Below, piece after piece: positions 1-64,000 of a stretch of DNA of 64,000 nt. The stretch is from a virus, in the IMG/VR virus record IMGVR_UViG_3300046804_003469, positions 151,028-215,027 of that record; one strand, 5' to 3'. The translations under genes and the position numbers were made by a program. The notes below the pieces were generated by a model, which was not told the DNA's origin, did no database searches, and worked only from the letters and a program-made list of their open reading frames with translations. How positions within the stretch are numbered: position 1 is the stretch's first letter; each line of letters opens with the position of its first letter.

Positions 1-318
1 AGATCAAAAAATTATCTTATCACAAACAAAACAATTGGTGAAGAAGTAGAACTTGAAGAAGATTGGCAATCTGTAAATCGTAAAGATAAAACTGATGGAT
101 TAAGTCAAAAAGCAGTTAATGCTTATCGTCGTGAAAATCCTGGTTCCAAGTTACAAACTGCTGTAACTGAAAAAAAGCCTAAAGGGAAAAGGAAGAAAAG
201 ACGTAAGAGTTTTTGTAGTCGTATGAAAGGAATGAAATCAAAACTTACATCAGCAAAAACTGCTAGAGATCCAGATTCAAGAATTAACAAAGCACTTCGT
301 CGTTGGAATTGTAACTAA
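1..318 (+). CDS. Conserved hypothetical protein, 5'-truncated
   Basis: An open frame runs from the first base of the window to a TAA, giving the last 105 residues of a protein whose start lies outside. The C-terminal half is rich in Lys and Arg and contains two Cys (in RRKSFCSRMKGMK and RRWNCN). This Cys plus basic tail resembles small cyanophage proteins of the DUF6321 type, but I name that family from memory only. It sits directly before the terminase gene, so a role in the head or packaging module is possible. No catalytic motif is visible and the function is unknown. Confidence 0.7.
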   Translation, partial: RSKNYLITNKTIGEEVELEEDWQSVNRKDKTDGLSQKAVNAYRRENPGSKLQTAVTEKKPKGKRKKRRKSFCSRMKGMKSKLTSAKTARDPDSRINKALRRWNCN

Positions 319-320
319 TA

Positions 321-328
321 TATAAATT
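321..328 (+). promoter_or_regulatory. Weak late-promoter-like box before gene 17
   Basis: TATAAATT lies 7 bases before the terminase ATG. It differs from the T4 late consensus TATAAATA at the last base. The spacing to the start codon is short, so transcripts would be nearly leaderless. Tentative. Confidence 0.3.
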
Positions 329-334
329 TTTATT

Positions 335-1984
335 ATGGCAAATGATAACATTTACTTAGGTAATCCTAATCTAAAAAAAGCAAATACACCGATTGAATTT
401 ACTCAAGAACAGATTCTTGAGTTTGTAAAATGTAAAAATGATCCTGTATATTTTTCAAAAAATTATGTAAAAATTGTGACTCTTGATCACGGTCTGCAAC
501 CATTTGAACCTTATGATTTTCAAGAAAAATTAATTAATAACTTCTATAAGAATAGATTTAATATTTGTAAGATGCCACGGCAAACTGGTAAATCTACCAC
601 CGTAGTATCTTTTCTTTTACATTATGCAGTATTCAATGACAGTGTAAATATTGGTATTCTTGCAAACAAAGCATCAACTGCAAGAGAACTTTTAAGTAGA
701 CTTCAAATTGCTTATGAAAACCTTCCTAAATGGATGCAGCAAGGCATTCTATCGTGGAATAAGGGTTCTCTTGAGTTAGAGAATGGTTCAAAGATTCTTG
801 CCGCTTCTACGTCAGCATCTGCTGTCAGAGGAATGTCATTTAATATTATCTTTTTGGATGAATTTGCGTTCGTTCCAAATCATATTGCTGATGACTTTTT
901 TAGTTCAGTATATCCAACTATTTCTTCAGGTAAATCCACAAAGGTAATTATTGTATCTACGCCCAAAGGTATGAATCATTTCTACCGAATGTGGCATGAT
1001 GCTGAACGAGGAAAAAATGAATATATTCCTACAGATGTTCATTGGTCTGAAGTTCCTGGAAGAGATTCTGCTTGGAAAGAGCAAACCATTAAAAATACTT
1101 CAGAACAACAATTTAAAGTTGAGTTTGAATGTGAATTCTTAGGATCTGTAGATACTTTAATTGCTCCTAGCAAATTAAGAAGTTTGATTTATGAGGCACC
1201 ACAAACAAGGAATGCTGGATTAGATGTCTATGAAGACTCTAAAGATAATCATGACTATGTTATTTCTGTAGACGTTGCTAGAGGAGTTGGGAACGACTAC
1301 TCAGCATTTGTTGTGGTGGATATTACAGAGTTCCCCCATAGAATGGTTGCAAAGTATCGAGATAACAATATAAAACCGATGCTATTTCCAAGTATAATTC
1401 AAGAGGTAGCAAAAAATTACAACAATGCTTATATCTTATGTGAGGTTAATGATATTGGAGATCAAGTAGCAAGTATTCTTCACTATGATTTAGAATATAC
1501 AAATATTCTTATGTGTTCTATGAGAGGTAGAGCAGGTCAAATTGTTGGACAAGGATTTTCTGGAAAGAAAACACAACTTGGTGTCAAAATGTCCAAAACT
1601 GTTAAAAAAGTTGGATGTTTAAATCTTAAAACACTTATAGAAGAAAGTAAACTGTTACTTTGTGATTATGATACAATTAGTGAATTAACAACATTTATCC
1701 AAAAGCATAATTCTTTTGAAGCAGAAGAAGGTTGTAATGACGATCTTGCTATGTGCTTAGTAATTTATGCTTGGTTAGTCGCTCAAGATTACTTTAAAGA
1801 ACTTACCGATCAAGATGTAAGAAAGCGTTTATATGAAGAACAAAAAAATCAAATAGAGCAGGATATGGCTCCATTTGGATTTATATCTGACGGATTAGAT
1901 GATGTTAGTTTTGTGGATGATGATGGTGATAGATGGTTCACAGATGAATATGGTGACCGTTCATATATGTGGCAATATATGTGA
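335..1984 (+). CDS. 17: Terminase large subunit (gp17), DNA packaging ATPase and nuclease
   Basis: This protein of 549 residues is the packaging motor that threads DNA into the prohead through the portal and cuts the concatemer. The N-terminal ATPase has a Walker A motif RQTGKST near residues 82-88 and a Walker B motif IIFLDEF near 171-177. The C-terminal RNase H-like nuclease has SVDVARGVGNDYSA near 311-324, with Asp313 as the likely metal ligand, and a late NDDLA acidic motif near 470. T4 gp17 is 610 residues, so this is the shorter cyanophage form. Its stop overlaps the next start (TGATG). No separate small terminase gene was identified nearby. Confidence 0.97.
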   Translation: MANDNIYLGNPNLKKANTPIEFTQEQILEFVKCKNDPVYFSKNYVKIVTLDHGLQPFEPYDFQEKLINNFYKNRFNICKMPRQTGKSTTVVSFLLHYAVFNDSVNIGILANKASTARELLSRLQIAYENLPKWMQQGILSWNKGSLELENGSKILAASTSASAVRGMSFNIIFLDEFAFVPNHIADDFFSSVYPTISSGKSTKVIIVSTPKGMNHFYRMWHDAERGKNEYIPTDVHWSEVPGRDSAWKEQTIKNTSEQQFKVEFECEFLGSVDTLIAPSKLRSLIYEAPQTRNAGLDVYEDSKDNHDYVISVDVARGVGNDYSAFVVVDITEFPHRMVAKYRDNNIKPMLFPSIIQEVAKNYNNAYILCEVNDIGDQVASILHYDLEYTNILMCSMRGRAGQIVGQGFSGKKTQLGVKMSKTVKKVGCLNLKTLIEESKLLLCDYDTISELTTFIQKHNSFEAEEGCNDDLAMCLVIYAWLVAQDYFKELTDQDVRKRLYEEQKNQIEQDMAPFGFISDGLDDVSFVDDDGDRWFTDEYGDRSYMWQYM

Positions 1985-2208
1985 TGGATTTAGATAATCA
2001 AATAACATTAGGTCATTTATTTTTCACAAATAGGAATTGTAGGACTTGTGGGAAACAAAAAAATTTACTAGAAGATTTTTATAGAATTAGAAAAGGATCT
2101 TTAGTATCTTCATATTCTTACGAATGTAAAGAATGCACCAAGGAAAGAATTATAAAAAATAGAAAAAATAAATTTTATCATTACAAAACAGAATATCCCG
2201 ATTGGTAG
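1984..2208 (+). CDS. Small zinc-ribbon-like protein
   Basis: A 74-residue frame starts at an ATG overlapping the gp17 stop (TGATG). A GTG start at 1969 would add five residues but is less likely. The sequence has two CxxC pairs, CRTC near residue 19 and CKEC near 49, around the pattern GKQKNLLEDFY and followed by a basic KERIIKNRKNK tail. The four cysteines suggest a zinc-binding fold. Similar ribbons occur at the ends of phage HNH endonucleases and as free small proteins, but no HNH residues are present here. Translational coupling to the terminase is likely. Confidence 0.65.
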   Translation: MDLDNQITLGHLFFTNRNCRTCGKQKNLLEDFYRIRKGSLVSSYSYECKECTKERIIKNRKNKFYHYKTEYPDW

Positions 2209-2247
2209 ATATTCATGCATTGTTTCCCCGATCAAAAGTTGCTTTTT

Positions 2248-2255
2248 AATAAATA
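2248..2255 (+). promoter_or_regulatory. Late promoter (AATAAATA) for gene 18
   Basis: AATAAATA matches the T4-type late box at seven of eight bases. It lies 34 bases before the tail-sheath ATG, with a CAGGAG ribosome site between them. Confidence 0.6.
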
Positions 2256-2288
2256 TTTTTTAGATACATAAATCATCAGGAGAAAAAC

Positions 2289-4490
2289 ATGGCGACTCCT
2301 CAATTATCTCCAGGCGTACTCGTCAGAGAAGTTGATTTAACTGTAGGGAGAGCTGATAATGTATTAGAAAATGTTGGAGCAATTGCAGGTCCTTTCGCAC
2401 TTGGTCCAGTTAATGAGATTGTAAATATTACTACAGAACAAGAACTTATTAATACTTTTGGAAAACCACTTTCAACAGATTCCCAGTATGAGTATTGGAT
2501 GAGTGCATCCTCATACCTTTCTTACGGTGGTGTTCTTAAAGTAATCAGAACAGATAGTGCTAACTTAAATTGTGCAAATGCTGGCGTAAATACTGTTAGT
2601 AATGCATCAACTAAAATTAAAAATTATGATGATTATGTAGCAAACTGGTCTTCAACAAATTCAACATATATTTTTGCTGCTAAAAATCCAGGAACTTGGG
2701 GTAATGGATTAAAAGTTTGCATGATTGATGATCTTGCAGATCAAATTGTAGCAATTAACACTTCCAATCCAGGCAATGTTGGAGCAATTGTTGGATATGG
2801 AATGACTTATGCAATTACCAATACGGTGCTTGCTGGAATTGGAACTACTACTCCATTTACTGGTTATCTTAAAGCAATTGTTACTGGTGTAACAACAGAT
2901 ACACAAACTTCAAATAGTTTAGTTTCTGTTAAAATTGTTTCCAGAGTATCTTCTGGTGGAACAGAATATCCTGTATCTTATGCAGAAGGATTTGTTGGTG
3001 CTGCATTTAGTTCATATAGTTCAAACGTTAATTTTATTAACAATAGTGGTACTCTTGCTGGAACTGTTACACTTGGAATTGCTTCAGATTGGTATGGACA
3101 GCAAACTTTAGGACTGACAAATACAACAATTTATTGGAAATCAATTGCACCAAAGCCAATCTCAAATAGTTTTACATTAAATAGATCTGGAAAAAATGAT
3201 GGTCTTCATGTTGTAGTTGTTGATGATAGAGGATCTATAACTGGAGTTACTGGTAATATTTTAGAAAAGCATCTGTTCTTATCAAAATCAGCAGATTCTG
3301 TTTCAACCAGAAATTCACCACAAAGAAACTATTGGAAGGATTACTTAGCATTAAGTTCTGATTATCTCTATGCTGGTGATAATCCATCAGTTGGAGCAGA
3401 TACTTATTGGAACACACAATATCGTGCTACAGGTTTCTCAACTGCTTTCAATCCATATTCTGAATCTCAAGGTGCATGGAATCAAAATGCACAAGGAGTT
3501 ACTTTCAGTGCATTAGGAAATCTAACATATACATTATCTGGAGGAAAAGATTATTATGGAACTGATAATGTATCGAACGGAATGGTTGCAAAATTAGGTG
3601 ATTTATATACTTCATACGACTTATTTGCAAGCAAAGAAAATTCTAAGGTTGACTTCTTAATCATGGGTCCTGGACTTGATAATAAATCTGAATCTCAAGC
3701 AAAAGCAAATCATCTGATTGCAATTGCCGATGGAAGAAAAGATTGTGTTGCAGTTATTTCTCCACACAGATCAGATCTGGTAAATGTAACTAATGCAGAA
3801 ACACAAACAAATAATGTAATTCAGTTCTTTAGTCCACTTTCCTCATCCTCATATGCAGTATTTGATAGTGGATATAAGTATACTTATGATAGATTTAATA
3901 ACCTGTTTAGATATATCCCATGTAATGCGGATATTGCTGGATTAATGTGCAGAACTGGAATTCAAGCCTATCCTTGGTTCTCACCTGCTGGTCAACAGCG
4001 TGGAATTTTAAATAATGCAATTAAACTTGCATATAATCCAAACCAAGCACAAAGAGATAGACTTTATCCATTGAGAATTAATTCAGTTATAAATCAACCT
4101 GGAATTGGTATTTTACTCTTTGGAGATAAAACTGCTCTTGGATATGATTCGGCATTTGATAGAATTAATGTTAGAAGATTGTTCTTAACTGTTGAGCAAG
4201 CACTTCAAAAGTCTGCACAAGCACAACTGTTCGAATTAAATGATCAAATTACAAGAGCAAACTTCGTAAATATTGTTGAACCTTATTTACGTGATGTTCA
4301 AGCTAAGAGAGGATTATATGATTTCAGAGTGATCTGCGATGAGACTAACAACACTCCTGATATTATTGATAATAATGAGTTTAGAGCAGATATCTATCTC
4401 AAACCAGCTAAGTCTATCAACTATGTAACTATTACATTTGTTGCTACGAGAACTGGAGTCTCGTTCGAAGAAGTTGCTGGTAGAGTTTAA
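2289..4490 (+). CDS. 18: Tail sheath protein (gp18)
   Basis: This 733-residue protein is the contractile sheath subunit. The start MATPQLSPGVLVREVDLT is the usual sheath N-terminus. The C-terminal region (NVRRLFLTVEQALQKSA, then YLRDVQAKRGLYDFRV) carries the conserved sheath core fold. The variable middle, rich in Ser, Thr, Gly and Asn, would face outward. T4 gp18 is 659 residues, so extra length lies in the surface domains. CAGGAG precedes the ATG. It is followed by the tube gene, as in T4, and should be expressed late in large amounts. Confidence 0.97.
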   Translation: MATPQLSPGVLVREVDLTVGRADNVLENVGAIAGPFALGPVNEIVNITTEQELINTFGKPLSTDSQYEYWMSASSYLSYGGVLKVIRTDSANLNCANAGVNTVSNASTKIKNYDDYVANWSSTNSTYIFAAKNPGTWGNGLKVCMIDDLADQIVAINTSNPGNVGAIVGYGMTYAITNTVLAGIGTTTPFTGYLKAIVTGVTTDTQTSNSLVSVKIVSRVSSGGTEYPVSYAEGFVGAAFSSYSSNVNFINNSGTLAGTVTLGIASDWYGQQTLGLTNTTIYWKSIAPKPISNSFTLNRSGKNDGLHVVVVDDRGSITGVTGNILEKHLFLSKSADSVSTRNSPQRNYWKDYLALSSDYLYAGDNPSVGADTYWNTQYRATGFSTAFNPYSESQGAWNQNAQGVTFSALGNLTYTLSGGKDYYGTDNVSNGMVAKLGDLYTSYDLFASKENSKVDFLIMGPGLDNKSESQAKANHLIAIADGRKDCVAVISPHRSDLVNVTNAETQTNNVIQFFSPLSSSSYAVFDSGYKYTYDRFNNLFRYIPCNADIAGLMCRTGIQAYPWFSPAGQQRGILNNAIKLAYNPNQAQRDRLYPLRINSVINQPGIGILLFGDKTALGYDSAFDRINVRRLFLTVEQALQKSAQAQLFELNDQITRANFVNIVEPYLRDVQAKRGLYDFRVICDETNNTPDIIDNNEFRADIYLKPAKSINYVTITFVATRTGVSFEEVAGRV

Positions 4491-4528
4491 TTTAACTAGA
4501 TTATTAATTACAAAAGGAGGATCCTAAA

Positions 4529-5143
4529 ATGGCAACAATTCCAGTAAGAAACCTTTCTCAATTTAAATCAAAGTTAATTGGTGGTGGTGCTCGTCCTAAT
4601 TTATTTGAAGTGAACGTAACTTTCCCAACAGGAGTTAATTTAGGAATTCAGGCTGATGGTGGTGGAACATTTAACACAGATAATTTTAGATTCCTGTGTA
4701 AGGCTGCCGCATTACCTGCATCAAACGTTGCTCCAATTGATGTCCCATTCAGAGGACGTATTTTAAAAGTTGCTGGAGACAGAACTTTTGATACTTGGAC
4801 TGTAACCGTTATTAATGATGAAAACTTCCAACATAGAAGAGCATTTGAAGCATGGATGCAAAACGTTGCTCAATATGCTGACCATGCTGGTTTAACTAAC
4901 CCAGCTAGTTACATGGGTAATGCTAATGTTTATCAACTTGGAAGAACTAGATCAAATACTCAAACTCAAAGCAGCACTTCTGGTAATGCTGCTATATTAG
5001 CACAATATAAATTCATTGATATTTTCCCAACTAATGTTTCTGCAATTGAACTTTCTTATGAAAGCACTGATACTATTGAAGAGTTTACTGTTGAGTTCCA
5101 AGTTCAATACTTCTATCCTGAAAGAGCAGGTTCTGGTGCTTGA
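4529..5143 (+). CDS. 19: Tail tube protein (gp19)
   Basis: This 204-residue protein forms the inner tail tube through which DNA passes. The tube-fold signature is readable as FLCKAAALPASNVAPIDVPF, followed by GDRTFDTWTVTVINDENF and FEAWM. A very strong ribosome site, AAAGGAGG, lies about 10 bases upstream, which fits a highly expressed structural protein. It lies between the sheath and portal genes, the standard T4-like order. The product of 12870-13433 appears to share the same fold. Confidence 0.95.
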   Translation: MATIPVRNLSQFKSKLIGGGARPNLFEVNVTFPTGVNLGIQADGGGTFNTDNFRFLCKAAALPASNVAPIDVPFRGRILKVAGDRTFDTWTVTVINDENFQHRRAFEAWMQNVAQYADHAGLTNPASYMGNANVYQLGRTRSNTQTQSSTSGNAAILAQYKFIDIFPTNVSAIELSYESTDTIEEFTVEFQVQYFYPERAGSGA

Positions 5144-5149
5144 TAAATA
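5142..5149 (+). promoter_or_regulatory. Late promoter (GATAAATA) for gene 20
   Basis: GATAAATA overlaps the gp19 stop codon and lies 27 bases before the portal ATG. It matches seven of eight bases of the T4-like late box. Confidence 0.5.
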
Positions 5150-5175
5150 GAGCATAAGTAAGACGAATTTTAATA

Positions 5176-6852
5176 ATGGCAAAACTGTTTGGTTTTTCAA
5201 TTAATGATGATAACAAATTGCCCGCTAGTGCGGTCTCTCCCGTTCCTCCGAATACGGATGACGGGGCTGACTTTTACCTCACTAGCGGGTTTTTTGGATC
5301 TTATGTAGACCTTGAAGGAATTTATAGAACTGAATTTGATTTAATTAAAAGATATCGTGAGATGGCACTTCACCCAGAATGTGATGGTGCTATTGAAGAT
5401 ATTGTAAATGAAGCAATTGTTTCGGATACAAATGATGTTCCTGTTGAAATTGAATTATCAAACTTAAACGCCAGTGATGGTATAAAAAATAAAATAAGAC
5501 AAGAATTTAGATATATTTTAGATCTTTTAGATTTTGATAAAAAATGTCATGAAATTTATAGAAATTGGTATGTTGATGGAAGAATTCACTACCATAAGAT
5601 TATCGATTTAAAAAGACCTCAGGATGGCATACAAGAATTAAGATATATTGATGCCATGAAAATTAGGTATGTTAGACAAACCAAAAAGGAAAAGAAAGAT
5701 CAATATAGATTATCCAATATGAATCAGGATAATCCCATGCAATATGAGTTTCCTGAAATTGAGGAGTATTTTCTTTATACTCCTCAAGCAACATATCCAT
5801 CTTCAAATCCTTCAGCATTAGGAGATCAAAAAGGAATTAAGATTGCAAAAGATGCAATTACTTATTGCACTTCAGGACTTGTTGATAGAAATAAAGGATC
5901 CGTTCTTTCATATCTACATAAAGCAATTAAAGCACTCAATCAACTTCGTATGATTGAGGATAGTCTTGTTATTTACAGACTTTCTCGTGCTCCAGAAAGA
6001 AGAATTTTCTATATTGATGTAGGAAATCTTCCAAAAGTTAAAGCAGAACAATATCTTCGTGATGTTATGATGCGTTATCGTAACAAACTGGTATATGATG
6101 CAAATACTGGTGAAATTCGTGATGATCGCAAATTTATGTCTATGATGGAAGATTTTTGGCTTCCAAGAAGAGAAGGTGGTAGAGGAACTGAAATTACCAC
6201 TCTTCCTGGTGGACAAAATCTTGGAGAAATTACAGATATTAAATATTTCCAAGAAAAACTTTACAGATCTTTAAGTGTTCCACCTTCAAGAATTAGTGGA
6301 GATACTGGATTCAATCTTGGCAGATCTTCTGAAATCTTAAGAGATGAATTAAAGTTCACTAAATTTGTTGGTCGTCTCAGAAAAAGATTTTCAAACATGT
6401 TTAACGACATGTTAAAGACACAATTGATTTTAAAGAATATTATTACCCCAGAAGATTGGGAAGTAATGTCACAACATATACAATATGATTTCCTTTATGA
6501 CAATCATTTCTCGGAATTAAAAGAAGCCGAACTCTTAACTGAAAGATTAAATCTTCTTGTGACTGCAGAGCCTTATGTTGGTAAATATTTCTCCAAAGAT
6601 TATGTAAGAAGAAAAATTCTTCGTCAAACTGATGAAGAAATCATTGAACAAGATAAAATTATTAATAAAGAAATTAAAGATGGTATTATTCCAGATCCAA
6701 ATGCACCAATAGATCCAAATACTGGAATGCCAATGCAAGATACTGCTGGAATGAATCTTGGTCAACCAGTCATGGAACCAGATATTCAAAAACAAGCAGA
6801 TTCTGCAGTTGGAGTAAAGTCAGATTCTACTGCGCAAAAAGCAAATAAATAA
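5176..6852 (+). CDS. 20: Portal vertex protein (gp20)
   Basis: This 558-residue protein forms the dodecameric portal at the packaging vertex and docks the terminase. Recognisable conserved stretches are YREMALHPECDGAIEDIVNEA near residue 60, ALNQLRMIEDSLVIYRLSRAPERR near 255, and the clip and stem region SGDTGFNLGRSSEILRDE near 375. The C-terminal end is polar and low in complexity. T4 gp20 is 524 residues. The first 40 codons contain an unusual GC-rich nested inverted repeat, annotated separately, which the reading frame passes through without interruption. Confidence 0.97.
   Translation: MAKLFGFSINDDNKLPASAVSPVPPNTDDGADFYLTSGFFGSYVDLEGIYRTEFDLIKRYREMALHPECDGAIEDIVNEAIVSDTNDVPVEIELSNLNASDGIKNKIRQEFRYILDLLDFDKKCHEIYRNWYVDGRIHYHKIIDLKRPQDGIQELRYIDAMKIRYVRQTKKEKKDQYRLSNMNQDNPMQYEFPEIEEYFLYTPQATYPSSNPSALGDQKGIKIAKDAITYCTSGLVDRNKGSVLSYLHKAIKALNQLRMIEDSLVIYRLSRAPERRIFYIDVGNLPKVKAEQYLRDVMMRYRNKLVYDANTGEIRDDRKFMSMMEDFWLPRREGGRGTEITTLPGGQNLGEITDIKYFQEKLYRSLSVPPSRISGDTGFNLGRSSEILRDELKFTKFVGRLRKRFSNMFNDMLKTQLILKNIITPEDWEVMSQHIQYDFLYDNHFSELKEAELLTERLNLLVTAEPYVGKYFSKDYVRRKILRQTDEEIIEQDKIINKEIKDGIIPDPNAPIDPNTGMPMQDTAGMNLGQPVMEPDIQKQADSAVGVKSDSTAQKANK
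5221..5295 (+). repeat. Nested GC-rich inverted repeat ending in a T run, inside gene 20
   Basis: CCCGCTAGTG at 5221-5230 is perfectly complemented by CACTAGCGGG at 5280-5289, followed directly by six T residues (5290-5295). Inside are GTC/GAC (5233-5235/5269-5271), CCCGT/ACGGG (5239-5243/5261-5265) and TCCG/CGGA with an AATA loop (5247-5250/5255-5258). The element looks like an elaborate intrinsic terminator but lies within translated portal sequence, at about codons 16-40. Confidence 0.75.
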
Positions 6853-6877
6853 AAACGATTACTTATTTTTAAAAATT

Positions 6878-7039
6878 ATGGAAGAATTAATGGATATGAT
6901 TGCTGCAGATGAAAGTCCTTCACAAATCAGCGATAAAATCAAAGATTTACTTTTTACAAAAGCGGCAGAAAAGATAGATGATTTTAAACCATCTGTGTCT
7001 TCTTCTTTATTTGGTCAATTCGATACCGACGAGGAATAA
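6878..7039 (+). CDS. Small prohead core protein, gp67-like
   Basis: This 53-residue acidic protein (MEELMDMIAADES ... FDTDEE) lies between the portal gene and a gp68-like gene. T4 gene 67, a small acidic prohead core protein, occupies the same position and begins similarly (MEGLIEAI). The assignment rests on position, size, the acidic C-terminus and weak N-terminal similarity. The stop TAA is immediately followed by the ATG of the next gene, so the two are probably translated together. The product would help the gp22 scaffold assemble and would be degraded by gp21 during head maturation. Confidence 0.65.
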   Translation: MEELMDMIAADESPSQISDKIKDLLFTKAAEKIDDFKPSVSSSLFGQFDTDEE

Positions 7040-7360
7040 ATGAAATCTTTCAAGCAATTTATCTCAGAATCAGTTAATATTGCTGGCGATTTCACAGGAA
7101 ATCTTTATATCAACTCGCAACCAGATCAACCACAGCAAGTTGGTGAGGAATATGTTGCTGATGTAATGTGGAATGGAAGTTTATATAGGTTGGAATTAAC
7201 AACTAGAAACGGAATTCCAACAAAACAAGAACTTGGTGAGCAATTACAATCAACTTATCCTGGTGTAGTTGTTCATCAAATTTATCCAATGATGGAAAAG
7301 AATTTAAATATCAAAGATGTAAAAAGATACCACCCATCAAAATTAGAATGGATTGATTGA
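7040..7360 (+). CDS. Prohead core protein, gp68-like, with capsid-targeting N-terminus
   Basis: This 106-residue protein begins MKSFKQFISESV, which closely resembles the capsid-targeting peptide of T4 internal proteins (MKTYQEFIAE). It contains an Ile-Ser-Glu gp21-type cleavage motif. The mature part has VADVMWNGSLYRLEL and a short C-terminal domain with no enzyme motif. Its position after the gp67-like gene matches T4 gene 68. It starts one base after the preceding stop. I infer delivery into the prohead and cleavage by gp21. Similar N-termini recur at 29786 and 38561. Confidence 0.65.
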   Translation: MKSFKQFISESVNIAGDFTGNLYINSQPDQPQQVGEEYVADVMWNGSLYRLELTTRNGIPTKQELGEQLQSTYPGVVVHQIYPMMEKNLNIKDVKRYHPSKLEWID

Positions 7361-7363
7361 TAA

Positions 7364-8794
7364 ATGGCTCAGTGGAATGTAACTACACAAGATTATTTAA
7401 ATCAAGAAAGAAGTTTATTTGAAGTCGTTGGTGTCGCTTCCAGTGATGGACAAATTATTAGTGCTCAAAATCCATTCCCAGTAACTGGAACAGTTGGAAT
7501 ATCATCAGAAACACTTGTAACAATCAATGCAGATACAAATTCCGTAGATGCTTTTGGAAGACAAAGAGTATCTGAACCCTTTACTCTTGGTGATTATAAA
7601 CATCTTTATGCAATTGATCCAAACTTTTTAGATAGTTATTCTGGTGCTGGATCTACAGTATCATTTTTATCAAACCAAGCGTGTGCAAGATTATCTACTG
7701 GTATTGGATCTACTGCATATTCAGTTCATCAAACTAAATTTTATCATCATTATCAACCAGGAAAATCACAATTAATTTTCAGTTCTTTTAATTTTTATGC
7801 ACCCCAACAAAATGCAACAAAAAGAACTGGATACTTTGATGATAGAGATGGAATATTTTTTGAACAAGTTGGACTTAGCACTTCAGATGGTATAAATGCT
7901 GGTATAGGAACTTATAACTGGGTTATAAGAAGTTATGTTACTGGAATTGCATCAGAAACAAGAATTCCAAGATCTCAATGGAATAGAGATAAATTTAATG
8001 GAACTGGGGCATCTGGTATAACTCTTGATTTTACAAAAACTCAACTTGCATTTATTGATTTTCAATGGTTAGGGGTAGGTAGAGTTCGTTGTGGTTTTGC
8101 TCACGATGGAAAATTAGTGACTGCACACGAATTTTATCACTCAAATAATTTACCTACAGTATATCTTGCAAATCCCAATCTTCCAGTTCGTTGCGAACTT
8201 AGAAACACTGGTGTTGGTATTGGAGCATCATTTGATCAAATTTGTGCCACCGTAATGTCTGAAGGTGGATATGTAGAAAGTGGAATTGATTTTTCTCATA
8301 CTATGCTTACCACAAGAACAACTCCAACCCCAGCAGGAACAGAGTTTCCTTTGATTGCTATTCGCCTTAAAAATAGTTTTCAAGGTTATCCAAATAGAAT
8401 GTCAGTCAGATTGAATAACTTATCAATTTATTGCGAAACGAATAGTATTTCATATAGAGTTGTTAAACTTCCAAGTTCCTCATTTTTAAGTAATGCAGGA
8501 ACTTTAACTTGGACTTCTGCAGCAAATGATAGTGGTGTGGAATACTGTATTGATGCAACAACTTATTCTGATGGAGATGAGTTTGCATCAGGATTTGTTC
8601 CTTCTGGAGCATCTCAAAACTCACTTTCTCCAGTTGCATCAGGGCAACTAAGTTCAGCAAAGAAAAATATTATTGTTCAGAATATTGACTCAACAAGTTC
8701 AGAAGTTTATGCAATTATTGTGAGAACAATTACAACGACTGGAAATGCAACCGCAAACGTTGCTTGTTCATTACAATGGAGAGAGATATATTAA
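7364..8794 (+). CDS. Virion structural protein inserted between genes 68 and 21
   Basis: This 476-residue protein has no T4 counterpart at this position. It is rich in Ser, Thr, Gly, Asn and aromatic residues, with beta-strand-like repeats and conserved-looking blocks GRQRVSEPFTLGDYKHLY near residue 65 and FDDRDGIFFEQVG near 160. There is no signal peptide and no catalytic motif. Its place among late head genes, its composition and its start three bases after the gp68-like stop suggest a surface-exposed virion protein. Whether it belongs to the head or the tail cannot be decided from sequence. Confidence 0.65.
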   Translation: MAQWNVTTQDYLNQERSLFEVVGVASSDGQIISAQNPFPVTGTVGISSETLVTINADTNSVDAFGRQRVSEPFTLGDYKHLYAIDPNFLDSYSGAGSTVSFLSNQACARLSTGIGSTAYSVHQTKFYHHYQPGKSQLIFSSFNFYAPQQNATKRTGYFDDRDGIFFEQVGLSTSDGINAGIGTYNWVIRSYVTGIASETRIPRSQWNRDKFNGTGASGITLDFTKTQLAFIDFQWLGVGRVRCGFAHDGKLVTAHEFYHSNNLPTVYLANPNLPVRCELRNTGVGIGASFDQICATVMSEGGYVESGIDFSHTMLTTRTTPTPAGTEFPLIAIRLKNSFQGYPNRMSVRLNNLSIYCETNSISYRVVKLPSSSFLSNAGTLTWTSAANDSGVEYCIDATTYSDGDEFASGFVPSGASQNSLSPVASGQLSSAKKNIIVQNIDSTSSEVYAIIVRTITTTGNATANVACSLQWREIY

Positions 8795-8797
8795 TTT

Positions 8798-8805
8798 AAT
8801 AAATA
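8798..8805 (+). promoter_or_regulatory. Late promoter (AATAAATA)
   Basis: AATAAATA lies 25 bases before the ATG at 8830, in the gap after the 476-residue structural gene. It matches the late box at seven of eight bases. Confidence 0.55.
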
Positions 8806-8829
8806 ACTAATAAGTGTATTATAAGAATA

Positions 8830-9381
8830 ATGACTCATAGACCAGTTGGAGCTGGTGTTTCAATCGCCACTTCCATAACTTCAGCACAATCAAGTGCATT
8901 TACATGCCAATCAAATGCAATTCGTTTAGTTGCATCTGGTGCTGGTGCATTTGTTGCGATTGGCACAAATCCAACTGCAACTACTTCAGATTATTATATT
9001 CCAGCAAATACTGCAGCAGTTCTCACTCTTGATATTGGTTCACAAAGAGTAGTTGGTGTTACTACTGGAACAACCACAATTATAGATTTTCCAGAAGGAA
9101 CTGGTTCACCATTTGATGTTGGAGAAACAGTAACTTTGACTGCATCAAGTCAAACATATTATAACTTCACTCATGCAACTGTTGCTTCAGTAAATAATTC
9201 TTCTGGGGTTGGTGGTTATTATTCCACAAGAATTGTAGTAAATGCCAATACTAGTGGGATTGTAACAGCATTTACTGATGCAGATACGACTTTAAGAAAA
9301 TCATTAAAAGTTGCAGCTAGAACCGATACTGGAACTGGTACACTTTATGCACAACAAATTCAAGTTACAGGACAGGCATAA
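8830..9381 (+). CDS. Putative virion decoration protein
   Basis: This 183-residue protein is dominated by Thr, Ala, Gly and Val, with alternating small and branched residues typical of beta-rich virion surface proteins. No enzymatic motif, signal peptide or coiled coil is visible. It has its own late-type box upstream and sits just before the prohead protease gene, inside the head cluster. Decoration of the capsid is a guess from context and composition. Its style resembles the 245-residue protein at 41574-42311, though I cannot show homology by eye. Confidence 0.55.
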   Translation: MTHRPVGAGVSIATSITSAQSSAFTCQSNAIRLVASGAGAFVAIGTNPTATTSDYYIPANTAAVLTLDIGSQRVVGVTTGTTTIIDFPEGTGSPFDVGETVTLTASSQTYYNFTHATVASVNNSSGVGGYYSTRIVVNANTSGIVTAFTDADTTLRKSLKVAARTDTGTGTLYAQQIQVTGQA

Positions 9382-9382
9382 A

Positions 9383-10030
9383 ATGAAACTTATCAGAGAA
9401 GAAATAGAAAAAGTAAAAGTTATTACCGAAGAAAAAAACGGTAAGAAAAATCTTTATATTCAAGGTGTGTTCCTCCAAAGTGAGTGTGTAAACCGCAATG
9501 GAAGGATGTATCCTTTTTCAATTATGGAAAGGGAAGTAAAAAGATATAATGAAAACTATGTTCAAAAAGGTAGAGCATTAGGTGAACTTGGACATCCTGA
9601 TGGTCCAACCGTCAATCTCGATAGAGTATCTCATAAAATTGTAGAACTCTATCAAAAAGGAAATAACTTTATTGGTAAAGCACAAATTTTATCCACTCCA
9701 ATGGGTAAAATTGCAGAAGCACTTTTAGGTGATGGTGTTACTTTGGGTGTTTCTTCTCGTGGTATTGGTTCTTTAAAAGAGAATCATAAAGGGTATAAAG
9801 AAGTTGGTGAAGATTTTATGCTTGCAACTGCAGCAGATATTGTTGCAGATCCTTCTGCTCCTGATGCTTTTGTTCAGGGAATCATGGAAGGAGTTGAGTG
9901 GGTTTGGAATAATGGAATTCTTGAGCAAAGAGTTCAAGGATTTAAAACAAAGATAGATAGATTAGCAAGATCAAGACAACTTGAAGAGAATAAATTAAAC
10001 CTCTTCAATGAATTTCTTGCAAATTTATAA
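9383..10030 (+). CDS. 21: Prohead core protease (gp21)
   Basis: This 215-residue serine protease cleaves scaffold, capsid and internal proteins after (Leu/Ile)-x-Glu during head maturation. The herpes-type catalytic residues are readable: His71 in GELGHPDGP and Ser124 or Ser125 in GVSSRG. T4 gp21 is 212 residues. The start is placed at ATG 9383, one base after the preceding stop; upstream in-frame codons overlap that gene and would add a non-homologous tail. Candidate substrates in this window include gp22, gp23 and several proteins with FIxE-type N-termini. Confidence 0.95.
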   Translation: MKLIREEIEKVKVITEEKNGKKNLYIQGVFLQSECVNRNGRMYPFSIMEREVKRYNENYVQKGRALGELGHPDGPTVNLDRVSHKIVELYQKGNNFIGKAQILSTPMGKIAEALLGDGVTLGVSSRGIGSLKENHKGYKEVGEDFMLATAADIVADPSAPDAFVQGIMEGVEWVWNNGILEQRVQGFKTKIDRLARSRQLEENKLNLFNEFLANL

Positions 10031-10032
10031 TT

Positions 10033-10040
10033 TATAAATA
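10033..10040 (+). promoter_or_regulatory. Late promoter (TATAAATA) for gene 22
   Basis: A perfect TATAAATA box lies 38 bases before the scaffold ATG. GGAGAG near 10068 is the ribosome site. Confidence 0.75.
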
Positions 10041-10078
10041 AATATAGATTAAATTACTAGGTTAATCGGAGAGTTCAA

Positions 10079-11308
10079 ATGTCTCGTGGAGATTTACAAG
10101 AAATGGAAGTAGGCACTAAGCAATCCAAAACCGCTGTCAATGCAAATGCTAAGGCAGGGGATGCAATGCCAAAATTATCAGGAAATCTTCCTGATGGACA
10201 AACAGGAAGTTGGGAAGATCTTGGTGGACCAGATCCTTCCAACTATCGTCCAGATGATGATTCAGCAAAACTGAAGACACCTGGAGCAACTCTGAAGCAA
10301 GTCAGAGATGTTGTTAACAAGGGTGCTAAGGGTGCTGATCCAATGAAAGGTCTTAAGAAAGAAGACGCTGATTATGATGAGGACGAAGAACTCTTAGAAG
10401 GTAAGTACGAAGAAGAGGAAGAGGAGGAAGAAGAGGAAGAGGAAGAAGAAGGTGGTAAGAAAAAAGGTAAGAAAAAAGTAGCAGAAGCTAAAGAGGAAGA
10501 GGAGGAAGAGGAGGAAGAAGAGGAAGAGGAGGAAGAAGAGGAAGAGGATGGTGAGAAGAAAGGTAAAAAGAAAATGGAAGAAGACTTCAACATCGATGAA
10601 GATGTTGATGCTCTCGTAGGTGGTGAAGATCTTTCCGAAGAATTTAAGGAAAGAGCAAAAGTTATTTTTGAGGCTGCATTAAGAAGCAAGGTTTCTGAAA
10701 TTCAAGAAGCACTTGAAGTGCAGTATGAAGAAAGACTCATCGAAGAAGTTTCTGAAATCAAAGCAGAACTTCAAGAAAGAGTCGATGCATACCTTGAGTA
10801 TGTTTCTGAAGAATGGATGTCAGAAAATGAACTGGCAGTTGAGCACGGACTCAAATCCGAAATGACCGAATCATTCCTTTCAGGAATGAAGGATCTTTTT
10901 GAAGCACATTATGTATCAATCCCTGAAGATAAATATGATGTTCTTGAGAGCATGGTAGAAAAACTTGATGACATGGAGACAAAACTCAACGAGCAAATCG
11001 AGAAAAATATCCATTTAAACAAGCGTCTCGCAGAGTCGGTTGCTGATGGAATCTTTGAACAAGTTTCTGAAGGTCTTGCGGCTACTCAGAAAGATAAGCT
11101 CGCTTCACTTGCCGAAAGTGTTGAGTTTGAAAGTGAAGAAGAATATCGTGAAAAACTGGAGACATTAAGGGAATCGTATTTCCCTTCAAGAGGAGCTTCT
11201 CCATCAACTAAAGCTGATACCCTTTCAGAGGGCGTAAGCATTGCTCCTGAGTCATACACAGGTTCAATGGCTGCTTATTTGAAAACTCTTTCAGCATTTA
11301 GTAAATAA
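10079..11308 (+). CDS. 22: Prohead scaffold core protein (gp22)
   Basis: This 409-residue scaffold directs assembly of the capsid shell and is later cut out by gp21. The C-terminal half is helical and acidic, with coiled-coil character (FKERAKVIFEAALRSKVSEI, then IEEVSEIKAELQERVDAYLE), as in T4 gp22. The N-terminal half differs: it is extended and contains two almost pure glutamate tracts of 14 and 18 residues separated by a Lys-rich linker (GGKKKGKKK). T4 gp22 is 269 residues, so this protein is about 140 residues longer. It lies between the protease and capsid genes, as expected. Confidence 0.93.
   Translation: MSRGDLQEMEVGTKQSKTAVNANAKAGDAMPKLSGNLPDGQTGSWEDLGGPDPSNYRPDDDSAKLKTPGATLKQVRDVVNKGAKGADPMKGLKKEDADYDEDEELLEGKYEEEEEEEEEEEEEEGGKKKGKKKVAEAKEEEEEEEEEEEEEEEEEEDGEKKGKKKMEEDFNIDEDVDALVGGEDLSEEFKERAKVIFEAALRSKVSEIQEALEVQYEERLIEEVSEIKAELQERVDAYLEYVSEEWMSENELAVEHGLKSEMTESFLSGMKDLFEAHYVSIPEDKYDVLESMVEKLDDMETKLNEQIEKNIHLNKRLAESVADGIFEQVSEGLAATQKDKLASLAESVEFESEEEYREKLETLRESYFPSRGASPSTKADTLSEGVSIAPESYTGSMAAYLKTLSAFSK
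10409..10546 (+). repeat. GAA/GAG trinucleotide tracts coding poly-Glu in gene 22
   Basis: Two runs of GAA and GAG codons, 14 codons at 10409-10450 and 18 codons at 10493-10546, are separated by a GGT/AAG-rich linker. A third Lys-rich GEKKGKKK segment follows. The pattern suggests slippage or expansion of a simple repeat within the scaffold gene. Confidence 0.9.
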
Positions 11309-11367
11309 TTGAATTTAATATAATTCAAACCCAAAAAACAAACACTTAGTAAAAAAGGTAAAAGCAA

Positions 11368-12804
11368 ATGTTCCATTCCGAGCATCTGCAGGAAAAGTGG
11401 GCACCACTCTTAGACTATCAGGGTCTTGATCCAATCAAAGATTCTCATCGTAGAGCTGTAACCGCTGTCCTGCTCGAAAACCAAGAGAAATTCTTAAGAG
11501 AGCAATCTGCTTTCGATAACGGTTCCATGAGTATGCTCATGGAGTCCCCAACCAATAGTGCAAACGCTGCTGGCGCAACAGGTGGATTTGGCGGCGGCGC
11601 TGCTGCTGGCGGTCCTACTGCTGGTTTTGATCCAGTTCTGATTTCACTCATTCGTCGTTCAATGCCTAACTTGGTCGCTTATGACCTCGCTGGCGTTCAA
11701 CCAATGAGTGGTCCTACTGGACTCATCTTCGCAATGCGTTCACGTTATACCAATCAAAACGGTACTGAGACATTCTTCAACGAAGTAGATACTGCATTCT
11801 CAGGTCAGAATGCTGGTGGTACTCTTGTTGGATTTGCTGACACTAGTGCTGGTATTGGTACAACTGCACAGTCTGGTTCTAACCCATCAATTCTGAACCC
11901 AACTGCTAGTGCATCACAAACCGATTATAACGTCGGTGAAGGTATGCTCACTGGCGATTCAGAAAATCTTGATGGTAACAGCACTGGTGCTTTCAACCAG
12001 ATGGCATTCTCAATCGAGAAAGTCACTGTTACTGCACGTTCAAGAGCACTGAAAGCCGAGTATTCATTAGAACTCGCACAAGACCTCAAGGCAATCCATG
12101 GTCTGAACGCTGAGGCTGAGTTAGCAAACATTCTCTCAACCGAGATTCTTGCTGAAATCAACCGTGAAGTTATCAGAACCATCTACAAGATTGCTGAACA
12201 GGGTGCTGTAGAAAATACCGCAACTGCTGGTGTATTCGACCTCGACGTTGATTCAAACGGTCGTTGGTCAGTTGAGAAGTTCAAGGGTCTTCTGTTCCAG
12301 ATCGAAAGAGACGCAAACAGAATCGCTCAGAGAACTCGTAGAGGAAAGGGTAACATCATCATGTGCTCTGCTGACGTTGCTTCAGCACTGACCATGGCTG
12401 GTGTTCTCGATTACACCCCTGCGCTCAATGCTAACCTCAATGTTGATGACACTGGTAACACCTTCGCTGGTGTTCTCCAAGGTCGTTACAGAGTTTATAT
12501 CGACCCATATGCTGCAAACCTTGCTGCTGATAACAGCGGTCTCGCACAGGGCACCAACCAATACTACGTTGTTGGTTATAAGGGTTCCAGCCCATATGAT
12601 GCTGGTCTCTTCTATTGCCCATATGTTCCTCTCCAAATGGTACGTGCCGTTGGTGAGAACTCCTTCCAGCCCAAGATTGGCTTCAAGACCCGTTACGGTA
12701 TTGTTGCTAACCCATTTGCTGAAGGTACAACCCAAGGTCTCGGCAGACTCAAAGTTAACGCAAACCGTTACTACAGAAGAGTTGCTATCAAGAACCTCAT
12801 GTGA
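11368..12804 (+). CDS. 23: Major capsid protein (gp23)
   Basis: This 478-residue protein is the main shell subunit with a HK97-type fold. The N-terminal region up to about residue 59 should be removed by gp21 at Leu-Met-Glu before SPTNSANAAG. Characteristic stretches are LIRRSMPNLVAYDLAGVQPM, then AEYSLELAQDLKAIHGL and ERDANRIAQRTRRGKGN. T4 gp23 is 521 residues. The gene is visibly more GC-rich and codon-biased than its neighbours, as expected for the most abundant phage protein. A strong terminator follows directly. Confidence 0.98.
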   Translation: MFHSEHLQEKWAPLLDYQGLDPIKDSHRRAVTAVLLENQEKFLREQSAFDNGSMSMLMESPTNSANAAGATGGFGGGAAAGGPTAGFDPVLISLIRRSMPNLVAYDLAGVQPMSGPTGLIFAMRSRYTNQNGTETFFNEVDTAFSGQNAGGTLVGFADTSAGIGTTAQSGSNPSILNPTASASQTDYNVGEGMLTGDSENLDGNSTGAFNQMAFSIEKVTVTARSRALKAEYSLELAQDLKAIHGLNAEAELANILSTEILAEINREVIRTIYKIAEQGAVENTATAGVFDLDVDSNGRWSVEKFKGLLFQIERDANRIAQRTRRGKGNIIMCSADVASALTMAGVLDYTPALNANLNVDDTGNTFAGVLQGRYRVYIDPYAANLAADNSGLAQGTNQYYVVGYKGSSPYDAGLFYCPYVPLQMVRAVGENSFQPKIGFKTRYGIVANPFAEGTTQGLGRLKVNANRYYRRVAIKNLM

Positions 12805-12825
12805 TTCATCACACAAAGGTCTCTG

Positions 12826-12851
12826 GGGTGCCGAAAGGCACCCTTTTTTTT
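12826..12851 (+). terminator. Intrinsic terminator after gene 23
   Basis: GGGTGCC, a GAAA loop and GGCACCC form a perfect 7-bp stem (12826-12832/12837-12843), followed by a run of eight or more T. TCTAAATA at 12853-12860, directly after the T run, may be a variant late promoter for the next gene. Confidence 0.92.
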
Positions 12852-12869
12852 ATCTAAATATTTAAAAAA

Positions 12870-13433
12870 ATGGCAACGAGTAACGCATTTAAAAATCAGA
12901 TACAAAATAGAAACTTTCTTTCCCCAGTTGGATTTAAGTTTTTATTGAATAGAGCACCTAAAGTTGCATTCTTTAGCAATTCAGCAAATGTTCCTGGAAT
13001 GACTCTTGGAACAGCAATTCAACCAACATATTTAAAAGATATTGATGTTCCTGGTGATAAAATTACATTTCAAGATTTTTCTTTAAGATTTTTAGTTGAT
13101 GAAAATCTTGAGAATTATTTGGAAATACAACATTGGATGAGAGGTCTTGGATATCCAGAATCTTTAGAAGAAATTTATAATTTACAATCAGAAAATAAAA
13201 TTGGAACTACCAGTTCAAAATTAATGGATATATTTTCTGACGGAACTTTGCAAATTTTAACAAGTAGTAATAATTTAAATTTTCAAGTAAAATTCAAAGA
13301 TTTATTTCCAGTAGATTTGTCAAATCTCGAATTTGATGCTACGGATACTGATATTGAATACTTTACAGCACAAGTCACTTTCAAGTATACTATTTACAAT
13401 ATAACTGATTTAAATGGAAATGTTTTAGCATGA
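12870..13433 (+). CDS. Tail-tube-fold protein, probably gp3 tail completion protein
   Basis: This 187-residue protein shares the tube-fold pattern with gp19: SANVPGMTLGTAIQ, then VPGDKITFQDFSLRFLVDENLENYLEIQHWM. In cyanomyoviruses the gene after 23 is usually called gp3, the proximal tail sheath stabiliser. T4 gp3 is 176 residues, a similar size. The T4 baseplate tube initiator gp54 has the same fold and is the main alternative, but it is longer. The last codon overlaps the uvsY start (ATGA). I am sure of the tube-like fold and less sure of the gene number. Confidence 0.72.
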   Translation: MATSNAFKNQIQNRNFLSPVGFKFLLNRAPKVAFFSNSANVPGMTLGTAIQPTYLKDIDVPGDKITFQDFSLRFLVDENLENYLEIQHWMRGLGYPESLEEIYNLQSENKIGTTSSKLMDIFSDGTLQILTSSNNLNFQVKFKDLFPVDLSNLEFDATDTDIEYFTAQVTFKYTIYNITDLNGNVLA

Positions 13434-13867
13434 GTATTGATCTTGATACTATTCAAAAAATGTGGGAAAAAGATTCCCAAATTGATCCAGATAATTTACA
13501 CACAGAATCTTTAAATATTCCAGTTTTACACGCAAAATATTTTGATTTGTATAATACACTGGTTCTTTTGAGAAAGAGAGCAGAACAACAAAGAAAAAAT
13601 ATTCGCCATGAAAGATATGAATATTATACAGGAAAAGCAGATCCAGAAGTTTATGTAGAAGATCCTTTTCCTAAAAAAATTAGAGATAAAGATACACTTC
13701 AAAAATATCTTGATGCAGATAATAAATTATCTCAGGTTAATCTTAAAATAGAGTATTATGAAACTATGATAAATTACTTAGAGAGTATTCTTAAAGTAAT
13801 TCAAAATAGAACTTACCAAATTAAGAATGCTGTTGAATTCATTAAATTCCAGGCAGGATATGGTTGA
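13430..13867 (+). CDS. uvsY: UvsY recombination mediator
   Basis: This 145-residue helical protein matches T4 UvsY (137 residues) in size and in the central motif LLRKRAEQQRKNIRHERYEYYTGKA-like basic helix. UvsY loads the UvsX recombinase onto single-stranded DNA coated with the phage SSB. The start overlaps the preceding stop by four bases, and its own stop overlaps the uvsW start, so the three genes are translationally coupled. The uvsY-uvsW pairing after gene 23 is typical of cyanophages. Confidence 0.85.
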   Translation: MSIDLDTIQKMWEKDSQIDPDNLHTESLNIPVLHAKYFDLYNTLVLLRKRAEQQRKNIRHERYEYYTGKADPEVYVEDPFPKKIRDKDTLQKYLDADNKLSQVNLKIEYYETMINYLESILKVIQNRTYQIKNAVEFIKFQAGYG

Positions 13868-15359
13868 TACAGTTAACTTAGTTATCAGTAAATCTAACGA
13901 AGTTTTTTTAAAGATAAAAACAGAACCTCATATTGAATATGAATTAAGAGATCACTTCAAATTTGAAGTTCCTAATGCAAAGTTTATGCCTCAATATAGA
14001 GGTAGAAATTGGAATGGAGAAATACATTTATTTGATATGAGATCCAAGCAAATTTATGTGGGTCTCTTAGATAAAATTGTAAATTTTTGCGAGCAATATG
14101 GTTATTCATATAAATTTGAAGATAATAAATTTTATGGACAACCTTTTGAAATTAATGAGAATATCTCATACGAGGGTGTAAAAGATTACATGCAATCTAT
14201 TTGTACTCATTCTCCACGGCAGTATCAAATAGAGGGAGTATACGACGCTCTACGACATAACCGAAAATTATTGATATCACCCACAGCCTCAGGAAAATCC
14301 TTGATGATTTATTCCCTCGTAAGGTATTATGTAGATAAAGGACAAAAAATTCTTCTAGTTGTTCCAACGACATCTTTGGTAGAACAGATGTACAAGGATT
14401 TCCAAGATTATAGTTGGGATGCTGAGTCATATTGTCATCGTATTTACTCTGGTAGAGAGAAAACAAATGAACATTCTGTAACTATTACAACGTGGCAATC
14501 TGTATATAAGTTAGAACGTTCATTCTTTGAAGATTATAATGTGATTATAGGAGATGAAGCACATTTATTCAAGAGTAAGTCTCTGATTGAGATTATGACT
14601 AAGTTGCATCATGCAAAATATAGATTTGGATTTACAGGAACTCTTGATGGTACACAAACCCATAAATGGGTGCTTGAAGGATTATTTGGTCCTTCATATA
14701 AAGTTACTAAGACTGCTGAATTGATGGAACAAGGACATCTTTCTCAATTAGACATTAGATGTTTAGTTCTTAAACATTCACCTCAAAAATTTGAAACTTA
14801 TGAAGATGAAATTCAATATCTAATTTCCCATGATCAAAGAAATAAATTTATTACTAATTTAACTCTTGATTTGAAAGGTAATACTCTTGTTTTATTTTCA
14901 AGAGTAGAGTCTCATGGAGCAATACTTTTTGAAAGAATAAATAACAATAAGCGAGATGATCGTAAAGTATTTTTCATTCATGGAAAAGTGGATGCTGAAG
15001 AAAGAGAATTGGTAAGAGAAATTACTGAAAAAGAAAATAATGCAATTATTGTTGCATCATATGGGACATTCAGTACTGGTGTCAATATTAAAAATTTACA
15101 TAATGTTATTTTTGCATCACCAAGTAAATCAAGAATTAGAAATCTACAAAGCATTGGAAGAGTTTTAAGAAAAGGAAAAAATAAAACTAAAGCAATGCTA
15201 TATGATATTTCTGATGATTGTTCATATAACTCAAGAAAAAATTATACATTAAATCATTTTATAGAAAGAATCAAAATTTATAACGAAGAAAATTTTAACT
15301 ATGAAATTATTACTATTCAATTAAAAAGTAAGTTGGAGGGTATGTTAAATGGGAATTGA
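13860..15359 (+). CDS. uvsW: UvsW superfamily 2 helicase
   Basis: This 499-residue ATPase unwinds R-loops, D-loops and branched DNA and helps switch from origin-dependent to recombination-dependent replication. The start at 13860 matches the T4 N-terminus in spacing (FEVPNAKFMPQYRGRNWNGEIHLFD). SF2 motifs read as SPTASGKSLMIY (motif I), GDEAHLF (motif II, DEAH), FTGTL (motif III), SYGTFSTGVN (motif V) and QSIGRVLRKG (motif VI). T4 UvsW is 503 residues. The end overlaps the next gene by 11 bases. Confidence 0.96.
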   Translation: MVDTVNLVISKSNEVFLKIKTEPHIEYELRDHFKFEVPNAKFMPQYRGRNWNGEIHLFDMRSKQIYVGLLDKIVNFCEQYGYSYKFEDNKFYGQPFEINENISYEGVKDYMQSICTHSPRQYQIEGVYDALRHNRKLLISPTASGKSLMIYSLVRYYVDKGQKILLVVPTTSLVEQMYKDFQDYSWDAESYCHRIYSGREKTNEHSVTITTWQSVYKLERSFFEDYNVIIGDEAHLFKSKSLIEIMTKLHHAKYRFGFTGTLDGTQTHKWVLEGLFGPSYKVTKTAELMEQGHLSQLDIRCLVLKHSPQKFETYEDEIQYLISHDQRNKFITNLTLDLKGNTLVLFSRVESHGAILFERINNNKRDDRKVFFIHGKVDAEERELVREITEKENNAIIVASYGTFSTGVNIKNLHNVIFASPSKSRIRNLQSIGRVLRKGKNKTKAMLYDISDDCSYNSRKNYTLNHFIERIKIYNEENFNYEIITIQLKSKLEGMLNGN

Positions 15360-15741
15360 AGATGATTTTTATGCTACAGTTAAATTAAAGACAGGTGAAG
15401 AAATATTTGCTAAAGTTGCTGCATCTGAAGAGGAAGATAGAACTTTACTGATTGTATCTAATCCTATTATGATTTCTGAAATTAAAACAAGAAATGGAAT
15501 TGGATACAAAGTAGAACCTTGGTTGAAAACAACTAATGACGATATGTTTGTTATTAATTTAGATGATGTTCTTACTATGAGTGAATCATCAGATATAGAA
15601 ATAATTTCAATGTATCAATCTTATCTAAGACAAACTTATAAACTTAGAAATAAAGAAGCGAAGCTTGATAGAAGAATGGGATATATCTCTAATATAAATG
15701 ATGCTAAAGAGATCTTAGAGAAACTTTATAAGAGTAACTAA
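15349..15741 (+). CDS. Sm-like fold protein, paralogue 1
   Basis: This 130-residue protein has the pattern of a phage LSm-like domain: a first strand pair (FYATVKLKTGEEIFAKV), a middle block (LLIVSNPIMI), then YKVEPWLKTTNDDMFVINLDDVLTM and a helical tail. The same order of elements, including the PW...V(I/L)T core, is found in the two adjacent proteins at 30050 and 30351. GGAGG lies about 10 bases before the start, which overlaps uvsW. RNA binding is plausible from the fold, but no RNA partner can be named. Confidence 0.65.
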   Translation: MGIEDDFYATVKLKTGEEIFAKVAASEEEDRTLLIVSNPIMISEIKTRNGIGYKVEPWLKTTNDDMFVINLDDVLTMSESSDIEIISMYQSYLRQTYKLRNKEAKLDRRMGYISNINDAKEILEKLYKSN

Positions 15742-15800
15742 AGCTCTTAAGCTGTTCCCTCAAAGCCAGACAAACCTAGTCTACAGTATTTGTAAAGGTC

Positions 15801-15829
15801 TTGTCAAGCGTTCATCTCAGTGTTATAAT
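15801..15829 (+). promoter_or_regulatory. Sigma-70-type promoter for gene 55
   Basis: TTGTCA (15801-15806), a 17-base spacer and a perfect TATAAT (15824-15829) lie 27 bases before the gp55 ATG. The host sigma factor could therefore transcribe the late sigma gene early. Confidence 0.88.
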
Positions 15830-15856
15830 TCCTACATTATAAATTAAATAATATAG

Positions 15857-16351
15857 ATGATCACAACAACAGTTATGACCAAAAGAAAGAGGTCAGAGCA
15901 TTACGTCAACAACAAAGAGTTTTTAGCAGCACTTATTGCTTATCGTGAAAGTGTTGATCTTGCTGCCATTCGTGGAGAACCAAAACCACGTATTACAAAT
16001 TATATTGGTGAATGCTTTCTTAAGATTGCAACACATCTTTCCTTTAAACCAAATTTTGTGAATTACATGTTTAAGGAAGATATGATTTGTGATGGTATTG
16101 AAAATTGTATCCAATACATTCATAATTTTAATCCAGAGAAATCTCAGAATCCCTTTGCTTACTTTACTCAAATTATCAACTATGCTTTTTTGAGAAGAAT
16201 TCAAAAAGAGAAAAAGCAATTAGAAATCAAAAATAAAATTCTTGAAAGAACTGGATTTGATCAGGTCTTTGATGACTCATCGGTTGACGGATCTAACTAT
16301 TCAGATTATAATTCAATCAAGGATGCCATCTATTCTAAACTTCGGTACTGA
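15857..16351 (+). CDS. 55: Late-transcription sigma factor (gp55)
   Basis: This 164-residue protein directs host RNA polymerase to TATAAATA late promoters. It resembles a short sigma-70 region 2: FKPNFVNYMFKEDMICDGIENCIQYIHNFNPEKSQNPFAYFTQI is the core helix and -10 recognition segment in two blocks, and a basic helix INYAFLRRIQKEKKQ follows. T4 gp55 is 185 residues. An alternative ATG lies at 15875, and no clear ribosome site chooses between them. Its stop touches the gp47 ATG, coupling it to 47 and 46, as in other cyanophages. Confidence 0.93.
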   Translation: MITTTVMTKRKRSEHYVNNKEFLAALIAYRESVDLAAIRGEPKPRITNYIGECFLKIATHLSFKPNFVNYMFKEDMICDGIENCIQYIHNFNPEKSQNPFAYFTQIINYAFLRRIQKEKKQLEIKNKILERTGFDQVFDDSSVDGSNYSDYNSIKDAIYSKLRY

Positions 16352-17392
16352 ATGAAAATAGCAATTATCACAGACCAACATTTTGGTGCTAGAAAAAATT
16401 CAAAACTTTTTCACGATTATTTTTTACAATTTTATAATGACATATTTTTTCCTACTTTAGAAAAGGAAGGAATTACTACTGTCGTTGATATGGGTGATAC
16501 ATTTGATAGTCGTAAAGGAATTGATTTTTCTGCTCTTGCTTGGGCAAAAGATAATTACTACGATAAACTTAAATCTTTAGGATGTAAAGTTTATACAATT
16601 GTTGGAAATCATACGGCGTATTATAAAAACACAAACGACGTAAATGCTGTAGACCTGTTGTTGAGAGAATATAAAAATGTAGAGATAGTTTCTCATCCAT
16701 CTGAGTTTATTCTTGATAATCTTAAAGTTCTTTTCATTCCATGGATTAATCAAGAAAATGAGCAGAAGACAATGCAACTGATTAGAAATACAGAATCAAC
16801 AGTTGCTATGGGTCATTTGGAGTTAAATGGATTTTCTCCTTATCGTGGTCATACTATGGATGGAGGAATGGATCCAACTATTTTTGATAGATTTGAAAGA
16901 GTTTTTTCTGGTCATTATCATACTCGATCAACAAATGGTAAGATTTTTTATCTGGGTAATCCATATGAGATATATTGGAACGACGTAAATGATACTCGGG
17001 GATTTACTATTTTTGATACGGATACGTTAGAACATACTTCAGTAGATAATCCATATCAAATGTTTCATAACATTTATTATGAAGATACTCCGTATCAGAT
17101 GTTTGATACAAGATCTTATCAAAATAAAATTATTAGAGTTATTGTTAGAAAAAAATCAGATAGTAAAAAATTTGAAAAATTTATAGATAAACTCTATAGT
17201 GCAAACGTTTTTGAGTTAAAGGTAGTAGAAAATTTTCAAGTTAAAGAATCTGAAGAATTTGAAGCATTTGAAAGTGAAGATACTATCTCTATTTTGAATA
17301 GATATATAAAAGAGTCTGAAATTGAATTGGATAAATCAATTATTCAAGATATCATTCAAGAAGTTTATAAGGAAGCATGTGAGATGGTATAA
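16352..17392 (+). CDS. 47: Recombination endonuclease subunit gp47 (Mre11-like)
   Basis: This 346-residue metallophosphatase is the nuclease subunit of the gp46/gp47 complex, which resects DNA ends and degrades host DNA. Metal-binding motifs are in order: ITDQHFGA (Asp8, His10), DMGDTFDSRK, IVGNHTAYY, AMGHLEL and FSGHYHTRS. T4 gp47 is 339 residues. It begins immediately after the gp55 stop and ends one base before a small DUF3110-like gene that separates it from 46. Confidence 0.96.
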   Translation: MKIAIITDQHFGARKNSKLFHDYFLQFYNDIFFPTLEKEGITTVVDMGDTFDSRKGIDFSALAWAKDNYYDKLKSLGCKVYTIVGNHTAYYKNTNDVNAVDLLLREYKNVEIVSHPSEFILDNLKVLFIPWINQENEQKTMQLIRNTESTVAMGHLELNGFSPYRGHTMDGGMDPTIFDRFERVFSGHYHTRSTNGKIFYLGNPYEIYWNDVNDTRGFTIFDTDTLEHTSVDNPYQMFHNIYYEDTPYQMFDTRSYQNKIIRVIVRKKSDSKKFEKFIDKLYSANVFELKVVENFQVKESEEFEAFESEDTISILNRYIKESEIELDKSIIQDIIQEVYKEACEMV

Positions 17393-17662
17393 ATGTACAT
17401 ACTAACTATCAATGGTAAAGAAACAGAAGGTGCATATTCAGTAACTGATGAAGAGGGAGATAATATTCTTTATATCTTCCAAGAAGAGGATGATGCAGTT
17501 CGTTTTGCCATGATGTTAGAAGAAGATGGATTTCCAGAAATGCATGTAATTGAAGTAGAAGATCATATCATGATGAAGACATGTGAAATCCAAAATTACA
17601 GATATAGTATAATTACTAAAGATGATATTGTGATACCCCCAGAAGACCATGATTTTATTTGA
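17393..17662 (+). CDS. DUF3110-like protein
   Basis: This 89-residue protein reads YILTINGKETEGAYSVT, then ILYIFQEEDDAVRFAMMLEEDGFPEM. That matches the pattern of DUF3110 proteins, otherwise known from cyanobacteria and plastids (a stress-bearing DDAxRFAxxLExxxFP core). The function of the family is unknown. The gene is inserted between gp47 and gp46 with tight junctions: it starts directly after the gp47 stop and overlaps gp46 by 14 bases. The cyanobacterial family fits a cyanobacterial host and suggests acquisition from it. Confidence 0.78.
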   Translation: MYILTINGKETEGAYSVTDEEGDNILYIFQEEDDAVRFAMMLEEDGFPEMHVIEVEDHIMMKTCEIQNYRYSIITKDDIVIPPEDHDFI

Positions 17663-19361
17663 AAAAATTCGTTGGAAAAACTTTTTAAGCACTGGAAATC
17701 AGTTTACGGAAGTCATTCTCAACAAGACAGATAACACTCTTATTATAGGATCAAATGGTGCTGGAAAGAGTACAATTCTTGATGCATTGACTTTTTCACT
17801 TTTTGGAAAACCTTTTCGTAAAATTAATAAACCACAACTTATAAATTCTACGAATGAAAAGGATTGTTTAGTTGAGGTTGAATTATCTATTGGTTCTACT
17901 TCTTGGAAAGTTGTGCGTGGAATTAAACCAGCAATATTTGAAATTTATAGAAATGGTAAACTTTTAGATCAATCTGCTGCTGCTTTAGACCAACAAAAAT
18001 GGTTAGAGCAAACTGTATTAAAAATGAATTACAAATCTTTCACTCAGATTGTAATTCTTGGATCAAGTACATTTGTCCCCTTTATGCAACTTCCTGCTGC
18101 TCATAGGAGAGAAGTTATTGAAGATCTTTTGGATATTAAAATATTTTCTTCAATGACTTCAATTATTAAGGATAAAATACGTCAAATTAAAGATGATATC
18201 AAAGTTTTGAATCTTAAAAAAGATTCTTTAAAAGATAAAGTTGATATGCAACAAAATTTTATTGAAGAATTGGAAAATCGTGGAAATGCCAAAATAAATG
18301 CCAATAAAGAAAAGATTGCAAATTTAGATCAAGAAGTTGGTGTTTATATGGTGGATAACTCTGCTATTGAAGAAGGAATTTATAAACTTCAAAAAGAACA
18401 AGAGGGAGTTATTAGTTCTGTAGAAAAAATAAAAAAACTTAATAATCTTAAAGGTAAAGTATCTCAAAAAGTAGTATCAGTAACAAGAGAGCATAAGTTT
18501 TTTAAAGAAAATACGGTATGCCCTACTTGTACTCAAACAATTGAAGAAGAATTTCGGTTAAATAAAGTTGCAGATGCTCAAAATAAAGCAAAAGAACTCC
18601 AAAAAGGTTATCAAGAACTTGAGGAGACTATAAAAAATGAACAGGAAAGAGAGCGTCAATTTATTGAACTTTCCAAAGAAATTACAAAACTAAACCATGA
18701 GATTTCGCAGAATAATACTCGCATTTCCTTCAACCAAAGACAAATTCAAGATCTTGAATCTGAAATTCAAACTATTACCGAACAGATTAAGAATAAAAAT
18801 ACTGAACATGAAAAATTAGAAGAATTTAAAAAAAATCTAACGGAAACTTTTTCTGAACTAGCAGAGAAAAAAGACAAAATTAATTATTATGATTTTTCAT
18901 ATAGTTTACTTAAAGATGGTGGAGTAAAAACTAAAATCATCAAGAAGTATCTACCGCTGATAAATCAGCAAGTTAATCGTTATCTTCAAATGATGGATTT
19001 TTATATCAATTTTACTCTTGATGAAGAGTTTGATGAAACTATTCAATCTCCCATTCATGAAGATTTTTCTTATGCTTCTTTTAGTGAGGGTGAAAAAATG
19101 AGAATTGATTTGTCTCTTTTGTTTACTTGGAGAGAAGTTGCCAGATATAAAAATTCAGTAAATACGAATCTTTTAATCCTTGATGAAGTATTTGATTCTT
19201 CTTTAGATGGATTTGGTACTGATGAATTTTTAAAAATTATTCGGTATGTTATAAAAGATGCTAATATCTTTGTTATTTCGCATAAAACGGGAATGGAAGA
19301 TAAATTTAGAAGTGTAGTAAAATTTGAAAAAATTAAAGGTTTTAGTAGGATGGTTTCTTAA
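17649..19361 (+). CDS. 46: Recombination endonuclease subunit gp46 (Rad50-like ATPase)
   Basis: This 570-residue SMC-family ATPase is the partner of gp47. Walker A is IGSNGAGKST near residues 33-42. A long coiled coil (about 175-450) contains the zinc hook CPTC near 291. The ABC signature SFSEGEKMRIDLSLL is near 477 and Walker B LLILDEVFDSSLDG near 508. T4 gp46 is 560 residues. The start overlaps the DUF3110-like gene by 14 bases, and a GTG-start small gene follows its stop directly. Confidence 0.97.
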   Translation: MILFEKIRWKNFLSTGNQFTEVILNKTDNTLIIGSNGAGKSTILDALTFSLFGKPFRKINKPQLINSTNEKDCLVEVELSIGSTSWKVVRGIKPAIFEIYRNGKLLDQSAAALDQQKWLEQTVLKMNYKSFTQIVILGSSTFVPFMQLPAAHRREVIEDLLDIKIFSSMTSIIKDKIRQIKDDIKVLNLKKDSLKDKVDMQQNFIEELENRGNAKINANKEKIANLDQEVGVYMVDNSAIEEGIYKLQKEQEGVISSVEKIKKLNNLKGKVSQKVVSVTREHKFFKENTVCPTCTQTIEEEFRLNKVADAQNKAKELQKGYQELEETIKNEQERERQFIELSKEITKLNHEISQNNTRISFNQRQIQDLESEIQTITEQIKNKNTEHEKLEEFKKNLTETFSELAEKKDKINYYDFSYSLLKDGGVKTKIIKKYLPLINQQVNRYLQMMDFYINFTLDEEFDETIQSPIHEDFSYASFSEGEKMRIDLSLLFTWREVARYKNSVNTNLLILDEVFDSSLDGFGTDEFLKIIRYVIKDANIFVISHKTGMEDKFRSVVKFEKIKGFSRMVS

Positions 19362-19550
19362 GTGGCACATGAAGAAGATTGGGCAGATCGTTTGGTAAAT
19401 AGGATATGGGACTTCATAGATAGGATCTGTTACCCTGATGGCAAACCACAAGATCTGGGAAAGTGGTCGCAATCCTCACAGGAGGAACGACAAGGGGAAA
19501 AAGAAACCCCAAGCACTCCGACAAGCAAAAGCACGACTGAACCACTTTAA
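19362..19550 (+). CDS. Small hypothetical protein after gene 46
   Basis: A 62-residue frame starts with GTG immediately after the gp46 stop. The N-terminal half (EEDWADRLVNRIWDFIDRIC) looks like an amphipathic helix. The second half is polar and low in complexity (SSQEERQGEKETPSTPTSKS). A second frame at 19438-19623 encodes a very basic peptide and overlaps most of it, so one of the two may be spurious. I favour the GTG frame because of its junction with gp46. Function unknown. Confidence 0.5.
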   Translation: MAHEEDWADRLVNRIWDFIDRICYPDGKPQDLGKWSQSSQEERQGEKETPSTPTSKSTTEPL

Positions 19551-19564
19551 AAAGTGTCACAAGA

Positions 19565-19592
19565 CCTCCCCCAAAAAGGGAGGTTCTTCTTT
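19565..19592 (+). terminator. Intrinsic terminator before the VWA protease gene
   Basis: CCTCCC and GGGAGG (19565-19570/19578-19583) form a 6-bp GC-rich stem with a CCAAAAA loop, followed by TTCTTCTTT. The T tract is interrupted, so termination may be partial. Confidence 0.6.
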
Positions 19593-19619
19593 ATTGTACG
19601 TTCATACGATTCAAATCAA

Positions 19620-21770
19620 ATGACCGTCCGCCACGAAATCAAGTCTCAACTCGCCAAACTTCTTGCTACTGAAGACCTTGTGGTTGAGCACAAGAAAGTA
19701 GAGACCGCTTGCTTCAACGTCCATACTCGTGTGCTGACTCTTCCAATGTGGGAGAAGGCAAGCAACACCGTCTATGACCTGCTGGTTGGTCACGAAGTTG
19801 GTCACGCTCTTTATACTCCAGATGAAGATTGGTTGAAAGAATATAAGATTCCACCTCAGTTTGTGAATGTGGTGGAGGATGCTCGTATTGAGAAACTGAT
19901 GAAGCGTCGTTATGCTGGTCTGGCGAAGACTTTCTTCAACGGATACAAGGAACTTGCCGACGATGATTTCTTTCAAATCAAAGACGACAACCTGGAAACT
20001 TATAATCTTGCCGACCGTGCAAACCTGTGGTTCAAGATTGGTAATTATACTCAGGTGCCGATTGAGCATGGTGAAGAGACTGATATTATCAATCTGATTG
20101 CCGAAACTGAAACTTTTGCCGATGTGCTGATTGCCGCAGAGGCACTCTACAAGTATTGTAAGCACAAGCAAGAAGAAGAAACAAAGACTTCTCTGGATAA
20201 TCTTGAGTCCCAACAGAGTGGTTCTAATCAACCTGCTTCTGACTTTAGTGATCAACAAGAAGGTGAAAACGATCAACCAGAATCTGGTGCTAGTGATGGT
20301 TCTTCTTCTGATGAATCTACTCAACAACCTACTCAACAAACTCCCCAAGAAATGGGTGGTGAAAAGGATGAAGATCCAGAAGTAAAGACGATGGATTCTC
20401 TGGAAGAGTCTCTAAAAGAACTTGTGAATAATAGCACTCCTGAAAATGTTTATTTGGAACTTCCTCAACTTGACTTAAAAAAAGTCATTGTTCCAAATGA
20501 TATTATTCATTCTAAGTGTGAACAAGAATGGGATAACTATATTCAAGTGCGAGAATGTACATATGATCAAATTTTTGGTGTAGTTGATAAGTCATTTATC
20601 GAGTTCAAGCGTTCTGCTCAGAAAGAAGTCAACTATCTGGTGAAAGAGTTTGAGTGTCGCAAGGCAGCAGATTCCTATGCCCGTGCATCAACTGCCCGTA
20701 CTGGTGTTCTGGACTGCTCCAAACTTCATACCTACAAGTACAACGAAGACCTGTTTAAAAAAGTCACTACTTTTGCCGATGGTAAAAATCATGGTCTAGT
20801 GTTTGTTCTGGATTGGTCTGGATCTATGAATGAGGTGATGTTGGATACTGTCAAGCAACTCTTCAATCTTGTATGGTTCTGTAAGAAAGTTGCAATTCCG
20901 TTTGAGGTTTATGCTTTCACTTCGGATTATCCTTTAGTATCTTACGATGAAAATGGTCGATCTAATTTGAGGCAACTTTCTTATAAAAAACGTGATGGTT
21001 TGATTCAAGTTGGGGAATGGTTTTCTATGATGAATCTGTTGACTAGTAATACTAATAATAAAGTTCTTGATCAACAGATGAAAAATCTCTATCGTATTGC
21101 ATATTCTTTTGGTAGAAATTGTTATACTTCTTATTCAATTCCAAATGGACTTTCTCTTTCTGGAACTCCTTTGAATGAAGCAATTATTTCTCTTCATCAA
21201 ATTCTCCCTAAATTTCAGAAAGAAAACAAACTTCAAAAAGTTCAGTGTGTGGTTTTAACTGATGGTGAAGCATGTGGTATCAAATATCATCGTGAAGTAA
21301 AACGTCATTGGGAGCAAGAACCTTTTCTTGGAACTTTTCATATTGGAAGGGATGCTATTCTTCGTGACCGCAAAACGGGAAATACTTATTCTTTGGATTG
21401 TGAATGGCATCAATTTACTGATATTCTTCTTCGCAATATTCGTGATCGTTTTGTCGATATTAACTTTATCGGTATTCGTGTTCTCGAATCCCGTGATGCT
21501 GGTAGTTTTATTCGCCGTTATTGTGGATTTTATGGTGAAGAACATGATAAAGTGATGGGTGCTTGGCGTAAAGAAAAAGCATTTTCTATTAAAAAGTCTG
21601 GATACCATACTTACTTTGGTCTTTCTGCAACTGCTCTTTCTCAAGATACTGAATTTGAAGTTGCTGAATGTGCTACTAAATCTCAAATCAAATCTGCATT
21701 TGTAAAAAGTTTAAAATCGAAAAAAATGAACAAAAAAATTCTGGGTGAGTTTGTGGAACTGGTTGCCTGA
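19620..21770 (+). CDS. VWA-domain protein with N-terminal HExxH metallopeptidase motif
   Basis: This 716-residue protein carries two recognisable regions. Near residues 55-65, LVGHEVGHALYT contains a zinc-protease HExxH (His58, Glu59, His62), with a possible third ligand in VNVVEDAR near 82-89. After an acidic, Gln/Ser-rich linker (about 190-270), a von Willebrand A domain starts near 395 with the MIDAS motif DWSGS. The layout, followed by a MoxR/CobS-type AAA+ ATPase, resembles CobT-like partners of such ATPases. The start at 19620 is chosen because upstream codons would run through the terminator. Arg is coded mainly by CGT/CGC, unlike the virion genes. Substrate unknown. Confidence 0.85.
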   Translation: MTVRHEIKSQLAKLLATEDLVVEHKKVETACFNVHTRVLTLPMWEKASNTVYDLLVGHEVGHALYTPDEDWLKEYKIPPQFVNVVEDARIEKLMKRRYAGLAKTFFNGYKELADDDFFQIKDDNLETYNLADRANLWFKIGNYTQVPIEHGEETDIINLIAETETFADVLIAAEALYKYCKHKQEEETKTSLDNLESQQSGSNQPASDFSDQQEGENDQPESGASDGSSSDESTQQPTQQTPQEMGGEKDEDPEVKTMDSLEESLKELVNNSTPENVYLELPQLDLKKVIVPNDIIHSKCEQEWDNYIQVRECTYDQIFGVVDKSFIEFKRSAQKEVNYLVKEFECRKAADSYARASTARTGVLDCSKLHTYKYNEDLFKKVTTFADGKNHGLVFVLDWSGSMNEVMLDTVKQLFNLVWFCKKVAIPFEVYAFTSDYPLVSYDENGRSNLRQLSYKKRDGLIQVGEWFSMMNLLTSNTNNKVLDQQMKNLYRIAYSFGRNCYTSYSIPNGLSLSGTPLNEAIISLHQILPKFQKENKLQKVQCVVLTDGEACGIKYHREVKRHWEQEPFLGTFHIGRDAILRDRKTGNTYSLDCEWHQFTDILLRNIRDRFVDINFIGIRVLESRDAGSFIRRYCGFYGEEHDKVMGAWRKEKAFSIKKSGYHTYFGLSATALSQDTEFEVAECATKSQIKSAFVKSLKSKKMNKKILGEFVELVA

Positions 21771-21859
21771 TCCACTTTTCAAACTGTCACAAGAGTCATC
21801 TCTATGCCCCTTGTGTGCCCCTATAATTACTTTGTTGAAACAATTCCACTTAACTCATC

Positions 21860-22972
21860 ATGCCCCGTAAAATTTCTGTGACTGACGACCAACTGATTAC
21901 TGATCTTCGTTCTGTGTTTGGTAGTGAAGTAATTGCTGCCGATATTCGTGGATTTTGTGCCTCTCGTGGTCTTAACTATCAAACTGTGACTCGTCGCCTT
22001 GATAACTATAAGACTGGTCGTGGTCGTTGGAATCTTGAGGTAACTCAAGAACGTGTTGAAGAAATTGAACGTTCTTACCAATCTCCTGCAGTTCTTCCTG
22101 TCGTGGAACAAAACCTTATTCCTGATAAAGATGATACCTTCGTCAAGTTTGGTAATTTTAACGATATTAAAAAAATTATTCAGTCCCGTCTTTTTTATCC
22201 TACGTTTATTACGGGTCTTTCGGGTAATGGTAAAACGTTCAGTGTGGAGCAAGCATGTGCTCAATTGGGTCGGGAACTGATTCGTGTCAACATCACCATT
22301 GAGACCGATGAGGATGATCTGATTGGTGGTTTCCGTCTTGTGAATGGTGAAACTGCATGGCATAACGGTCCTGTGATTGAAGCATTAGAGCGTGGTGCAA
22401 TTCTTCTTCTGGATGAGATTGATCTTGCTTCTAACAAGATTCTGTGTCTCCAATCTGTTCTTGAAGGTAAGGGCGTCTTCCTCAAAAAAATTGGTCGATT
22501 CGTGAAACCCGCTGCTGGATTCAACGTGATTGCCACTGCAAATACCAAGGGTAAGGGTTCTGATGATGGTCGTTTCATTGGCACCAACGTGCTCAACGAA
22601 GCATTCCTTGAACGCTTCCCCGTGACCTTTGAGCAGTCCTACCCTGCTCCCGCAACGGAGCAGAAGATCCTGGAAGGCATCGCTCTGGACCTTGGCGTGG
22701 AAGACCGCGACTTCTGCAAGCAATTGGTAAATTGGTCTGATATTATTAGGAAAACTTTCTATGATGGTGGTATTGAAGAAATCATTAGCACCCGACGACT
22801 GGTTCATATCATTCGTGCATATAGTATTTTTGGTGATAAGGCAAAGGCAATCCAAGTTTGCATTAACCGCTTTGACGATGAAACCAAAACCGCATTCCTT
22901 GAACTTTATGATAAAATTGATGTCAATTTTGAACTTCCAAAAGAAGAGAGTGGCGAGACTCCTACTTTCTAA
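21860..22972 (+). CDS. cobS: MoxR/CobS-type AAA+ ATPase
   Basis: This 370-residue ATPase is the protein usually labelled CobS in cyanophages. Residues 1-75 form a small helical N-terminal domain. Walker A is GLSGNGKT near 119-126, Walker B AILLLDEIDL near 180-189, sensor 1 FNVIATANT near 220, and an arginine-finger region NEAFLERFP near 245. True CobS is a cobaltochelatase subunit, but no CobN is visible here. Pairing with the upstream VWA protein fits a general MoxR-VWA chaperone role at least as well. A TATAAT-like box at 21822 lacks a good -35. Local GC is raised around 22540-22730. Confidence 0.9.
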   Translation: MPRKISVTDDQLITDLRSVFGSEVIAADIRGFCASRGLNYQTVTRRLDNYKTGRGRWNLEVTQERVEEIERSYQSPAVLPVVEQNLIPDKDDTFVKFGNFNDIKKIIQSRLFYPTFITGLSGNGKTFSVEQACAQLGRELIRVNITIETDEDDLIGGFRLVNGETAWHNGPVIEALERGAILLLDEIDLASNKILCLQSVLEGKGVFLKKIGRFVKPAAGFNVIATANTKGKGSDDGRFIGTNVLNEAFLERFPVTFEQSYPAPATEQKILEGIALDLGVEDRDFCKQLVNWSDIIRKTFYDGGIEEIISTRRLVHIIRAYSIFGDKAKAIQVCINRFDDETKTAFLELYDKIDVNFELPKEESGETPTF

Positions 22973-22994
22973 TTTCTAATAAAACTTTTTTACT

Positions 22995-23032
22995 GAAAAG
23001 TGTTATTCGTATAAATAGTAATAGCACTTTTC
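22995..23032 (+). promoter_or_regulatory. Hairpin with late promoter in its loop, before the HNH gene
   Basis: GAAAAGTG-T-TATT (22995-23007) pairs with AATA-G-CACTTTTC (23020-23032), giving a stem of about 12 bp that ends 8 bases before the HNH start codon. The late box TATAAATA (23010-23017) lies in the loop. Read-through RNA would fold the hairpin next to the ATG. RNA started from the late box (about 23023) would lack the 5' arm. Confidence 0.75.
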
Positions 23033-23040
23033 ACCAACTT

Positions 23041-23538
23041 ATGTCATATACAAAAGAACAAAGAATTGAGTATAATAAAAAATACTATGAAAATAGGAGT
23101 GATGAGCAAAAAGAACTAAAACGCCTTGCTGATAGGGAATATTATTACAAAAATAAAGAAAAATGCAATAAAAGGCATTTAGAATATTATGAAACCAATA
23201 AAGAAAAACTAAAAAAACAGAATACTGAAAACAATAACAAAAGACGACAAAAACTAAAAGAGGAAGCAAAACAAAAACTTGGTGGAAAATGTGTATGGTG
23301 TGGAGCAACTGAAAACCTTGAATTTGACCATATAGACCCAGCACAAAAACAATTTACCATAAGTGCCTTTCCTTGCTCTCTTGAATTATGGTGGAAAGAG
23401 GTTGAAAAATGTCGCCTATTATGCAAAACCTGCCACAAAAAACATAGTGATGCTGAAATGGCAGCAAAACATCTTTATTGGGTAAATCTTTCTTTTGATG
23501 AACGACAAAAACTCATTCAGCAGCAACTTGACCAATAA
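23041..23538 (+). CDS. HNH homing-type endonuclease
   Basis: This 165-residue free-standing endonuclease has a very basic, Tyr/Lys/Asn-rich helical N-terminal half (about 1-80), likely for DNA binding. A zinc-bound HNH domain follows: CVWCGATENLEFDHIDP near 90-106 and LLCKTCHKKHSD near 128-139. It lies between the cobS-type gene and the clamp operon. It has its own late promoter within a hairpin and no good ribosome site, suggesting late and weak expression. It is probably a mobile gene that spreads by cutting phages lacking it. Confidence 0.9.
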   Translation: MSYTKEQRIEYNKKYYENRSDEQKELKRLADREYYYKNKEKCNKRHLEYYETNKEKLKKQNTENNNKRRQKLKEEAKQKLGGKCVWCGATENLEFDHIDPAQKQFTISAFPCSLELWWKEVEKCRLLCKTCHKKHSDAEMAAKHLYWVNLSFDERQKLIQQQLDQ

Positions 23539-23556
23539 CCTCAATCCTGATATAAT
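23528..23556 (+). promoter_or_regulatory. Sigma-70-type promoter for the clamp operon
   Basis: TTGACC (23528-23533), a 17-base spacer and a perfect TATAAT (23551-23556) overlap the end of the HNH gene. It should drive the DUF3310-like gene, 45, 44 and beyond early in infection. Confidence 0.88.
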
Positions 23557-23591
23557 TGGGGGAGGTAAAAAATACACCTTCCCTTTTCATT

Positions 23592-24092
23592 ATGGATAAT
23601 AAAAACACTGATTACATTTCACTAAACAACCCTCAATATTTTATGGGTGGTGATGGTTGTAGTGACGATTATGCACATTTGAATTTAAGTAACTTGTATA
23701 CTTATAATCTCAATAATGAAGATAAAATTGAAATTAAAAAAACTCCAGGTGAATCTTCCGCAACTATGAATGAGACTAAAAATCATCTTTGGAAATACAA
23801 CGAAGACAAAATCTTGAAAGATATTCAGGATTATGTGACTAGCACTTATGGAAGTCACTATTGCGGACATCAACAAGAATATCAAGGTGTCCAAACGATT
23901 GATTTGATGGCAGCAAAGGAACTTGCTTCAGATTTCTGTCAAGCAAATATTATTAAATACGGTTCTCGTTATGGTGATAAAGACGGACGTAGCAAGCGTG
24001 ATTTGATGAAAGTCATTCACTATGCTATGCTTCTACTTCACTTCGATGGTCATTATTCACGCAAGGATAATGGTCTTACAGAATTCCGTTGA
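23592..24092 (+). CDS. DUF3310-like protein
   Basis: This 166-residue protein has a divergent N-terminal half and a C-terminal domain DLMAAKELASDFCQANIIKY, then RSKRDLMKVIHYAMLLLHF. This is the pattern of DUF3310 (SaV-like) proteins, often annotated as nucleotide kinase-like without biochemical support. The ATG at 23592 is taken as the start; an upstream frame beginning near 23556 would start only a few bases after the -10 box. It is the first gene behind the sigma-70 promoter and abuts the clamp gene, so it is probably early. Confidence 0.75.
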   Translation: MDNKNTDYISLNNPQYFMGGDGCSDDYAHLNLSNLYTYNLNNEDKIEIKKTPGESSATMNETKNHLWKYNEDKILKDIQDYVTSTYGSHYCGHQQEYQGVQTIDLMAAKELASDFCQANIIKYGSRYGDKDGRSKRDLMKVIHYAMLLLHFDGHYSRKDNGLTEFR

Positions 24093-24115
24093 TTATGAAA
24101 CTCAGACAAGATACT

Positions 24116-24781
24116 ATGAAATTTTCTGATAAAACTTTAACTCTTCTTAAAAATTTTTCTTCGATTAATCAATCAATTCTTTTTAAGAAGGGAAATTCGC
24201 TTCGCACCATTTCGGTAATGAAAAACATTCTTGCTGAAGCAACTATTGATGAAGATCTCCCTAAAGATTTTGGAATTTATGATTTAAACCAATTTCTAAA
24301 TGGTCTTTCACTTCACAATGATGCTGAACTGGACTTTACAAATGACAAGTACACAATCATTAAAGAAGGTAAAAGTAGGTCGAAATACTTCTTTGCTGAT
24401 CCAAATGTAATTGTAACTCCTCCCGATAAATCTATTGTTCTTCCTAGTGAAGATGTTTGCTTTCTTCTTGATACTAAAGAATTAGATAAACTGAAAAAAG
24501 CATCAGCAGTTTATGAACTTGATGATCTTTCGGTAATCGGTGAAAATGGAGTTGTAAAACTTCTTGTTCGTGATAAGAAGAATGAAACATCTAATGACTT
24601 CTCCGTAATTGTTGGTGAAACGGATGATACTTTTGTTTTTAACTTTAAAGTTGAAAATCTTAAGATTCTTCCTGGTTCTTATGAAGTAGTAATTTCTAAG
24701 CAACTTCTTTCTAGGTTCAAGAGTACTACCTATAGTGTAACGTATTACATCGCAATGGAACCAGACTCATCTTTCAACTGA
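24116..24781 (+). CDS. 45: DNA polymerase sliding clamp (gp45)
   Basis: This 221-residue protein is the trimeric processivity clamp and, in T4, also the activator of late transcription. The start MKFSDKTLTLLKNFSSINQSI aligns with T4 MKLSKDTTALLKNFATINS-type N-termini, so ATG 24116 is preferred over in-frame ATGs at 24089 and 24095. Further matches are IYDLNQFLNGLSL and the C-terminal VALEADS-like YYIAMEPDSS. T4 gp45 is 228 residues. Genes 45, 44, 62 and regA share the T4 order, with insertions. Confidence 0.95.
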   Translation: MKFSDKTLTLLKNFSSINQSILFKKGNSLRTISVMKNILAEATIDEDLPKDFGIYDLNQFLNGLSLHNDAELDFTNDKYTIIKEGKSRSKYFFADPNVIVTPPDKSIVLPSEDVCFLLDTKELDKLKKASAVYELDDLSVIGENGVVKLLVRDKKNETSNDFSVIVGETDDTFVFNFKVENLKILPGSYEVVISKQLLSRFKSTTYSVTYYIAMEPDSSFN

Positions 24782-24809
24782 TATACTAAGGATATCAACA
24801 ACTTACATT

Positions 24810-25319
24810 ATGAACATCTTTGCCACTCATCCCTTTCCTGCTGAGTCTGCTATTTGTCTTCCCGATAAACATATTGTTAAAATGCCACTTGAGTGCTGCC
24901 AAATGCTTTCCATTGTAGCATCCAAGTGGTATCATAATTATGGAGCAATTCATAAAGCAGATGGAAATCCTTATGCAACTGAGAAAGGTGCATTCCGCAA
25001 CCATCCATGTACTCAATGGGCATCACAAACAATTGATAATGCATATTGGTTGATTAAGTGGGGAATGAATTTATGTGATGAATATGCTATTCGTTATGAT
25101 AAGATTCATGCTTGTTATAACACTCTAGTTGAAGCATATTATTTGTTTCCTAAAGGTAAACTGGATAACGTAACTCCTTTTGCTCGTGCGATGCCAGATG
25201 AGTATAAACTTGATGGCAGTATTGACACTTTTACTGCTTACAAGATGTATATCGCATCCAAACCTTGGGTTGCATCTAATTATCTTCGTATGCCGCAACG
25301 AAAACCTGATTGGGTCTAA
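24810..25319 (+). CDS. Conserved phage protein, possible DNA glycosylase relative
   Basis: This 169-residue protein begins MNIFATHPFPAESAICLPDKHIVKMPLECCQML. It has further conserved-looking blocks NHPCTQW, WLIKWGMNLCDEYAIRYDKIHA and FARAMPDEYK, ending KPWVASNYLRMPQRKPDW. This pattern is common in phage proteins of unknown function. I recall some being labelled pyrimidine dimer DNA glycosylase-like, but I cannot confirm that relationship by eye. Its place between clamp and clamp-loader genes suggests a DNA metabolism role. A weak TATACT box near 24783 may help its expression. Confidence 0.6.
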   Translation: MNIFATHPFPAESAICLPDKHIVKMPLECCQMLSIVASKWYHNYGAIHKADGNPYATEKGAFRNHPCTQWASQTIDNAYWLIKWGMNLCDEYAIRYDKIHACYNTLVEAYYLFPKGKLDNVTPFARAMPDEYKLDGSIDTFTAYKMYIASKPWVASNYLRMPQRKPDWV

Positions 25320-25322
25320 ATT

Positions 25323-25499
25323 ATGAAACTCTCTGATGATGAAGTTCTGTGGATTTCTGCTATACTTCATAAATCTAAATCAAAAGTTCTTTCGGAATAT
25401 CCTGAAGCACAATTGATTATGGATAAGATTTGTAACGAATCTGGAAAAATAGTTGCAAATAAAGCACGGAAACTCTTAAAACTTGGTAAGTGGTCTTAA
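25323..25499 (+). CDS. Small hypothetical protein upstream of gene 44
   Basis: A 58-residue frame (MKLSDDEVLWISAILHKSKS ... KARKLLKLGKWS) fills the gap between the preceding stop and gp44, with three-base junctions on both sides. It appears wholly helical, basic at the C-terminus and without cysteines or known motifs. The tight packing and absence of any other use for this stretch support it as a real gene. Function unknown. Confidence 0.65.
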   Translation: MKLSDDEVLWISAILHKSKSKVLSEYPEAQLIMDKICNESGKIVANKARKLLKLGKWS

Positions 25500-25502
25500 A
25501 TT

Positions 25503-26447
25503 ATGACAAGTGAATTCTTATTCTGTGAGAAGTATCGTCCTCAAGTGATTGAAGATTGTATTCTCCCCGATGATACTAAAAAAACATTCAAGGAGTTTGT
25601 AGAAAAAGGAGAGATTCCAAATCTTCTTCTTGCTGGTCCTCCTGGTATTGGTAAAACAACAATCGCAAAAGCACTTTGCAATGAACTAGGAGCAGATTAT
25701 TATGTTATCAATGGATCCGACGAAGGACGTTTCTTGGATACTGTACGAAACCAAGCAAAGAACTTTGCTTCGACCGTCTCACTTACGGGATCTTCTAAAC
25801 ATAAAGTCATCATCATCGATGAGGCGGATAACACAGGAAACGACGTACAACTCCTTCTACGGGCGAATATTGAGACATTTTATAGCAACTGCAGATTCAT
25901 CTTCACCTGCAACTATAAAAACAAAATTATTGAACCTCTTCACTCTCGATGTGCAGTCATCGACTTCACAATCAAGGGGAAACAAAAGGCACAACTTGCG
26001 GGATCATTTTTCAAGCGTCTCCAAATTATCTTGGATCAGGAAAAAATTGAATATGATCAAAAAGTCGTTGCAGAACTTGTATCCAAACATTTTCCTGATT
26101 TTCGACGTGTCCTCAACGAATGTCAACGATATTCTACAGGAGGAAAAATCGACTCAGGCATTCTTGCATCTTTCTCAGACGTTTCAGTAAATGATCTCAT
26201 TAAACATCTCAAAACTAAAAACTTCACAGAAGTACGAAAGTGGGTGGTCTCCAACTTGGACAACGATCCTTCTATCCTTTTTCGCAGGATTTATGACGCC
26301 TGTTATACTTGCCTTTCACCTCAAACTATTCCCGCTGCCATTCTTGTTATTGCTAAGTATCAATACCAATGTGCGTTCGTGGCTGATCAAGAAATTAACT
26401 TTTTAGCAGCATTGACTGAAATTATGTGTGAGTGTGAGTTTCTATGA
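25503..26447 (+). CDS. 44: Clamp loader large subunit (gp44)
   Basis: This 314-residue AAA+ ATPase forms, with gp62, the loader that opens and places the gp45 clamp on DNA. Walker A is GPPGIGKT (residues 45-52), Walker B VIIIDEADNTG (about 102-112, DEAD box). Sensor 1 and the arginine finger are near IFTCNYKNKIIEPLHSRC. T4 gp44 is 319 residues. The stop overlaps the next ATG (ATGA-type), so the following genes are co-translated. In T4, gene 62 follows at once; here four genes intervene. Confidence 0.96.
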   Translation: MTSEFLFCEKYRPQVIEDCILPDDTKKTFKEFVEKGEIPNLLLAGPPGIGKTTIAKALCNELGADYYVINGSDEGRFLDTVRNQAKNFASTVSLTGSSKHKVIIIDEADNTGNDVQLLLRANIETFYSNCRFIFTCNYKNKIIEPLHSRCAVIDFTIKGKQKAQLAGSFFKRLQIILDQEKIEYDQKVVAELVSKHFPDFRRVLNECQRYSTGGKIDSGILASFSDVSVNDLIKHLKTKNFTEVRKWVVSNLDNDPSILFRRIYDACYTCLSPQTIPAAILVIAKYQYQCAFVADQEINFLAALTEIMCECEFL

Positions 26448-26659
26448 ATCCTTATAAAATAGATCGCTCAAAACTATATGAGCATCCAGTTAAGACTACT
26501 CCCGAAAATGTGAAAGAGGCAAATGAAGGTCTTTTTCGTGCTAAAATGACTCTTCCTGCTGCTGCAAAACATTGTGGTATGACGCAGAAAGAAATGAAAC
26601 TCACCTTTTTTGAATACCTAAAGTATAACAAACCTGATTATGAAAACAAAGGTCACTAA
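26444..26659 (+). CDS. Small hypothetical protein after gene 44
   Basis: This 71-residue protein overlaps the gp44 stop by four bases. It reads MNPYKIDRSKLYEHPVKTTP, then FRAKMTLPAAAKHCGMTQKEMKLTFFEYLKYN. The middle (LPAAAKHCGMTQKEM) has the look of a helix-turn-helix or of a recognition helix pair, so DNA binding is possible. It also overlaps the next gene by 20 bases. Function not known. Confidence 0.6.
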   Translation: MNPYKIDRSKLYEHPVKTTPENVKEANEGLFRAKMTLPAAAKHCGMTQKEMKLTFFEYLKYNKPDYENKGH

Positions 26660-27194
26660 ACCTCACAAAAAAAATTGGAAGGCATATTGTGAAACTGCCT
26701 TTAATAATTGTAAAGGTAGTTTGTATAACTGGGGGAAACCAGATTATTTTAGACCAATTACTCGCACCTTCTACATTAATGTATTTGATTGTGCTGGAGC
26801 AAATCATACTGGTCTTATTAGTAAAGATGCGATTGATAGTCCTAAAGATAGAACACTTGATCACTGTCTTTCGCCGCAGTTTATTGGTAGGATGATTATG
26901 GATAATCCAGAAAAGTTTTTGAATGATTATGAAACATTTGAAAATCTTTTTTGGTTGGCATGTTCTACAATCACAGTAACTAAAAAAGAAAATACAGCAT
27001 TGAGTTTATTGACTATCAATGATGGTTATGAATATAAAGTTTCTGTTCCAACAAACTTGAAATATAATCATCTTGGAATTCAACTGTATATGAAAGTTGG
27101 AAATCGCTGGAGGGATTCTGCTCCTGTAGAATCGAATATTATTGATGCTCCAGAAGAATTGTTGGAATATGAAAAAAACTTTTTAATTTTGTAA
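26640..27194 (+). CDS. Hypothetical protein, possible endonuclease, inserted between 44 and 62
   Basis: This 184-residue protein has a basic N-terminus (MKTKVTKPHKKNWKAYCETAF), a middle segment KDRTLDHCLSPQFIGRMIMDNPEKFLNDYETF and a C-terminal beta-rich part. The DHCLSPQ segment with surrounding acidic residues is reminiscent of the His-Me or EDxHD type motifs of phage homing endonucleases, but the catalytic set is incomplete to my eye. Its position, an insertion between two subunits of the clamp loader, is the kind of site homing genes use. The start overlaps the preceding gene and the stop overlaps the next (TAATG). Confidence 0.5.
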   Translation: MKTKVTKPHKKNWKAYCETAFNNCKGSLYNWGKPDYFRPITRTFYINVFDCAGANHTGLISKDAIDSPKDRTLDHCLSPQFIGRMIMDNPEKFLNDYETFENLFWLACSTITVTKKENTALSLLTINDGYEYKVSVPTNLKYNHLGIQLYMKVGNRWRDSAPVESNIIDAPEELLEYEKNFLIL

Positions 27195-28255
27195 TGTTAT
27201 TAACCGAAGAGAATGCCATTTGGGCAGCAAATCAATTCATACAATATTATTCTGATTTTAATCGTATTGACGATTATATGAGGTTTGTTAAAAAGAGTAG
27301 AATTGAAAATTCTGTTGGAAAATTATTTGGACCTCATGATGAAATCTTTTCAGATTTTTCTTTAGATCCAAATAATATGTCATTTGCAATTCATGAAGTT
27401 GACACAAGTTCAAAACCAAAATCAAAGTATAACCAAGAATTATACTCTGAAATTTTGAACATGACTGCATCAAATGCTATTGAAGAAGCAATTCCAGGTA
27501 GAACTATTAAATGGATTGTTACTGAAGAAACAACTAAAAAAATTGTCGGAGTTGTTCGTTTTGGGTCTCCTACAATTAACTCAAAACCAAGAAATGATTA
27601 TTTTGGTGAAGTTCTTCCTCTTTCCACAATTAATCAGCAGTTTGTAATGGGATTTAACATTGTTCCCGTCCAACCATTTGGATATAATTATCTTGGCGGA
27701 AAACTTCTTGCTCTTTTAGCATCATCAAATTATCTTAAAAGACAATTTGATTTGAAGTATGGAACTGATCTTCAGTATTTTGAAACTACTTCATTGTATG
27801 GAACAACAAAAGGTGTATCCATGTATGATGGTCTTAAACCTTACATCAAACATATTGGAGATACTGAAAGCAAATTTCTTCCTTTGTTTCATGATGATTA
27901 TTTTAGAGATTTATTCTGGTGGTTTAATAATAATGCTAATGGCGGAGAAAGATTAATCTCTGCAGATAAGTCTTCTAAAAAATTAAAAATACAAGTGAAA
28001 ATGATTTCAATTATTCGCCATTCTCTTAAGGACGAAAATAAATTAAATGAGTTTAATGCGTGTATTGAAAAAGCAAAATCATTAACTGAAAAGAAAAGAT
28101 ACTATCTTTCAAAATTTGGTTATGAACCAGAAGATGTTATTGCTTGGTGGAAAGTTAAGGCATCTAAAAGATATAATAAATTAATTCTGGAGAATAAGTT
28201 AAGAACAAAAATTGAATTATGGGAACCTGGAGTTGATTTGGAGATTATTCGATGA
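27194..28255 (+). CDS. DUF4338/DruA-like protein
   Basis: This 353-residue protein contains VVRFGSPTINSKPRNDYFG near residues 117-135, FNIVPVQPFGYNYLGGKLLALLASS near 155-179 and FETTSLYGTTKGVSMYDGL near 196-214. The order (G-SP-R-Y-G, then an N-LGGKLLALLA block, then ETTSLYG) matches DUF4338, the family of the Druantia defence protein DruA. The C-terminal third is basic and helical. The family's activity is not settled. It sits within the replication operon between 44 and 62, overlapping both neighbours by a few bases, which makes expression with replication genes likely. Confidence 0.6.
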   Translation: MLLTEENAIWAANQFIQYYSDFNRIDDYMRFVKKSRIENSVGKLFGPHDEIFSDFSLDPNNMSFAIHEVDTSSKPKSKYNQELYSEILNMTASNAIEEAIPGRTIKWIVTEETTKKIVGVVRFGSPTINSKPRNDYFGEVLPLSTINQQFVMGFNIVPVQPFGYNYLGGKLLALLASSNYLKRQFDLKYGTDLQYFETTSLYGTTKGVSMYDGLKPYIKHIGDTESKFLPLFHDDYFRDLFWWFNNNANGGERLISADKSSKKLKIQVKMISIIRHSLKDENKLNEFNACIEKAKSLTEKKRYYLSKFGYEPEDVIAWWKVKASKRYNKLILENKLRTKIELWEPGVDLEIIR

Positions 28256-28395
28256 AATGTGAAGTCCAACTCTATGTTGCTGGTACGGTTTTTTATGAAA
28301 CCGTAATTGCCAGAGATTATAAAGAAGCAAAGGAAGTTGCCCTTGCTCGTAATCCTAATGCTAAAGTAATTGCTGTCACTGCGAAGTTTAAATAA
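28252..28395 (+). CDS. Small conserved protein upstream of gene 62
   Basis: A 47-residue frame starts within the preceding stop (CGATGA) and its TAA overlaps the gp62 ATG (TAATG). The sequence MKCEVQLYVAGTVFYETVIA, then KEAKEVALARNPNAKVIAV predicts a beta-beta-alpha-beta mini-domain. Both junctions are of the coupled type, which argues strongly that it is translated. Function unknown. Confidence 0.7.
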   Translation: MKCEVQLYVAGTVFYETVIARDYKEAKEVALARNPNAKVIAVTAKFK

Positions 28396-28775
28396 TGGAA
28401 CTGAAAGATTGGTTGAATTCGATAAATCAAACAAAAGTAAATTTAATTGATGATGATTTATCTTTAGAAAAAGAATATGCTCCATTCATCATCAATAGGT
28501 GTCTTTCTGGTCATATTGATTGTATTATGTATGCAAATGAGATGAACAGGTATAATTTTTTGCCAAAAAAGATGCAGTATGATTTTTTTATAAATAGTCT
28601 GAGGAAAAAAAAGAGATTCTCTCCTTGGCTCCGAAAAGATCAAATCAAAGACTTAGAATGTGTTAAACAATACTATGGATATAGTAATGAAAAAGCACTA
28701 CAATCTTTGAAGATTTTAAACAAAGAACAAATCAACTTTATTAAACAACGACTTGAAATTGGCGGAAAGAAATGA
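28395..28775 (+). CDS. 62: Clamp loader small subunit (gp62)
   Basis: This 126-residue protein (MELKDWLNSINQTKVNL, then EYAPFIINRCLSGHIDCIMYANEMN and FLPKKMQYDFFINSLRKKKRFSPW) is the cyanophage form of gp62, which completes the clamp loader with gp44. It is shorter than T4 gp62 (187 residues), and similarity to T4 is low. The call rests on the cyanophage pattern and on its place directly before regA. Start and stop both overlap the neighbours. Confidence 0.85.
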   Translation: MELKDWLNSINQTKVNLIDDDLSLEKEYAPFIINRCLSGHIDCIMYANEMNRYNFLPKKMQYDFFINSLRKKKRFSPWLRKDQIKDLECVKQYYGYSNEKALQSLKILNKEQINFIKQRLEIGGKK

Positions 28776-29212
28776 CTAATCAAACTATTGAACCACAAGT
28801 AAATTGGTCTCCTGAGATGATGGTGGAAGTTATTCTGAATGAACCAGATGACTTTCTTAAAGTTCGTGAAACTTTGACTCGAATCGGAGTTGCATCGAGA
28901 AAGGAGAAAAAACTCTATCAGAGTTGCCACATTCTTCATAAGCAAGGTAGATATTATCTTGTTCACTTTAAGGAACTGTTTGCTCTGGATGGTAAACATG
29001 CAAACCTGACTGTGAATGATGTTCAGCGTCGCAATCGTATTACTCGCCTTCTTTCTGATTGGGGGTTAATTACTGTTGTAAAAGAAGAATCTATTGCAGA
29101 TATTGCTCCCCTCAATCAAATTAAAGTTCTTTCTTATAAAGATAAAGGTGATTGGATTTTAGAGCAAAAATACAATATTGGTAAAAAAGGAAAAGGTCAG
29201 GAAACCGAATGA
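28772..29212 (+). CDS. regA: RegA translational repressor
   Basis: This 146-residue RNA-binding protein represses translation of early mRNAs by covering ribosome sites. The T4 pattern is clear: MMVEVILNEPDDFLKVRETLTRIGVAS, then KKLYQSCHILHKQGRYYLVHFKELF and RRNRITRLLSDWGLI. T4 RegA is 122 residues; the extra length is a short N-terminal extension and a basic C-terminal tail. Its start overlaps the gp62 stop, and a terminator follows within 10 bases, closing the clamp-loader operon. Confidence 0.96.
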   Translation: MTNQTIEPQVNWSPEMMVEVILNEPDDFLKVRETLTRIGVASRKEKKLYQSCHILHKQGRYYLVHFKELFALDGKHANLTVNDVQRRNRITRLLSDWGLITVVKEESIADIAPLNQIKVLSYKDKGDWILEQKYNIGKKGKGQETE

Positions 29213-29219
29213 TTTTGTA

Positions 29220-29243
29220 GGGAGGTCAACACCTCCCTTTTTT
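29220..29243 (+). terminator. Intrinsic terminator after regA
   Basis: GGGAGGT, a CAAC loop and ACCTCCC form a perfect 7-bp stem (29220-29226/29231-29237), followed by six T. It closes the operon that starts at the 23528 promoter. Confidence 0.93.
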
Positions 29244-29352
29244 AATGAATTTTGATATATATTAGTGATGGGATTGGAAATTCCACCCATACGCTAAAGC
29301 GGAGTCTTCGGATCCGTAAGTCAAAACACTCGCTTATTCAAGGAGAACTCAA

Positions 29353-29799
29353 ATGTTTAACACTTCAGTTACCAAATACTATACATCTAATAATGGAATT
29401 GAAAAGTTGTTTCAAGATTTAGAAAAAAATTCAATTGGTATGGATGAATGGTTCCATAGAATTGGAACTCTCCACGAATCATCTGCCAATTACCCTCCAT
29501 ATAATTTAATTAAAGAAAGTTCTACAGAGTTTACTTTAGAAATTGCTCTGGCAGGATATAAAAAAGAAGATATTGAAGTGACAACAGAATGGAACAAACT
29601 TTTTGTAGAAGTTAAAAAAGCAAAGACTGAATATGAATATATGCATAATGGAATTGCTCGTAGAGCATTTACTAGAACATGGACTTTATCTGATGATGTA
29701 GTTGTTGGTGATGTTTCTTTTGTAGATGGATTACTCACTATTAAACTAAATAGAGTTATTCCAGATCATCAAAAGAAAAAAGTATATGATATCTTTTAA
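29353..29799 (+). CDS. hsp20: Small heat shock protein (Hsp20 family)
   Basis: This 148-residue alpha-crystallin-domain chaperone spans about residues 50-148: PYNLIKESSTEFTLEIALAGYKKEDIEV, then RRAFTRTWTLSDDVVVGDVSFVDGLLTIKL, the usual sHsp core with A-G-Y and G-L-T-I motifs. Small heat shock proteins are near universal in cyanomyoviruses and absent from T4. A 109-base leader after the regA terminator contains AGGAG about 10 bases before the ATG and a GC-rich segment (GCGGAGTCTTCGGATCCG near 29299) that can fold. No clear promoter was found in it. Confidence 0.95.
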   Translation: MFNTSVTKYYTSNNGIEKLFQDLEKNSIGMDEWFHRIGTLHESSANYPPYNLIKESSTEFTLEIALAGYKKEDIEVTTEWNKLFVEVKKAKTEYEYMHNGIARRAFTRTWTLSDDVVVGDVSFVDGLLTIKLNRVIPDHQKKKVYDIF

Positions 29800-29944
29800 A
29801 GAGTTTATGGAAATCATTCAAGAAAAGGTTGGAGATTTTGGAAATCCACCTTTACCAACTCCAGTAAACTGTTATGGAAAAACTGTGAAATATGCCATGG
29901 CTCCTGGAAAGAAAGTTTGTGCTTTTAAAAGAAAAAGAGAATAA
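29786..29944 (+). CDS. Small basic protein with internal-head-type N-terminus
   Basis: A 52-residue frame overlaps the end of hsp20 by 14 bases. It begins MISFKEFMEIIQEKVGDF, resembling the T4 capsid-targeting peptide MKTYQEFIAE, with Ile-Gln-Glu as a possible gp21 site at residues 11-13. The remainder is short and basic (YAMAPGKKVCAFKRKRE). I infer a small packaged internal protein or peptide. The gene is short enough to be missed by size filters. Confidence 0.55.
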   Translation: MISFKEFMEIIQEKVGDFGNPPLPTPVNCYGKTVKYAMAPGKKVCAFKRKRE

Positions 29945-29947
29945 ATA
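29940..29947 (+). promoter_or_regulatory. Late-type box at the end of the small basic gene
   Basis: AATAAATA overlaps the stop codon of the 52-residue gene. A terminator follows 30 bases later, so any transcript from here toward gene 43 would be short unless it reads through. Confidence 0.3.
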
Positions 29948-29976
29948 ATACGGGTTATCCAAATATCGTCGGCGCG

Positions 29977-30017
29977 GAGGGGAAACTGGCACAATCCAGT
30001 TGACTCCCCTCTTTTTT
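29977..30017 (+). terminator. Intrinsic terminator before the polymerase operon
   Basis: GAGGGG (29977-29982) pairs with CCCCTC (30006-30011), and an inner AACTGG pairs with CCAGTT around a CACAAT loop. Six T follow. The 3' arm contains the -35 box of a promoter annotated next. Confidence 0.88.
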
Positions 30018-30028
30018 CATGGTAAAAT
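30000..30028 (+). promoter_or_regulatory. Sigma-70-type promoter overlapping the terminator, for the polymerase operon
   Basis: TTGACT (30000-30005), a 17-base spacer and TAAAAT (30023-30028) lie 22 bases before the first Sm-like gene. The -35 box is within the terminator stem, and the -10 box follows the T run. Confidence 0.75.
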
Positions 30029-30049
30029 TAAAAGAGGTATGAAATTCTT

Positions 30050-30391
30050 ATGACTATAAAACTTGCAATTTTAAAATCTGGGGAAAGTATAATTACTGAT
30101 ATTAAAGAAGGAATTGTAGATGATAAAGTAGTTGCTTACATTTTCAATAGTCCTTGTACAGTTTCTGTAAATGGAACATATAAAATTTTAGATGATAATG
30201 AAGATACTGCTGAGAAATTAAGTCTTAAATTGCAACCATGGCCTTATCTTTCTGTAGATAAAGTTGTAACTGTAGTTTTGGATTGGGTAATTACAATTGT
30301 TGAACCTAATCCAGAACTTAAAGAAATGTACGAAAAAGAGGTATTAAAAAATGGAACAACAGAACATCAAACTACTGATACTGCACAATAA
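30050..30391 (+). CDS. Sm-like fold protein, paralogue 2
   Basis: This 113-residue protein reads TIKLAILKSGESIITDIKE, then VVAYIFNSPCTV and LKLQPWPYLSVDKVVTVVLDWVITIVEPN. The order of strands and the PW...V(V/I)T block match the proteins at 15349 and 30351. A polar C-terminal tail (EHQTTDTAQ) follows. It is the first gene after the sigma-70 promoter and lies two genes before DNA polymerase, so it is likely early. An RNA-binding LSm role is inferred from the fold only. Confidence 0.7.
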   Translation: MTIKLAILKSGESIITDIKEGIVDDKVVAYIFNSPCTVSVNGTYKILDDNEDTAEKLSLKLQPWPYLSVDKVVTVVLDWVITIVEPNPELKEMYEKEVLKNGTTEHQTTDTAQ

Positions 30392-30626
30392 TGTTATTCT
30401 AATAACTCAAATTGAAGAAGTAGGTTCAGAACTTGGAGAACCTGATTGTAAATTAATTGAACCTTTTGTGGTCAACAAAAATGATCTAACAAACTCAATA
30501 ATTCTTGAACCATGGTTAATTGATGTTACATCACAAAACACATACATGATTCATTCAGATAAAATTCTGACAATCGCTGATCCTAAACCAACCCTCCTTG
30601 AAAAATACCAAAATTTGATTAAATGA
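30351..30626 (+). CDS. Sm-like fold protein, paralogue 3
   Basis: This 91-residue protein reads IKLLILHNNVILITQIEEV, then CKLIEPFVV and IILEPWLIDVTSQNTYMIHSDKILTIADPKPTLLEKY. It overlaps the preceding paralogue by 41 bases in another frame and touches the polymerase start, so the three genes are tightly coupled. The shared EPW and ILTI-x-(D/E)P motifs support duplication. Two tandem copies could form a hetero-oligomeric ring, as Sm proteins do; that is inference. Confidence 0.7.
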   Translation: MEQQNIKLLILHNNVILITQIEEVGSELGEPDCKLIEPFVVNKNDLTNSIILEPWLIDVTSQNTYMIHSDKILTIADPKPTLLEKYQNLIK

Positions 30627-33118
30627 GATTTTATACCAATGTGCAAATGATCGGGAATCAATTCCTGGTTCGTGGTTATGACAATGGAAAACATGTAATG
30701 TTTAAGGAGGAATATACTCCAACTTTATTCATTAGATCAAATAGACAATCAAAATATAAAACTCTTGATGGGGAAAATGTAGAACCAATTCAACCTGGAC
30801 TAGTAAAAGATTGTCGAGAGTTTTATAAAAAATATGATGATGTCGAAGGATTCAAAATCTATGGAAATGACAAATATGTATCTCAGTATATTTCTGACAA
30901 GTATCCAGAAGATGAAATTAAATTCGATATCAGTAAAATTAAATTAACTACAATTGATATTGAAGTTGCATCTGAAAATGGATTCCCAGATACTGAATCA
31001 TGTTCAGAAGAAATTCTTACAATTACAATTCAAGACTATACAACTAAAAAGATTATTACATGGGGTGTCAAACCATTTAATAATAAACAAGAAAATGTAA
31101 CTTACATTGAATGTTCCAGTGAGCATAATTTGTTATCCAGATTTATCGATTATTGGGATGCAAATATTCCAGAAGTAATTACTGGATGGAACATTCAATT
31201 TTATGACGTTCCATATATCTGTGGTCGTCTTAATAAAGTTGTCAGTGAAAAGCAAATGAAAAGATTTTCACCTTGGGGTCTGATTACAAGAAACGAAATT
31301 TTTATCAAAGGTCGCAAAGAAATTTGTTATGATGTTGGTGGAATTACTCAGTTAGATTATCTAGATCTTTATAAGAAATTTACTTATACCAATCAGGAAT
31401 CTTATCGTCTGGATCACATTGCTGAAGTGGAACTTGGGCAGAAGAAACTGGATCACTCTGAGTTTGATACGTTCAAAGATTTTTACACCAAAGGTTGGCA
31501 GAAATTTGTAGAGTACAATATTGTTGACGTAGAACTTGTTGACCGTTTGGAAGACAAGATGAAACTCATTGAACTTGCAATTACAATGGCATATGACGCC
31601 AAGGTAAACTTTGCAGATGTTTTTTCCCAAGTTAGAATGTGGGATAGCATTATCTACAATTATCTTAAGAAAAGGAATATTGTAATTCCTCCAAAAGTAA
31701 AAACTGAAAAGGATGAAAAATATGCTGGAGCATATGTAAAAGAACCTATTCCAGGAAAATATGACTGGGTTGTATCGTTTGACTTGAATAGTCTTTATCC
31801 GCATTTAATTATGCAATACAATATTAGTCCTGAAACTCTTTTGGAAGAAAGACATCCAACGGTAAATGTGGATAAAATTTTAACCAAAAAAATTAACTTT
31901 GAAGATTGTAAAGATAAAGCAGTTTGTGCTAATGGTGCAATGTACCGCAAAGATGTTCGTGGATTTCTTCCAGAACTTATGGAAAAAATTTATAATGAAC
32001 GTGTAATCTTTAAGAAAAAAATGATTACGGCAGAGCAAGAATATGTCAAGAAAAAAACAAAAGAATTAGAAAAAGAAATTGCTCGATGTAATAACATTCA
32101 GATGGCACGAAAGATCCAACTTAATTCTGCCTATGGTGCAATTGGTAATCAGTATTTTCGTTATTATAAACTTGAAAATGCTGAAGCAATTACGCTTTCT
32201 GGACAAGTTTCCATTCAATGGATTATGGATAAGATGAATTCTTATTTAAATAAAATTCTTAAAACTGGAGATGTAGATTATGTTATTGCTTCTGATACTG
32301 ATTCTTTGTACATCAATATGGGTCCTTTGGTTGAAAGTGTATTCAAGGAAAGAGAGAAAACTACTCAAGGCATTGTTTCATTCCTTGATAAGGTCTGTAA
32401 AATGGAATTTGAAAAGTATATTGAAAGTTCTTATCAAGAATTGGCGGATTATGTAAATGCTTATGAGCAAAAAATGTTCATGAAGCGTGAATGTATTTCT
32501 GAACGTGGAATCTGGACTGCCAAGAAAAGATACATTTTGAGTGTATGGGATAGTGAAGGTGTTCGTTATGAAGAACCTAAACTTAAAATCAAGGGTATTG
32601 AAGCAATTAAATCTTCAACTCCTGCTCCTTGTCGTAAGATGCTCAAAGAGTCATTTAAAATTATGATGAGTGGTACTGAATCAAATATGATTGATTTTAT
32701 TGAGGGGTGTCGTAAAAAATTTAAATCTCTTTCTCCAGCAGAAATCTCTTTTCCTCGTTCAGTAAATGACATTAAGAAGTATCATTCTAGTTCTACAATT
32801 TATGCACATAAAACACCAATCCAAGTAAGAGGTGCTTTATTGTTTAACTACTATGTTAAAGAAAATAAACTAACAAATAAATATTCACTCATTCAAAACG
32901 GTGAAAAAATTAAATTTTGCTATCTTAAAAAACCAAATCCAATTCATGAAAATGTGATTTCCTTTATTCAAGATTTTCCTAAAGAATTTGGAATTGACAA
33001 GTATGTAGATTATGACCTACAATTTGAGAAGGCATTTTTAGAACCACTTAAAACAATTCTTGATGTTATTGGGTGGAATGTAGAAAAAACTGTAAACCTT
33101 GAATCATTTTTCTTCTAA
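30623..33118 (+). CDS. 43: DNA polymerase (gp43), family B
   Basis: This 831-residue replicative polymerase has 3'-5' exonuclease motifs [10 protein letters not shown] (Asp112, Glu114), [12 protein letters not shown] and [10 protein letters not shown]. Polymerase motifs are [16 protein letters not shown] (motif A, near 385), [19 protein letters not shown] (motif B) and [12 protein letters not shown] (motif C, near 556). T4 gp43 is 898 residues. The gene is continuous with no intron or split. It overlaps the Sm-like gene by four bases and the uvsX start by one base. Confidence 0.98.
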
Positions 33119-34122
33119 TGGATTTTTTAAAAGATATTGTAAAAGAGATTGGCGATGACTATACAAAAGTAGCATCAGACATTGATGAAACAGAAACTTA
33201 TGTTGACACAGGTTCGTACATTTTTAATGCACTGGTTTCAGGTAGTATATTTGGTGGTGTATCTGGGAATAAGATTACTGCTATTGCTGGAGAGTCTTCT
33301 ACTGGAAAGACTTTCTTTTCTCTCGCTGTGGTTAAGAATTTTCTTGATACTCACCCCGATGGTTATTGTCTCTACTTTGATACTGAGGCTGCCATTACTA
33401 AGTCACTCTTGGAGTCACGCGGCATCGACACATCTCGTCTTGTCGTGGTTAATGTTGTCACAGTAGAAGAGTTTCGTACTAAGGCACTTAAGGCAGTAGA
33501 TCTCTATATGAAGAAACCTGAAGAAGAACGCAAACCCTGCATGTTTGTGTTAGACTCCTTAGGAATGCTTTCCACGGAGAAAGAAATTACTGATGCACTG
33601 AATGATAAGCAAGTTCGTGATATGACTAAATCACAACTTATCAAAGGTGCTTTTAGAATGTTAACCCTCAAATTAGGACAGGCAAATGTTCCACTCTTGG
33701 TCACAAATCATACATACGATGTCATCGGAGCTTATGTACCAACGAAAGAAATGGGAGGAGGTTCTGGACTCAAATATGCAGCGAGCACAATCATTTATCT
33801 CAGCAAAAAGAAAGAAAAGGATGGAACAGAAGTGGTCGGCAATATTATCAAGGCTAAGACTGCTAAATCGCGTTTGAGTAAGGAAAATAAAGATGTTGAA
33901 ATCCGTCTGTATTATGATGAGCGCGGCCTTGATCGTTACTATGGTCTTTTGGAACTTGGTGAGATTGGTGGACTCTGGAAGAATGTAGCGGGACGCTATG
34001 AGATTGATGGTAAGAAAATCTATGGTAAACAAATTCTTGCAAATCCAGAAGATTACTTTACTGAAGAAGTGATGCAAAAACTTGATGAGATTGCAAAAGA
34101 AGAGTTTAGTTATGGGCATTGA
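33118..34122 (+). CDS. uvsX: UvsX recombinase (RecA-like)
   Basis: This 334-residue strand-exchange protein works with UvsY and the gp41 helicase in recombination-dependent replication. Walker A is GESSTGKT (58-65). A Walker B-like segment is [11 protein letters not shown] near 139-149, and loop 2 is around [12 protein letters not shown] near 218-229. T4 UvsX is 391 residues; this is the shorter cyanophage form without the long C-terminal tail. The stop overlaps the oxygenase gene start. Confidence 0.96.
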
Positions 34123-34672
34123 ACTAAATGATTTTGTTCATGTTTATGATGATGCTTTAGAACCAAATATATGTCAATTTTTAATTGATTTTTTTGAAGC
34201 ATGTCCAGATAAACATGAACGAATAGATCAAAATCAAAAACCAAATTTTACTCAGTTTAATTTAACTGAAAATCACAAATACTCAGAAGATGTAGAAAAA
34301 GTTCATAATCATCTGATTGCAAAAGTATTTGAATATAAAAAGAAATATTATGAATTTGTAGATGAACGTTGTTTCCCAGAACAACATAATTTTGAACAAT
34401 TCAGAATTAAAAAATATAACAATGATGGTAATGATTTATTTGATACACATGTAGATGTAATGGATCATGAATCATCTAGAAGATTTTTATCTTTTTTCTG
34501 GTACTTAAATGACGTTGAAACTGGTGGTGAAACAATCTTTCAGGATTTGGTAATTGCGCCAAAAACTGGTAAGATGGTAGTGTTCCCACCGCTATGGATG
34601 TTCCCTCATAAAGGGTGCATTCCAATTAGCAACACAAAATACTTGTTAAGCACTTACTTACATTATAAATGA
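34112..34672 (+). CDS. 2OG-Fe(II) oxygenase (prolyl 4-hydroxylase-like)
   Basis: This 186-residue dioxygenase has the iron-binding triad readable: His113 and Asp115 in FDTHVDVMD, and His166 in [12 protein letters not shown] basic residue for 2-oxoglutarate lies in [12 protein letters not shown]. The middle block [21 protein letters not shown] is typical of P4H-type enzymes. The start at 34112 overlaps the uvsX end by 11 bases. Such oxygenases are common in cyanophages; the hydroxylated target, protein or nucleic acid, is unknown. Its place between uvsX and helicase suggests early expression. Confidence 0.9.
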
Positions 34673-36048
34673 TGGACAAAATAGAATTTTTGATTTTAAG
34701 GAATTTATTGCACAATGATGAATATGTTAGGAAAGTAATTCCTTTTATCAAAGATGAATATTTTGAAGATGTGCAACAGAAAATAGTTTTTCAAGAAATT
34801 TTTAAGTTTATTCAAGAATACAATCAATTAGCAACAAAAGAAGTTCTTAGTATTGAAATTGAAAAACGAAAAGATATTGATGAAAAATCATTTCAAGAAA
34901 TAAAACACCTAATCAGTTGTCTTGAAGATATTCCTGTAGAGTTAAATTGGTTGATCAATATCACTGAAAAATGGTGTCGTGATCGTGCAATTTATATTGC
35001 ACTCATGGAATCAATCTATATTGCTGATGGTAAAGATGAGAAGAAGAATCGTGATAGTATTCCTTCTATTTTATCTGATGCTCTTGCAGTAAGTTTTGAT
35101 ACTCACGTTGGACATGATTATCTTGAAGATTATGAACAAAGATATGAATCATACCATAAAAAGGAGGATAAAATTGAATTTGATCTTGAATACTTTAATA
35201 AAATCACGAAAGGTGGTCTCCCTAACAAAACTCTTAACATCGCTCTTGCTGGTACGGGTGTCGGGAAATCTCTATTCATGTGCCATGTGGCTAGCTCCGT
35301 CTTGCTCCAAGGACGGAACGTTTTGTACATTACGTTGGAAATGGCAGAAGAACGCATTGCTGAAAGAATTGACGCAAATCTCTTGAATGTCCCTATTCAA
35401 GATATTATCGATCTTCCAAAATCTATTTTTGAAAATAAAGTTACTAATCTTGCGAAGAAAACTCAGGGAACACTTATAATTAAAGAATATCCAACGGCAT
35501 CTGCCCATGCTGGACATTTTAAAGCACTTCTTAATGAACTTTCACTTAAGAAGTCATTTAGACCTGATATTATTTTCATTGATTACCTTAATATTTGTTC
35601 TTCCTCTAGGTATCGCGGAAACAGCAATATCAATTCTTATACATTTGTTAAAGCAATTGCAGAAGAACTTAGAGGACTCGCAGTTGAATTTAATGTTCCA
35701 ATTGTTTCCGCTACTCAGACTACTCGTTCAGGTTTTGGTAGTTCTGATGTTGAACTTACTGATACTTCTGAATCCTTTGGTCTCCCTGCTACTGCTGATC
35801 TTATGTTTGCCCTTATTAGCACTGAAGAGTTGGAGGGACTTGGACAAATTCTAGTGAAGCAACTTAAGAATCGTTATAATGATCCTACAATCTACAAAAG
35901 ATTTGTGGTTGGAATTGATAGGGCAAAAATGCGTCTATATGATTGCGAACAATCTGCTCAAAATGATATTCTTGACAATCGACAAGAAGAAGAGTATGAT
36001 TATGAAGAAAGAAAACCTAAAAAATCATTTGAGGGATTTAAGTTTTAA
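34669..36048 (+). CDS. 41: Replicative DNA helicase (gp41, DnaB-like)
   Basis: This 459-residue hexameric helicase unwinds the fork and, with primase gp61, forms the primosome. A DnaB-type N-terminal helical domain (about 1-120) is followed by a RecA core with Walker A AGTGVGKS near 194-201, LYITLEMAEERIAER near 224-238 and Walker B IIFIDYLNICSS near 300-311. T4 gp41 is 475 residues. The gene overlaps the oxygenase stop by four bases (two adjacent ATG codons are possible). Confidence 0.96.
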   Translation: MMDKIEFLILRNLLHNDEYVRKVIPFIKDEYFEDVQQKIVFQEIFKFIQEYNQLATKEVLSIEIEKRKDIDEKSFQEIKHLISCLEDIPVELNWLINITEKWCRDRAIYIALMESIYIADGKDEKKNRDSIPSILSDALAVSFDTHVGHDYLEDYEQRYESYHKKEDKIEFDLEYFNKITKGGLPNKTLNIALAGTGVGKSLFMCHVASSVLLQGRNVLYITLEMAEERIAERIDANLLNVPIQDIIDLPKSIFENKVTNLAKKTQGTLIIKEYPTASAHAGHFKALLNELSLKKSFRPDIIFIDYLNICSSSRYRGNSNINSYTFVKAIAEELRGLAVEFNVPIVSATQTTRSGFGSSDVELTDTSESFGLPATADLMFALISTEELEGLGQILVKQLKNRYNDPTIYKRFVVGIDRAKMRLYDCEQSAQNDILDNRQEEEYDYEERKPKKSFEGFKF

Positions 36049-36050
36049 AT

Positions 36051-36461
36051 ATGGCACAAGTTATTGATACAAACAAATATATTGAATTCGTTCGTCAAAC
36101 TACGAGTCCTGCAAGCACTGACTATGCTTCTCTTTTGACTCGCTTAAATGAACTTGAAGTACAAGATACTGATGTTCCTCGTCTTTTGACTGCTGCTCTT
36201 GGGATTAGTGCAGAAGCAGGAGAATTTACTGAGGTTGTGAAAAAGATTTTCCTTCAAGGCAAACCCTACAACGAAGAAAGTGTTTTTCATATGAAGCGTG
36301 AACTTGGTGATATTTGCTGGTATCTTTCACAAGCATTTATGGCACTTGATACTAATTTTGAAGAGATTCTTCAAATGAACTTTGAGAAACTGAGTGCTCG
36401 TTATCCTGAAGGTACATTTGATGTTTATCGTTCTGAAAATCGTGTGGAGGGAGACCTGTGA
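36051..36461 (+). CDS. mazG: MazG-like nucleotide pyrophosphohydrolase
   Basis: This 136-residue enzyme has the metal-binding helices EAGEF (Glu55, Glu58) and MKRELGDICWYL (Glu84, Asp87) of all-alpha NTP pyrophosphatases. In cyanophages MazG has been proposed to lower ppGpp or to degrade non-canonical or excess nucleotides during infection. It starts two bases after the helicase stop, and its own stop overlaps the next GTG start, so it belongs to the replication operon. Confidence 0.92.
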   Translation: MAQVIDTNKYIEFVRQTTSPASTDYASLLTRLNELEVQDTDVPRLLTAALGISAEAGEFTEVVKKIFLQGKPYNEESVFHMKRELGDICWYLSQAFMALDTNFEEILQMNFEKLSARYPEGTFDVYRSENRVEGDL

Positions 36462-36634
36462 GCAAAGAAAAACAAGTAACGATTAAAATGAATGTGAATT
36501 CAGCAATTCGAGTTCTTGAAGTTCTTGATAATGCTACTGCTGGATATAGTAAAGAACATATTCCAGAAAGAATTGTACTTCTACGTGAAGTTATTGAACA
36601 ACTTGATAAAGAACTTGAAAAAGTAGTTCTCTGA
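36458..36634 (+). CDS. Small hypothetical protein after mazG
   Basis: A 58-residue frame starts with GTG overlapping the mazG stop (GTGA). Its stop lies in the 5' edge of the terminator stem. The sequence MSKEKQVTIKMNVNSAIRVL, then RIVLLREVIEQLDKELEKVVL suggests two helices, the second with coiled-coil character. The overlap junction with a GGAGGGAG ribosome site upstream supports expression. Function unknown. Confidence 0.65.
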   Translation: MSKEKQVTIKMNVNSAIRVLEVLDNATAGYSKEHIPERIVLLREVIEQLDKELEKVVL

Positions 36635-36652
36635 CCCCGTGAGGGGTTTTTT
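36634..36652 (+). terminator. Intrinsic terminator after the polymerase-helicase-mazG operon
   Basis: ACCCC, GTGA, GGGGT with six T (stem 36635-36638/36643-36646 plus flanking A-T) forms a short stable hairpin. A late box begins directly after the T run. Confidence 0.85.
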
Positions 36653-36660
36653 CATAAATA
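36653..36660 (+). promoter_or_regulatory. Late promoter (CATAAATA) fused to the terminator
   Basis: CATAAATA directly follows the terminator T run and lies 15 bases before the metalloprotease ATG. It matches the late box at seven of eight bases. Confidence 0.6.
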
Positions 36661-36674
36661 TTTAAAAAAAAGCA

Positions 36675-37187
36675 ATGTATTTTTCTGAATGGAGAAAGCA
36701 GCAACGTTTAAAAGAAACTTATAATTTTTTTAAAGTTCCTGCAAATAAAATTACTGATGTTCAATTTGCAACAATTATTCATGCTTTTATAAAGTTTGCA
36801 AAAAAATATTTAAAGATAAAATCTAATCCAAAAATTAAATTTGTAAAAGATTCTAAATTTGCCCAAAAGATAGGTGCATTTGGACAAATTACTGGAAAGA
36901 ATGAGATTAAGATTGATATATTAAATAGACATCCAATGGATATACTGAGAACTGTAGCGCATGAATTAGTTCATTTGCAACAACATGAAACTGGAATAAA
37001 AGGATCAGGACACGCTGGAAGTGAAACTGAAAATAAAGCAAATTTAATCGCTGGAAAAATGTTGAGAGAATTTGGAAGTTCTCACTCTGAATTATTTGAA
37101 TTTCCTTCTATTGGTGAAGAAAAGAAAAAAAGAAAAAAAACTTTAGAAATTAATAATGACGAACATTATCCTACTGAACTTTTTTGA
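36675..37187 (+). CDS. SprT-like zinc metalloprotease
   Basis: This 170-residue protein has VAHELVHLQQHE, an HExxH zinc motif with His96, Glu97 and His100. A following GHAGSETENKANLIAGKML segment probably supplies the third ligand. The C-terminus is strongly basic (EEKKKRKKTLE). The start MYFSEWRKQQRLKE has no signal peptide, so it acts in the cytoplasm or is packaged. It is read from a late-type promoter, which points to a role in assembly, maturation or release rather than in replication. Confidence 0.8.
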   Translation: MYFSEWRKQQRLKETYNFFKVPANKITDVQFATIIHAFIKFAKKYLKIKSNPKIKFVKDSKFAQKIGAFGQITGKNEIKIDILNRHPMDILRTVAHELVHLQQHETGIKGSGHAGSETENKANLIAGKMLREFGSSHSELFEFPSIGEEKKKRKKTLEINNDEHYPTELF

Positions 37188-37189
37188 AC

Positions 37190-37197
37190 AATAAATA
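37190..37197 (+). promoter_or_regulatory. Late promoter (AATAAATA) before the H1-like internal protein
   Basis: AATAAATA lies immediately after the metalloprotease stop and 27 bases before the next ATG. Seven of eight bases match the late box. Confidence 0.55.
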
Positions 37198-37223
37198 AAA
37201 AAAGAAGAATTGTTTTTTTAAAG

Positions 37224-38315
37224 ATGGATCCAAAAATTCTTAGAGGACTTACCGAAGCTTACACTGCTGTTTATAATGAAGAACTCAGAGATGAGTTAGA
37301 AGAAATGGCAGATGATTTTGCTGGCATCGAAGATCTTTCCGATGAAGAAATTGATGCAATTGTTGAAGAAACAATTGATGAAATGATTGTTGAGGGATAT
37401 GATTTTGAAGATGTAGAAGAGATCTTTGAAGAGGTTCTTTCAGAAGCAACTGTTACAACTGGTCGTGGTGGATATACTAAACTTAGTTCTGATAAGAGAT
37501 CTGCACCAGTAACCACTGGTTCTGGAAGCAGAATGGCTGCTTCATCAAGATTATCTGCAGCAAAAGCAGCAAAGAGAGAAGCAAAAGTTGCTCAGGTAAA
37601 AGCATCTGTCAAGAAAAAAGTTGCTCAAGTCAAAGCAGCTCCTGCTCAAGCAAAAGCAGCAGCACAGAAGAAAGTTAAAGATGTTAAACAACAATCACAC
37701 GTTGCAGCTGCTAAGTATGCATCTTCTCGTAAATTAATGCCAGGTGCTGGTCTTAAAACTCAGTCAAGCAAAGGTAGAAGAGAACTTCGTGCTGCAGTTG
37801 CTAAGGACATTAAAGGAAGAATTAAGCATAAAATTGCAAAGGCGCAAGTAGGTGCTTATGCTGCTGCAAGAAAAGCAGGACAAGCAGCATCTGATGTTGC
37901 AGGTAGAGCAAAGCAAAGTGCTAAAAATATTGGTGCAAGAACTAAAAGAGGTATCAAAGGTGCAATTAAAGGTGCTGCAGAAAAAGTAGCATCTGGTGCT
38001 ACGAAGGTTGCTCAAAGAATGTCCGAAGATATGGACATGTTTGATGTTATGCTTGAATATTTAATTGATGAAGGTTATGCTGAAACTAATCAAGATGCAA
38101 TTGTTATTATGGCAAATATGAGTGAAGAATGGAGAGAAGAGATTATTCAACAACTTGATGAAATTTCTGCAGATCTTGCTCTCAGAGCATCAAAGGCAGC
38201 AGATGTACAAAGAGGTAAACTTGCTCATGCTGGAGATACTCAAGGTGCATCATCAAAAGCAGCACAGGCAAAAAGACTTTATGATAAGCAAGCAGCAAAA
38301 AGATTAGGTAGATAA
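37224..38315 (+). CDS. Histone-H1-like candidate internal head protein
   Basis: This 363-residue protein has three parts. Residues 1-75 are very acidic, with LTEAYTAVYNEEL near the start and a Leu-Thr-Glu gp21-type motif at 9-11. Residues about 95-265 are Ala/Lys/Arg-rich like histone H1 (AAKAAKREAKVAQVKASVKK, then repeats of AxxKxKQA). The C-terminal part contains MFDVMLEYLIDEGYAETNQD. The N- and C-terminal blocks recur in the protein at 49816. It has a late-type box and lies near other candidate virion genes. I infer DNA binding inside the capsid. No enzyme motif is visible. Confidence 0.65.
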   Translation: MDPKILRGLTEAYTAVYNEELRDELEEMADDFAGIEDLSDEEIDAIVEETIDEMIVEGYDFEDVEEIFEEVLSEATVTTGRGGYTKLSSDKRSAPVTTGSGSRMAASSRLSAAKAAKREAKVAQVKASVKKKVAQVKAAPAQAKAAAQKKVKDVKQQSHVAAAKYASSRKLMPGAGLKTQSSKGRRELRAAVAKDIKGRIKHKIAKAQVGAYAAARKAGQAASDVAGRAKQSAKNIGARTKRGIKGAIKGAAEKVASGATKVAQRMSEDMDMFDVMLEYLIDEGYAETNQDAIVIMANMSEEWREEIIQQLDEISADLALRASKAADVQRGKLAHAGDTQGASSKAAQAKRLYDKQAAKRLGR

Positions 38316-38318
38316 TTT

Positions 38319-38326
38319 TATAAATA
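38319..38326 (+). promoter_or_regulatory. Late promoter (TATAAATA) before tRNA-Ala
   Basis: A perfect TATAAATA lies three bases after the preceding stop. A terminator follows within 20 bases, so its product would be short or would depend on read-through. Confidence 0.45.
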
Positions 38327-38343
38327 CCACGGAAGGTTGCTCT

Positions 38344-38378
38344 AACCCACTTGACTTTCAGTTGAGTGGGTTTTATAA
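38344..38378 (+). terminator. Terminator-like hairpin before tRNA-Ala
   Basis: AACCCACT (38344-38351) pairs with AGTGGGTT (38365-38372), giving an 8-bp stem with a 13-base loop. The T run is only four T before ATAATA, so termination may be weak. The hairpin overlaps a promoter -35 box. Confidence 0.6.
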
Positions 38379-38379
38379 T
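38351..38379 (+). promoter_or_regulatory. Sigma-70-type promoter for tRNA-Ala
   Basis: TTGACT (38351-38356), a 17-base spacer and a perfect TATAAT (38374-38379) lie about 60 bases before tRNA-Ala. The boxes overlap the hairpin annotated at 38344. Confidence 0.78.
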
Positions 38380-38440
38380 ATATAATGATAGAGGGTAAGT
38401 CTCTGTTATATCCTTGAGGTATATCACATTTACTCCATCT

Positions 38441-38513
38441 GGGGAATTAGCTCATTTGGTAGAGCACTGCTTTTGCACGGCAGGGGTGAGGGGTTCGAGT
38501 CCCCTATTCTCCA
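38441..38513 (+). tRNA. tRNA-Ala (anticodon TGC)
   Basis: A complete cloverleaf can be drawn. The acceptor GGGGAAT/ATTCTCC has one G-T pair. The anticodon stem CTGCT/GGCAG holds loop TTTGCAC with anticodon TGC. The T arm is GGGG-TTCGAGT-CCCC type, and the discriminator is A. CCA is not encoded. It stands apart from the other tRNAs of the window. Confidence 0.93.
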
Positions 38514-38540
38514 TAAATAAAAAAACGGAAAAAATAAATA
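38512..38540 (+). promoter_or_regulatory. Two late-type boxes after tRNA-Ala
   Basis: CATAAATA (38512-38519) overlaps the tRNA 3' end and AATAAATA lies at 38533-38540. Both are upstream of the ATG at 38561; the first has the more usual spacing of about 42 bases. Confidence 0.5.
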
Positions 38541-38560
38541 AAGGTATAATAGAAAACAAT

Positions 38561-39166
38561 ATGAAGAAATTTTCCGACTTTATAAACGAAGCAATCATTA
38601 AACCTAAAATTCAAGCACAAAGATTAGGATTAATTGATGATGGTCATGGTGGAAAATACAATACATCTGGAGAACTAGTAGCAAAAACTAGTGGAGACCG
38701 TTTAAAATTTTATAATCAAGGACAACGCTTTGGTAGGGATCCAAAGCAAATAAGAACCCAAAATAATCAACAAGTTGTAGCAACTCAAACTTCTGTAAGA
38801 GAAGAGCAGGATTTGAGAGAAAAATATATTTCTGGTGAGATATTCAAGGAAGGTGAAATTGTTGAAAGTTTACTTAATGGAATGGTTGGTAAAATCATTC
38901 GTAGAGGAACTAATCATTTGATTTGTGTAACTGAAGATAATGTAATGTTTAAATCGTGGATTAAAGATGTAATGGAATATACTGAAGTTAAAATGGATAG
39001 TTCTATGAGAGATAAAACACATCCAAATACTTTAGTTGGAACTTTGGGTGCTTTTAAACATTATGCAAATATGACTCCAGGTGCCGTTGGAACAGGAAAA
39101 GAAAATTTGGCAGCAGGTCAAAAAGCGTATGCAGTTAATTTCATAAATAAGTATAAGAAGAAATAG
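38561..39166 (+). CDS. Candidate internal head protein with capsid-targeting N-terminus
   Basis: This 201-residue protein begins MKKFSDFINEAIIKPK, close to the T4 capsid-targeting peptide MKTYQEFIAE, with Ile-Asn-Glu as a possible gp21 cleavage site (residues 8-10). The rest contains LGLIDDGHGGKYNTSGELVAK and a compact central domain (GEIVESLLNGMVGKIIRRGTNHLI), ending in a basic tail. The start at 38561 is chosen because the open frame upstream would run back through tRNA-Ala. Late-type boxes precede it. I infer packaging in the head; the mature function is unknown. Confidence 0.65.
   Translation: MKKFSDFINEAIIKPKIQAQRLGLIDDGHGGKYNTSGELVAKTSGDRLKFYNQGQRFGRDPKQIRTQNNQQVVATQTSVREEQDLREKYISGEIFKEGEIVESLLNGMVGKIIRRGTNHLICVTEDNVMFKSWIKDVMEYTEVKMDSSMRDKTHPNTLVGTLGAFKHYANMTPGAVGTGKENLAAGQKAYAVNFINKYKKK
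39142..39149 (+). promoter_or_regulatory. Late promoter (CATAAATA) inside the end of the preceding gene
   Basis: CATAAATA lies 35 bases before the ATG at 39184, within the last codons of the 201-residue gene. Spacing fits a late promoter for the 695-residue protein. Confidence 0.5.
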
Positions 39167-39183
39167 TATCAAAATTTTTTACA

Positions 39184-41271
39184 ATGTCTACAAATCCTCT
39201 TAACGATATTTCTGCCGTTTACCTTCAGGAGGTATTAGAACCTCAAATTGGTAAAAAGCAATCTGCTCCTTCTGGTGGTAAAAAAGTTGAAAAGGGACAG
39301 ACTGGCGAAGAAGCATCTGCTAAAAGAATTCGTCAAGCAGTTTATGATATTCGCTATCGCGCTAGAAGAGAAGGTATTGAACTTCAACAGGCGTATAATC
39401 AATACATGTCTCATACGACAATGACTGGATTAGAAAAAACTGCAGTCAAAGAAAAACTTGGAATTGGACCTGGAGGAGGATCGGTCAGTGAAGAATTTTC
39501 TAGTAAAAAATATCAAGTAAGAGTAGTTCCAAAGGCAGGAACTGGAAAAACATATACACGTTATGCTACTAGAGAAAAAATCAGTCAATTAAGATCTAAT
39601 CCTAATATTTCTTCAGTTGAAATGACAAAGTATGGTACTCCTTATGAAGGAGAAAAAACAAAAGGAGAATATACTGCAAAAGCATTAAATCCTGGCGCTG
39701 GAGAAAAATATGAAAAGAAATATGGTAAGGGCGGAAAAAATACAGTAGGGGATCTTGATCGTGATGGAACTAAAGAACCAAACAAGCATGAGTATGCTGG
39801 TGTGAAAGATAATGCAATCAAGGCAGCAATGGCAAAAAGAAAGACTCAAAAAGAATCTTTTTCAAATTGGAGACAAGATTTAGTTGAGGCGGGAAAAATT
39901 GAAGATCCAAATGCAACTCAATATCAACCAAAAATTAAAGAGAAATCAGTAAATAATTATGCTGGAGGAAAAGACGCTGTAGTTCAAATTAATCCAGTAA
40001 TGAGAGAAGCAGTTGAAAGTCTTGGTGGTGAATTACTCGAAATGGTTGAACTTGGTGAAGATTTTATTATCGAATCATCAGAAGTTGCTGCAGATTATTT
40101 CTGTGAGCATGGGTTAAACGAAGAAGGACTTGATATCTTAATTGAAGATATGGGTCTTGAGAATTTTGTTGACTTTGTATTTGAAATTGGACAAGAATAT
40201 AATTTGACTGAAGCAAGAACTTTAGTTGGTAAAAAGAAAACACCAGCAACTGGAAAGCAACTTGGAGTTTCCAGAAAAGCTGCTCCAGGTAAAACTACAA
40301 AGGCAGCAGTTGAGAAATATGGAACAACCAGAAAAATCTCAGCAAGTCCATCTTCTACAGTTAAAAAGAAAACAGTTGCTGTTAAGAAAGCAGTAGAAAA
40401 GCAACCAGAAAAAACAGCATCTAAAAAACCAGTAAGAGATGCAATTGCTAGAGGAATTTTTGGTGCTGTTAAGGCATACCAACAAGGTATGGAACGTCAT
40501 AGAGCAGCAACTAAAACTGCAGGTAAGGCGGCAAAAGTTGCTGGTAAAGCAGCAAGAGAAATTGGTAAAGGAGTTGTATCTGGTGTTAAAACCACTGCAA
40601 AAGTTGCAAAAGATGTTCATGGCGTTCTCAGCAAAGAAGAAATTGAACTTGATGAAAAACTCACTTCAAAAACATCAGTTGGAAGTGTAATTAGTGATTT
40701 TGTTCATTCAAAAGATCCTAAGTTTTCTGGTGATACTAAGAAGGAAAGAATTCAAAGAGCATTGGGTGCATACTATAAAATGCATCCATCTAAGTCTAGA
40801 AAGAATATGGAAGAGGCAGCACCAGTTACAACACAGCAGACACAACAACCTCAGCAACAAAAACCTGATCCAAAAACAAAACAGTTAATTAATATACAAA
40901 AAAAGAGAACACTTGATACCTTGGCACAACTTAACAAAGGATTTCCTGTTCAAGCAGAGGAAGTTGAAAATATTGAGGAATTAACTCGTTATGCAAAAGA
41001 AACTGGTAAATCGTTTAGAACTAAAAAACCAACTTCTAAAGGTGGAAAATATGGTGGAAGTGATGTTCAGTCTCAAGCAATGAGATCTGTTTTAAAGAGT
41101 ATGGGTGCTGGTAGAGCTGGTGTTGCTTCAAGAGGTAAGAAAAAAGTTCCAGGTAAAAAACCACCAGCAGCAGGTGAGTATGGTGCTCCAGCATCACCAG
41201 CACAAAAAGTTGCAAAACGTCGTGCTGATGCTCAAAGAGCACAAGACATGATGCATTCAAGGTTTGATTGA
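39184..41271 (+). CDS. Large candidate internal virion protein with H1-like region
   Basis: This 695-residue protein begins MSTNPLNDISAVYLQEVLEP, with Leu-Gln-Glu as a possible gp21 site. Residues about 50-100 are basic and helical. An acidic segment (about 270-340: LGGELLEMVELGEDFIIE, then CEHGLNEEGLDILIEDMGLE) is followed by Ala/Lys-rich H1-like stretches (about 380-480: KTAGKAAKVAGKAAREIGKG). Further polar Gln/Pro- and Gly/Lys-rich sequence runs to the C-terminus. The alternation of acidic and H1-like parts parallels the proteins at 37224 and 49816. I infer a packaged DNA-associated protein; related cyanophage proteins are usually called structural. Confidence 0.65.
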   Translation: MSTNPLNDISAVYLQEVLEPQIGKKQSAPSGGKKVEKGQTGEEASAKRIRQAVYDIRYRARREGIELQQAYNQYMSHTTMTGLEKTAVKEKLGIGPGGGSVSEEFSSKKYQVRVVPKAGTGKTYTRYATREKISQLRSNPNISSVEMTKYGTPYEGEKTKGEYTAKALNPGAGEKYEKKYGKGGKNTVGDLDRDGTKEPNKHEYAGVKDNAIKAAMAKRKTQKESFSNWRQDLVEAGKIEDPNATQYQPKIKEKSVNNYAGGKDAVVQINPVMREAVESLGGELLEMVELGEDFIIESSEVAADYFCEHGLNEEGLDILIEDMGLENFVDFVFEIGQEYNLTEARTLVGKKKTPATGKQLGVSRKAAPGKTTKAAVEKYGTTRKISASPSSTVKKKTVAVKKAVEKQPEKTASKKPVRDAIARGIFGAVKAYQQGMERHRAATKTAGKAAKVAGKAAREIGKGVVSGVKTTAKVAKDVHGVLSKEEIELDEKLTSKTSVGSVISDFVHSKDPKFSGDTKKERIQRALGAYYKMHPSKSRKNMEEAAPVTTQQTQQPQQQKPDPKTKQLINIQKKRTLDTLAQLNKGFPVQAEEVENIEELTRYAKETGKSFRTKKPTSKGGKYGGSDVQSQAMRSVLKSMGAGRAGVASRGKKKVPGKKPPAAGEYGAPASPAQKVAKRRADAQRAQDMMHSRFD

Positions 41272-41309
41272 TTCTAAATAGGACAGGATACTCTTACACG
41301 GAGGTTATT

Positions 41310-41483
41310 ATGTCTGCATTCATCGCTTGGTGTCTTGCTAATCAAGCTTTAATCGCAACAGTTCTTCTTGCTGTTTCGGAAGCAATGGGAGCAAACCCAA
41401 AAATCAAATCAAATGGAATTCTTTCACTTGTTTTACTTCAAGCACAGAAAGTTTTAAAAGATAAAGGAGCAAAAGAACTTTGA
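41310..41483 (+). CDS. Small hydrophobic membrane protein, holin candidate
   Basis: A 57-residue protein starts at ATG 41310 behind a GGAGG ribosome site; an upstream in-frame start is less likely. Residues 1-22 (MSAFIAWCLANQALIATVLLAV) form one membrane segment, followed by SEAMGANPKIKSNGILSLVLL and a basic Lys-rich tail. The size and layout resemble small phage membrane proteins that are sometimes holins. It is followed by a strong terminator. The holin role is only a possibility. Confidence 0.6.
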   Translation: MSAFIAWCLANQALIATVLLAVSEAMGANPKIKSNGILSLVLLQAQKVLKDKGAKEL

Positions 41484-41500
41484 TTCTTTTGTTTAATTAA

Positions 41501-41533
41501 ATGAGATCCTTTTTTTCGGGATCTCATTTTTTT
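41501..41533 (+). terminator. Intrinsic terminator after the membrane protein gene
   Basis: ATGAGATCC (41501-41509) pairs perfectly with GGATCTCAT (41519-41527), giving a 9-bp stem, and T residues follow to 41533. The last T begins a TATAAATA box. Confidence 0.92.
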
Positions 41534-41540
41534 ATAAATA
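41533..41540 (+). promoter_or_regulatory. Late promoter (TATAAATA) fused to the terminator
   Basis: A perfect TATAAATA shares its first T with the terminator T run and lies 33 bases before the structural gene at 41574. Confidence 0.75.
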
Positions 41541-41573
41541 TTTCTACGAAACAAATTAGTATAGGTAAAAAGA

Positions 41574-42311
41574 ATGGCACTCTGGGGCATTTCCACAACC
41601 ACTGAAACATCAGCAAATAATTATGCTATCCCTAAGTATAATCATGAGGTAGATCGTAATAGAAGCCCTTGGAATACTTTTGCAGATGTGCGTGGTTGGA
41701 TTCAAAGAAGATATAAGACTTCTGAGCATTCTGGTTTATCAACCAAGTATTATGATGAAGTTTTAGTTCCAGTTGCTGGATTAAACACTGCAGGCGCAGG
41801 TGCTAATTCAACAGGTCTTGGAGCAGCAACTCCAGTTGCAGTCTTTTTTGCTGATCCAAATAACGCTTCTCCAATTAGCACTGGTGCTGGCGGAACCACA
41901 GGAATTGGTACTGGAAGAACTGGTTATGTTCATGTTGTTTGGAACGAAAATGTATATTGTTCTGCAGGTGCAACTATAAGAATTCTTCGTTCTACTGGAA
42001 CAGCACTTATTGGAACTGCAGCATCAACTGGAGGCCCAGTAACAAATTATACAAATGATGTTGGATATAAAGTAGAGACATTCAACGGTCAGATTAGTAA
42101 TAGAATTGCATTCTCTTTCACTGCTCCAAATACTGGAATTGGAACAGTTCTTTCAGTTGACATGGTTGCTGGAGTTGTTGGAACCGTTACTGATTTTTCT
42201 AATGGATCTGCTACAAAAACATTTACATCAGATATTATCCATAATGTTGGAGGAGCAGGAATTAATGCTTCTGTAGGACTTGGAAGAACCACATTAACAA
42301 TCACTGCTTGA
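41574..42311 (+). CDS. Virion structural protein
   Basis: This 245-residue protein begins MALWGISTTTETSANNYAIPKY and contains FADVRGWIQRRYKTSEHSGLSTKYYDEVLVPVAGL in consecutive conserved-looking blocks. The remainder is rich in Thr, Gly, Ala and Val, with beta-strand repeats. No signal peptide or catalytic motif is present. It stands first behind a perfect late promoter, and related cyanophage proteins are commonly found in virions. Capsid decoration is a reasonable guess from composition. Confidence 0.7.
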   Translation: MALWGISTTTETSANNYAIPKYNHEVDRNRSPWNTFADVRGWIQRRYKTSEHSGLSTKYYDEVLVPVAGLNTAGAGANSTGLGAATPVAVFFADPNNASPISTGAGGTTGIGTGRTGYVHVVWNENVYCSAGATIRILRSTGTALIGTAASTGGPVTNYTNDVGYKVETFNGQISNRIAFSFTAPNTGIGTVLSVDMVAGVVGTVTDFSNGSATKTFTSDIIHNVGGAGINASVGLGRTTLTITA

Positions 42312-42317
42312 TACTAT

Positions 42318-42710
42318 ATGATTTTTAATGAATTGAATGAAGATAATTTTATTTTATTTGCAATTAAACATTATCAAAATCCTCAAGCAGTCAGTAAAGA
42401 TGATTTTGAGAAAGATTTGAATCATTTCAAATATATTAAAAGATTGCTTAAAAAATATAAAAATACAGGTGAGTTAAAAACTCACCTTTTACTTAATCAC
42501 TTTATCATCCTTTATAATATTTTTGGAGATGCTACAACACCTATGTTGTTTCATAAAATTGAAAGAGAATTGTGGTCTCCAATGAAAACATTTGTTATGA
42601 TTTTAAATAAACTTCCACAATATCCAAAGTGTTATCTTCACGATATACCTGTTGATATAGATTGCCTATCACAAATACAAAAAATTTATAACAAAGATGG
42701 AAAAGATTGA
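42318..42710 (+). CDS. Conserved hypothetical protein
   Basis: This 130-residue, mostly helical protein reads IFNELNEDNFILFAIKHYQN, then DLNHFKYIKRLLKKYKNTGELKTHLLLNHFIILYNIFGDA and ends with DIDCLSQIQKIYNKDGKD. It is widely seen among marine T4-like phages by general pattern, but I know no function. It lies six bases after the structural gene and overlaps the next frame by 14 bases, so it belongs to the same late operon. Confidence 0.65.
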   Translation: MIFNELNEDNFILFAIKHYQNPQAVSKDDFEKDLNHFKYIKRLLKKYKNTGELKTHLLLNHFIILYNIFGDATTPMLFHKIERELWSPMKTFVMILNKLPQYPKCYLHDIPVDIDCLSQIQKIYNKDGKD

Positions 42711-42912
42711 TAGGATAATACAAATTATTAGAGAGGAAATGATGACTGCAAATGCTCCTTCATCTCAAGGAGGATTTGGTGCCGATTCTCCTGCTGTAGG
42801 TCCAAGAGCAGGAACTTCACCTCTAATTAAATTTATGAGGAGAGGTAAAATAGATTATCGAACAGTAAAACCAACTTATAAAAAGTGGGTAAAAGATTTA
42901 GAAAATAAATAG
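42697..42912 (+). CDS. Small conserved hypothetical protein
   Basis: This 71-residue protein has an N-terminal helix (MEKIDRIIQIIREEMMTANAP), a Gly/Pro/Ser-rich linker (SSQGGFGADSPAVGPRAGTSP) and a basic C-terminal segment (IKFMRRGKIDYRTVKPTYKKW). It overlaps the preceding gene and belongs to the late operon. The linker composition suggests a flexible structural or assembly peptide. Function unknown. Confidence 0.6.
   Translation: MEKIDRIIQIIREEMMTANAPSSQGGFGADSPAVGPRAGTSPLIKFMRRGKIDYRTVKPTYKKWVKDLENK
42904..42911 (+). promoter_or_regulatory. Late-type box (AATAAATA)
   Basis: AATAAATA overlaps the end of the 71-residue gene and lies 45 bases before the ATG at 42957. Confidence 0.4.
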
Positions 42913-42956
42913 TATTGAAAGTATGGCAGAGTGGATATAAATTAACTTTGCTTAAA

Positions 42957-43367
42957 ATGGCAGACGATATTAAAGTAGCAGTATTAGAACAAAAGTTATT
43001 GGATTTTAATAACGTAGTAGAAAAACTTGATGCGGCTATTAGTAAAATAAGTGAAGTAAATTCGAATATTTCAAGAATGCTTGCTGTTCATGAAGAAAGA
43101 ATAGAACAGTGCAATAAATCTGATGATTTACTTGTTAAAATGATCGATGATGTTAAAAAAGAAAATGCAGAAGATCATAAAAAATCGAATGATAGAATTA
43201 CTGTTTTAGAAAAAGAAGTTGAAGATGTTTCTAGAATTAAATGGATGACCATTGGGTGTGGCATTGTATTGACAGTACTAGCAGCATCAATGTCAACTTT
43301 GGCATCTGGATGGTGGACACCAGCAGGAATGCAAGACGCACAAAATATAATACAACGCTCTAAATAA
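42957..43367 (+). CDS. Coiled-coil protein with C-terminal membrane anchor
   Basis: This 136-residue protein starts at ATG 42957; a TTG in frame at 42915 is less likely. Residues 5-95 form a long helical coiled coil (VLEQKLLDFNNVVEKLDAA, then ITVLEKEVEDVSR). One membrane segment follows (MTIGCGIVLTVLAASMSTLA), and then a short tail. This layout is like XhlA-type and other phage membrane-associated proteins near lysis genes, but also like simple tail assembly factors. No lysis gene is adjacent, so the role is open. Confidence 0.65.
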   Translation: MADDIKVAVLEQKLLDFNNVVEKLDAAISKISEVNSNISRMLAVHEERIEQCNKSDDLLVKMIDDVKKENAEDHKKSNDRITVLEKEVEDVSRIKWMTIGCGIVLTVLAASMSTLASGWWTPAGMQDAQNIIQRSK

Positions 43368-43490
43368 ATCAGAATTGGCATAAGGATGCCATGAAAATTA
43401 AATATAAAAAAAAGGAAGTGACAACTTACTCATTACATAAGATAACAAATTCTGTCATCAAGTGGACTGGGATTTTGACCGCACTGTGCC

Positions 43491-43518
43491 TTGACAAAGG
43501 AAGATAGTGTGTTAGACT
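43491..43518 (+). promoter_or_regulatory. Sigma-70-type promoter for primase and nrd genes
   Basis: TTGACA (43491-43496), a 16-base spacer and TAGACT (43513-43518) lie 24 bases before the primase ATG. The 170-base gap before it otherwise holds only a doubtful 38-codon frame at 43391. Confidence 0.75.
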
Positions 43519-43542
43519 GAATCAAATGATTAACGATTGATT

Positions 43543-44517
43543 ATGGATTTTGTTGATGTTAAGTACATCAATCTAATTTCTGGCAGATTAGAAAAATTTA
43601 AAAAAGTAAAAAGTAGTCTTTATAATTTTAGGTGTCCTCTTTGCGGAGACTCTAAGAAAAACAAAAATAAAGCAAGAGGATATCTATACCAAGTTAAAAA
43701 TAATACAAATTATAAGTGTCACAATTGTGGGGTTAATGTATCATTAAATAATTTCTTAAAAGAATTAGATGCAACTGTTCATAAACAATATACTTTAGAA
43801 AAATTTAAAGAAGGATTCACTGGTAAAAATTTTGTGGTTGAAGAACCAAAAGTTAAATTTGAAAAACCAGTTTTTAAAACAAAACTAGATCTACCAAAAG
43901 CATCGGAAATTTCTACAGCAAAGGAATATCTTGAAAGAAGAAAATTAGATCCCGAAAAATTTTATTTTTCTAAAACATTTAAAGAATGGACTAATTCATT
44001 AATTCCTACATTTGGTAGTAAAAGTTTATTTTATGAAGAAGAAAGAATAATTATTCCTCTTTTTTATAATAAAAAACTTGTAGGATTTCAAGGAAGATCC
44101 CTGGATTCAAACAAGATTAAATATATTACTATTATGATTGATGATGAATCACCAAAAATATACAATCTCGATGAAGTTCAAAAAGACAAAACTGTGTACA
44201 TCACAGAAGGTCCATTCGATTCAACATTCATTTGCAATTCAATTGCTATGTGTGGAGCTGATGGTGATGTTGACAAGTGGGGTATTGGCGATCGTGTGTG
44301 GATCTATGATAACGAACCACGTAATGCAGAAATCCATCGTAGAATCGAAAAATGTATTGATAATGGAGAAAAGGTAGTTATTTGGCCTAATACAATTCGT
44401 GAAAAAGACATAAATGATATGGTATTGTCTGGACATGATGTTCAAAAAGTGATAGAATCTAATACCTATTGTGGTCTAGAAGCAAAACTTAAATTTAACA
44501 ACTGGAAAAAAATATGA
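43543..44517 (+). CDS. 61: DNA primase (gp61)
   Basis: This 324-residue primase makes RNA primers at the fork with helicase gp41. The N-terminal zinc-binding domain has CPLC (Cys31, Cys34) and CHNC (Cys59, Cys62). A TOPRIM-type domain follows: KTVYITEGPFDSTFI near 215-229 and IYDNEPRNAEIHRRI near 250. T4 gp61 is 342 residues. ATG 43543 is preferred to a TTG two codons upstream. The end overlaps the nrdA start (ATGA). It is driven by a sigma-70-type promoter. Confidence 0.93.
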   Translation: MDFVDVKYINLISGRLEKFKKVKSSLYNFRCPLCGDSKKNKNKARGYLYQVKNNTNYKCHNCGVNVSLNNFLKELDATVHKQYTLEKFKEGFTGKNFVVEEPKVKFEKPVFKTKLDLPKASEISTAKEYLERRKLDPEKFYFSKTFKEWTNSLIPTFGSKSLFYEEERIIIPLFYNKKLVGFQGRSLDSNKIKYITIMIDDESPKIYNLDEVQKDKTVYITEGPFDSTFICNSIAMCGADGDVDKWGIGDRVWIYDNEPRNAEIHRRIEKCIDNGEKVVIWPNTIREKDINDMVLSGHDVQKVIESNTYCGLEAKLKFNNWKKI

Positions 44518-46814
44518 GCAACGGAACAAAAGTTTTAAAGAGAAATGGATCAATTGAATCTCTTGATCTAGATAAGATGCATGTTATGGTTGAAGAGGCA
44601 TGTAGAGGTCTTGCAGGAGTTTCTGCAAGTCAAGTTGAGATGACTTCTGGTATTCAATTTTACGATGGTATTACTACTGCAGAGATTCAGGAAATTCTGA
44701 TTCGTTCTGCTTCAGATTTGATTGATTTGGATCATCCAAATTATCAGTATGTTGCTGCTCGTCTTCTTCTTTTTGCAGTTCGTAAGCAACTTTATGGTAA
44801 GATGAAAGAACTTCCTCATCTTGAAGATCATATCTATTCATGTGTGAATGCTGAAGTATATGATTCTAGCATTTTTACAAAATATTCAAAAGAAGAAATT
44901 GATAAAGCAAATTCTTATATTGATCACGATAGAGATTATCTCTTTACTTACGCTGGACTTCGCCAAGTTGTTGATAAGTATTTGGTACAAGATCGTAGTT
45001 CAGGTGGAGTATATGAAACTCCGCAATTTATGTACATGATGATTGCTTTAACTATTTTTGCGGAATATCCCAAAGATACAAAAATGTCATATGTTAAGAG
45101 GTATTATGACGCAATCTCCAAACACAAAATCAACATTCCTACGCCAATCATGGCAGGCGTTAGAACCCCACTTCGCCAATTTGCAAGTTGCGTTCTTGTT
45201 GATGTTGATGACACCCTTGATAGCATCTTCAGCTCTGATATGGCAATTGGTCGCTATGTTGCACAAAGAGCAGGAATTGGTATCAATGCAGGTAGAATCC
45301 GTGGCATCAACAGTAAAATTAGAGGCGGAGAAGTACAACATACAGGTGTTGTACCTTTTCTCAAGAAGTTTGAAGCGACTGTCCGATGCTGTACGCAAAA
45401 TGGCATACGAGGTGGATCCGCGACAGTACACTTCCCCATCTGGCATCAAGAAATAGAAGACATTATTGTTCTCAAAAATAATAAAGGTACTGAAGATAAT
45501 CGTGTTCGTAAACTAGACTATTCTATTCAAATTAGTAAGTTATTCTATGAAAGATTTATTCAAGACGGTGAGATCACGCTTTTCTCCCCACACGATGTCC
45601 CTGGACTTTATGATTCTTTCGGAACAATTGAGTTTGACTCTCTCTATATTGGATACGAGAACAATCCGTCCGTTCCGAAGAAAACTGTTAAGGCGCAGGA
45701 ACTTATTCTTAACCTCCTTAAAGAACGGGCTGAGACAGGTCGCATTTATCTTATGAATATTGACCATTGCAATTCTCATTCATCTTTCAAAGATAAAATT
45801 GAAATGAGTAATCTTTGTCAAGAAATTACTTTACCAACTTATCCAATTAATGATATTAATGATGAGAATGGAGAAATTGCATTATGCATTCTTTCTGCAA
45901 TTAATGTTGGTAAAGTGAAGTCTGATGAAGAACTTGAAGAACTTTGTGACCTTTCTGTACGTGGATTGGATGAATTGATTGACTATCAGAAGTATCCTGT
46001 AAAGGCAGCAGAACGCGCTACAAAGGCACGTAGATCCCTTGGAGTAGGTTTTATTGGGTTAGCACATTATTTGGCGAAACTTGGATTTAATTATGATTCT
46101 CAAGAGGCATGGGATGCAGTTCATGGACTTTCTGAATCCTTCCAATATTATCTTTTAAAAGCATCCAATCAACTTTCTAAAGAAAAGGGACATTGTGAAG
46201 ATTTTGGTCGTACTAAGTATGCAGATGGTATTCTTCCAATTGATACTTACAAAAAAGATGTAGACGAAATTTCTTCTATTAAACTGCAGCATGACTGGGA
46301 ATCTCTTAGAGCATCAATCATGGAATATGGTCTCAGGCACTCAACACTGTCCGCACAGATGCCATCGGAGAGCAGTTCCGTTGTGTCAAATGCAACAAAT
46401 GGAATTGAACCACCTAGAGGGTTCTTGTCCGTTAAGAAAAGTAAGAAGGGTCCGCTTAAGCAAATTGTTCCCCAGTATCATACGCTTAAGAATAATTATA
46501 CGCTTCTTTGGGATATGCCTAGCAATCGTGGGTATATTAATATTGTTGCAGTTATGCAGAAGTTCTTCGATCAAGCAATTTCTGGAAACTGGTCGTATAA
46601 TCCAGAAAATTATCCCGATAATGAAGTTCCTGTTAGCGTAATGGCAAATGACTTCTTGACTACATACAAGTACGGGTGGAAAACTTCCTATTATCAAAAT
46701 ACTTATGATATTAAAACTGATGAAGTGATGGAAGATAAGAAATCCGAGTTACAAAATTTAATTAATGAGTTAAGTTCAGTAGAGGAGGGAGAGTGTGAAT
46801 CCTGTGCAGTTTAA
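44514..46814 (+). CDS. nrdA: Ribonucleotide reductase large subunit, class Ia (NrdA)
   Basis: This 766-residue catalytic subunit reduces ribonucleoside diphosphates to supply dNTPs. An N-terminal ATP-cone region (VLKRNGSIESLDLDKMHVMVEEA) is followed by the 10-stranded barrel with PTPIMAGVRTPLRQFASCVL (active-site Cys), then LCQEITLPTYP and LRHSTLSAQMPSESSSVVSNATNGIEPP. The C-terminal CESCAV carries the redox Cys pair. T4 NrdA is 754 residues. The gene overlaps primase by four bases and nrdB by 20 bases, and contains no intron, unlike some phage nrd genes. Confidence 0.97.
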   Translation: MSNGTKVLKRNGSIESLDLDKMHVMVEEACRGLAGVSASQVEMTSGIQFYDGITTAEIQEILIRSASDLIDLDHPNYQYVAARLLLFAVRKQLYGKMKELPHLEDHIYSCVNAEVYDSSIFTKYSKEEIDKANSYIDHDRDYLFTYAGLRQVVDKYLVQDRSSGGVYETPQFMYMMIALTIFAEYPKDTKMSYVKRYYDAISKHKINIPTPIMAGVRTPLRQFASCVLVDVDDTLDSIFSSDMAIGRYVAQRAGIGINAGRIRGINSKIRGGEVQHTGVVPFLKKFEATVRCCTQNGIRGGSATVHFPIWHQEIEDIIVLKNNKGTEDNRVRKLDYSIQISKLFYERFIQDGEITLFSPHDVPGLYDSFGTIEFDSLYIGYENNPSVPKKTVKAQELILNLLKERAETGRIYLMNIDHCNSHSSFKDKIEMSNLCQEITLPTYPINDINDENGEIALCILSAINVGKVKSDEELEELCDLSVRGLDELIDYQKYPVKAAERATKARRSLGVGFIGLAHYLAKLGFNYDSQEAWDAVHGLSESFQYYLLKASNQLSKEKGHCEDFGRTKYADGILPIDTYKKDVDEISSIKLQHDWESLRASIMEYGLRHSTLSAQMPSESSSVVSNATNGIEPPRGFLSVKKSKKGPLKQIVPQYHTLKNNYTLLWDMPSNRGYINIVAVMQKFFDQAISGNWSYNPENYPDNEVPVSVMANDFLTTYKYGWKTSYYQNTYDIKTDEVMEDKKSELQNLINELSSVEEGECESCAV

Positions 46815-47985
46815 AATTTCTTCCACAGAAGAACCCCAAACAAATATTAAAGGAATGACTGTTTTTAATACTGAGAAAGTTGATACCAAAAAACAACCAA
46901 TGTTTTTTGGTCAACCTTTGGGAATTCAAAGATATGATTCATACAAATACCCAATCTTCGACAAACTAACAACCCAGCAACTTGGATACTTCTGGAGACC
47001 TGAAGAGGTTTCTCTTCAGAAGGATCGTGGAGATTATCAAACTCTTCGCCCTGAACAAAAGCATATTTATACTTCTAATCTGAAGTATCAAATCATGCTT
47101 GACTCTGTTCAGGGTCGTGGTCCTGGTATGGCATTCATTCCTTATTGCTCTCTTCCAGAACTGGAAGCATGTATGGAAGTGTGGGGATTTATGGAGATGA
47201 TCCATAGTCGCTCATACACATATATCATTAAAAATGTTTATTCTGATCCTACCGAGGTGTTTGATACTATCATTGGTGATGAGCGTATTCTAGAACGTGC
47301 TAAGAGCGTTACAGAGTCTTATGATGATTTTATTCAATCAGCACAAAATTATGGAACATCTAATGATTGGATGTTTAGACTTGAAGGAGTAAGCAACGCA
47401 AAAGAAACACTCAACGATGTCAAACGGAAACTGTACAGAGCAGTCGCAAACGTTAATATTCTTGAAGGTATTCGCTTCTACGTTAGTTTTGCTTGTAGTT
47501 TCGCTTTTGGTGAACTTAAGCTTATGGAAGGATCCGCTAAGATCATTAGTCTCATCGCAAGAGACGAAAATCAACACTTAGCAATCACTCAGAATATTTT
47601 AAACAAATGGCGTGACGGTGATGATCCAGAAATGAAGCAAATTATGAAGGAAGAAGAAGAATGGACATATAAGATGTTTGACCGTGCAGTAAATGAAGAA
47701 AAACGTTGGGCAGATTATCTGTTCAAAAATGGAAGCATGATTGGTCTTAACGATAAACTTCTTCAGCAATATGTTGAATGGATTGCGAACCGTAGATTAA
47801 AGGCAATAGGTCTTAAACCACAATACGATATTTCTGCAAACAACAATCCGCTACCTTGGACACAGCACTGGATTTCTTCCAAAGGTCTTCAGGTTGCTCC
47901 CCAGGAAACGGAGGTAGAATCCTACGTTGTAGGAGGAATTAAACAAGATGTTACCAAAAATACTTTCTCAGGATTCAAATTATGA
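46795..47985 (+). CDS. nrdB: Ribonucleotide reductase small subunit, class Ia (NrdB)
   Basis: This 396-residue diiron subunit generates the radical for NrdA. Iron-ligand helices are readable as EACMEVWGFMEMIHSRSYTYI (Glu and His) and ELKLMEGSAKIISLIARDENQHLAI (Glu and His). T4 NrdB is 388 residues. The start is GTG at 46795 behind a GGAGGGAG site, within the end of nrdA. A further ATG downstream would lose part of the N-terminus. The end overlaps a small gene at 47948. Confidence 0.96.
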   Translation: MNPVQFKISSTEEPQTNIKGMTVFNTEKVDTKKQPMFFGQPLGIQRYDSYKYPIFDKLTTQQLGYFWRPEEVSLQKDRGDYQTLRPEQKHIYTSNLKYQIMLDSVQGRGPGMAFIPYCSLPELEACMEVWGFMEMIHSRSYTYIIKNVYSDPTEVFDTIIGDERILERAKSVTESYDDFIQSAQNYGTSNDWMFRLEGVSNAKETLNDVKRKLYRAVANVNILEGIRFYVSFACSFAFGELKLMEGSAKIISLIARDENQHLAITQNILNKWRDGDDPEMKQIMKEEEEWTYKMFDRAVNEEKRWADYLFKNGSMIGLNDKLLQQYVEWIANRRLKAIGLKPQYDISANNNPLPWTQHWISSKGLQVAPQETEVESYVVGGIKQDVTKNTFSGFKL

Positions 47986-48109
47986 TGACTGGTGTGAACA
48001 AGAAATCTTGAATGCATACCGAACAGCAGCTGAATGTGATGAATTTTTATTTGGTGATTATGATTATGAAAAAGAATGGTTAGGTAAAAAACATGATGAT
48101 GTTGTCTAG
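47948..48109 (+). CDS. Small acidic hypothetical protein overlapping nrdB
   Basis: A 53-residue frame starts 38 bases before the nrdB stop in another frame and ends just before a terminator. The sequence MLPKILSQDSNYDDWCEQEI, then LNAYRTAAECDEFLFGDYDYEKEWLGKK is acidic and aromatic. Its position between nrdB and the terminator, with no competing frame, supports it. In T4-like phages small genes often follow nrdB (for example glutaredoxin), but no CxxC redox motif exists here. Function unknown. Confidence 0.6.
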   Translation: MLPKILSQDSNYDDWCEQEILNAYRTAAECDEFLFGDYDYEKEWLGKKHDDVV

Positions 48110-48112
48110 ATA

Positions 48113-48137
48113 GAGGAGGTCACACTCCTCTTTTTTT
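48113..48137 (+). terminator. Intrinsic terminator after nrdB
   Basis: GAGGAG (48113-48118) pairs with CTCCTC (48125-48130) around GTCACA, with seven T following. The next ATG begins directly at the end of the T run. Confidence 0.88.
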
Positions 48138-48299
48138 ATGTCTAAAAATCAACTGACTAAAGATGAATTAAAAGTCCGTATTTTAAAATTAAAAAATAAT
48201 CTTTACGGAGAACATATCAGACATGATATGGATATGAAAGGTCTTGCTCATAAATACCTGAACGAAGTTCTTGATATTATTGATGAGTACAGATATTGA
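48138..48299 (+). CDS. Small hypothetical protein
   Basis: A 53-residue frame begins immediately after the terminator T run: MSKNQLTKDELKVRILKLKN, then NLYGEHIRHDMDMKGLAHKYLNEVLDIIDEY. It appears fully helical. Leader space for a ribosome site is limited to the terminator itself, where AGGAGG at 48114 is about 20 bases away, so translation may rely on read-through RNA. Its end overlaps the GIY-YIG gene. Function unknown. Confidence 0.6.
   Translation: MSKNQLTKDELKVRILKLKNNLYGEHIRHDMDMKGLAHKYLNEVLDIIDEYRY
48249..48256 (+). promoter_or_regulatory. Late-type box (CATAAATA) before the GIY-YIG gene
   Basis: CATAAATA lies inside the small upstream gene, 26 bases before the GIY-YIG ATG. A short GAAC/GTTC hairpin follows at 48260-48270. 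Confidence 0.4.
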
Positions 48300-48726
48300 C
48301 TATGAAAATCCTTGGATTTATAATGGAGTACCTTTTGCTTCGTCCGATATTCAAAGTTACTTTGGTTTTGTTTATCTTATTGAAAACACTATCAATAGTA
48401 GGAGATATATTGGAAGGAAGTATTTTTGGAGTTTTAGAACTCCTAAAGGTAAAAAAAGAAAAGTAAAATCCGAATCTGATTGGAAAAAATACTATGGGTC
48501 TTGTCCAGAACTTAAAGAAGATATTGAAAAATACGGCAGAGAAAATTTTAGTCGAACTATCATATCATTACATAAAACAAAGGGCAAAACAAACTACGAA
48601 GAGACGAGGCAACTCTTCACGAATAACGTACTCACGGAATCCCTTGACAGCGGAGAACCAGCCTTCTACAATAGCAACATTCTCTCAAGGTACTACCGAA
48701 AAGATTATTATGGAAACTCAGATTGA
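48283..48726 (+). CDS. GIY-YIG-type endonuclease
   Basis: This 147-residue protein reads GFVYLIENTINSRRYIGRKYFWS near residues 29-51, a GIY-YIG domain start with GFVY in place of GIY and RRYIGRK as YIG. KYYGSCPELKEDIEKYGRENFSRTII and then YEETRQLF follow, the latter supplying the catalytic Glu. It is probably a homing endonuclease of the type related to T4 Seg proteins. ATG 48283 is preferred to an upstream TTG. It overlaps neighbours at both ends. Confidence 0.75.
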   Translation: MSTDIDYENPWIYNGVPFASSDIQSYFGFVYLIENTINSRRYIGRKYFWSFRTPKGKKRKVKSESDWKKYYGSCPELKEDIEKYGRENFSRTIISLHKTKGKTNYEETRQLFTNNVLTESLDSGEPAFYNSNILSRYYRKDYYGNSD

Positions 48727-48922
48727 ACCCGTAGTTCATATTCGTGAATGGGCAATGGAAAAAATTGATCTTTTGCATGAAGCGGATCGACATCGAAATG
48801 CAAAAGCACTTCTTGCTGAGTTTGATGAATGGATCAATCTTCCTGATGGAGTAGATGAAATTGAGTATTTTTGTTTAGAAGATCAAAGTTGGATAGATGA
48901 AGAAGAAATTGATGTTCGGTAA
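48710..48922 (+). CDS. Small acidic hypothetical protein
   Basis: A 70-residue protein starts at ATG 48710, inside the end of the GIY-YIG gene. The open frame extends further upstream, but those codons encode a sequence antisense in character to the endonuclease frame and are not supported. The product METQIEPVVHIREWAMEKID, then LLHEADRHRNAKALLAEFDEWINLPDGVDEI is helical and acidic. Function unknown. Confidence 0.6.
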   Translation: METQIEPVVHIREWAMEKIDLLHEADRHRNAKALLAEFDEWINLPDGVDEIEYFCLEDQSWIDEEEIDVR

Positions 48923-48931
48923 TCCCAATCA

Positions 48932-48960
48932 TTGACAAAATCTAAATAATCACTTATTAT
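48932..48960 (+). promoter_or_regulatory. Sigma-70-type promoter upstream of a terminator
   Basis: TTGACA (48932-48937), a 17-base spacer and TATTAT (48955-48960). A TCTAAATA segment, a possible variant late box, lies within the spacer at 48941. A terminator begins about 20 bases after the -10 box. Confidence 0.6.
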
Positions 48961-48980
48961 GTTAAAAATCCAGTTGGATT

Positions 48981-49003
48981 CCCTGTTATGAGCAGGGTTT
49001 TTT
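48981..49003 (+). terminator. Intrinsic terminator or attenuator upstream of the lysozyme gene
   Basis: CCCTG (48981-48985) pairs with CAGGG (48993-48997) around a 7-base loop, followed by six T. It lies between a promoter and the lysozyme-type gene. Confidence 0.72.
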
Positions 49004-49010
49004 ATTATGA

Positions 49011-49103
49011 GTCCTTGATTTTGATTTAGAGCCGTGGGGTCTGCCTCCTGAGAAGGAGGAAGTGCGCTTTCCCTATACGGATGTAGAGTTCAATCGATTT
49101 TAA
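49011..49103 (+). pseudogene. Short open frame without start codon, coupled to the lysozyme gene
   Basis: Thirty codons (VLDFDLEPWGLPPEKEEVRF, then PYTDVEFNRF) run from just after a TGA to a TAA that overlaps the next ATG (TAATG). The composition looks protein-like and the junction is of the coupled type, but no ATG, GTG or TTG begins the frame. An ATG at 49007 is one base out of frame. It could be a decayed small gene, a frameshift or chance. Confidence 0.3.
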
Positions 49104-49744
49104 TGCAGAACATCTTTACTGTAGCCCTGCCTCTTCTGGCAACGGTTACAACCACAACGGCATCCCTGCCTTCAGTGTTTCCTCCTCCCCCAGTAAATGG
49201 TCCTCCACCGTTTTCTATTATTAAAGAGGAGCCTACATCAAAGACAGCAATCCGAGAGGTTGCTCCCGAAAAACCTAAAGAGAAAAGGCTAATTTGTAAA
49301 GGGTGTAATGAAAATGAAAATGTTGCCCTGGATTATTTCCAGGACATTGGAGTTAAAGACAGAAACGCCCTTGCTACTATCATGGGCAATATTAGACAGG
49401 AATCAACATTCGTGCCTAATATTTGTGAAGGTGGTAGCAGAACCAGTTGGGGTAACTGCTACGGCGGTTATGGACTGATTCAATGGACATCTTCCAATAG
49501 ATATTATGGATTGGGTGATTTTGCTAAGAAGTTTGGTGGTTCACCATCATCTCTTCATACGCAACTTCGTTATCTAACAAATGAAGTCCAGTGGAAAGAA
49601 ATTGAGGAGAAGATGAAAACTCCTGGTAAATCAATTTCTCGTTATATGGACTATGCATATAGTTGGATTGGTTGGGGGCATCATGGCGCCCGTACATCTT
49701 ATGCCTATGATTATGCGTCCCGACTAACTATGGTAGAAGTTTGA
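49103..49744 (+). CDS. Tail-lysozyme-type peptidoglycan hydrolase, candidate endolysin
   Basis: This 213-residue protein has a hydrophobic N-terminus resembling a signal or signal-anchor peptide (MQNIFTVALPLLATVTTTTA), a Pro-rich linker to about residue 70, and a C-terminal lysozyme-like domain. In that domain, ALATIMGNIRQESTFVPNIC near 89-108 contains the probable catalytic Glu and YGGYGLIQWTSSNRYYGL near 121-138 matches the phage tail lysozyme (Phage_lysozyme2) pattern. It may be exported to degrade the wall at lysis, or may be virion-bound. The signal-like start favours the endolysin reading. Confidence 0.75.
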   Translation: MQNIFTVALPLLATVTTTTASLPSVFPPPPVNGPPPFSIIKEEPTSKTAIREVAPEKPKEKRLICKGCNENENVALDYFQDIGVKDRNALATIMGNIRQESTFVPNICEGGSRTSWGNCYGGYGLIQWTSSNRYYGLGDFAKKFGGSPSSLHTQLRYLTNEVQWKEIEEKMKTPGKSISRYMDYAYSWIGWGHHGARTSYAYDYASRLTMVEV

Positions 49745-49764
49745 TACAATAGAATACTAAAATT

Positions 49765-49789
49765 ATCGGGGAGAAATCCCCGATTTTTT
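49765..49789 (+). terminator. Intrinsic terminator after the lysozyme gene
   Basis: ATCGGGG (49765-49771) pairs with CCCCGAT (49778-49784) around AGAAAT, with T residues to 49789. The last T begins a TATAAATA box. Confidence 0.93.
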
Positions 49790-49796
49790 ATAAATA
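49789..49796 (+). promoter_or_regulatory. Late promoter (TATAAATA) fused to the terminator
   Basis: A perfect TATAAATA shares its first T with the terminator and lies 19 bases before the next ATG. Confidence 0.72.
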
Positions 49797-49815
49797 TTTT
49801 AAAATAATTATAAAA

Positions 49816-50448
49816 ATGAATTTAAAAGAACTTCAAAATTTGCATGAAGCATATCTGGAGGTTTATAAACCCATATTAAATGAAAGAGAAGAATCTACTA
49901 TTTCTAGAGCAAGTAGAAAATTAGTAGATGTTGCAGTGAAGCAACCATTAAAAAGAGCAATAAAAAAAAGTGTTAAAACTGGACTTGGTGCTGCAAAAGA
50001 AGTTGCAAAGGCTCCAGTAAGAGCAGTAATGAAGCATGGTTCTGAACAACCAGAAGGAACTAAAAGAAGAGCAGTATCTGATTTTTTACATAAAGTTCGT
50101 CACGCAACATTATCTCCAAAAGAAAGAAAGAGAAGAGAAAAAGAACAAGATAAGAAAAATAAGGAATTGGAAAAATTTAGAAGAAAAAGAGAAAGAGCAA
50201 GAGCAGCAGCAAGAAGACAACATCAAAGAACTAGACATCTTACTGGAAAATATAGAAACGTTGGTGTGGGATCTAGAGAATCTGTGAGAGAGAAATATGA
50301 TGTGTATGATATTATTCTTACATATCTTCTTGAAGAAGAATATGCTAGTACAATAAAAGAAGCAGAAATTATTATGATAAATATGGATGAAGAATTAAGA
50401 AACGATATCCTTCAAGAGGTATTCGATTCTTATGCAATTCAATTTTAA
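49816..50448 (+). CDS. Basic candidate internal head protein, paralogue of the 37224 product
   Basis: This 210-residue protein begins MNLKELQNLHEAYLEVYKPI, parallel to LRGLTEAYTAVYNEE of the 37224 product, with Leu-His-Glu as a possible gp21 site. The middle is highly basic (about residues 45-150: KKSVKTGLGAAKEVAKAPVR, then KERKRREKEQDKKNKELEKF). The C-terminal block YDVYDIILTYLLEEEYASTI aligns with MFDVMLEYLIDEGYAETNQD of that protein. It has a perfect late promoter. I infer a packaged DNA-binding protein. Confidence 0.65.
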   Translation: MNLKELQNLHEAYLEVYKPILNEREESTISRASRKLVDVAVKQPLKRAIKKSVKTGLGAAKEVAKAPVRAVMKHGSEQPEGTKRRAVSDFLHKVRHATLSPKERKRREKEQDKKNKELEKFRRKRERARAAARRQHQRTRHLTGKYRNVGVGSRESVREKYDVYDIILTYLLEEEYASTIKEAEIIMINMDEELRNDILQEVFDSYAIQF

Positions 50449-50851
50449 TTTTGGCAAGAAAAAACCAACAATAATTCAATATGCAATTATAGGAGTGGTA
50501 TTGTCATCATTGATTGGTGGATTATCTCAATGTACTCATATTCAAGAAGATGATTTTTGGTATTTGTTGGATCAAATACAAAGAAGGTTTTTTCCTCAAA
50601 GTCCGATCAATGATTTTATTATTTCAGATCCTAAGTTATTAAATCGCAGAATCAAAGGAGATGTTGATGATGCAATTCGACAGGTGACATCAGAGTATGA
50701 TAGAATTATCAAAGAAGCAAATAAAAAGTTTCAACCACGTTATGAAGACTTGCCAAACGATGAAAGCGTGTGTTACACTGATAAATGTAAAGCACTCGCA
50801 CCACCTATGAGAATCTGTGCCCCATGGGTTGACAACTGCCTTAAGGACTGA
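50432..50851 (+). CDS. Membrane-anchored hypothetical protein
   Basis: This 139-residue protein overlaps the preceding gene by 17 bases. Residues 13-33 (IIQYAIIGVVLSSLIGGLSQC) form a membrane segment ending in Cys. The remainder is polar and hydrophilic, with a Cys-rich C-terminus (CYTDKCKALAPPMRICAPWVDNC) that could form disulfides outside the membrane. This suggests an exported domain, perhaps in the envelope at late times. No known family was recognised. Confidence 0.65.
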   Translation: MQFNFNFGKKKPTIIQYAIIGVVLSSLIGGLSQCTHIQEDDFWYLLDQIQRRFFPQSPINDFIISDPKLLNRRIKGDVDDAIRQVTSEYDRIIKEANKKFQPRYEDLPNDESVCYTDKCKALAPPMRICAPWVDNCLKD

Positions 50852-50866
50852 TAAGATAATTTGGTT

Positions 50867-50948
50867 GGGTAGGTTTCCGAGTGGTTAAAGGAATCTGACT
50901 GTAAATCAGACGGCTCTGCCTTCACTGGTTCAAATCCAGTCCTGCCCA
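50867..50948 (+). tRNA. tRNA-Tyr (anticodon GTA)
   Basis: Acceptor GGGTAGG/CCTGCCC, anticodon stem TCTGA/TCAGA with loop CTGTAAA (anticodon GTA), a long variable arm typical of bacterial tRNA-Tyr, and T loop TTCAAAT. The length is 82 bases and the discriminator A. CCA is not encoded. Confidence 0.92.
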
Positions 50949-50949
50949 C

Positions 50950-50978
50950 TTGACAATCAAATCCTGAACTGGTATGAT
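50950..50978 (+). promoter_or_regulatory. Sigma-70-type promoter for tRNA-Arg
   Basis: TTGACA (50950-50955), a 17-base spacer and TATGAT (50973-50978) begin two bases after tRNA-Tyr. A 6-bp hairpin with a 7-base loop (TCAGAA/TTCTGA, 50992-51010) lies in the transcribed spacer before tRNA-Arg. Confidence 0.85.
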
Positions 50979-51064
50979 TGTTTTATGGGTTTCAGAAGTC
51001 CAAATTCTGAGTAATTCCCACCCCTTCCATGCCTCTCAACGATGCACAAACAGGAAGGTCTCTT

Positions 51065-51138
51065 GGGCTAGTAACTCAGTGGAATAGAGTAACGCTCTTC
51101 TAAAGCGTGAGTCGTTGGTTCGAATCCAACCTAGCCCG
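51065..51138 (+). tRNA. tRNA-Arg (anticodon TCT)
   Basis: Acceptor GGGCTAG/CTAGCCC, anticodon stem ACGCT/AGCGT with loop CTTCTAA (anticodon TCT), T loop TTCGAAT, discriminator G. It reads AGA and AGG, the Arg codons most used in the virion genes of this window. Confidence 0.92.
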
Positions 51139-51155
51139 TTGTCCTTTTTTCTTTT

Positions 51156-51356
51156 ATGGACAAATACACCTTTGGTGGACAACAACCATCATCCGTTAAT
51201 CTTCTTAGACTCATTAGTGAGTTGGAAGGATCTTATCAAATGCTACACTATATGGCTTTTGAAGAAGATCGTGATATAATAGATGAAATGAAGAAGAGAT
51301 ATTATAAACTCTACTTCAAAACCGTAAAAGAAGAAAAGGCAAACATTCCCTTATAG
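51156..51356 (+). CDS. Small hypothetical protein in the tRNA cluster
   Basis: This 66-residue protein reads MDKYTFGGQQPSSVNLLRLISELEGSYQML, in which the first 30 residues have a polar lead and then a helix, followed by HYMAFEEDRDIIDEMKKRYYKLYF. It is helical and charged. Its 3' end overlaps the end of the minus-strand HNH gene by six bases, so the two genes converge. Function unknown. Confidence 0.6.
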   Translation: MDKYTFGGQQPSSVNLLRLISELEGSYQMLHYMAFEEDRDIIDEMKKRYYKLYFKTVKEEKANIPL

Positions 51357-51695
51357 ATTACGAATTTCGTGATGAATTTCTGAATGGCAGTTTGAACATA
51401 CTAGGATACATTTATCTAATTCTTCTTTGACTTTTTCCCAACTTCTAGTATGACCACCTTTAGACAAATAAAAATCTTTTTCTTTTGGATTTAAGTGGTG
51501 AAATTCTAATGCCCAGTGAGAACGATTATAACCACAACATTGACAAGCACCGCCTTTATACGCTATGCTATCTCTTTTAAGGTTCTTTCTTCTCTGGTCT
51601 ACATAATATTTGTTCTTGCATTGTTTAGAGCAAAATTTACCTCTACCATTGTAAATAACTGCTTCTTCTAAACATAAGTGCCAAGCACATTTCAT
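51351..51695 (-). CDS. HNH endonuclease, the only minus-strand gene
   Basis: This 114-residue protein is read against all other genes. A first CxxC-type ribbon (CAWHLCLEEA, then FCSKQCKNKYY) precedes an HNH domain: CQCCGYNRSHWALEFHHLNPKEKDF with the His pair, and ILVCSNCHSEIHHEI as the second zinc half. It lies in the spacer between tRNA-Arg and tRNA-Asn, a common site for homing endonucleases. A late box and a hairpin lie directly before its ATG. It is probably mobile. Confidence 0.92.
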   Translation of the reverse strand: MKCAWHLCLEEAVIYNGRGKFCSKQCKNKYYVDQRRKNLKRDSIAYKGGACQCCGYNRSHWALEFHHLNPKEKDFYLSKGGHTRSWEKVKEELDKCILVCSNCHSEIHHEIRNL

Positions 51696-51727
51696 AAGAT
51701 TAACACGAATTGCTAATCTTATTTATA
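51696..51727 (-). promoter_or_regulatory. Late promoter overlapping a start-blocking hairpin, for the minus-strand HNH gene
   Basis: On the minus strand, TATAAATA (51727-51720) runs into AAGATTA (51720-51714), which pairs with TAATCTT (51702-51696). The hairpin ends one base before the ATG (51695). A late transcript should start near 51713, after the 5' arm. Confidence 0.75.
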
Positions 51728-51738
51728 AAGTAAAACAT

Positions 51739-51811
51739 TGGGGTGTAGCTCAGCGGTAGTAGCGGGATGCTGTTAACATCTAGGTCGCAGGTTCGATCCC
51801 TGCCGCCCCAG
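51739..51811 (+). tRNA. tRNA-Asn (anticodon GTT)
   Basis: Acceptor TGGGGTG/CGCCCCA, anticodon stem GGATG/CATCT with loop CTGTTAA (anticodon GTT), T stem GCAGG/CCTGC with loop TTCGATC, discriminator G. Beginning at T51739 restores a seven-base acceptor. Confidence 0.9.
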
Positions 51812-51892
51812 TCGGAAGATCTGGAAATGTTCGGGTCTTCCTTGCTAAAACCTAGAGTTTTTCTAGGTCAGGGGGATGGCCTCCCCTGTTTC
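51812..51892 (+). ncRNA. Three hairpins between tRNA-Asn and tRNA-Val
   Basis: GGAAGA/TCTTCC (51814-51819/51836-51841), CCTAGA/TCTAGG (51851-51856/51862-51867) and CAGGGG/CCCCTG (51869-51874/51883-51888) follow one another in an 81-base spacer. They may be processing signals or a separate stable RNA. No open frame fits. Confidence 0.4.
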
Positions 51893-51964
51893 GGGAGATT
51901 AACTCAGCGGTAGAGTGGCTGCCTTACAAGCAGTAAGTCATTGGTTCGAATCCGATATTTCCCA
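51893..51964 (+). tRNA. tRNA-Val (anticodon TAC)
   Basis: Acceptor GGGAGAT/ATTTCCC, anticodon stem GCTGC/GCAGT with loop CTTACAA (anticodon TAC), T loop TTCGAAT, discriminator A. CCA is not encoded. Confidence 0.92.
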
Positions 51965-51968
51965 CTTG

Positions 51969-51976
51969 CATAAATA
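51969..51976 (+). promoter_or_regulatory. Late-type box (CATAAATA) before dps
   Basis: CATAAATA lies five bases after tRNA-Val and 15 bases before the Dps-like ATG. The leader would be very short. Confidence 0.45.
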
Positions 51977-51991
51977 CTTTTAAAAAGTATA

Positions 51992-52435
51992 ATGGAAAAA
52001 CTGTTCAAACTATTAAGTGATGCTCAGGCATCTCTTTTTGTTTTATTTCAAAAAACTTGGATTTATCATTGGGATGTAGTTGGTCCTAATTTTCAACAAC
52101 TACACACTCTTTTTGGTGGACAGTATGAAACTATGTTTGAAGAGATTGATACTCTTACTGAACATATGAGATACTTAGGGATGAAACCTGTAAGTACTCT
52201 TACAAGAATTACTGAGGTGACACAGATTGAGCAGGCATCAAATAGTGCTCAAGATGTTGATGCAATGGAAATGGTTAGACAACTTCGTGATGATAATAAA
52301 AAGATTGTAGAAATTTTTGCAGATATTTCTGAAGAAGCAGATAACCAAAAACAATATGCTACTTCAAATCTTGTTCAAAGTTTAATGGAAACTCATGGTA
52401 AATTCCATTGGATGTTGAGATCTGTATTAGAATAA
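51992..52435 (+). CDS. Dps-like ferritin-family protein
   Basis: This 147-residue four-helix protein has the Dps iron-site pattern: TWIYHWDVVGPNFQQLHTLFGGQYETMFEEIDTLTEHMR in consecutive blocks near residues 23-61, with the His, Asp and Glu residues that form the ferroxidase site between subunits. Dps proteins bind and protect DNA and store iron, limiting oxidative damage. In a phage it could protect DNA or sequester iron during infection. It is surrounded by tRNA genes and preceded by a late-type box. Confidence 0.82.
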   Translation: MEKLFKLLSDAQASLFVLFQKTWIYHWDVVGPNFQQLHTLFGGQYETMFEEIDTLTEHMRYLGMKPVSTLTRITEVTQIEQASNSAQDVDAMEMVRQLRDDNKKIVEIFADISEEADNQKQYATSNLVQSLMETHGKFHWMLRSVLE

Positions 52436-52449
52436 AATGGTAATGAAAA

Positions 52450-52707
52450 ATGGAAAATGTAAAAATCAGATGTCGTTCCTGTGGAAAAGAACTTGAAGGA
52501 CATTCAACTAAAACTATAACATGTGGTTGTTCAAATATGGCAACTATTCGCGGTGGAGTTATTTCAGCTGTTGACTTATCTAAGATAGTTATGTTAAACT
52601 CTATAAATACAAAACAAAAATCTAGTGTTTTAACAAACGAAGATATTGCTTGGCAAGAAGCAAGGCGTCAACGTAAGGTAAAACGTTTAGATTTTGAAGT
52701 CCGTTGA
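52450..52707 (+). CDS. Zinc-ribbon-like small protein
   Basis: This 85-residue protein has CRSCGKELEG near residues 8-17 and CGCSN near 26-30, which may bind zinc. A helical, basic C-terminus follows (WQEARRQRKVKRLDFEVR). Its stop codon lies in the loop of a terminator hairpin. Similar short ribbons are common in cyanophages. Function unknown. Confidence 0.65.
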   Translation: MENVKIRCRSCGKELEGHSTKTITCGCSNMATIRGGVISAVDLSKIVMLNSINTKQKSSVLTNEDIAWQEARRQRKVKRLDFEVR

Positions 52708-52717
52708 GGACTTTTTT
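52697..52717 (+). terminator. Intrinsic terminator directly before tRNA-Ser
   Basis: AAGTCC (52697-52702) pairs with GGACTT (52708-52713), with T residues to 52717. The stem overlaps the end of the 85-residue gene, and the tRNA begins on the next base. Confidence 0.75.
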
Positions 52718-52801
52718 GGAAAGGTGACCGAGTGGTTTAAGGTAACAGTCTTGAAAACTGTCGTGTTAGTAGCACCGTGGGTTCGAATCCCACCCTTTCC
52801 G
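52718..52801 (+). tRNA. tRNA-Ser (anticodon TGA)
   Basis: Acceptor GGAAAGG/CCTTTCC, anticodon stem ACAGT/ACTGT with loop CTTGAAA (anticodon TGA), a long variable arm as expected for Ser, T loop TTCGAAT, discriminator G. The length is 84 bases. Confidence 0.92.
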
Positions 52802-52860
52802 TTTAGAAATATTACAAAATTTAAGAATGTCTTAATGAGTGTGTCGTAATGAACACATAG

Positions 52861-52888
52861 TTGACGAAGTAGAAGTACTCACTATCAT
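52861..52888 (+). promoter_or_regulatory. Sigma-70-type promoter for the pentose-phosphate operon
   Basis: TTGACG (52861-52866), a 16-base spacer and TATCAT (52883-52888) lie 26 bases before the first small gene of the talC-PTOX-zwf-gnd run. Confidence 0.68.
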
Positions 52889-52914
52889 AACTAGTAGTAC
52901 GCATCTAAAAACCT

Positions 52915-53064
52915 ATGGATCAACATACCTACGATAATTGGGTAAAGATCAAGGAGACATTCGAAAAGTCTGGTAATACGGACAATATGTTTTACAAAAG
53001 AGCATGTGAAATAGTTAAAACTAAAAGAGATCCTCTGGCAAAATTTTTCGGAGATGAGCAGTGA
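52915..53064 (+). CDS. Small hypothetical protein, first gene of the metabolic operon
   Basis: A 49-residue frame (MDQHTYDNWVKIKETFEKSG, then NTDNMFYKRACEIVKTKRDP) precedes the membrane protein gene, with its TGA overlapping that ATG (TGATG). It is helical and basic. The coupled junction supports translation. Function unknown. Confidence 0.65.
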   Translation: MDQHTYDNWVKIKETFEKSGNTDNMFYKRACEIVKTKRDPLAKFFGDEQ

Positions 53065-53267
53065 TGCAACCATATGACGATGATTATGCGACACATTCTG
53101 AAGTTCAGGAGATGATTGATGCAGCAATACGACGACACAACCGTAATGCTTCTATCATTAGTATGTGCGTCGGTTGGGTGGTTCTTGCTTTATTTGCTGA
53201 GGGACTTTTGAGATTAATTGGAGTCATTCCACCTCTACTTCCATGGTTAAAAATCACACTAAATTAA
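53064..53267 (+). CDS. Small single-pass membrane protein
   Basis: This 67-residue protein starts at ATG 53064, overlapping the preceding stop; a GTG three bases upstream is also possible. A charged N-terminal half (MQPYDDDYATHSEVQEMIDA) leads to one membrane segment (ASIISMCVGWVVLALFAEGL) and a short amphipathic end. It is the second gene of the metabolic operon. A thylakoid or inner membrane location near the terminal oxidase is conceivable but unproven. Confidence 0.65.
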   Translation: MQPYDDDYATHSEVQEMIDAAIRRHNRNASIISMCVGWVVLALFAEGLLRLIGVIPPLLPWLKITLN

Positions 53268-53271
53268 ACTA

Positions 53272-53397
53272 ATGATTAGAACCATATTTACAGCGATCAC
53301 TCTTTTTGGTGCAATTGCACTCTTTATTATTTGGGGATTAAATAACGCATATCCACAAACGGAGTTATTACATGAAGATTTTTTTAGACACGGCTGA
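53272..53397 (+). CDS. Very small membrane protein overlapping talC
   Basis: A 41-residue frame (MIRTIFTAITLFGAIALFII, then WGLNNAYPQTELLHEDFFRH) starts four bases after the previous stop and overlaps the talC start by 26 bases. The first 22 residues form one membrane segment. The size and layout resemble tiny photosystem or respiratory accessory subunits, but no specific family was recognised. The ribosome site of talC lies inside it, implying coupling. Confidence 0.55.
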   Translation: MIRTIFTAITLFGAIALFIIWGLNNAYPQTELLHEDFFRHG

Positions 53398-54040
53398 CGT
53401 TTCTTTTATTCAACCAGCGTATGAGACAGGGTTAATTGATGGAGTCACTACGAACCCATCACTCATTCTCAAAAGCGGTAGACAACTTCTAGAAGTCATT
53501 AGAGAACTTGCTAAGTTTGAAAACTTACAAAGTATCTCTGCAGAAGTTGTTGCAGATACTGCAGAAGAAATGCTCACAGAAGCACAAAAGTATTATTCAA
53601 TTGCACCTGCAGTTACCATCAAGGTTCCATGCACGGTAGAAGGTCTTAAGGCTTGTAAGTTTCTAACTAATGTTGGTGTTCAAGTCAATGTCACATTAGT
53701 ATTCTCAGTGGCACAAGCAATCCTTGCGTCCAAAGCGGGAGCAACATTCATCTCTCCTTTCGTAGGAAGATGGATGGATAATTCGATTGATGGTGTGGAG
53801 ATCATCAGAAACATCCGTCAGGCATTTGATTACTCAAGAACAAAAACTCAGATCCTTGCTGCATCTATTCGTGATGTCAGACAGGTAGAACAGGCTGCAC
53901 TCAATGGTGCAGATGTGGTTACAATTCCACCAGTCGTTTTTTGGGGAATGTATAAGAATATTCTGACCGATAGGGGAATTGAATTGTTTCAAAAAGATTG
54001 GGAGGAAGTGCTTAGGGGTATTAATGATGAAAAAGTTTAA
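53372..54040 (+). CDS. talC: Transaldolase (TalC, fructose-6-phosphate aldolase-like)
   Basis: This 222-residue TIM-barrel enzyme acts in the non-oxidative pentose phosphate pathway. The start MKIFLDTADVSFI and DGVTTNPSLILKSG are standard, and the Schiff-base Lys84 is in VTIKVPCT. The short form is the usual cyanophage type. With zwf and gnd downstream it should raise NADPH and pentose supply for nucleotide synthesis during infection. The end overlaps the terminal oxidase start. Confidence 0.96.
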   Translation: MKIFLDTADVSFIQPAYETGLIDGVTTNPSLILKSGRQLLEVIRELAKFENLQSISAEVVADTAEEMLTEAQKYYSIAPAVTIKVPCTVEGLKACKFLTNVGVQVNVTLVFSVAQAILASKAGATFISPFVGRWMDNSIDGVEIIRNIRQAFDYSRTKTQILAASIRDVRQVEQAALNGADVVTIPPVVFWGMYKNILTDRGIELFQKDWEEVLRGINDEKV

Positions 54041-54527
54041 TGATATTGTTTTATTAATTACAGTATCAATTATTGATTTTCTTTATGAAAATTATCCAAT
54101 ACAAAGATTTTGGATTTTGGAAACAATTGCCAGAGCACCTTATTTTTCATTTTTAAGTGTTCTTCATTTGAGAGAATCATTAGGATTGCGTGGAGAAGAC
54201 CACTTATATCTTATGAAAGAACACTTTTCTCAGACTTTAAATGAAACTGAACATCTGGAATATATGGAAAGCATCGGTGGTGCTGATCGTTGGATTGATC
54301 GTTTATTTGCTTGGCACTTGGTTTTGGTCTATTACTGGATTATGGTTGGTTACTATCTCATTAATCCTGTGGATGCTTATCATTTAAATGCTGGTATTGA
54401 ACTACATGCAACTGAAACTTACCTTGATTATCTTTGGGACCATCCTGAGGATCAAAAGATTTCTGAGATTGCTGTAGATGAAATGAATCATTATATTGAA
54501 CTTACAAGAGCGATGGAGTTGATATGA
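54024..54527 (+). CDS. Plastoquinol terminal oxidase (PTOX, alternative oxidase family)
   Basis: This 167-residue membrane-bound diiron oxidase transfers electrons from plastoquinol to oxygen. The iron ligands are readable: Glu in RFWILETIARAPYF, ExxH in LNETEHLEYM, Glu in NAGIELHATETYL and ExxH in DEMNHYIEL. Hydrophobic helices (FAWHLVLVYYWIMVGYYL) suit a monotopic membrane protein. Two ATG codons (54024, 54027) overlap the talC end. In infected cyanobacteria it may relieve over-reduction of the electron chain. Confidence 0.93.
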   Translation: MMKKFNDIVLLITVSIIDFLYENYPIQRFWILETIARAPYFSFLSVLHLRESLGLRGEDHLYLMKEHFSQTLNETEHLEYMESIGGADRWIDRLFAWHLVLVYYWIMVGYYLINPVDAYHLNAGIELHATETYLDYLWDHPEDQKISEIAVDEMNHYIELTRAMELI

Positions 54528-55855
54528 AAGTGTTAGTTATATTTGGTGCGACAGGCGACCTATGCCGTAAAAAATTGATACCAGCACTCTATACTCTTCA
54601 TAAGAAAGGTCTTTTACCAAAAGGTCTGAAGATTATAGGTGCCTCTAGAACTCAACATACTAAGGAGAGTTGGGTTGAAGTTCTTGGCAGTTATTCCCAA
54701 GAGTTTATCAAGAGACTTGAATATGTTCCTTGTGACTTGAGTGATGCAGAGTCTCTTAAATCATTAGAATCCTCTGAAGATATGACTTATTTTCTTTCTG
54801 TACCACCAGAAAGATATGCCGATGCCGTTACAAATCTAAAAGAAGCAGGTAAGTTAGATGACGCAGAAAAATCTAGAGTCATTATTGAGAAACCTTTTGG
54901 CACCGATCTTCAATCTGCTAATTATTTACAATCTGTGGTTTCTGGATATCTACGCGAGAAACAAGTATATCGCATTGACCATTATCTCGGTAAAGATACT
55001 GTTAATAATATCCTTGCCACCCGCTTTAGCAATATACTTCTGGAGCCACTCTGGAACAGGAACTTCATAGAAGAAGTTCAGATCTTTGCAACTGAAACAA
55101 TCGGTTGTGAAGGTCGTGCTCAGTATTATGATACTGCTGGTGCTGTGAGAGATATGTTACAGAACCATATGCTTCAGGTGCTTGCTCTGATTGCAATGGA
55201 ACCACCTTGTAAGAATGATGCGAGGGAAATCCGTAGAGAGAAGGTTAAGGTTCTTGCTGCGACAAGACTTGGTGATAATGTAGTTCTTGGGCAATATGAT
55301 GGATACAAGAACGAGGATGGTGTAAAACCAGAATCACAGACACCAACCTTTGTTGCTGGTGAATTGTATGTTGATAATTGGAGATGGAAAGGTGTTCCTT
55401 TTTACTTTATGACTGGTAAGAAAATGCCTGTCAATTGTGTAGAAGTTGTGATTAAATTTAAGTCACCACCACAACAACTTTTTGATGGTCATGAGTGTAA
55501 TGACCGAATAGTAATGAGATTGCAACCAGATCCCCATCTGGATATGCGTATTGATATTAAGTCGCCTGGACTCAATGATATGGTAGAACCAGCACTTCTT
55601 CAGTATCATTATCCAGTAGAGAAAGCGATTGATGGTTATGTAAAACTCTTTTATGATGCAATCAATGAAGACCAGTCACACTTCGTCCACGCAGATGAAG
55701 TGTTGGAGTCCTGGAGAATTGTTGATGACCTCCTTTGTACTGGAGATTCTTGCCGTATTATGACGATGCCATATCTTTATAATGAAGGTATTTGGGGACC
55801 ACTAACTAAAACAGAACTTATTACAAAGTGGGACTATCCACTTAAACTCAAGTAG
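54524..55855 (+). CDS. zwf: Glucose-6-phosphate 1-dehydrogenase
   Basis: This 443-residue enzyme catalyses the first, NADPH-producing step of the oxidative pentose phosphate pathway. The coenzyme site is GATGDLCRKKLIPAL (residues 8-22), and the substrate and catalytic motif is RIDHYLGKD near 149-157. A GQYDGYK-type block is near residue 258. Cellular G6PDH is usually about 490-510 residues, so this is shortened. The start overlaps the PTOX stop (ATGA). The gene lies immediately upstream of gnd, so the two oxidative steps are co-expressed. Confidence 0.96.
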   Translation: MKVLVIFGATGDLCRKKLIPALYTLHKKGLLPKGLKIIGASRTQHTKESWVEVLGSYSQEFIKRLEYVPCDLSDAESLKSLESSEDMTYFLSVPPERYADAVTNLKEAGKLDDAEKSRVIIEKPFGTDLQSANYLQSVVSGYLREKQVYRIDHYLGKDTVNNILATRFSNILLEPLWNRNFIEEVQIFATETIGCEGRAQYYDTAGAVRDMLQNHMLQVLALIAMEPPCKNDAREIRREKVKVLAATRLGDNVVLGQYDGYKNEDGVKPESQTPTFVAGELYVDNWRWKGVPFYFMTGKKMPVNCVEVVIKFKSPPQQLFDGHECNDRIVMRLQPDPHLDMRIDIKSPGLNDMVEPALLQYHYPVEKAIDGYVKLFYDAINEDQSHFVHADEVLESWRIVDDLLCTGDSCRIMTMPYLYNEGIWGPLTKTELITKWDYPLKLK

Positions 55856-55865
55856 GAGAGAAGAA

Positions 55866-56900
55866 ATGAAAGTAGGACTAATCGGACTGGGAAGAATGGG
55901 AGAAGGAATGTCTCGCCGTATGATGAAATCTGGAATCGAGGTCTGGGGTTATCGAAGGAGTTATGAAAAAGCAAATGAAGCATTTGAAAAAGGATATGTT
56001 AATGGAATTACAACTGATATTGAAAATCTTGTTAGAGTAGTTAAACAAAATAAAAATGGTGGAACGCAACCAGGAATTTTCCAAATGGTTGTTCCAGCAG
56101 AAACAGTAGAGGAGACAATCAATGAGTTACTACGATATTGTGGTGAAGGAGATATTATTATTGATCATGGCAATAGCAATTTTAAGGACAGTCGGAAAAG
56201 AGCAGAACGCCTGGCAAAACTTGGTATCCAATATATTGATTGTGGCACTAGCGGTGGTGTCTACGGTTTGGATCGTGGATACTGTCTTATGGTTGGTGGC
56301 GGAGATACTGCAGTCGCCACTTGTTCGCGCATTTTTAATGCCCTCGCTCCAGGAATTGACGCTGCCCCGAGGACTCAGTTTGACTCAGACATAACCTCTG
56401 CAGAGTATGGATGGTTGCATTGCGGTGGTCCTGGTGCTGGTCACTTTGTAAAGATGGTTCACAATGGAATCGAATATGGTATCATGCAGGCATACGCTGA
56501 AGGATTCAATATCATCAAGAATGCTAACAACGGAGCACAGTATGTCAGAGAAGGAGACGCAGAGGTTGCCCCTATGGCAGATCCAGAATCTTACTGCTAT
56601 GATATTGATGTTGCTGAGGTTGCTGAGTTATGGCGTCGTGGTAGCGTTGTTGGTTCTTGGTTACTTGATCTTACTGCTGATGTGCTTCGGGGCAATCGTG
56701 AGCTTAAACAATTCTCTGGTGGGGTATCAGACAGTGGTGAGGGTCGTTGGACTGTTTCTGCCGCTGTGGATTTGGGGATTCCCGCTCCTGTCATTACTAC
56801 TGCCTTATTTGAAAGATTTAACTCACGTAATCTTGGATCATTCGGAGCAAGAATTCTGAATGGTATGCGTTATATGTTCGGAGGACATCACGTAAGATAA
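55866..56900 (+). CDS. gnd: 6-phosphogluconate dehydrogenase, short form
   Basis: This 344-residue enzyme produces ribulose 5-phosphate and NADPH. The NADP motif is GLIGLGRMG near the start. DHGNSNFKDSRKRAE and GTSGGVYGLDRGYCLMVGG follow, and the catalytic helix is HCGGPGAGHFVKMVHNGIEY near 180-199. Its length matches the short 6PGDH class (about 300-345 residues), not the 470-residue form. AGGAGAG lies ahead of its ATG. It closes the talC-PTOX-zwf-gnd run. Confidence 0.96.
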   Translation: MKVGLIGLGRMGEGMSRRMMKSGIEVWGYRRSYEKANEAFEKGYVNGITTDIENLVRVVKQNKNGGTQPGIFQMVVPAETVEETINELLRYCGEGDIIIDHGNSNFKDSRKRAERLAKLGIQYIDCGTSGGVYGLDRGYCLMVGGGDTAVATCSRIFNALAPGIDAAPRTQFDSDITSAEYGWLHCGGPGAGHFVKMVHNGIEYGIMQAYAEGFNIIKNANNGAQYVREGDAEVAPMADPESYCYDIDVAEVAELWRRGSVVGSWLLDLTADVLRGNRELKQFSGGVSDSGEGRWTVSAAVDLGIPAPVITTALFERFNSRNLGSFGARILNGMRYMFGGHHVR

Positions 56901-56904
56901 AAAA

Positions 56905-57048
56905 ATGGAATTTGTTTTTAGGTTTGTAGAATTTGTGCTAAATAATCCCACATCACTTTTTATAATTGGTGTGGGGTTGACAGTCGTTCCCACAATGGGT
57001 ATAATGTATGTACATTCAATAAAAGATGAGAAAAACAACGGGGCGTAG
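56905..57048 (+). CDS. Possible small membrane protein overlapping a promoter and tRNA-Pro
   Basis: A 47-residue frame (MEFVFRFVEFVLNNPTSLFI, then IGVGLTVVPTMGIMYVHSIK) begins four bases after the gnd stop and has one or two short membrane segments. However, a consensus sigma-70 promoter lies within it, and its stop codon is inside tRNA-Pro. It may be a real small gene, or a chance frame over regulatory DNA. Confidence 0.4.
   Translation: MEFVFRFVEFVLNNPTSLFIIGVGLTVVPTMGIMYVHSIKDEKNNGA
56977..57005 (+). promoter_or_regulatory. Consensus sigma-70 promoter for tRNA-Pro
   Basis: TTGACA (56977-56982), a 17-base spacer and TATAAT (57000-57005): both boxes are perfect matches. The tRNA begins 33 bases after the -10 box. 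Confidence 0.93.
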
Positions 57049-57110
57049 TTCAGCGGTAGAATGCTGGTTTTGGGAACCAGAGGTCACAGGTTCGATCCCT
57101 GTCGCCCCGA
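57039..57110 (+). tRNA. tRNA-Pro (anticodon TGG)
   Basis: Acceptor CGGGGCG/CGCCCCG, anticodon stem CTGGT/ACCAG with loop TTTGGGA (anticodon TGG), T loop TTCGATC, discriminator A. CCA is not encoded. Confidence 0.93.
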
Positions 57111-57126
57111 CTCATAAAATCACTTT

Positions 57127-57360
57127 ATGAAAATGAATCAAGAAATCGAAAAACTTCCATCCTTTACAATTGAAGAGTTTCAGGCAGACTTTGACAATCT
57201 TATGGAAAGAGTAGAAAACGGAGAAACACTACTCATTAAAAGTCAACATGGTAATGCATTAATGGTTCCTTACAAAGAAGTGGTTAGTATATGTAACGAA
57301 GCAACTATAGATTTTGATGAAATAGTTAAAATCCATACAGACCACGAAGAAGGTTCTTGA
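57127..57360 (+). CDS. Phd/YefM-like antitoxin family protein
   Basis: This 77-residue protein reads FTIEEFQADFDNLMERVENGETLLIKSQHGNALMVPYKEVV in consecutive blocks near residues 13-53, the typical Phd/YefM antitoxin N-terminal domain (helix, then ENGETLLI and VPY strands). An ATG two codons in (57133) is an alternative start. No toxin gene (Doc, YoeB, RelE) is adjacent on either strand, so it is an orphan. It could act as a DNA-binding regulator or as an anti-toxin against host systems. Confidence 0.72.
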   Translation: MKMNQEIEKLPSFTIEEFQADFDNLMERVENGETLLIKSQHGNALMVPYKEVVSICNEATIDFDEIVKIHTDHEEGS

Positions 57361-57385
57361 CGAAGCGTTCCAGATCCGCTACTAT
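57357..57385 (+). promoter_or_regulatory. Sigma-70-type promoter for tRNA-Ile
   Basis: TTGACG (57357-57362), a 17-base spacer and TACTAT (57380-57385) overlap the antitoxin stop codon and precede tRNA-Ile by 14 bases. Confidence 0.7.
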
Positions 57386-57399
57386 AGATCTGGTCTTAA

Positions 57400-57471
57400 G
57401 GGACTGTCGCCTATTGGTTAAGGCCCACTGCTTATAACGGTGTGAAGAGAGTTCAATTCTCTCCAGTCCTA
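57400..57471 (+). tRNA. tRNA-Ile (anticodon TAT)
   Basis: Acceptor GGGACTG/CAGTCCT (first pair G-T), anticodon stem CACTG/CGGTG with loop CTTATAA (anticodon TAT), T loop TTCAATT, discriminator A. It would read ATA directly, whereas bacteria normally use a lysidine-modified CAT tRNA. Confidence 0.85.
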
Positions 57472-57478
57472 TTGGTAG

Positions 57479-57600
57479 TCCTTAGCGATTAACTAAGTAG
57501 ACGCCAACTTCTACTACGGGTATCTTCCGTAGCGTCGTATGGGGATGGTTTGGCAGGGTCTTAAGGACTTTGCCTTCTGGGTGAAGTCCGATCATCCCCA
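57479..57600 (+). ncRNA. Structured, tRNA-like spacer RNA between tRNA-Ile and tRNA-Met
   Basis: Three successive hairpins, CTTAG/CTAAG (57481-57485/57493-57497), AGTAGA/TCTACT (57496-57501/57510-57515) and CTACGG/CCGTAG (57514-57519/57527-57532), precede a 60-base unit closed by a perfect 7-bp acceptor-like stem GGGGATG/CATCCCC (57541-57547/57593-57599). Inside the unit, GGCA/TGCC and GGACTT/AAGTCC form alternative stems. There is no T loop consensus, so it is not a normal tRNA. Confidence 0.5.
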
Positions 57601-57603
57601 CCT

Positions 57604-57676
57604 GCTCCTTTAGCTATCTGGTGAAAGCAATCGACTCATAATCGATCTCAGGTGGGTTCGATCCCCTCAAGGAGCA
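57604..57676 (+). tRNA. tRNA-Met (anticodon CAT)
   Basis: Acceptor GCTCCTT/AAGGAGC, anticodon stem ATCGA/TCGAT with loop CTCATAA (anticodon CAT), T loop TTCGATC, discriminator A. The T stem has one T-T mismatch. Elongator Met is most likely; a lysidine-modified Ile2 identity cannot be excluded. Confidence 0.85.
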
Positions 57677-57677
57677 C

Positions 57678-57707
57678 TTGACAGAAACCCTGTCAAACCT
57701 GTATAAT
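57678..57707 (+). promoter_or_regulatory. Sigma-70-type promoter after tRNA-Met
   Basis: A perfect TTGACA (57678-57683), an 18-base spacer and a perfect TATAAT (57702-57707) lie 22 bases before the ATG at 57730. Confidence 0.9.
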
Positions 57708-57729
57708 ACATAGGTCAACAATCAAAACA

Positions 57730-57945
57730 ATGACTCTTACAGCAAAATTCAAGAAAGACATCCAAACCCTTCGTGGTGCAGCAAACGGCGAATTCTATCT
57801 CGACGTAAAGAATCCGAAACTTTACAAAAAAGTTCGTCGTTACTATGAAAACGAAGGTGTAGTATTCTCTGGTGATCCTATGGATGATTATGAGATGCTT
57901 ATGGAATATGTCTACAACGATCTTGAAACTGCGGACGTTGCATGA
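57730..57945 (+). CDS. Conserved hypothetical protein
   Basis: This 71-residue protein reads MTLTAKFKKDIQTLRGAANG, then EFYLDVKNPKLYKKVRRYYENEG and an acidic C-terminus (DPMDDYEMLMEYVYNDLETAD). It stands directly behind a near-consensus sigma-70 promoter, so strong early expression is likely. It resembles small cyanophage proteins I have no function for. It lacks the Cys pairs of CP12, another small cyanophage protein of similar length. Confidence 0.65.
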   Translation: MTLTAKFKKDIQTLRGAANGEFYLDVKNPKLYKKVRRYYENEGVVFSGDPMDDYEMLMEYVYNDLETADVA

Positions 57946-57996
57946 GTAAATAGTCACGGATGGACTTAAACAGCACTGGTCGGGAGCAAACCCCTA

Positions 57997-58224
57997 ATGT
58001 CAAAGACAAGTATCTTAAGATATCTTGGCAATCTTCTCCTCATTATTGGTTATCAAACTATGTTATGGGGAGATTTTAAATATGGTTTGATGATTAAATG
58101 TGTTGGAGGTTTACTCACAGTACCTTTTGCAATCAAACTTAAACTTTGGGATGTATTATTCCTATGTGCTTTCTTTGGTATTTCCGAGATATCGAAGGTT
58201 GTACAACTTTTCTCAGTTAGTTAA
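57997..58224 (+). CDS. Small polytopic membrane protein
   Basis: This 75-residue protein has two or three membrane segments: ILRYLGNLLLIIGYQTMLWG near residues 5-24, LMIKCVGGLLTVPFAIKL near 31-48 and VLFLCAFFGISEISKVVQLF near 53-72. GGGAG lies before the ATG. Its end overlaps the first of three tandem hairpins in the following non-coding region. A role in the host membrane is likely, but no family was recognised. Confidence 0.68.
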   Translation: MSKTSILRYLGNLLLIIGYQTMLWGDFKYGLMIKCVGGLLTVPFAIKLKLWDVLFLCAFFGISEISKVVQLFSVS

Positions 58225-58342
58225 AACTGAGTGGTGGAGTCAAATGACCCATTTGGTTTCTTGCCTTTCCATTAAAAGGCAAGTGGTGCGGATGGGATAA
58301 CTCCCGCCTGGTTTCTTGTTTCCAGTCAAAGAACAAGTGGCG
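58212..58342 (+). ncRNA. Three tandem hairpins each followed by TGGYG
   Basis: CTCAGTT/AACTGAG (58212-58218/58225-58231) is followed by TGGTG. CTTGCCTTT/AAAGGCAAG (58260-58268/58275-58283) is followed by TGGTG. CTTGTT/AACAAG (58315-58320/58332-58337) is followed by TGGCG (58338-58342). Units 2 and 3 share the direct repeat TGGTTTCTTG (58254-58263, 58309-58318). A terminator closes the region. It may be an RNA regulator or a leader of unknown type. Confidence 0.6.
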
Positions 58343-58358
58343 AGCCTGAGCATTTTTT

Positions 58359-58386
58359 AAGTGGGTTGCATAAACCCACTTTTTTT
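58359..58386 (+). terminator. Intrinsic terminator before the sugar operon
   Basis: AAGTGGGTT (58359-58367) pairs with AACCCACTT (58373-58381), followed by T residues to 58386. The 3' arm and T run lie within the spacer of the next promoter. Confidence 0.9.
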
Positions 58387-58394
58387 ATTATAAT
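58366..58394 (+). promoter_or_regulatory. Sigma-70-type promoter overlapping the terminator, for the sugar operon
   Basis: TTGCAT (58366-58371), a 17-base spacer and a perfect TATAAT (58389-58394) lie 29 bases before the ATG at 58424. Confidence 0.72.
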
Positions 58395-58423
58395 ATATAC
58401 TCTAGTCGATATTACAATAAACA

Positions 58424-58630
58424 ATGACTGAACAACAACTTCATTTACAACAATTAATTAAACAGCAAAGTGAAATTGCTCAAGAGATTCAAAGTTTAAA
58501 TACTTTACTTCTTTCGAAAAGGGAAATTCTTTTGAAGGTACAAGGAGCAATTGAATATCTTCAGCAAACTGGTGTAACTCTTCCTGAAGCAACAGAAGAA
58601 GTTGAAACTAGTCAAGAAGTAGAATCGTAA
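58424..58630 (+). CDS. Small coiled-coil protein
   Basis: This 68-residue protein is a single long helix with heptad-like spacing (LHLQQLIKQQSEIAQEIQSL, then NTLLLSKREILLKVQGAIEY), followed by an acidic tail (EATEEVETSQEVES). It is the first gene behind the 58366 promoter. It could be a structural or scaffolding peptide. Function unknown. The sugar genes begin 18 bases after its stop. Confidence 0.65.
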   Translation: MTEQQLHLQQLIKQQSEIAQEIQSLNTLLLSKREILLKVQGAIEYLQQTGVTLPEATEEVETSQEVES

Positions 58631-58648
58631 TATTCTTATAACTTTGTT

Positions 58649-59518
58649 ATGTATAAAGGTATTATTCTTGCTGGAGGGCAAGGGACAAGACTTTATCCTT
58701 CATCATTAGTTGTTTCTAAACAGTTGATGAATGTTTATGATAAACCTTTAATTTATTATCCAATAAGCACATTGATGATTGCTGGAATTAGAGAAATATT
58801 GATCATTACAAATTCATATGATTTGGATCAATATCAAAAACTTCTTGGAGATGGATCTCAATGGGGAATTTCTCTATCTTACCAAACTCAAGATAAACCC
58901 AATGGTATATGTGAAGCATTTATCATTGGGGAAAATTTTATAGGTGATGATAATGTATGTTTAATATTGGGTGATAACATTCTTTATGGGAATAATTTAG
59001 AATCGATATTGAAAGAATGTCAAAGAAAAAATGGGTCAACTATTCTTTCTTACCCAGTTAAAGATCCAGAAAGATTTGGTATAGTTGAATTTGAAGGAAA
59101 CACGGTTTATTCTATTGAAGAAAAACCAACCAATCCAAAATCAAATTCTGCAATTATCGGAATGTATTTTTTTGATAATAATGTGATTAATTATGCAAAG
59201 GAAGTGGTTCCTTCTCCAAGAGGAGAATTGGAAATAACTGATTTATTGGAAAAATATTTGCAACAAAAAAGTCTTAAAGTTAAGACTCTTCTTAGAGGAA
59301 TTACTTGGATTGATGCTGGAACATTTGATTCATTATTATTAGCATCAAATTTTATTTCAACTGTGGAAAAAATTCAATCATATAAAATTTCTTGTCCAGA
59401 AGAGATAGCATTTAGGAATAAATGGATTGATACAAATCAATTTAAATCTCTTGCAGAATCACTAATTAAAAGTGATTATGGGAAATATCTTTACACAATA
59501 TATCAACAAAATGTATGA
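58649..59518 (+). CDS. rfbA: Glucose-1-phosphate thymidylyltransferase (RfbA)
   Basis: This 289-residue nucleotidyltransferase makes dTDP-glucose from dTTP and glucose 1-phosphate. The signature GIILAGGQGTRLYPSSLVVSKQLMNVYDKP (in two overlapping blocks, residues 4-33), GDGSQWGISLSYQTQDKPNGICEAF and CLILGDNILYG are diagnostic. The length matches bacterial RfbA (about 290). The start is after a short gap from the coiled-coil gene, and the end overlaps rfbB by four bases. It supplies the first step of deoxysugar synthesis. Confidence 0.96.
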   Translation: MYKGIILAGGQGTRLYPSSLVVSKQLMNVYDKPLIYYPISTLMIAGIREILIITNSYDLDQYQKLLGDGSQWGISLSYQTQDKPNGICEAFIIGENFIGDDNVCLILGDNILYGNNLESILKECQRKNGSTILSYPVKDPERFGIVEFEGNTVYSIEEKPTNPKSNSAIIGMYFFDNNVINYAKEVVPSPRGELEITDLLEKYLQQKSLKVKTLLRGITWIDAGTFDSLLLASNFISTVEKIQSYKISCPEEIAFRNKWIDTNQFKSLAESLIKSDYGKYLYTIYQQNV

Positions 59519-60438
59519 CTATTTTAGTTACTGGAGGGGCAGGATTTATCGGAAGTAATTTTCTTCATCACTTAGTTTCTAATATGAATGAAGAAGTTAT
59601 TTGTATTGATAAATTAACTTATGCTTCTGATTGGAATAATATTCCAGATCCTGTTAAATTTTATACAACTGATATTGCTGATGAGCATAATTGTGAATAT
59701 GTTTTTAAGAAACATAAACCATCAACTGTGTTTCATTTTGCAGCAGAAACACATGTTGACAATTCAATTAAAGATTGTTCACAGTTTATACATACCAACA
59801 TTATTGGAACAGTTAATTTATTAAATCTTTCAGTAAAATATAACGTAGAGAAATTCATACATATTTCTACTGATGAAGTTTATGGATCTATTGATAAAGA
59901 TTATTTTACTGAGCAATCAAATTATAATCCTAAAAATCCTTATTCAGCATCTAAAGCATCTAGTGAGCATTTTGTAAATGCATTTAATAATACTTATGGA
60001 TTGCCAACAATTATTACAAACTGCTCTAATAATTATGGACCAAGACAACATACGGAAAAATTAATACCTCAAACAATAACAAACTTATTGTCTGGAAAAA
60101 AGGTTCCTGTATATGGTGATGGAAAACAAATAAGAGATTGGTTATACGTTCAAGATCATTGTGAAGCATTATTTGAAATTTTTCTCAACGGAAAAGTAGG
60201 AGAAAAATACAATATTGGTGGTGAATGTGAAATTAAAAATATAGATTTAATACGAATGATTCTTGATCGTATGAATATGAAGGAAAATATGATAGAATAT
60301 ATTGAAGATAGACCTGGACATGATCGTAGATATTCTACAGACATTACAAAAATCCGTCATGAATTAAAATGGTTTCCAAGATTTAACTTGGATGATGGAT
60401 TAGATAAAACAATTGCTTGGTACTCAAAACAACATTAA
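59515..60438 (+). CDS. rfbB: dTDP-glucose 4,6-dehydratase (RfbB)
   Basis: This 307-residue extended SDR enzyme converts dTDP-glucose to dTDP-4-keto-6-deoxyglucose. The NAD site is TGGAGFIGSNF (residues 6-16). FHFAAETHVDNSI, HISTDEVYGS and the catalytic YSASKASSEH (Tyr-x-x-x-Lys) follow. The length is slightly below the usual 330-360. It overlaps rfbA at its start. RfbC and RfbD for dTDP-rhamnose are not visible in this window, so the end product is not known. Confidence 0.96.
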   Translation: MTILVTGGAGFIGSNFLHHLVSNMNEEVICIDKLTYASDWNNIPDPVKFYTTDIADEHNCEYVFKKHKPSTVFHFAAETHVDNSIKDCSQFIHTNIIGTVNLLNLSVKYNVEKFIHISTDEVYGSIDKDYFTEQSNYNPKNPYSASKASSEHFVNAFNNTYGLPTIITNCSNNYGPRQHTEKLIPQTITNLLSGKKVPVYGDGKQIRDWLYVQDHCEALFEIFLNGKVGEKYNIGGECEIKNIDLIRMILDRMNMKENMIEYIEDRPGHDRRYSTDITKIRHELKWFPRFNLDDGLDKTIAWYSKQH

Positions 60439-60448
60439 TTTTTCAATT

Positions 60449-62386
60449 ATGACTGATTTAAATTCTTCTTACATTGTATACAAACCTTGGGGTAAAGAGG
60501 TATGGTTAGAACTTAATGATAAGTATTGTTATAAAAGACTTTATATTAATTCTGGAACAAAAACTAGTTTTCAATATCATGAAAAAAAGTTAGAAACTAA
60601 TTTTATTATTGAAGGAACCGCCGAAGTTTGGTTGGAAAATGATGAAGGTGTTGTTGAGAAAAAAATAATGCACTCTGGTGAGTTTTTTACAGTTCAACCA
60701 CCAAGAAAACATAGAGTCATTGCAATTACAGACCTTATATTGCAGGAAGTATCTACTCCAGAAGTTGATGATGTGATTAGAATTTCAGATGATGCTTCTC
60801 GGGGTAATGGAAAAATTGAACATGAACATTTTAAACCAGCATTATGCATCTTGACTGCTGGAGTTGGAAAGAGGTTAGAAGATCTGTCGCAACATATTAA
60901 TAAGTGTTTATTACCTTTAGATAACAAAGCAATCATATCTCATATTATTGATAAGACTCCAAAAGAATATGAGATTGTTGTTGCTCTTGGATATAAAGGA
61001 GATATGGTTCAAGAGTATTGTGAAGCAGCACATCCAGATAGAACATTCAAATTTGTAAAGGTTGATAAGTATGTGGGTGAAGGATCTGGCCCTGCTTATT
61101 CAATTAGTAAGTGTAAAGAGCATTTACAGAGACCTTTTATATGGGTTACTGGAGATACAATTGTTACTAATGATCTTCCTCCCGTAAATGAAAACTGGTT
61201 AGGAATTTATCCAACAAGTATTCCTCAACTTTATTCTACTGTTAATATTGATAGTAATATCGACAGTGATACTGTTATTGGGTTTAAAAATAAAGATGAA
61301 AATGGATACGATTATGCATTTATTGGACTATCTGGTGTTTATGAATTTGAAAAATTCTGGGAACAACTTGATGTTGAAAGTGGTGAAATAGTTAGTGCAT
61401 ATTATGATATCAATCAATATTCTTCAATTAAAGCTAAAAAGTTTGATTGGTATGATGTAGGAACAATTGATAATTATTTGAGATCTCAAAAATTATTTGA
61501 AGATTCTAAACAGTATAGTATTCCTAAAACAAATGGAGAGTTTTTATATAAGTTAGAGAATCGTTTTATAAAATTATCTTCAGATGATAGTTTTATTAGT
61601 GGAAGAATAAAAAGGTCTGATGATTTGGATTCTTTAGTACCAAAATTAAATTACAAAGGAACACATTTATATTCTTATGAATGGGTTGATGGAGACACTC
61701 TTTATGATTGTAATAATACGAATGTTTGGAAAAGGTTTTTAGAATTTTCTAATCAAAAATTATGGGAAAGAGTGGATACTGATAGTACGTTTAATCAAAC
61801 GTGTAAAAAGTTTTACTATGATAAGTCTATTGATAGATTAAAATTGTTTTTAGATAGAAGAGATTCTTCATTTGCTGGAAACCATATTGTAAATGGTTTA
61901 CCAACAAAATCAATTTATGAGTTGTTAGAAAAATTTAATTGGGAAACTTTATATACTGGAATTCCAACAAAAATTTTCCACGGAGATCTTCAATTTGATA
62001 ATGTTGTTTATGGAAAAGATAACAAGTTTTATCTTTTAGATTGGAGACAAGATTTTGCTGGTAATAATATTGGTGATGTATACTATGATCTTTCCAAAAT
62101 GTATGGTGGCATATTGATGTCTTACAAATTAATGAAAGATGATAATAATTTTTCATGTTTCATTGACAACGAAATTGTAAATTATCAGTATACTACAAGT
62201 AATGAACTTGAAGAGTTTAAATATATTTACGAAGACTGGGTGATTAACAGTTGCTATGATTTGAATAAAGTAAAATCAATAACCTCTTTAATCTTTTTAA
62301 ATATGGCTGCTTTGCATGAAGAAGTGTTTGGAAATCTTTTATTCTTTAAATCCAAACAAATGTTGCAAGAACTAAATGATAAATAA
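60449..62386 (+). CDS. Cupin / nucleotidyltransferase / kinase three-domain fusion
   Basis: This 645-residue protein joins three readable domains. Residues 1-125 form a cupin (KTSFQYHEKKLETNFIIEGTAEVWL, then QPPRKHRV), like the isomerase or sensing domain of sugar-phosphate enzymes. About 131-355 is a nucleotidyltransferase (LCILTAGVGKRLEDLSQHIN, KCLLPLDNKAIISHI). About 365-645 is a protein-kinase-like phosphotransferase with the catalytic IFHGDLQFDNVVYG near 509-522 and LLDWRQDF near 529-536, as in APH or choline kinases. I infer phosphorylation and nucleotide activation of a sugar or alcohol. ATG 60449 is preferred to an upstream start inside rfbB. Confidence 0.82.
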   Translation: MTDLNSSYIVYKPWGKEVWLELNDKYCYKRLYINSGTKTSFQYHEKKLETNFIIEGTAEVWLENDEGVVEKKIMHSGEFFTVQPPRKHRVIAITDLILQEVSTPEVDDVIRISDDASRGNGKIEHEHFKPALCILTAGVGKRLEDLSQHINKCLLPLDNKAIISHIIDKTPKEYEIVVALGYKGDMVQEYCEAAHPDRTFKFVKVDKYVGEGSGPAYSISKCKEHLQRPFIWVTGDTIVTNDLPPVNENWLGIYPTSIPQLYSTVNIDSNIDSDTVIGFKNKDENGYDYAFIGLSGVYEFEKFWEQLDVESGEIVSAYYDINQYSSIKAKKFDWYDVGTIDNYLRSQKLFEDSKQYSIPKTNGEFLYKLENRFIKLSSDDSFISGRIKRSDDLDSLVPKLNYKGTHLYSYEWVDGDTLYDCNNTNVWKRFLEFSNQKLWERVDTDSTFNQTCKKFYYDKSIDRLKLFLDRRDSSFAGNHIVNGLPTKSIYELLEKFNWETLYTGIPTKIFHGDLQFDNVVYGKDNKFYLLDWRQDFAGNNIGDVYYDLSKMYGGILMSYKLMKDDNNFSCFIDNEIVNYQYTTSNELEEFKYIYEDWVINSCYDLNKVKSITSLIFLNMAALHEEVFGNLLFFKSKQMLQELNDK

Positions 62387-63008
62387 GGACACAAAAATAT
62401 ATTGCTCATTTTCTTCAAATCCAGGAAACAATGGATGTATATTTTTTAATAATGCTTTTACTGAAAAAAATATAAATGCCATTTATAAGTCCTTTCACTC
62501 TAATGACATTCAAAAATCAATAGATGCGGTTAGGACTTTGAATATTTCTGGATTTGCAATTAGTATGCCATTTAAAGTAGAATGTTTGCGATATTTGGAT
62601 CAAATTACTGATGAGGTAAATGAAATAGGAGCATGTAACACGGTTATAAATGAAAATGGTAATCTTATTGGATATAATACTGATTACTTTGGAGTTAAAA
62701 CTTACATTGAACAATTAAACCTTAATATTAATTTTCTTTATATACTTGGTAATGGTGGGTTTAGTAAATCAATACAGTATGCATGTAAGTTATTAAATTT
62801 AAAATATGAAGTAATTGATAGGAAAAATTGGGATAAGATAAAACACTTAAAAAATCAATGGTTATTTAATGCAACTCCTATTGATATTGATACTGAAAAT
62901 AAAATAATAGATGGAAGACCATTTACTCAAGAAGGAAAACAGATAGCACTAAATCAAGCTATAAGACAATTTAAACTGTACACTGGAATTGATTATGAAA
63001 TCAGATAG
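62376..63008 (+). CDS. Shikimate dehydrogenase-like protein (AroE family)
   Basis: This 210-residue protein has the AroE substrate site pattern NISGFAISMPFKVECLRYLD with Lys67, then DEVNEIGACNTVINENGNLIGYNTDYFG (two blocks) with Asn88 and Asp103. These three correspond to the catalytic and binding residues of shikimate dehydrogenase. A nucleotide-binding ILGNGGFSKS lies near 117-126. Authentic AroE is about 270 residues, so the C-terminal part is shortened. The substrate may be a sugar-related polyol instead of shikimate. It overlaps the fusion gene by 11 bases. Confidence 0.8.
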   Translation: MINKDTKIYCSFSSNPGNNGCIFFNNAFTEKNINAIYKSFHSNDIQKSIDAVRTLNISGFAISMPFKVECLRYLDQITDEVNEIGACNTVINENGNLIGYNTDYFGVKTYIEQLNLNINFLYILGNGGFSKSIQYACKLLNLKYEVIDRKNWDKIKHLKNQWLFNATPIDIDTENKIIDGRPFTQEGKQIALNQAIRQFKLYTGIDYEIR

Positions 63009-64000
63009 ACCTTTAAATGAAATAAAATTTTTCATTGGTCCAATGAGTAAAAATGTTGTGGATTCTGTGATAGAGTTTTCGAACAAATATGGAAACAAGA
63101 TAGGATTCATACCATCAAGAAGACAACTTGATTACTCTGGAGGTTATGTTAATAACTGGTGTACAGAAAATTTTTGCAATTACGTCAGAAAAAATAATTC
63201 AAATATTCTTATATGTAGAGATCATGGTGGAGAAAATCAAGGGCAAAAAATTGATGATGGAATGCAATCATTTATTGTAGATTGTCAACATTTAGATTTA
63301 ATTCATGTAGATCCTTTTAGAGTATCTGAAGATATAAAACAAGCAGCGGAGAAAACAAAAACTATAATACAAAAATTATTTAAAATTAATCCAACTGTAA
63401 TGTATGAAGTTGGAACTGAAGAGGCAATATTTAAATACAGTCCTGAAGATTTGAAATGGTTTCTTGATTATTTGAAAAATGGTTTAACGATTAATCAATT
63501 CAATCAAATTAAATATGCAGTTGTTCAATCTGGAACTGGATTGAATCTTTCTACCAGAACTAACACGGGTAAGTTTAATAAAACTAAATTAAAGAGTTTT
63601 ATTGATGTTGTTAAAAAATTTAATTTGATGAGTAAAGAACATAATGGTGATTACTTAATTGATTCTTTTGATATTGAAACTAGATTTGAATTGGGATTAG
63701 ATGCAATTAATATTGCTCCAGAATTTGGACAAATAGAATCTGAATATTATTTGGAAGCATGTAAAAAAGACAAAACTTTGTTTGACACGTTATATAAAAT
63801 ATGTTACAATTCTGGGAAATGGAAAAAATGGATACGTGATATTGAAATAATAAGAAAAGATCAATTGATCATGACATGTTGCCATTATGTTTTATCTGAT
63901 AAAGAGTTCTTAGAAAATATAAAATCTAAATTTCCAGAATCAGACAAAATGATATGTGAAAAAATAAACACAAAATTAAGATTTCTATATGAACAAACAA
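62995..64000 (+). CDS. GatZ/KbaZ-like sugar aldolase family protein, 3'-truncated
   Basis: The frame is open from ATG 62995 to the window end (335 residues seen). It reads FIPSRRQLDYSGGYVNNWCT near residues 38-57, then ILICRDHGGENQGQ, DCQHLDLIHVDPFR and MYEVGTEEAIF. This is the pattern of the GatZ/KbaZ non-catalytic subunits of tagatose-bisphosphate aldolase, which are TIM barrels. The start overlaps the AroE-like stop by 14 bases. In this setting it may build or cleave an unusual sugar. The C-terminus is outside the window. Confidence 0.7.
   Translation, partial: MKSDRPLNEIKFFIGPMSKNVVDSVIEFSNKYGNKIGFIPSRRQLDYSGGYVNNWCTENFCNYVRKNNSNILICRDHGGENQGQKIDDGMQSFIVDCQHLDLIHVDPFRVSEDIKQAAEKTKTIIQKLFKINPTVMYEVGTEEAIFKYSPEDLKWFLDYLKNGLTINQFNQIKYAVVQSGTGLNLSTRTNTGKFNKTKLKSFIDVVKKFNLMSKEHNGDYLIDSFDIETRFELGLDAINIAPEFGQIESEYYLEACKKDKTLFDTLYKICYNSGKWKKWIRDIEIIRKDQLIMTCCHYVLSDKEFLENIKSKFPESDKMICEKINTKLRFLYEQT

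Follow-up and report, generated by a model that had tools for sequence, protein, structure and literature searches.

The 64,000-nt stretch of DNA analyzed here (the window) belongs to a 215-kb viral record whose gene content and gene order give it the appearance of a T4-like cyanophage. Genes are arranged in the order cobT, cobS, DUF3310, gp45, and gp44, with gp23 and its scaffold gene upstream. A free-standing gene is inserted after cobS, and its 165-aa product matched a PHROG HNH endonuclease family and no Pfam family (Table 1). Every close relative whose sequence spans both flanks has this gene between cobS and DUF3310/gp45, and the PHROG match, together with the existence of occupied and empty sites, suggests that the gene encodes a homing-type endonuclease. 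Terminator prediction found no convincing terminator upstream of the hairpin in the HNH leader, and transcription of cobS is the presumed source of early RNA reading through into this leader.

Table 1. Features of the cobS/gp45 region and of a second HNH gene in the window
Feature	Position	Strand	Remarks
CobS-like AAA ATPase gene	21860..22972	+	Pfam AAA_5
5' arm of HNH leader hairpin	22994..23007	+	Unchanged, or changed with pairing kept, in nearly all of the 19 sequences aligned
TATAAATA, T4-type late promoter motif in hairpin loop	23010..23017	+	Putative, from motif and position; perfect match
3' arm of HNH leader hairpin	23020..23033	+	Spans -21 to -8 relative to the HNH start
Free-standing HNH homing-type endonuclease gene, 165 aa	23041..23538	+	PHROG HNH endonuclease, E 2.9e-18
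TTGACC-N17-TATAAT early-type promoter, for DUF3310/gp45	23528..23556	+	Overlaps HNH 3' end; 11 of 12 consensus bases
G+C-rich hairpin, then T residues	23558..23584	+	5' arm spans predicted early +1 (~23563)
DUF3310 gene, first of gp45/gp44 operon	23592..24092	+	
Second HNH endonuclease gene, 114 aa	51351..51695	-	PHROG HNH, E 2e-31; antisense, adjoins tRNA-Asn
Second promoter hairpin	51694..51722	-	Overlaps TATAAATA at 51727-51720 and extends into the second HNH ATG; z = -3.22

The HNH leader reads TGAAAAGTGTTATT CG TATAAATA GT AATAGCACTTTTCA CCAACTT ATG. The original prediction placed here a stem of about 12 bp ending 8 bases before the ATG, with a perfect late promoter motif in its loop. Stem and motif are both present, but the stem has 14 bp, including one U.G pair, and is separated from the ATG by 7 nt. 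No other inverted repeat of 12 nt or more occurs within positions 22900-23640. Folding of both transcript forms with RNAfold agreed with the prediction: the long leader RNA reached -18.4 kcal/mol (z = -3.07), which 1 of 200 shuffles equaled, and a transcript initiated at the predicted late +1 showed structure not beyond chance (z = +0.47). As a stem score, we used the pairing that closes over a TATAAATA motif. The HNH leader scored 30, a value reached by none of 5000 approximately dinucleotide-preserving flank shuffles (mean, 9.9) and by 0.065% of random genome positions; the remaining 14 of the 15 TATAAATA sites in the 215-kb record scored at most 16. Rfam returned a sub-threshold chance match to mir-251 and nothing else.

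The hairpin had also been proposed to cover the ribosome-binding zone and hide the start codon. It does cover the landing zone, to which it is confined, but the AUG is outside the stem and there is no Shine-Dalgarno sequence to be hidden: in the five group A members checked, no Shine-Dalgarno-like 4-mer occurs at -18 to -4 before the HNH ATG. Such 4-mers precede just 12 of 50 other genes in the window.

NATAAATA has been described as the late promoter motif of cyanophages, and cyanomyoviruses have homologues of gp55, gp33, and gp45 (PMC2984593), the last of which is encoded within this window. With 9 occurrences in the window against 6.4 expected, TATAAATA is not enriched as such. Four of the seven plus-strand sites are intergenic and lie 27-46 nt upstream of an open reading frame, including the scaffold gene before gp23. 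From T4 spacing, the late +1 is predicted near 23023, so that the motif and its position would place a late promoter where its RNA lacks one arm of the hairpin. Another TATAAATA (28589-28596) is inside a gene that matches PHROG clamp loader; it is found at the same place in many loci, and its strongly conserved DNA context could reflect constraint on the coding sequence or a late promoter within the gene. Genes whose products start with MRDKE, MNSKE, or MDAQE (L166:5101, L109:912, L155:5687, and others) are each preceded, at many loci, by a terminator-like hairpin, TATAAATAT, and CTAAAAAGT, and are a repeated late gene module.

In a search of viral contigs, 24 loci included the full start region, and their proteins were 76-81% identical to the HNH endonuclease. 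All 24 relatives with an intact leader share the hairpin, the TATAAATA motif, and a start codon a few nucleotides past the stem, which is about 2 bp longer in most of them. Scanning by hairpin pattern gave 25 loci, every one at this HNH gene; the one extra match (L069) is a copy of the same gene at a contig end. Empty sites were examined by scoring 73 cobS loci whose sequence runs on into DUF3310 or gp45; 68 of them lack an insert of such a size. Because none of these 68 has TATAAATA within the first 120 nt after cobS, hairpin and late promoter belong to the mobile cassette. Leader matches in S-RSM4, S-WAM2, and Campylobacter phages were discarded as chance-level, and no such gene is present at the S-WAM2 and S-RSM4 sites. 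Locus L154 is occupied by another kind of insert, located between cobS and DUF3310 some 900 nt after cobS, and no hairpin stands at its start. The region from cobT through cobS to gp45 is apparently an insertion hot spot.

Across 16 distinct sequences of this family, 97.3% of stem cells pair. Eleven of 16 stem pairs are invariant, and one compensatory change was found (C-G to U-A in L014). Thirteen of the 16 sequences retain the U.G pair and three have U-A instead, and further G.U variants occur. An alignment of relatives had been suggested as a check for compensatory changes; variation left uncompensated is mostly absent, as anticipated, but strong covariation did not emerge. Covariation within the cobS/gp45 HNH family is weak and does not clearly exceed that of shuffles, since the arms vary too little. 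Their identity is about 95%, against 73% at third codon positions and 64% in the 20 nt upstream, which suggests either selection on the arm sequence as well as on pairing or extra duties of the arms, such as promoter or protein contacts.

The same layout occurs at other homing genes with other stems. More distant HNH genes, located between cobT and cobS, use an unrelated stem, CAGACGTTATCA-TATAAATA-GTGATAACGTCTG; among eight sequences, two of its pairs are changed on both sides and no shuffle equals its covariation score, and the upper stem is imperfect in three members. A third HNH type (L095 and L096) has another stem again, and two of its pairs are changed on both sides from one member to the other. 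When every TATAAATA site in the collected loci was scored for an enclosing stem, the best stems outside these HNH families were those before a GIY-YIG gene (L069) and an EndoVII-like gene (L024). Hairpins of the GIY-YIG (L185-188) and EndoVII-like (L209-219) genes are each conserved among their own relatives. At the EndoVII-like genes L225:2200-2265, L228, and L252, the leader hairpin includes the start codon and has GATAAATA or TATAAATA in its loop; the AUG of L225 and L252 is inside the stem. The second HNH gene of the window likewise has a hairpin that overlaps TATAAATA (Table 1).

At HNH genes behind gp23 (in S-CAM3, S-H38, Syn33, L333, and L353), TATAAATA precedes a stem that extends almost to the ATG. 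Four of its nine pairs are changed on both sides, 91% of stem cells are paired compared with 22-40% when the arms are slid, and the covariation score is reached by none of 500 shuffles. Because late transcription of these genes would begin within the 5' arm, a short stem may remain in the late RNA. The layout is lacking in the HNH gene behind the capsid gene of ACG-2014f Syn7803C7 and in the ACG-2014f Syn7803C25 relative, and the DSL-LC02 relative shows weak folding only. The combination of unrelated stems with a common layout across homing-endonuclease families is the best support for reading the hairpin as a switch.

The association with endonuclease genes was assessed in a sample not chosen for endonucleases, comprising 1.85 Mb around cobS and gp23 plus this record, with 153 open reading frames preceded by TATAAATA. 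Since the paired fraction of the late leader is diluted by weak A-U pairing, we used an energy difference instead: sequestration energy is the gain from pairing the sequence upstream of the late start with the late leader. At a threshold of at least 7 kcal/mol, picked after the data were seen, it was reached by 13 of 27 endonuclease leaders versus 5 of 126 others (Fisher 4e-8), with sites within one family being related. Mann-Whitney comparison of the two classes gave 0.002 by site and 0.04 by family, with families 14 and 18 assigned on weak PHROG matches and part of the non-endonuclease families labeled by eye. Weak folding is common in the A+T-rich leaders of late genes. The strong stem is a tendency rather than a rule because about half of the TATAAATA endonuclease leaders are without one (L168, L291, L296, GIY-YIG family 13, and the greater part of GIY-YIG family 18).

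The downstream end of the cassette also carries a recurrent signal. At 58 of the 68 empty loci, TTGAC/TATAAT, mostly with a 17-nt spacer, is found at the cobS end before DUF3310-gp45, and isolate S-SRM01 has an early-type promoter at its cobS end too. In all 19 occupied loci tested, this promoter is rebuilt by the last HNH codons with the same spacing, owing to a match between the HNH tail (LDQ...) and that of cobS. Insertion would leave the gp45 operon connected since the 3' end of the cassette rebuilds, by consensus, the early promoter. Behind it, a G+C-rich hairpin and T run are present in nearly all occupied loci, with arms that differ between loci yet pair (GAGGAGG/CCTCCTC, GGGGAAGG/CCTTCCCC). 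As the predicted early start is inside the 5' arm, RNA reading through from cobS or the HNH gene would meet the full hairpin, and the operon's own RNA would not.

We consider it likely that the leader hairpin serves as a timing switch and moves together with the free-standing HNH homing endonuclease cassette. Early in infection, RNA reading through from cobS would carry both arms and thus a stable, conserved hairpin in the HNH leader; with the stem intact, ribosomes would be kept from their landing zone immediately before the AUG, and no endonuclease would be made. In late transcription dependent on gp55, gp33, and gp45, the polymerase would start past the loop, and the resulting RNA, lacking the 5' arm, would have an open leader from which the endonuclease could be translated. 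The two RNAs, the repression, and the late start are what we infer from sequence. This logic of a start hidden early and exposed late had been put forward in the original prediction, and it gains support from the linkage to HNH genes, the empty sites, the compensatory changes in other stems, and the unfolded predicted late RNA.

An alternative is that the arms act as DNA, with the HNH protein or another dimer binding them around the late promoter as an operator and repressing its own transcription. Operators over promoters are used by I-TevI, which represses itself at its late promoter, and probably by I-TevII and I-TevIII (PMC2988022), and the arm sequence is conserved beyond pairing, as its excess over third codon positions indicates. 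We nevertheless regard an operator as unlikely. The retained U.G pair and the G.U variants fit RNA better, with a count of G.U against A.C that is not decisive, and related HNH genes have unrelated arms. The I-TevI operator promoter resembles the homing site; here, unlike I-TevI, comparison of the arms with one isolate's empty cobS/DUF3310 site gave a best score of 6, against a shuffle mean of 7.1, and thus no similarity above shuffles.

It is more doubtful still that the hairpin is a terminator, or an RNA processing or stability element, that ends the cobS mRNA, with TATAAATA as an ordinary late promoter. The hairpin does come just after cobS, and four U residues are part of its 3' arm. An intrinsic terminator has a G+C-rich stem and a U run, but the HNH leader stem is G+C-poor, no U run follows it, and it received no terminator call; the hairpin is also missing from all 68 empty cobS ends. 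We rejected termination of cobS as its main role on the last two grounds. Several cobT/cobS HNH leaders and HNH genes after gp23 moreover have a separate G+C-rich terminator just upstream of the promoter hairpin. A chance palindrome in A+T-rich DNA, for which the weak folding of many late leaders might speak, has next to no probability given the 5000 shuffles and the lower scores at the other TATAAATA sites, to which conservation in all relatives and the recurrence of the layout with unrelated stems are added.

A timing switch at the HNH leader has precedents. The hairpin and late-start logic has been described for I-TevI, I-TevII, I-TevIII, segB, and Aeh1 mobE (reviewed in PMC2988022 and PMC3014915). 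The likeness to T4 I-TevI drawn in the original prediction is apt, and Aeromonas phage Aeh1 mobE is a nearer precedent (PMC2988022). Like the gene described here, mobE is a free-standing HNH gene with a hairpin over the ribosome-binding region that late RNA escapes (PMC2988022, PMC3014915). It differs in lying within nrdA and in having a sequestered ribosome-binding site, whereas the present gene is at cobS/gp45, has no Shine-Dalgarno sequence, and has its stem 7 nt before the AUG. The early promoter that the HNH 3' end rebuilds for the gp45 operon further sets the cassette apart from the T4 I-TevI and Aeh1 mobE systems. In T4 I-TevI, I-TevII, I-TevIII, and segB, long early or middle RNA likewise forms an inhibitory hairpin, and the late start drops one arm (PMC2988022), but the I-Tev genes are intron-encoded, have a consensus Shine-Dalgarno sequence, and are mostly GIY-YIG rather than HNH. 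T4 gene e (lysozyme), soc, and gene 49 share an inhibitory RNA structure at the translation start, and the late promoter of gene e, TATAAATA, is in the part encoding the 5' strand (PMC3014915); these are ordinary phage genes and not mobile cassettes. Aeromonas phage 25 seg43 has a very stable hairpin ending just upstream of the start region, but it belongs to another protein family and its hairpin is given in the review without tested regulation (PMC2988022). Because no Shine-Dalgarno sequence is sequestered, the HNH leader would work like the I-TevI/mobE type without being a strict member of it, and the logic of I-TevI and Aeh1 mobE would thereby extend to cyanophages.

We tentatively propose, as an idea with somewhat more against it than for it at present, that many unrelated free-standing homing genes of T4-like cyanophages (HNH, EndoVII-like, and GIY-YIG) independently gained a late promoter inside or overlapping a start-codon hairpin, a searchable signature of homing genes, and that both ends of the cobS/gp45 cassette are switches, late before the HNH gene and early behind it, the latter restoring the promoter of the clamp operon. 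If so, delaying a homing endonuclease to the late stage of infection by a promoter-bearing hairpin would be a recurrent cyanophage solution and not a peculiarity of T4 and Aeh1, with several endonuclease families using hairpin delay through unrelated stem sequences. The promoter-in-hairpin layout would offer a sequence signature for finding homing genes, and the wider pattern beyond the cobS/gp45 cassette is worth testing; isolates Syn33, S-CAM3, and S-H38, which have the same layout, make the switch testable. The arrangement suggests how a selfish gene may sit in an early replication operon, beside the sliding clamp gene gp45, without harm.
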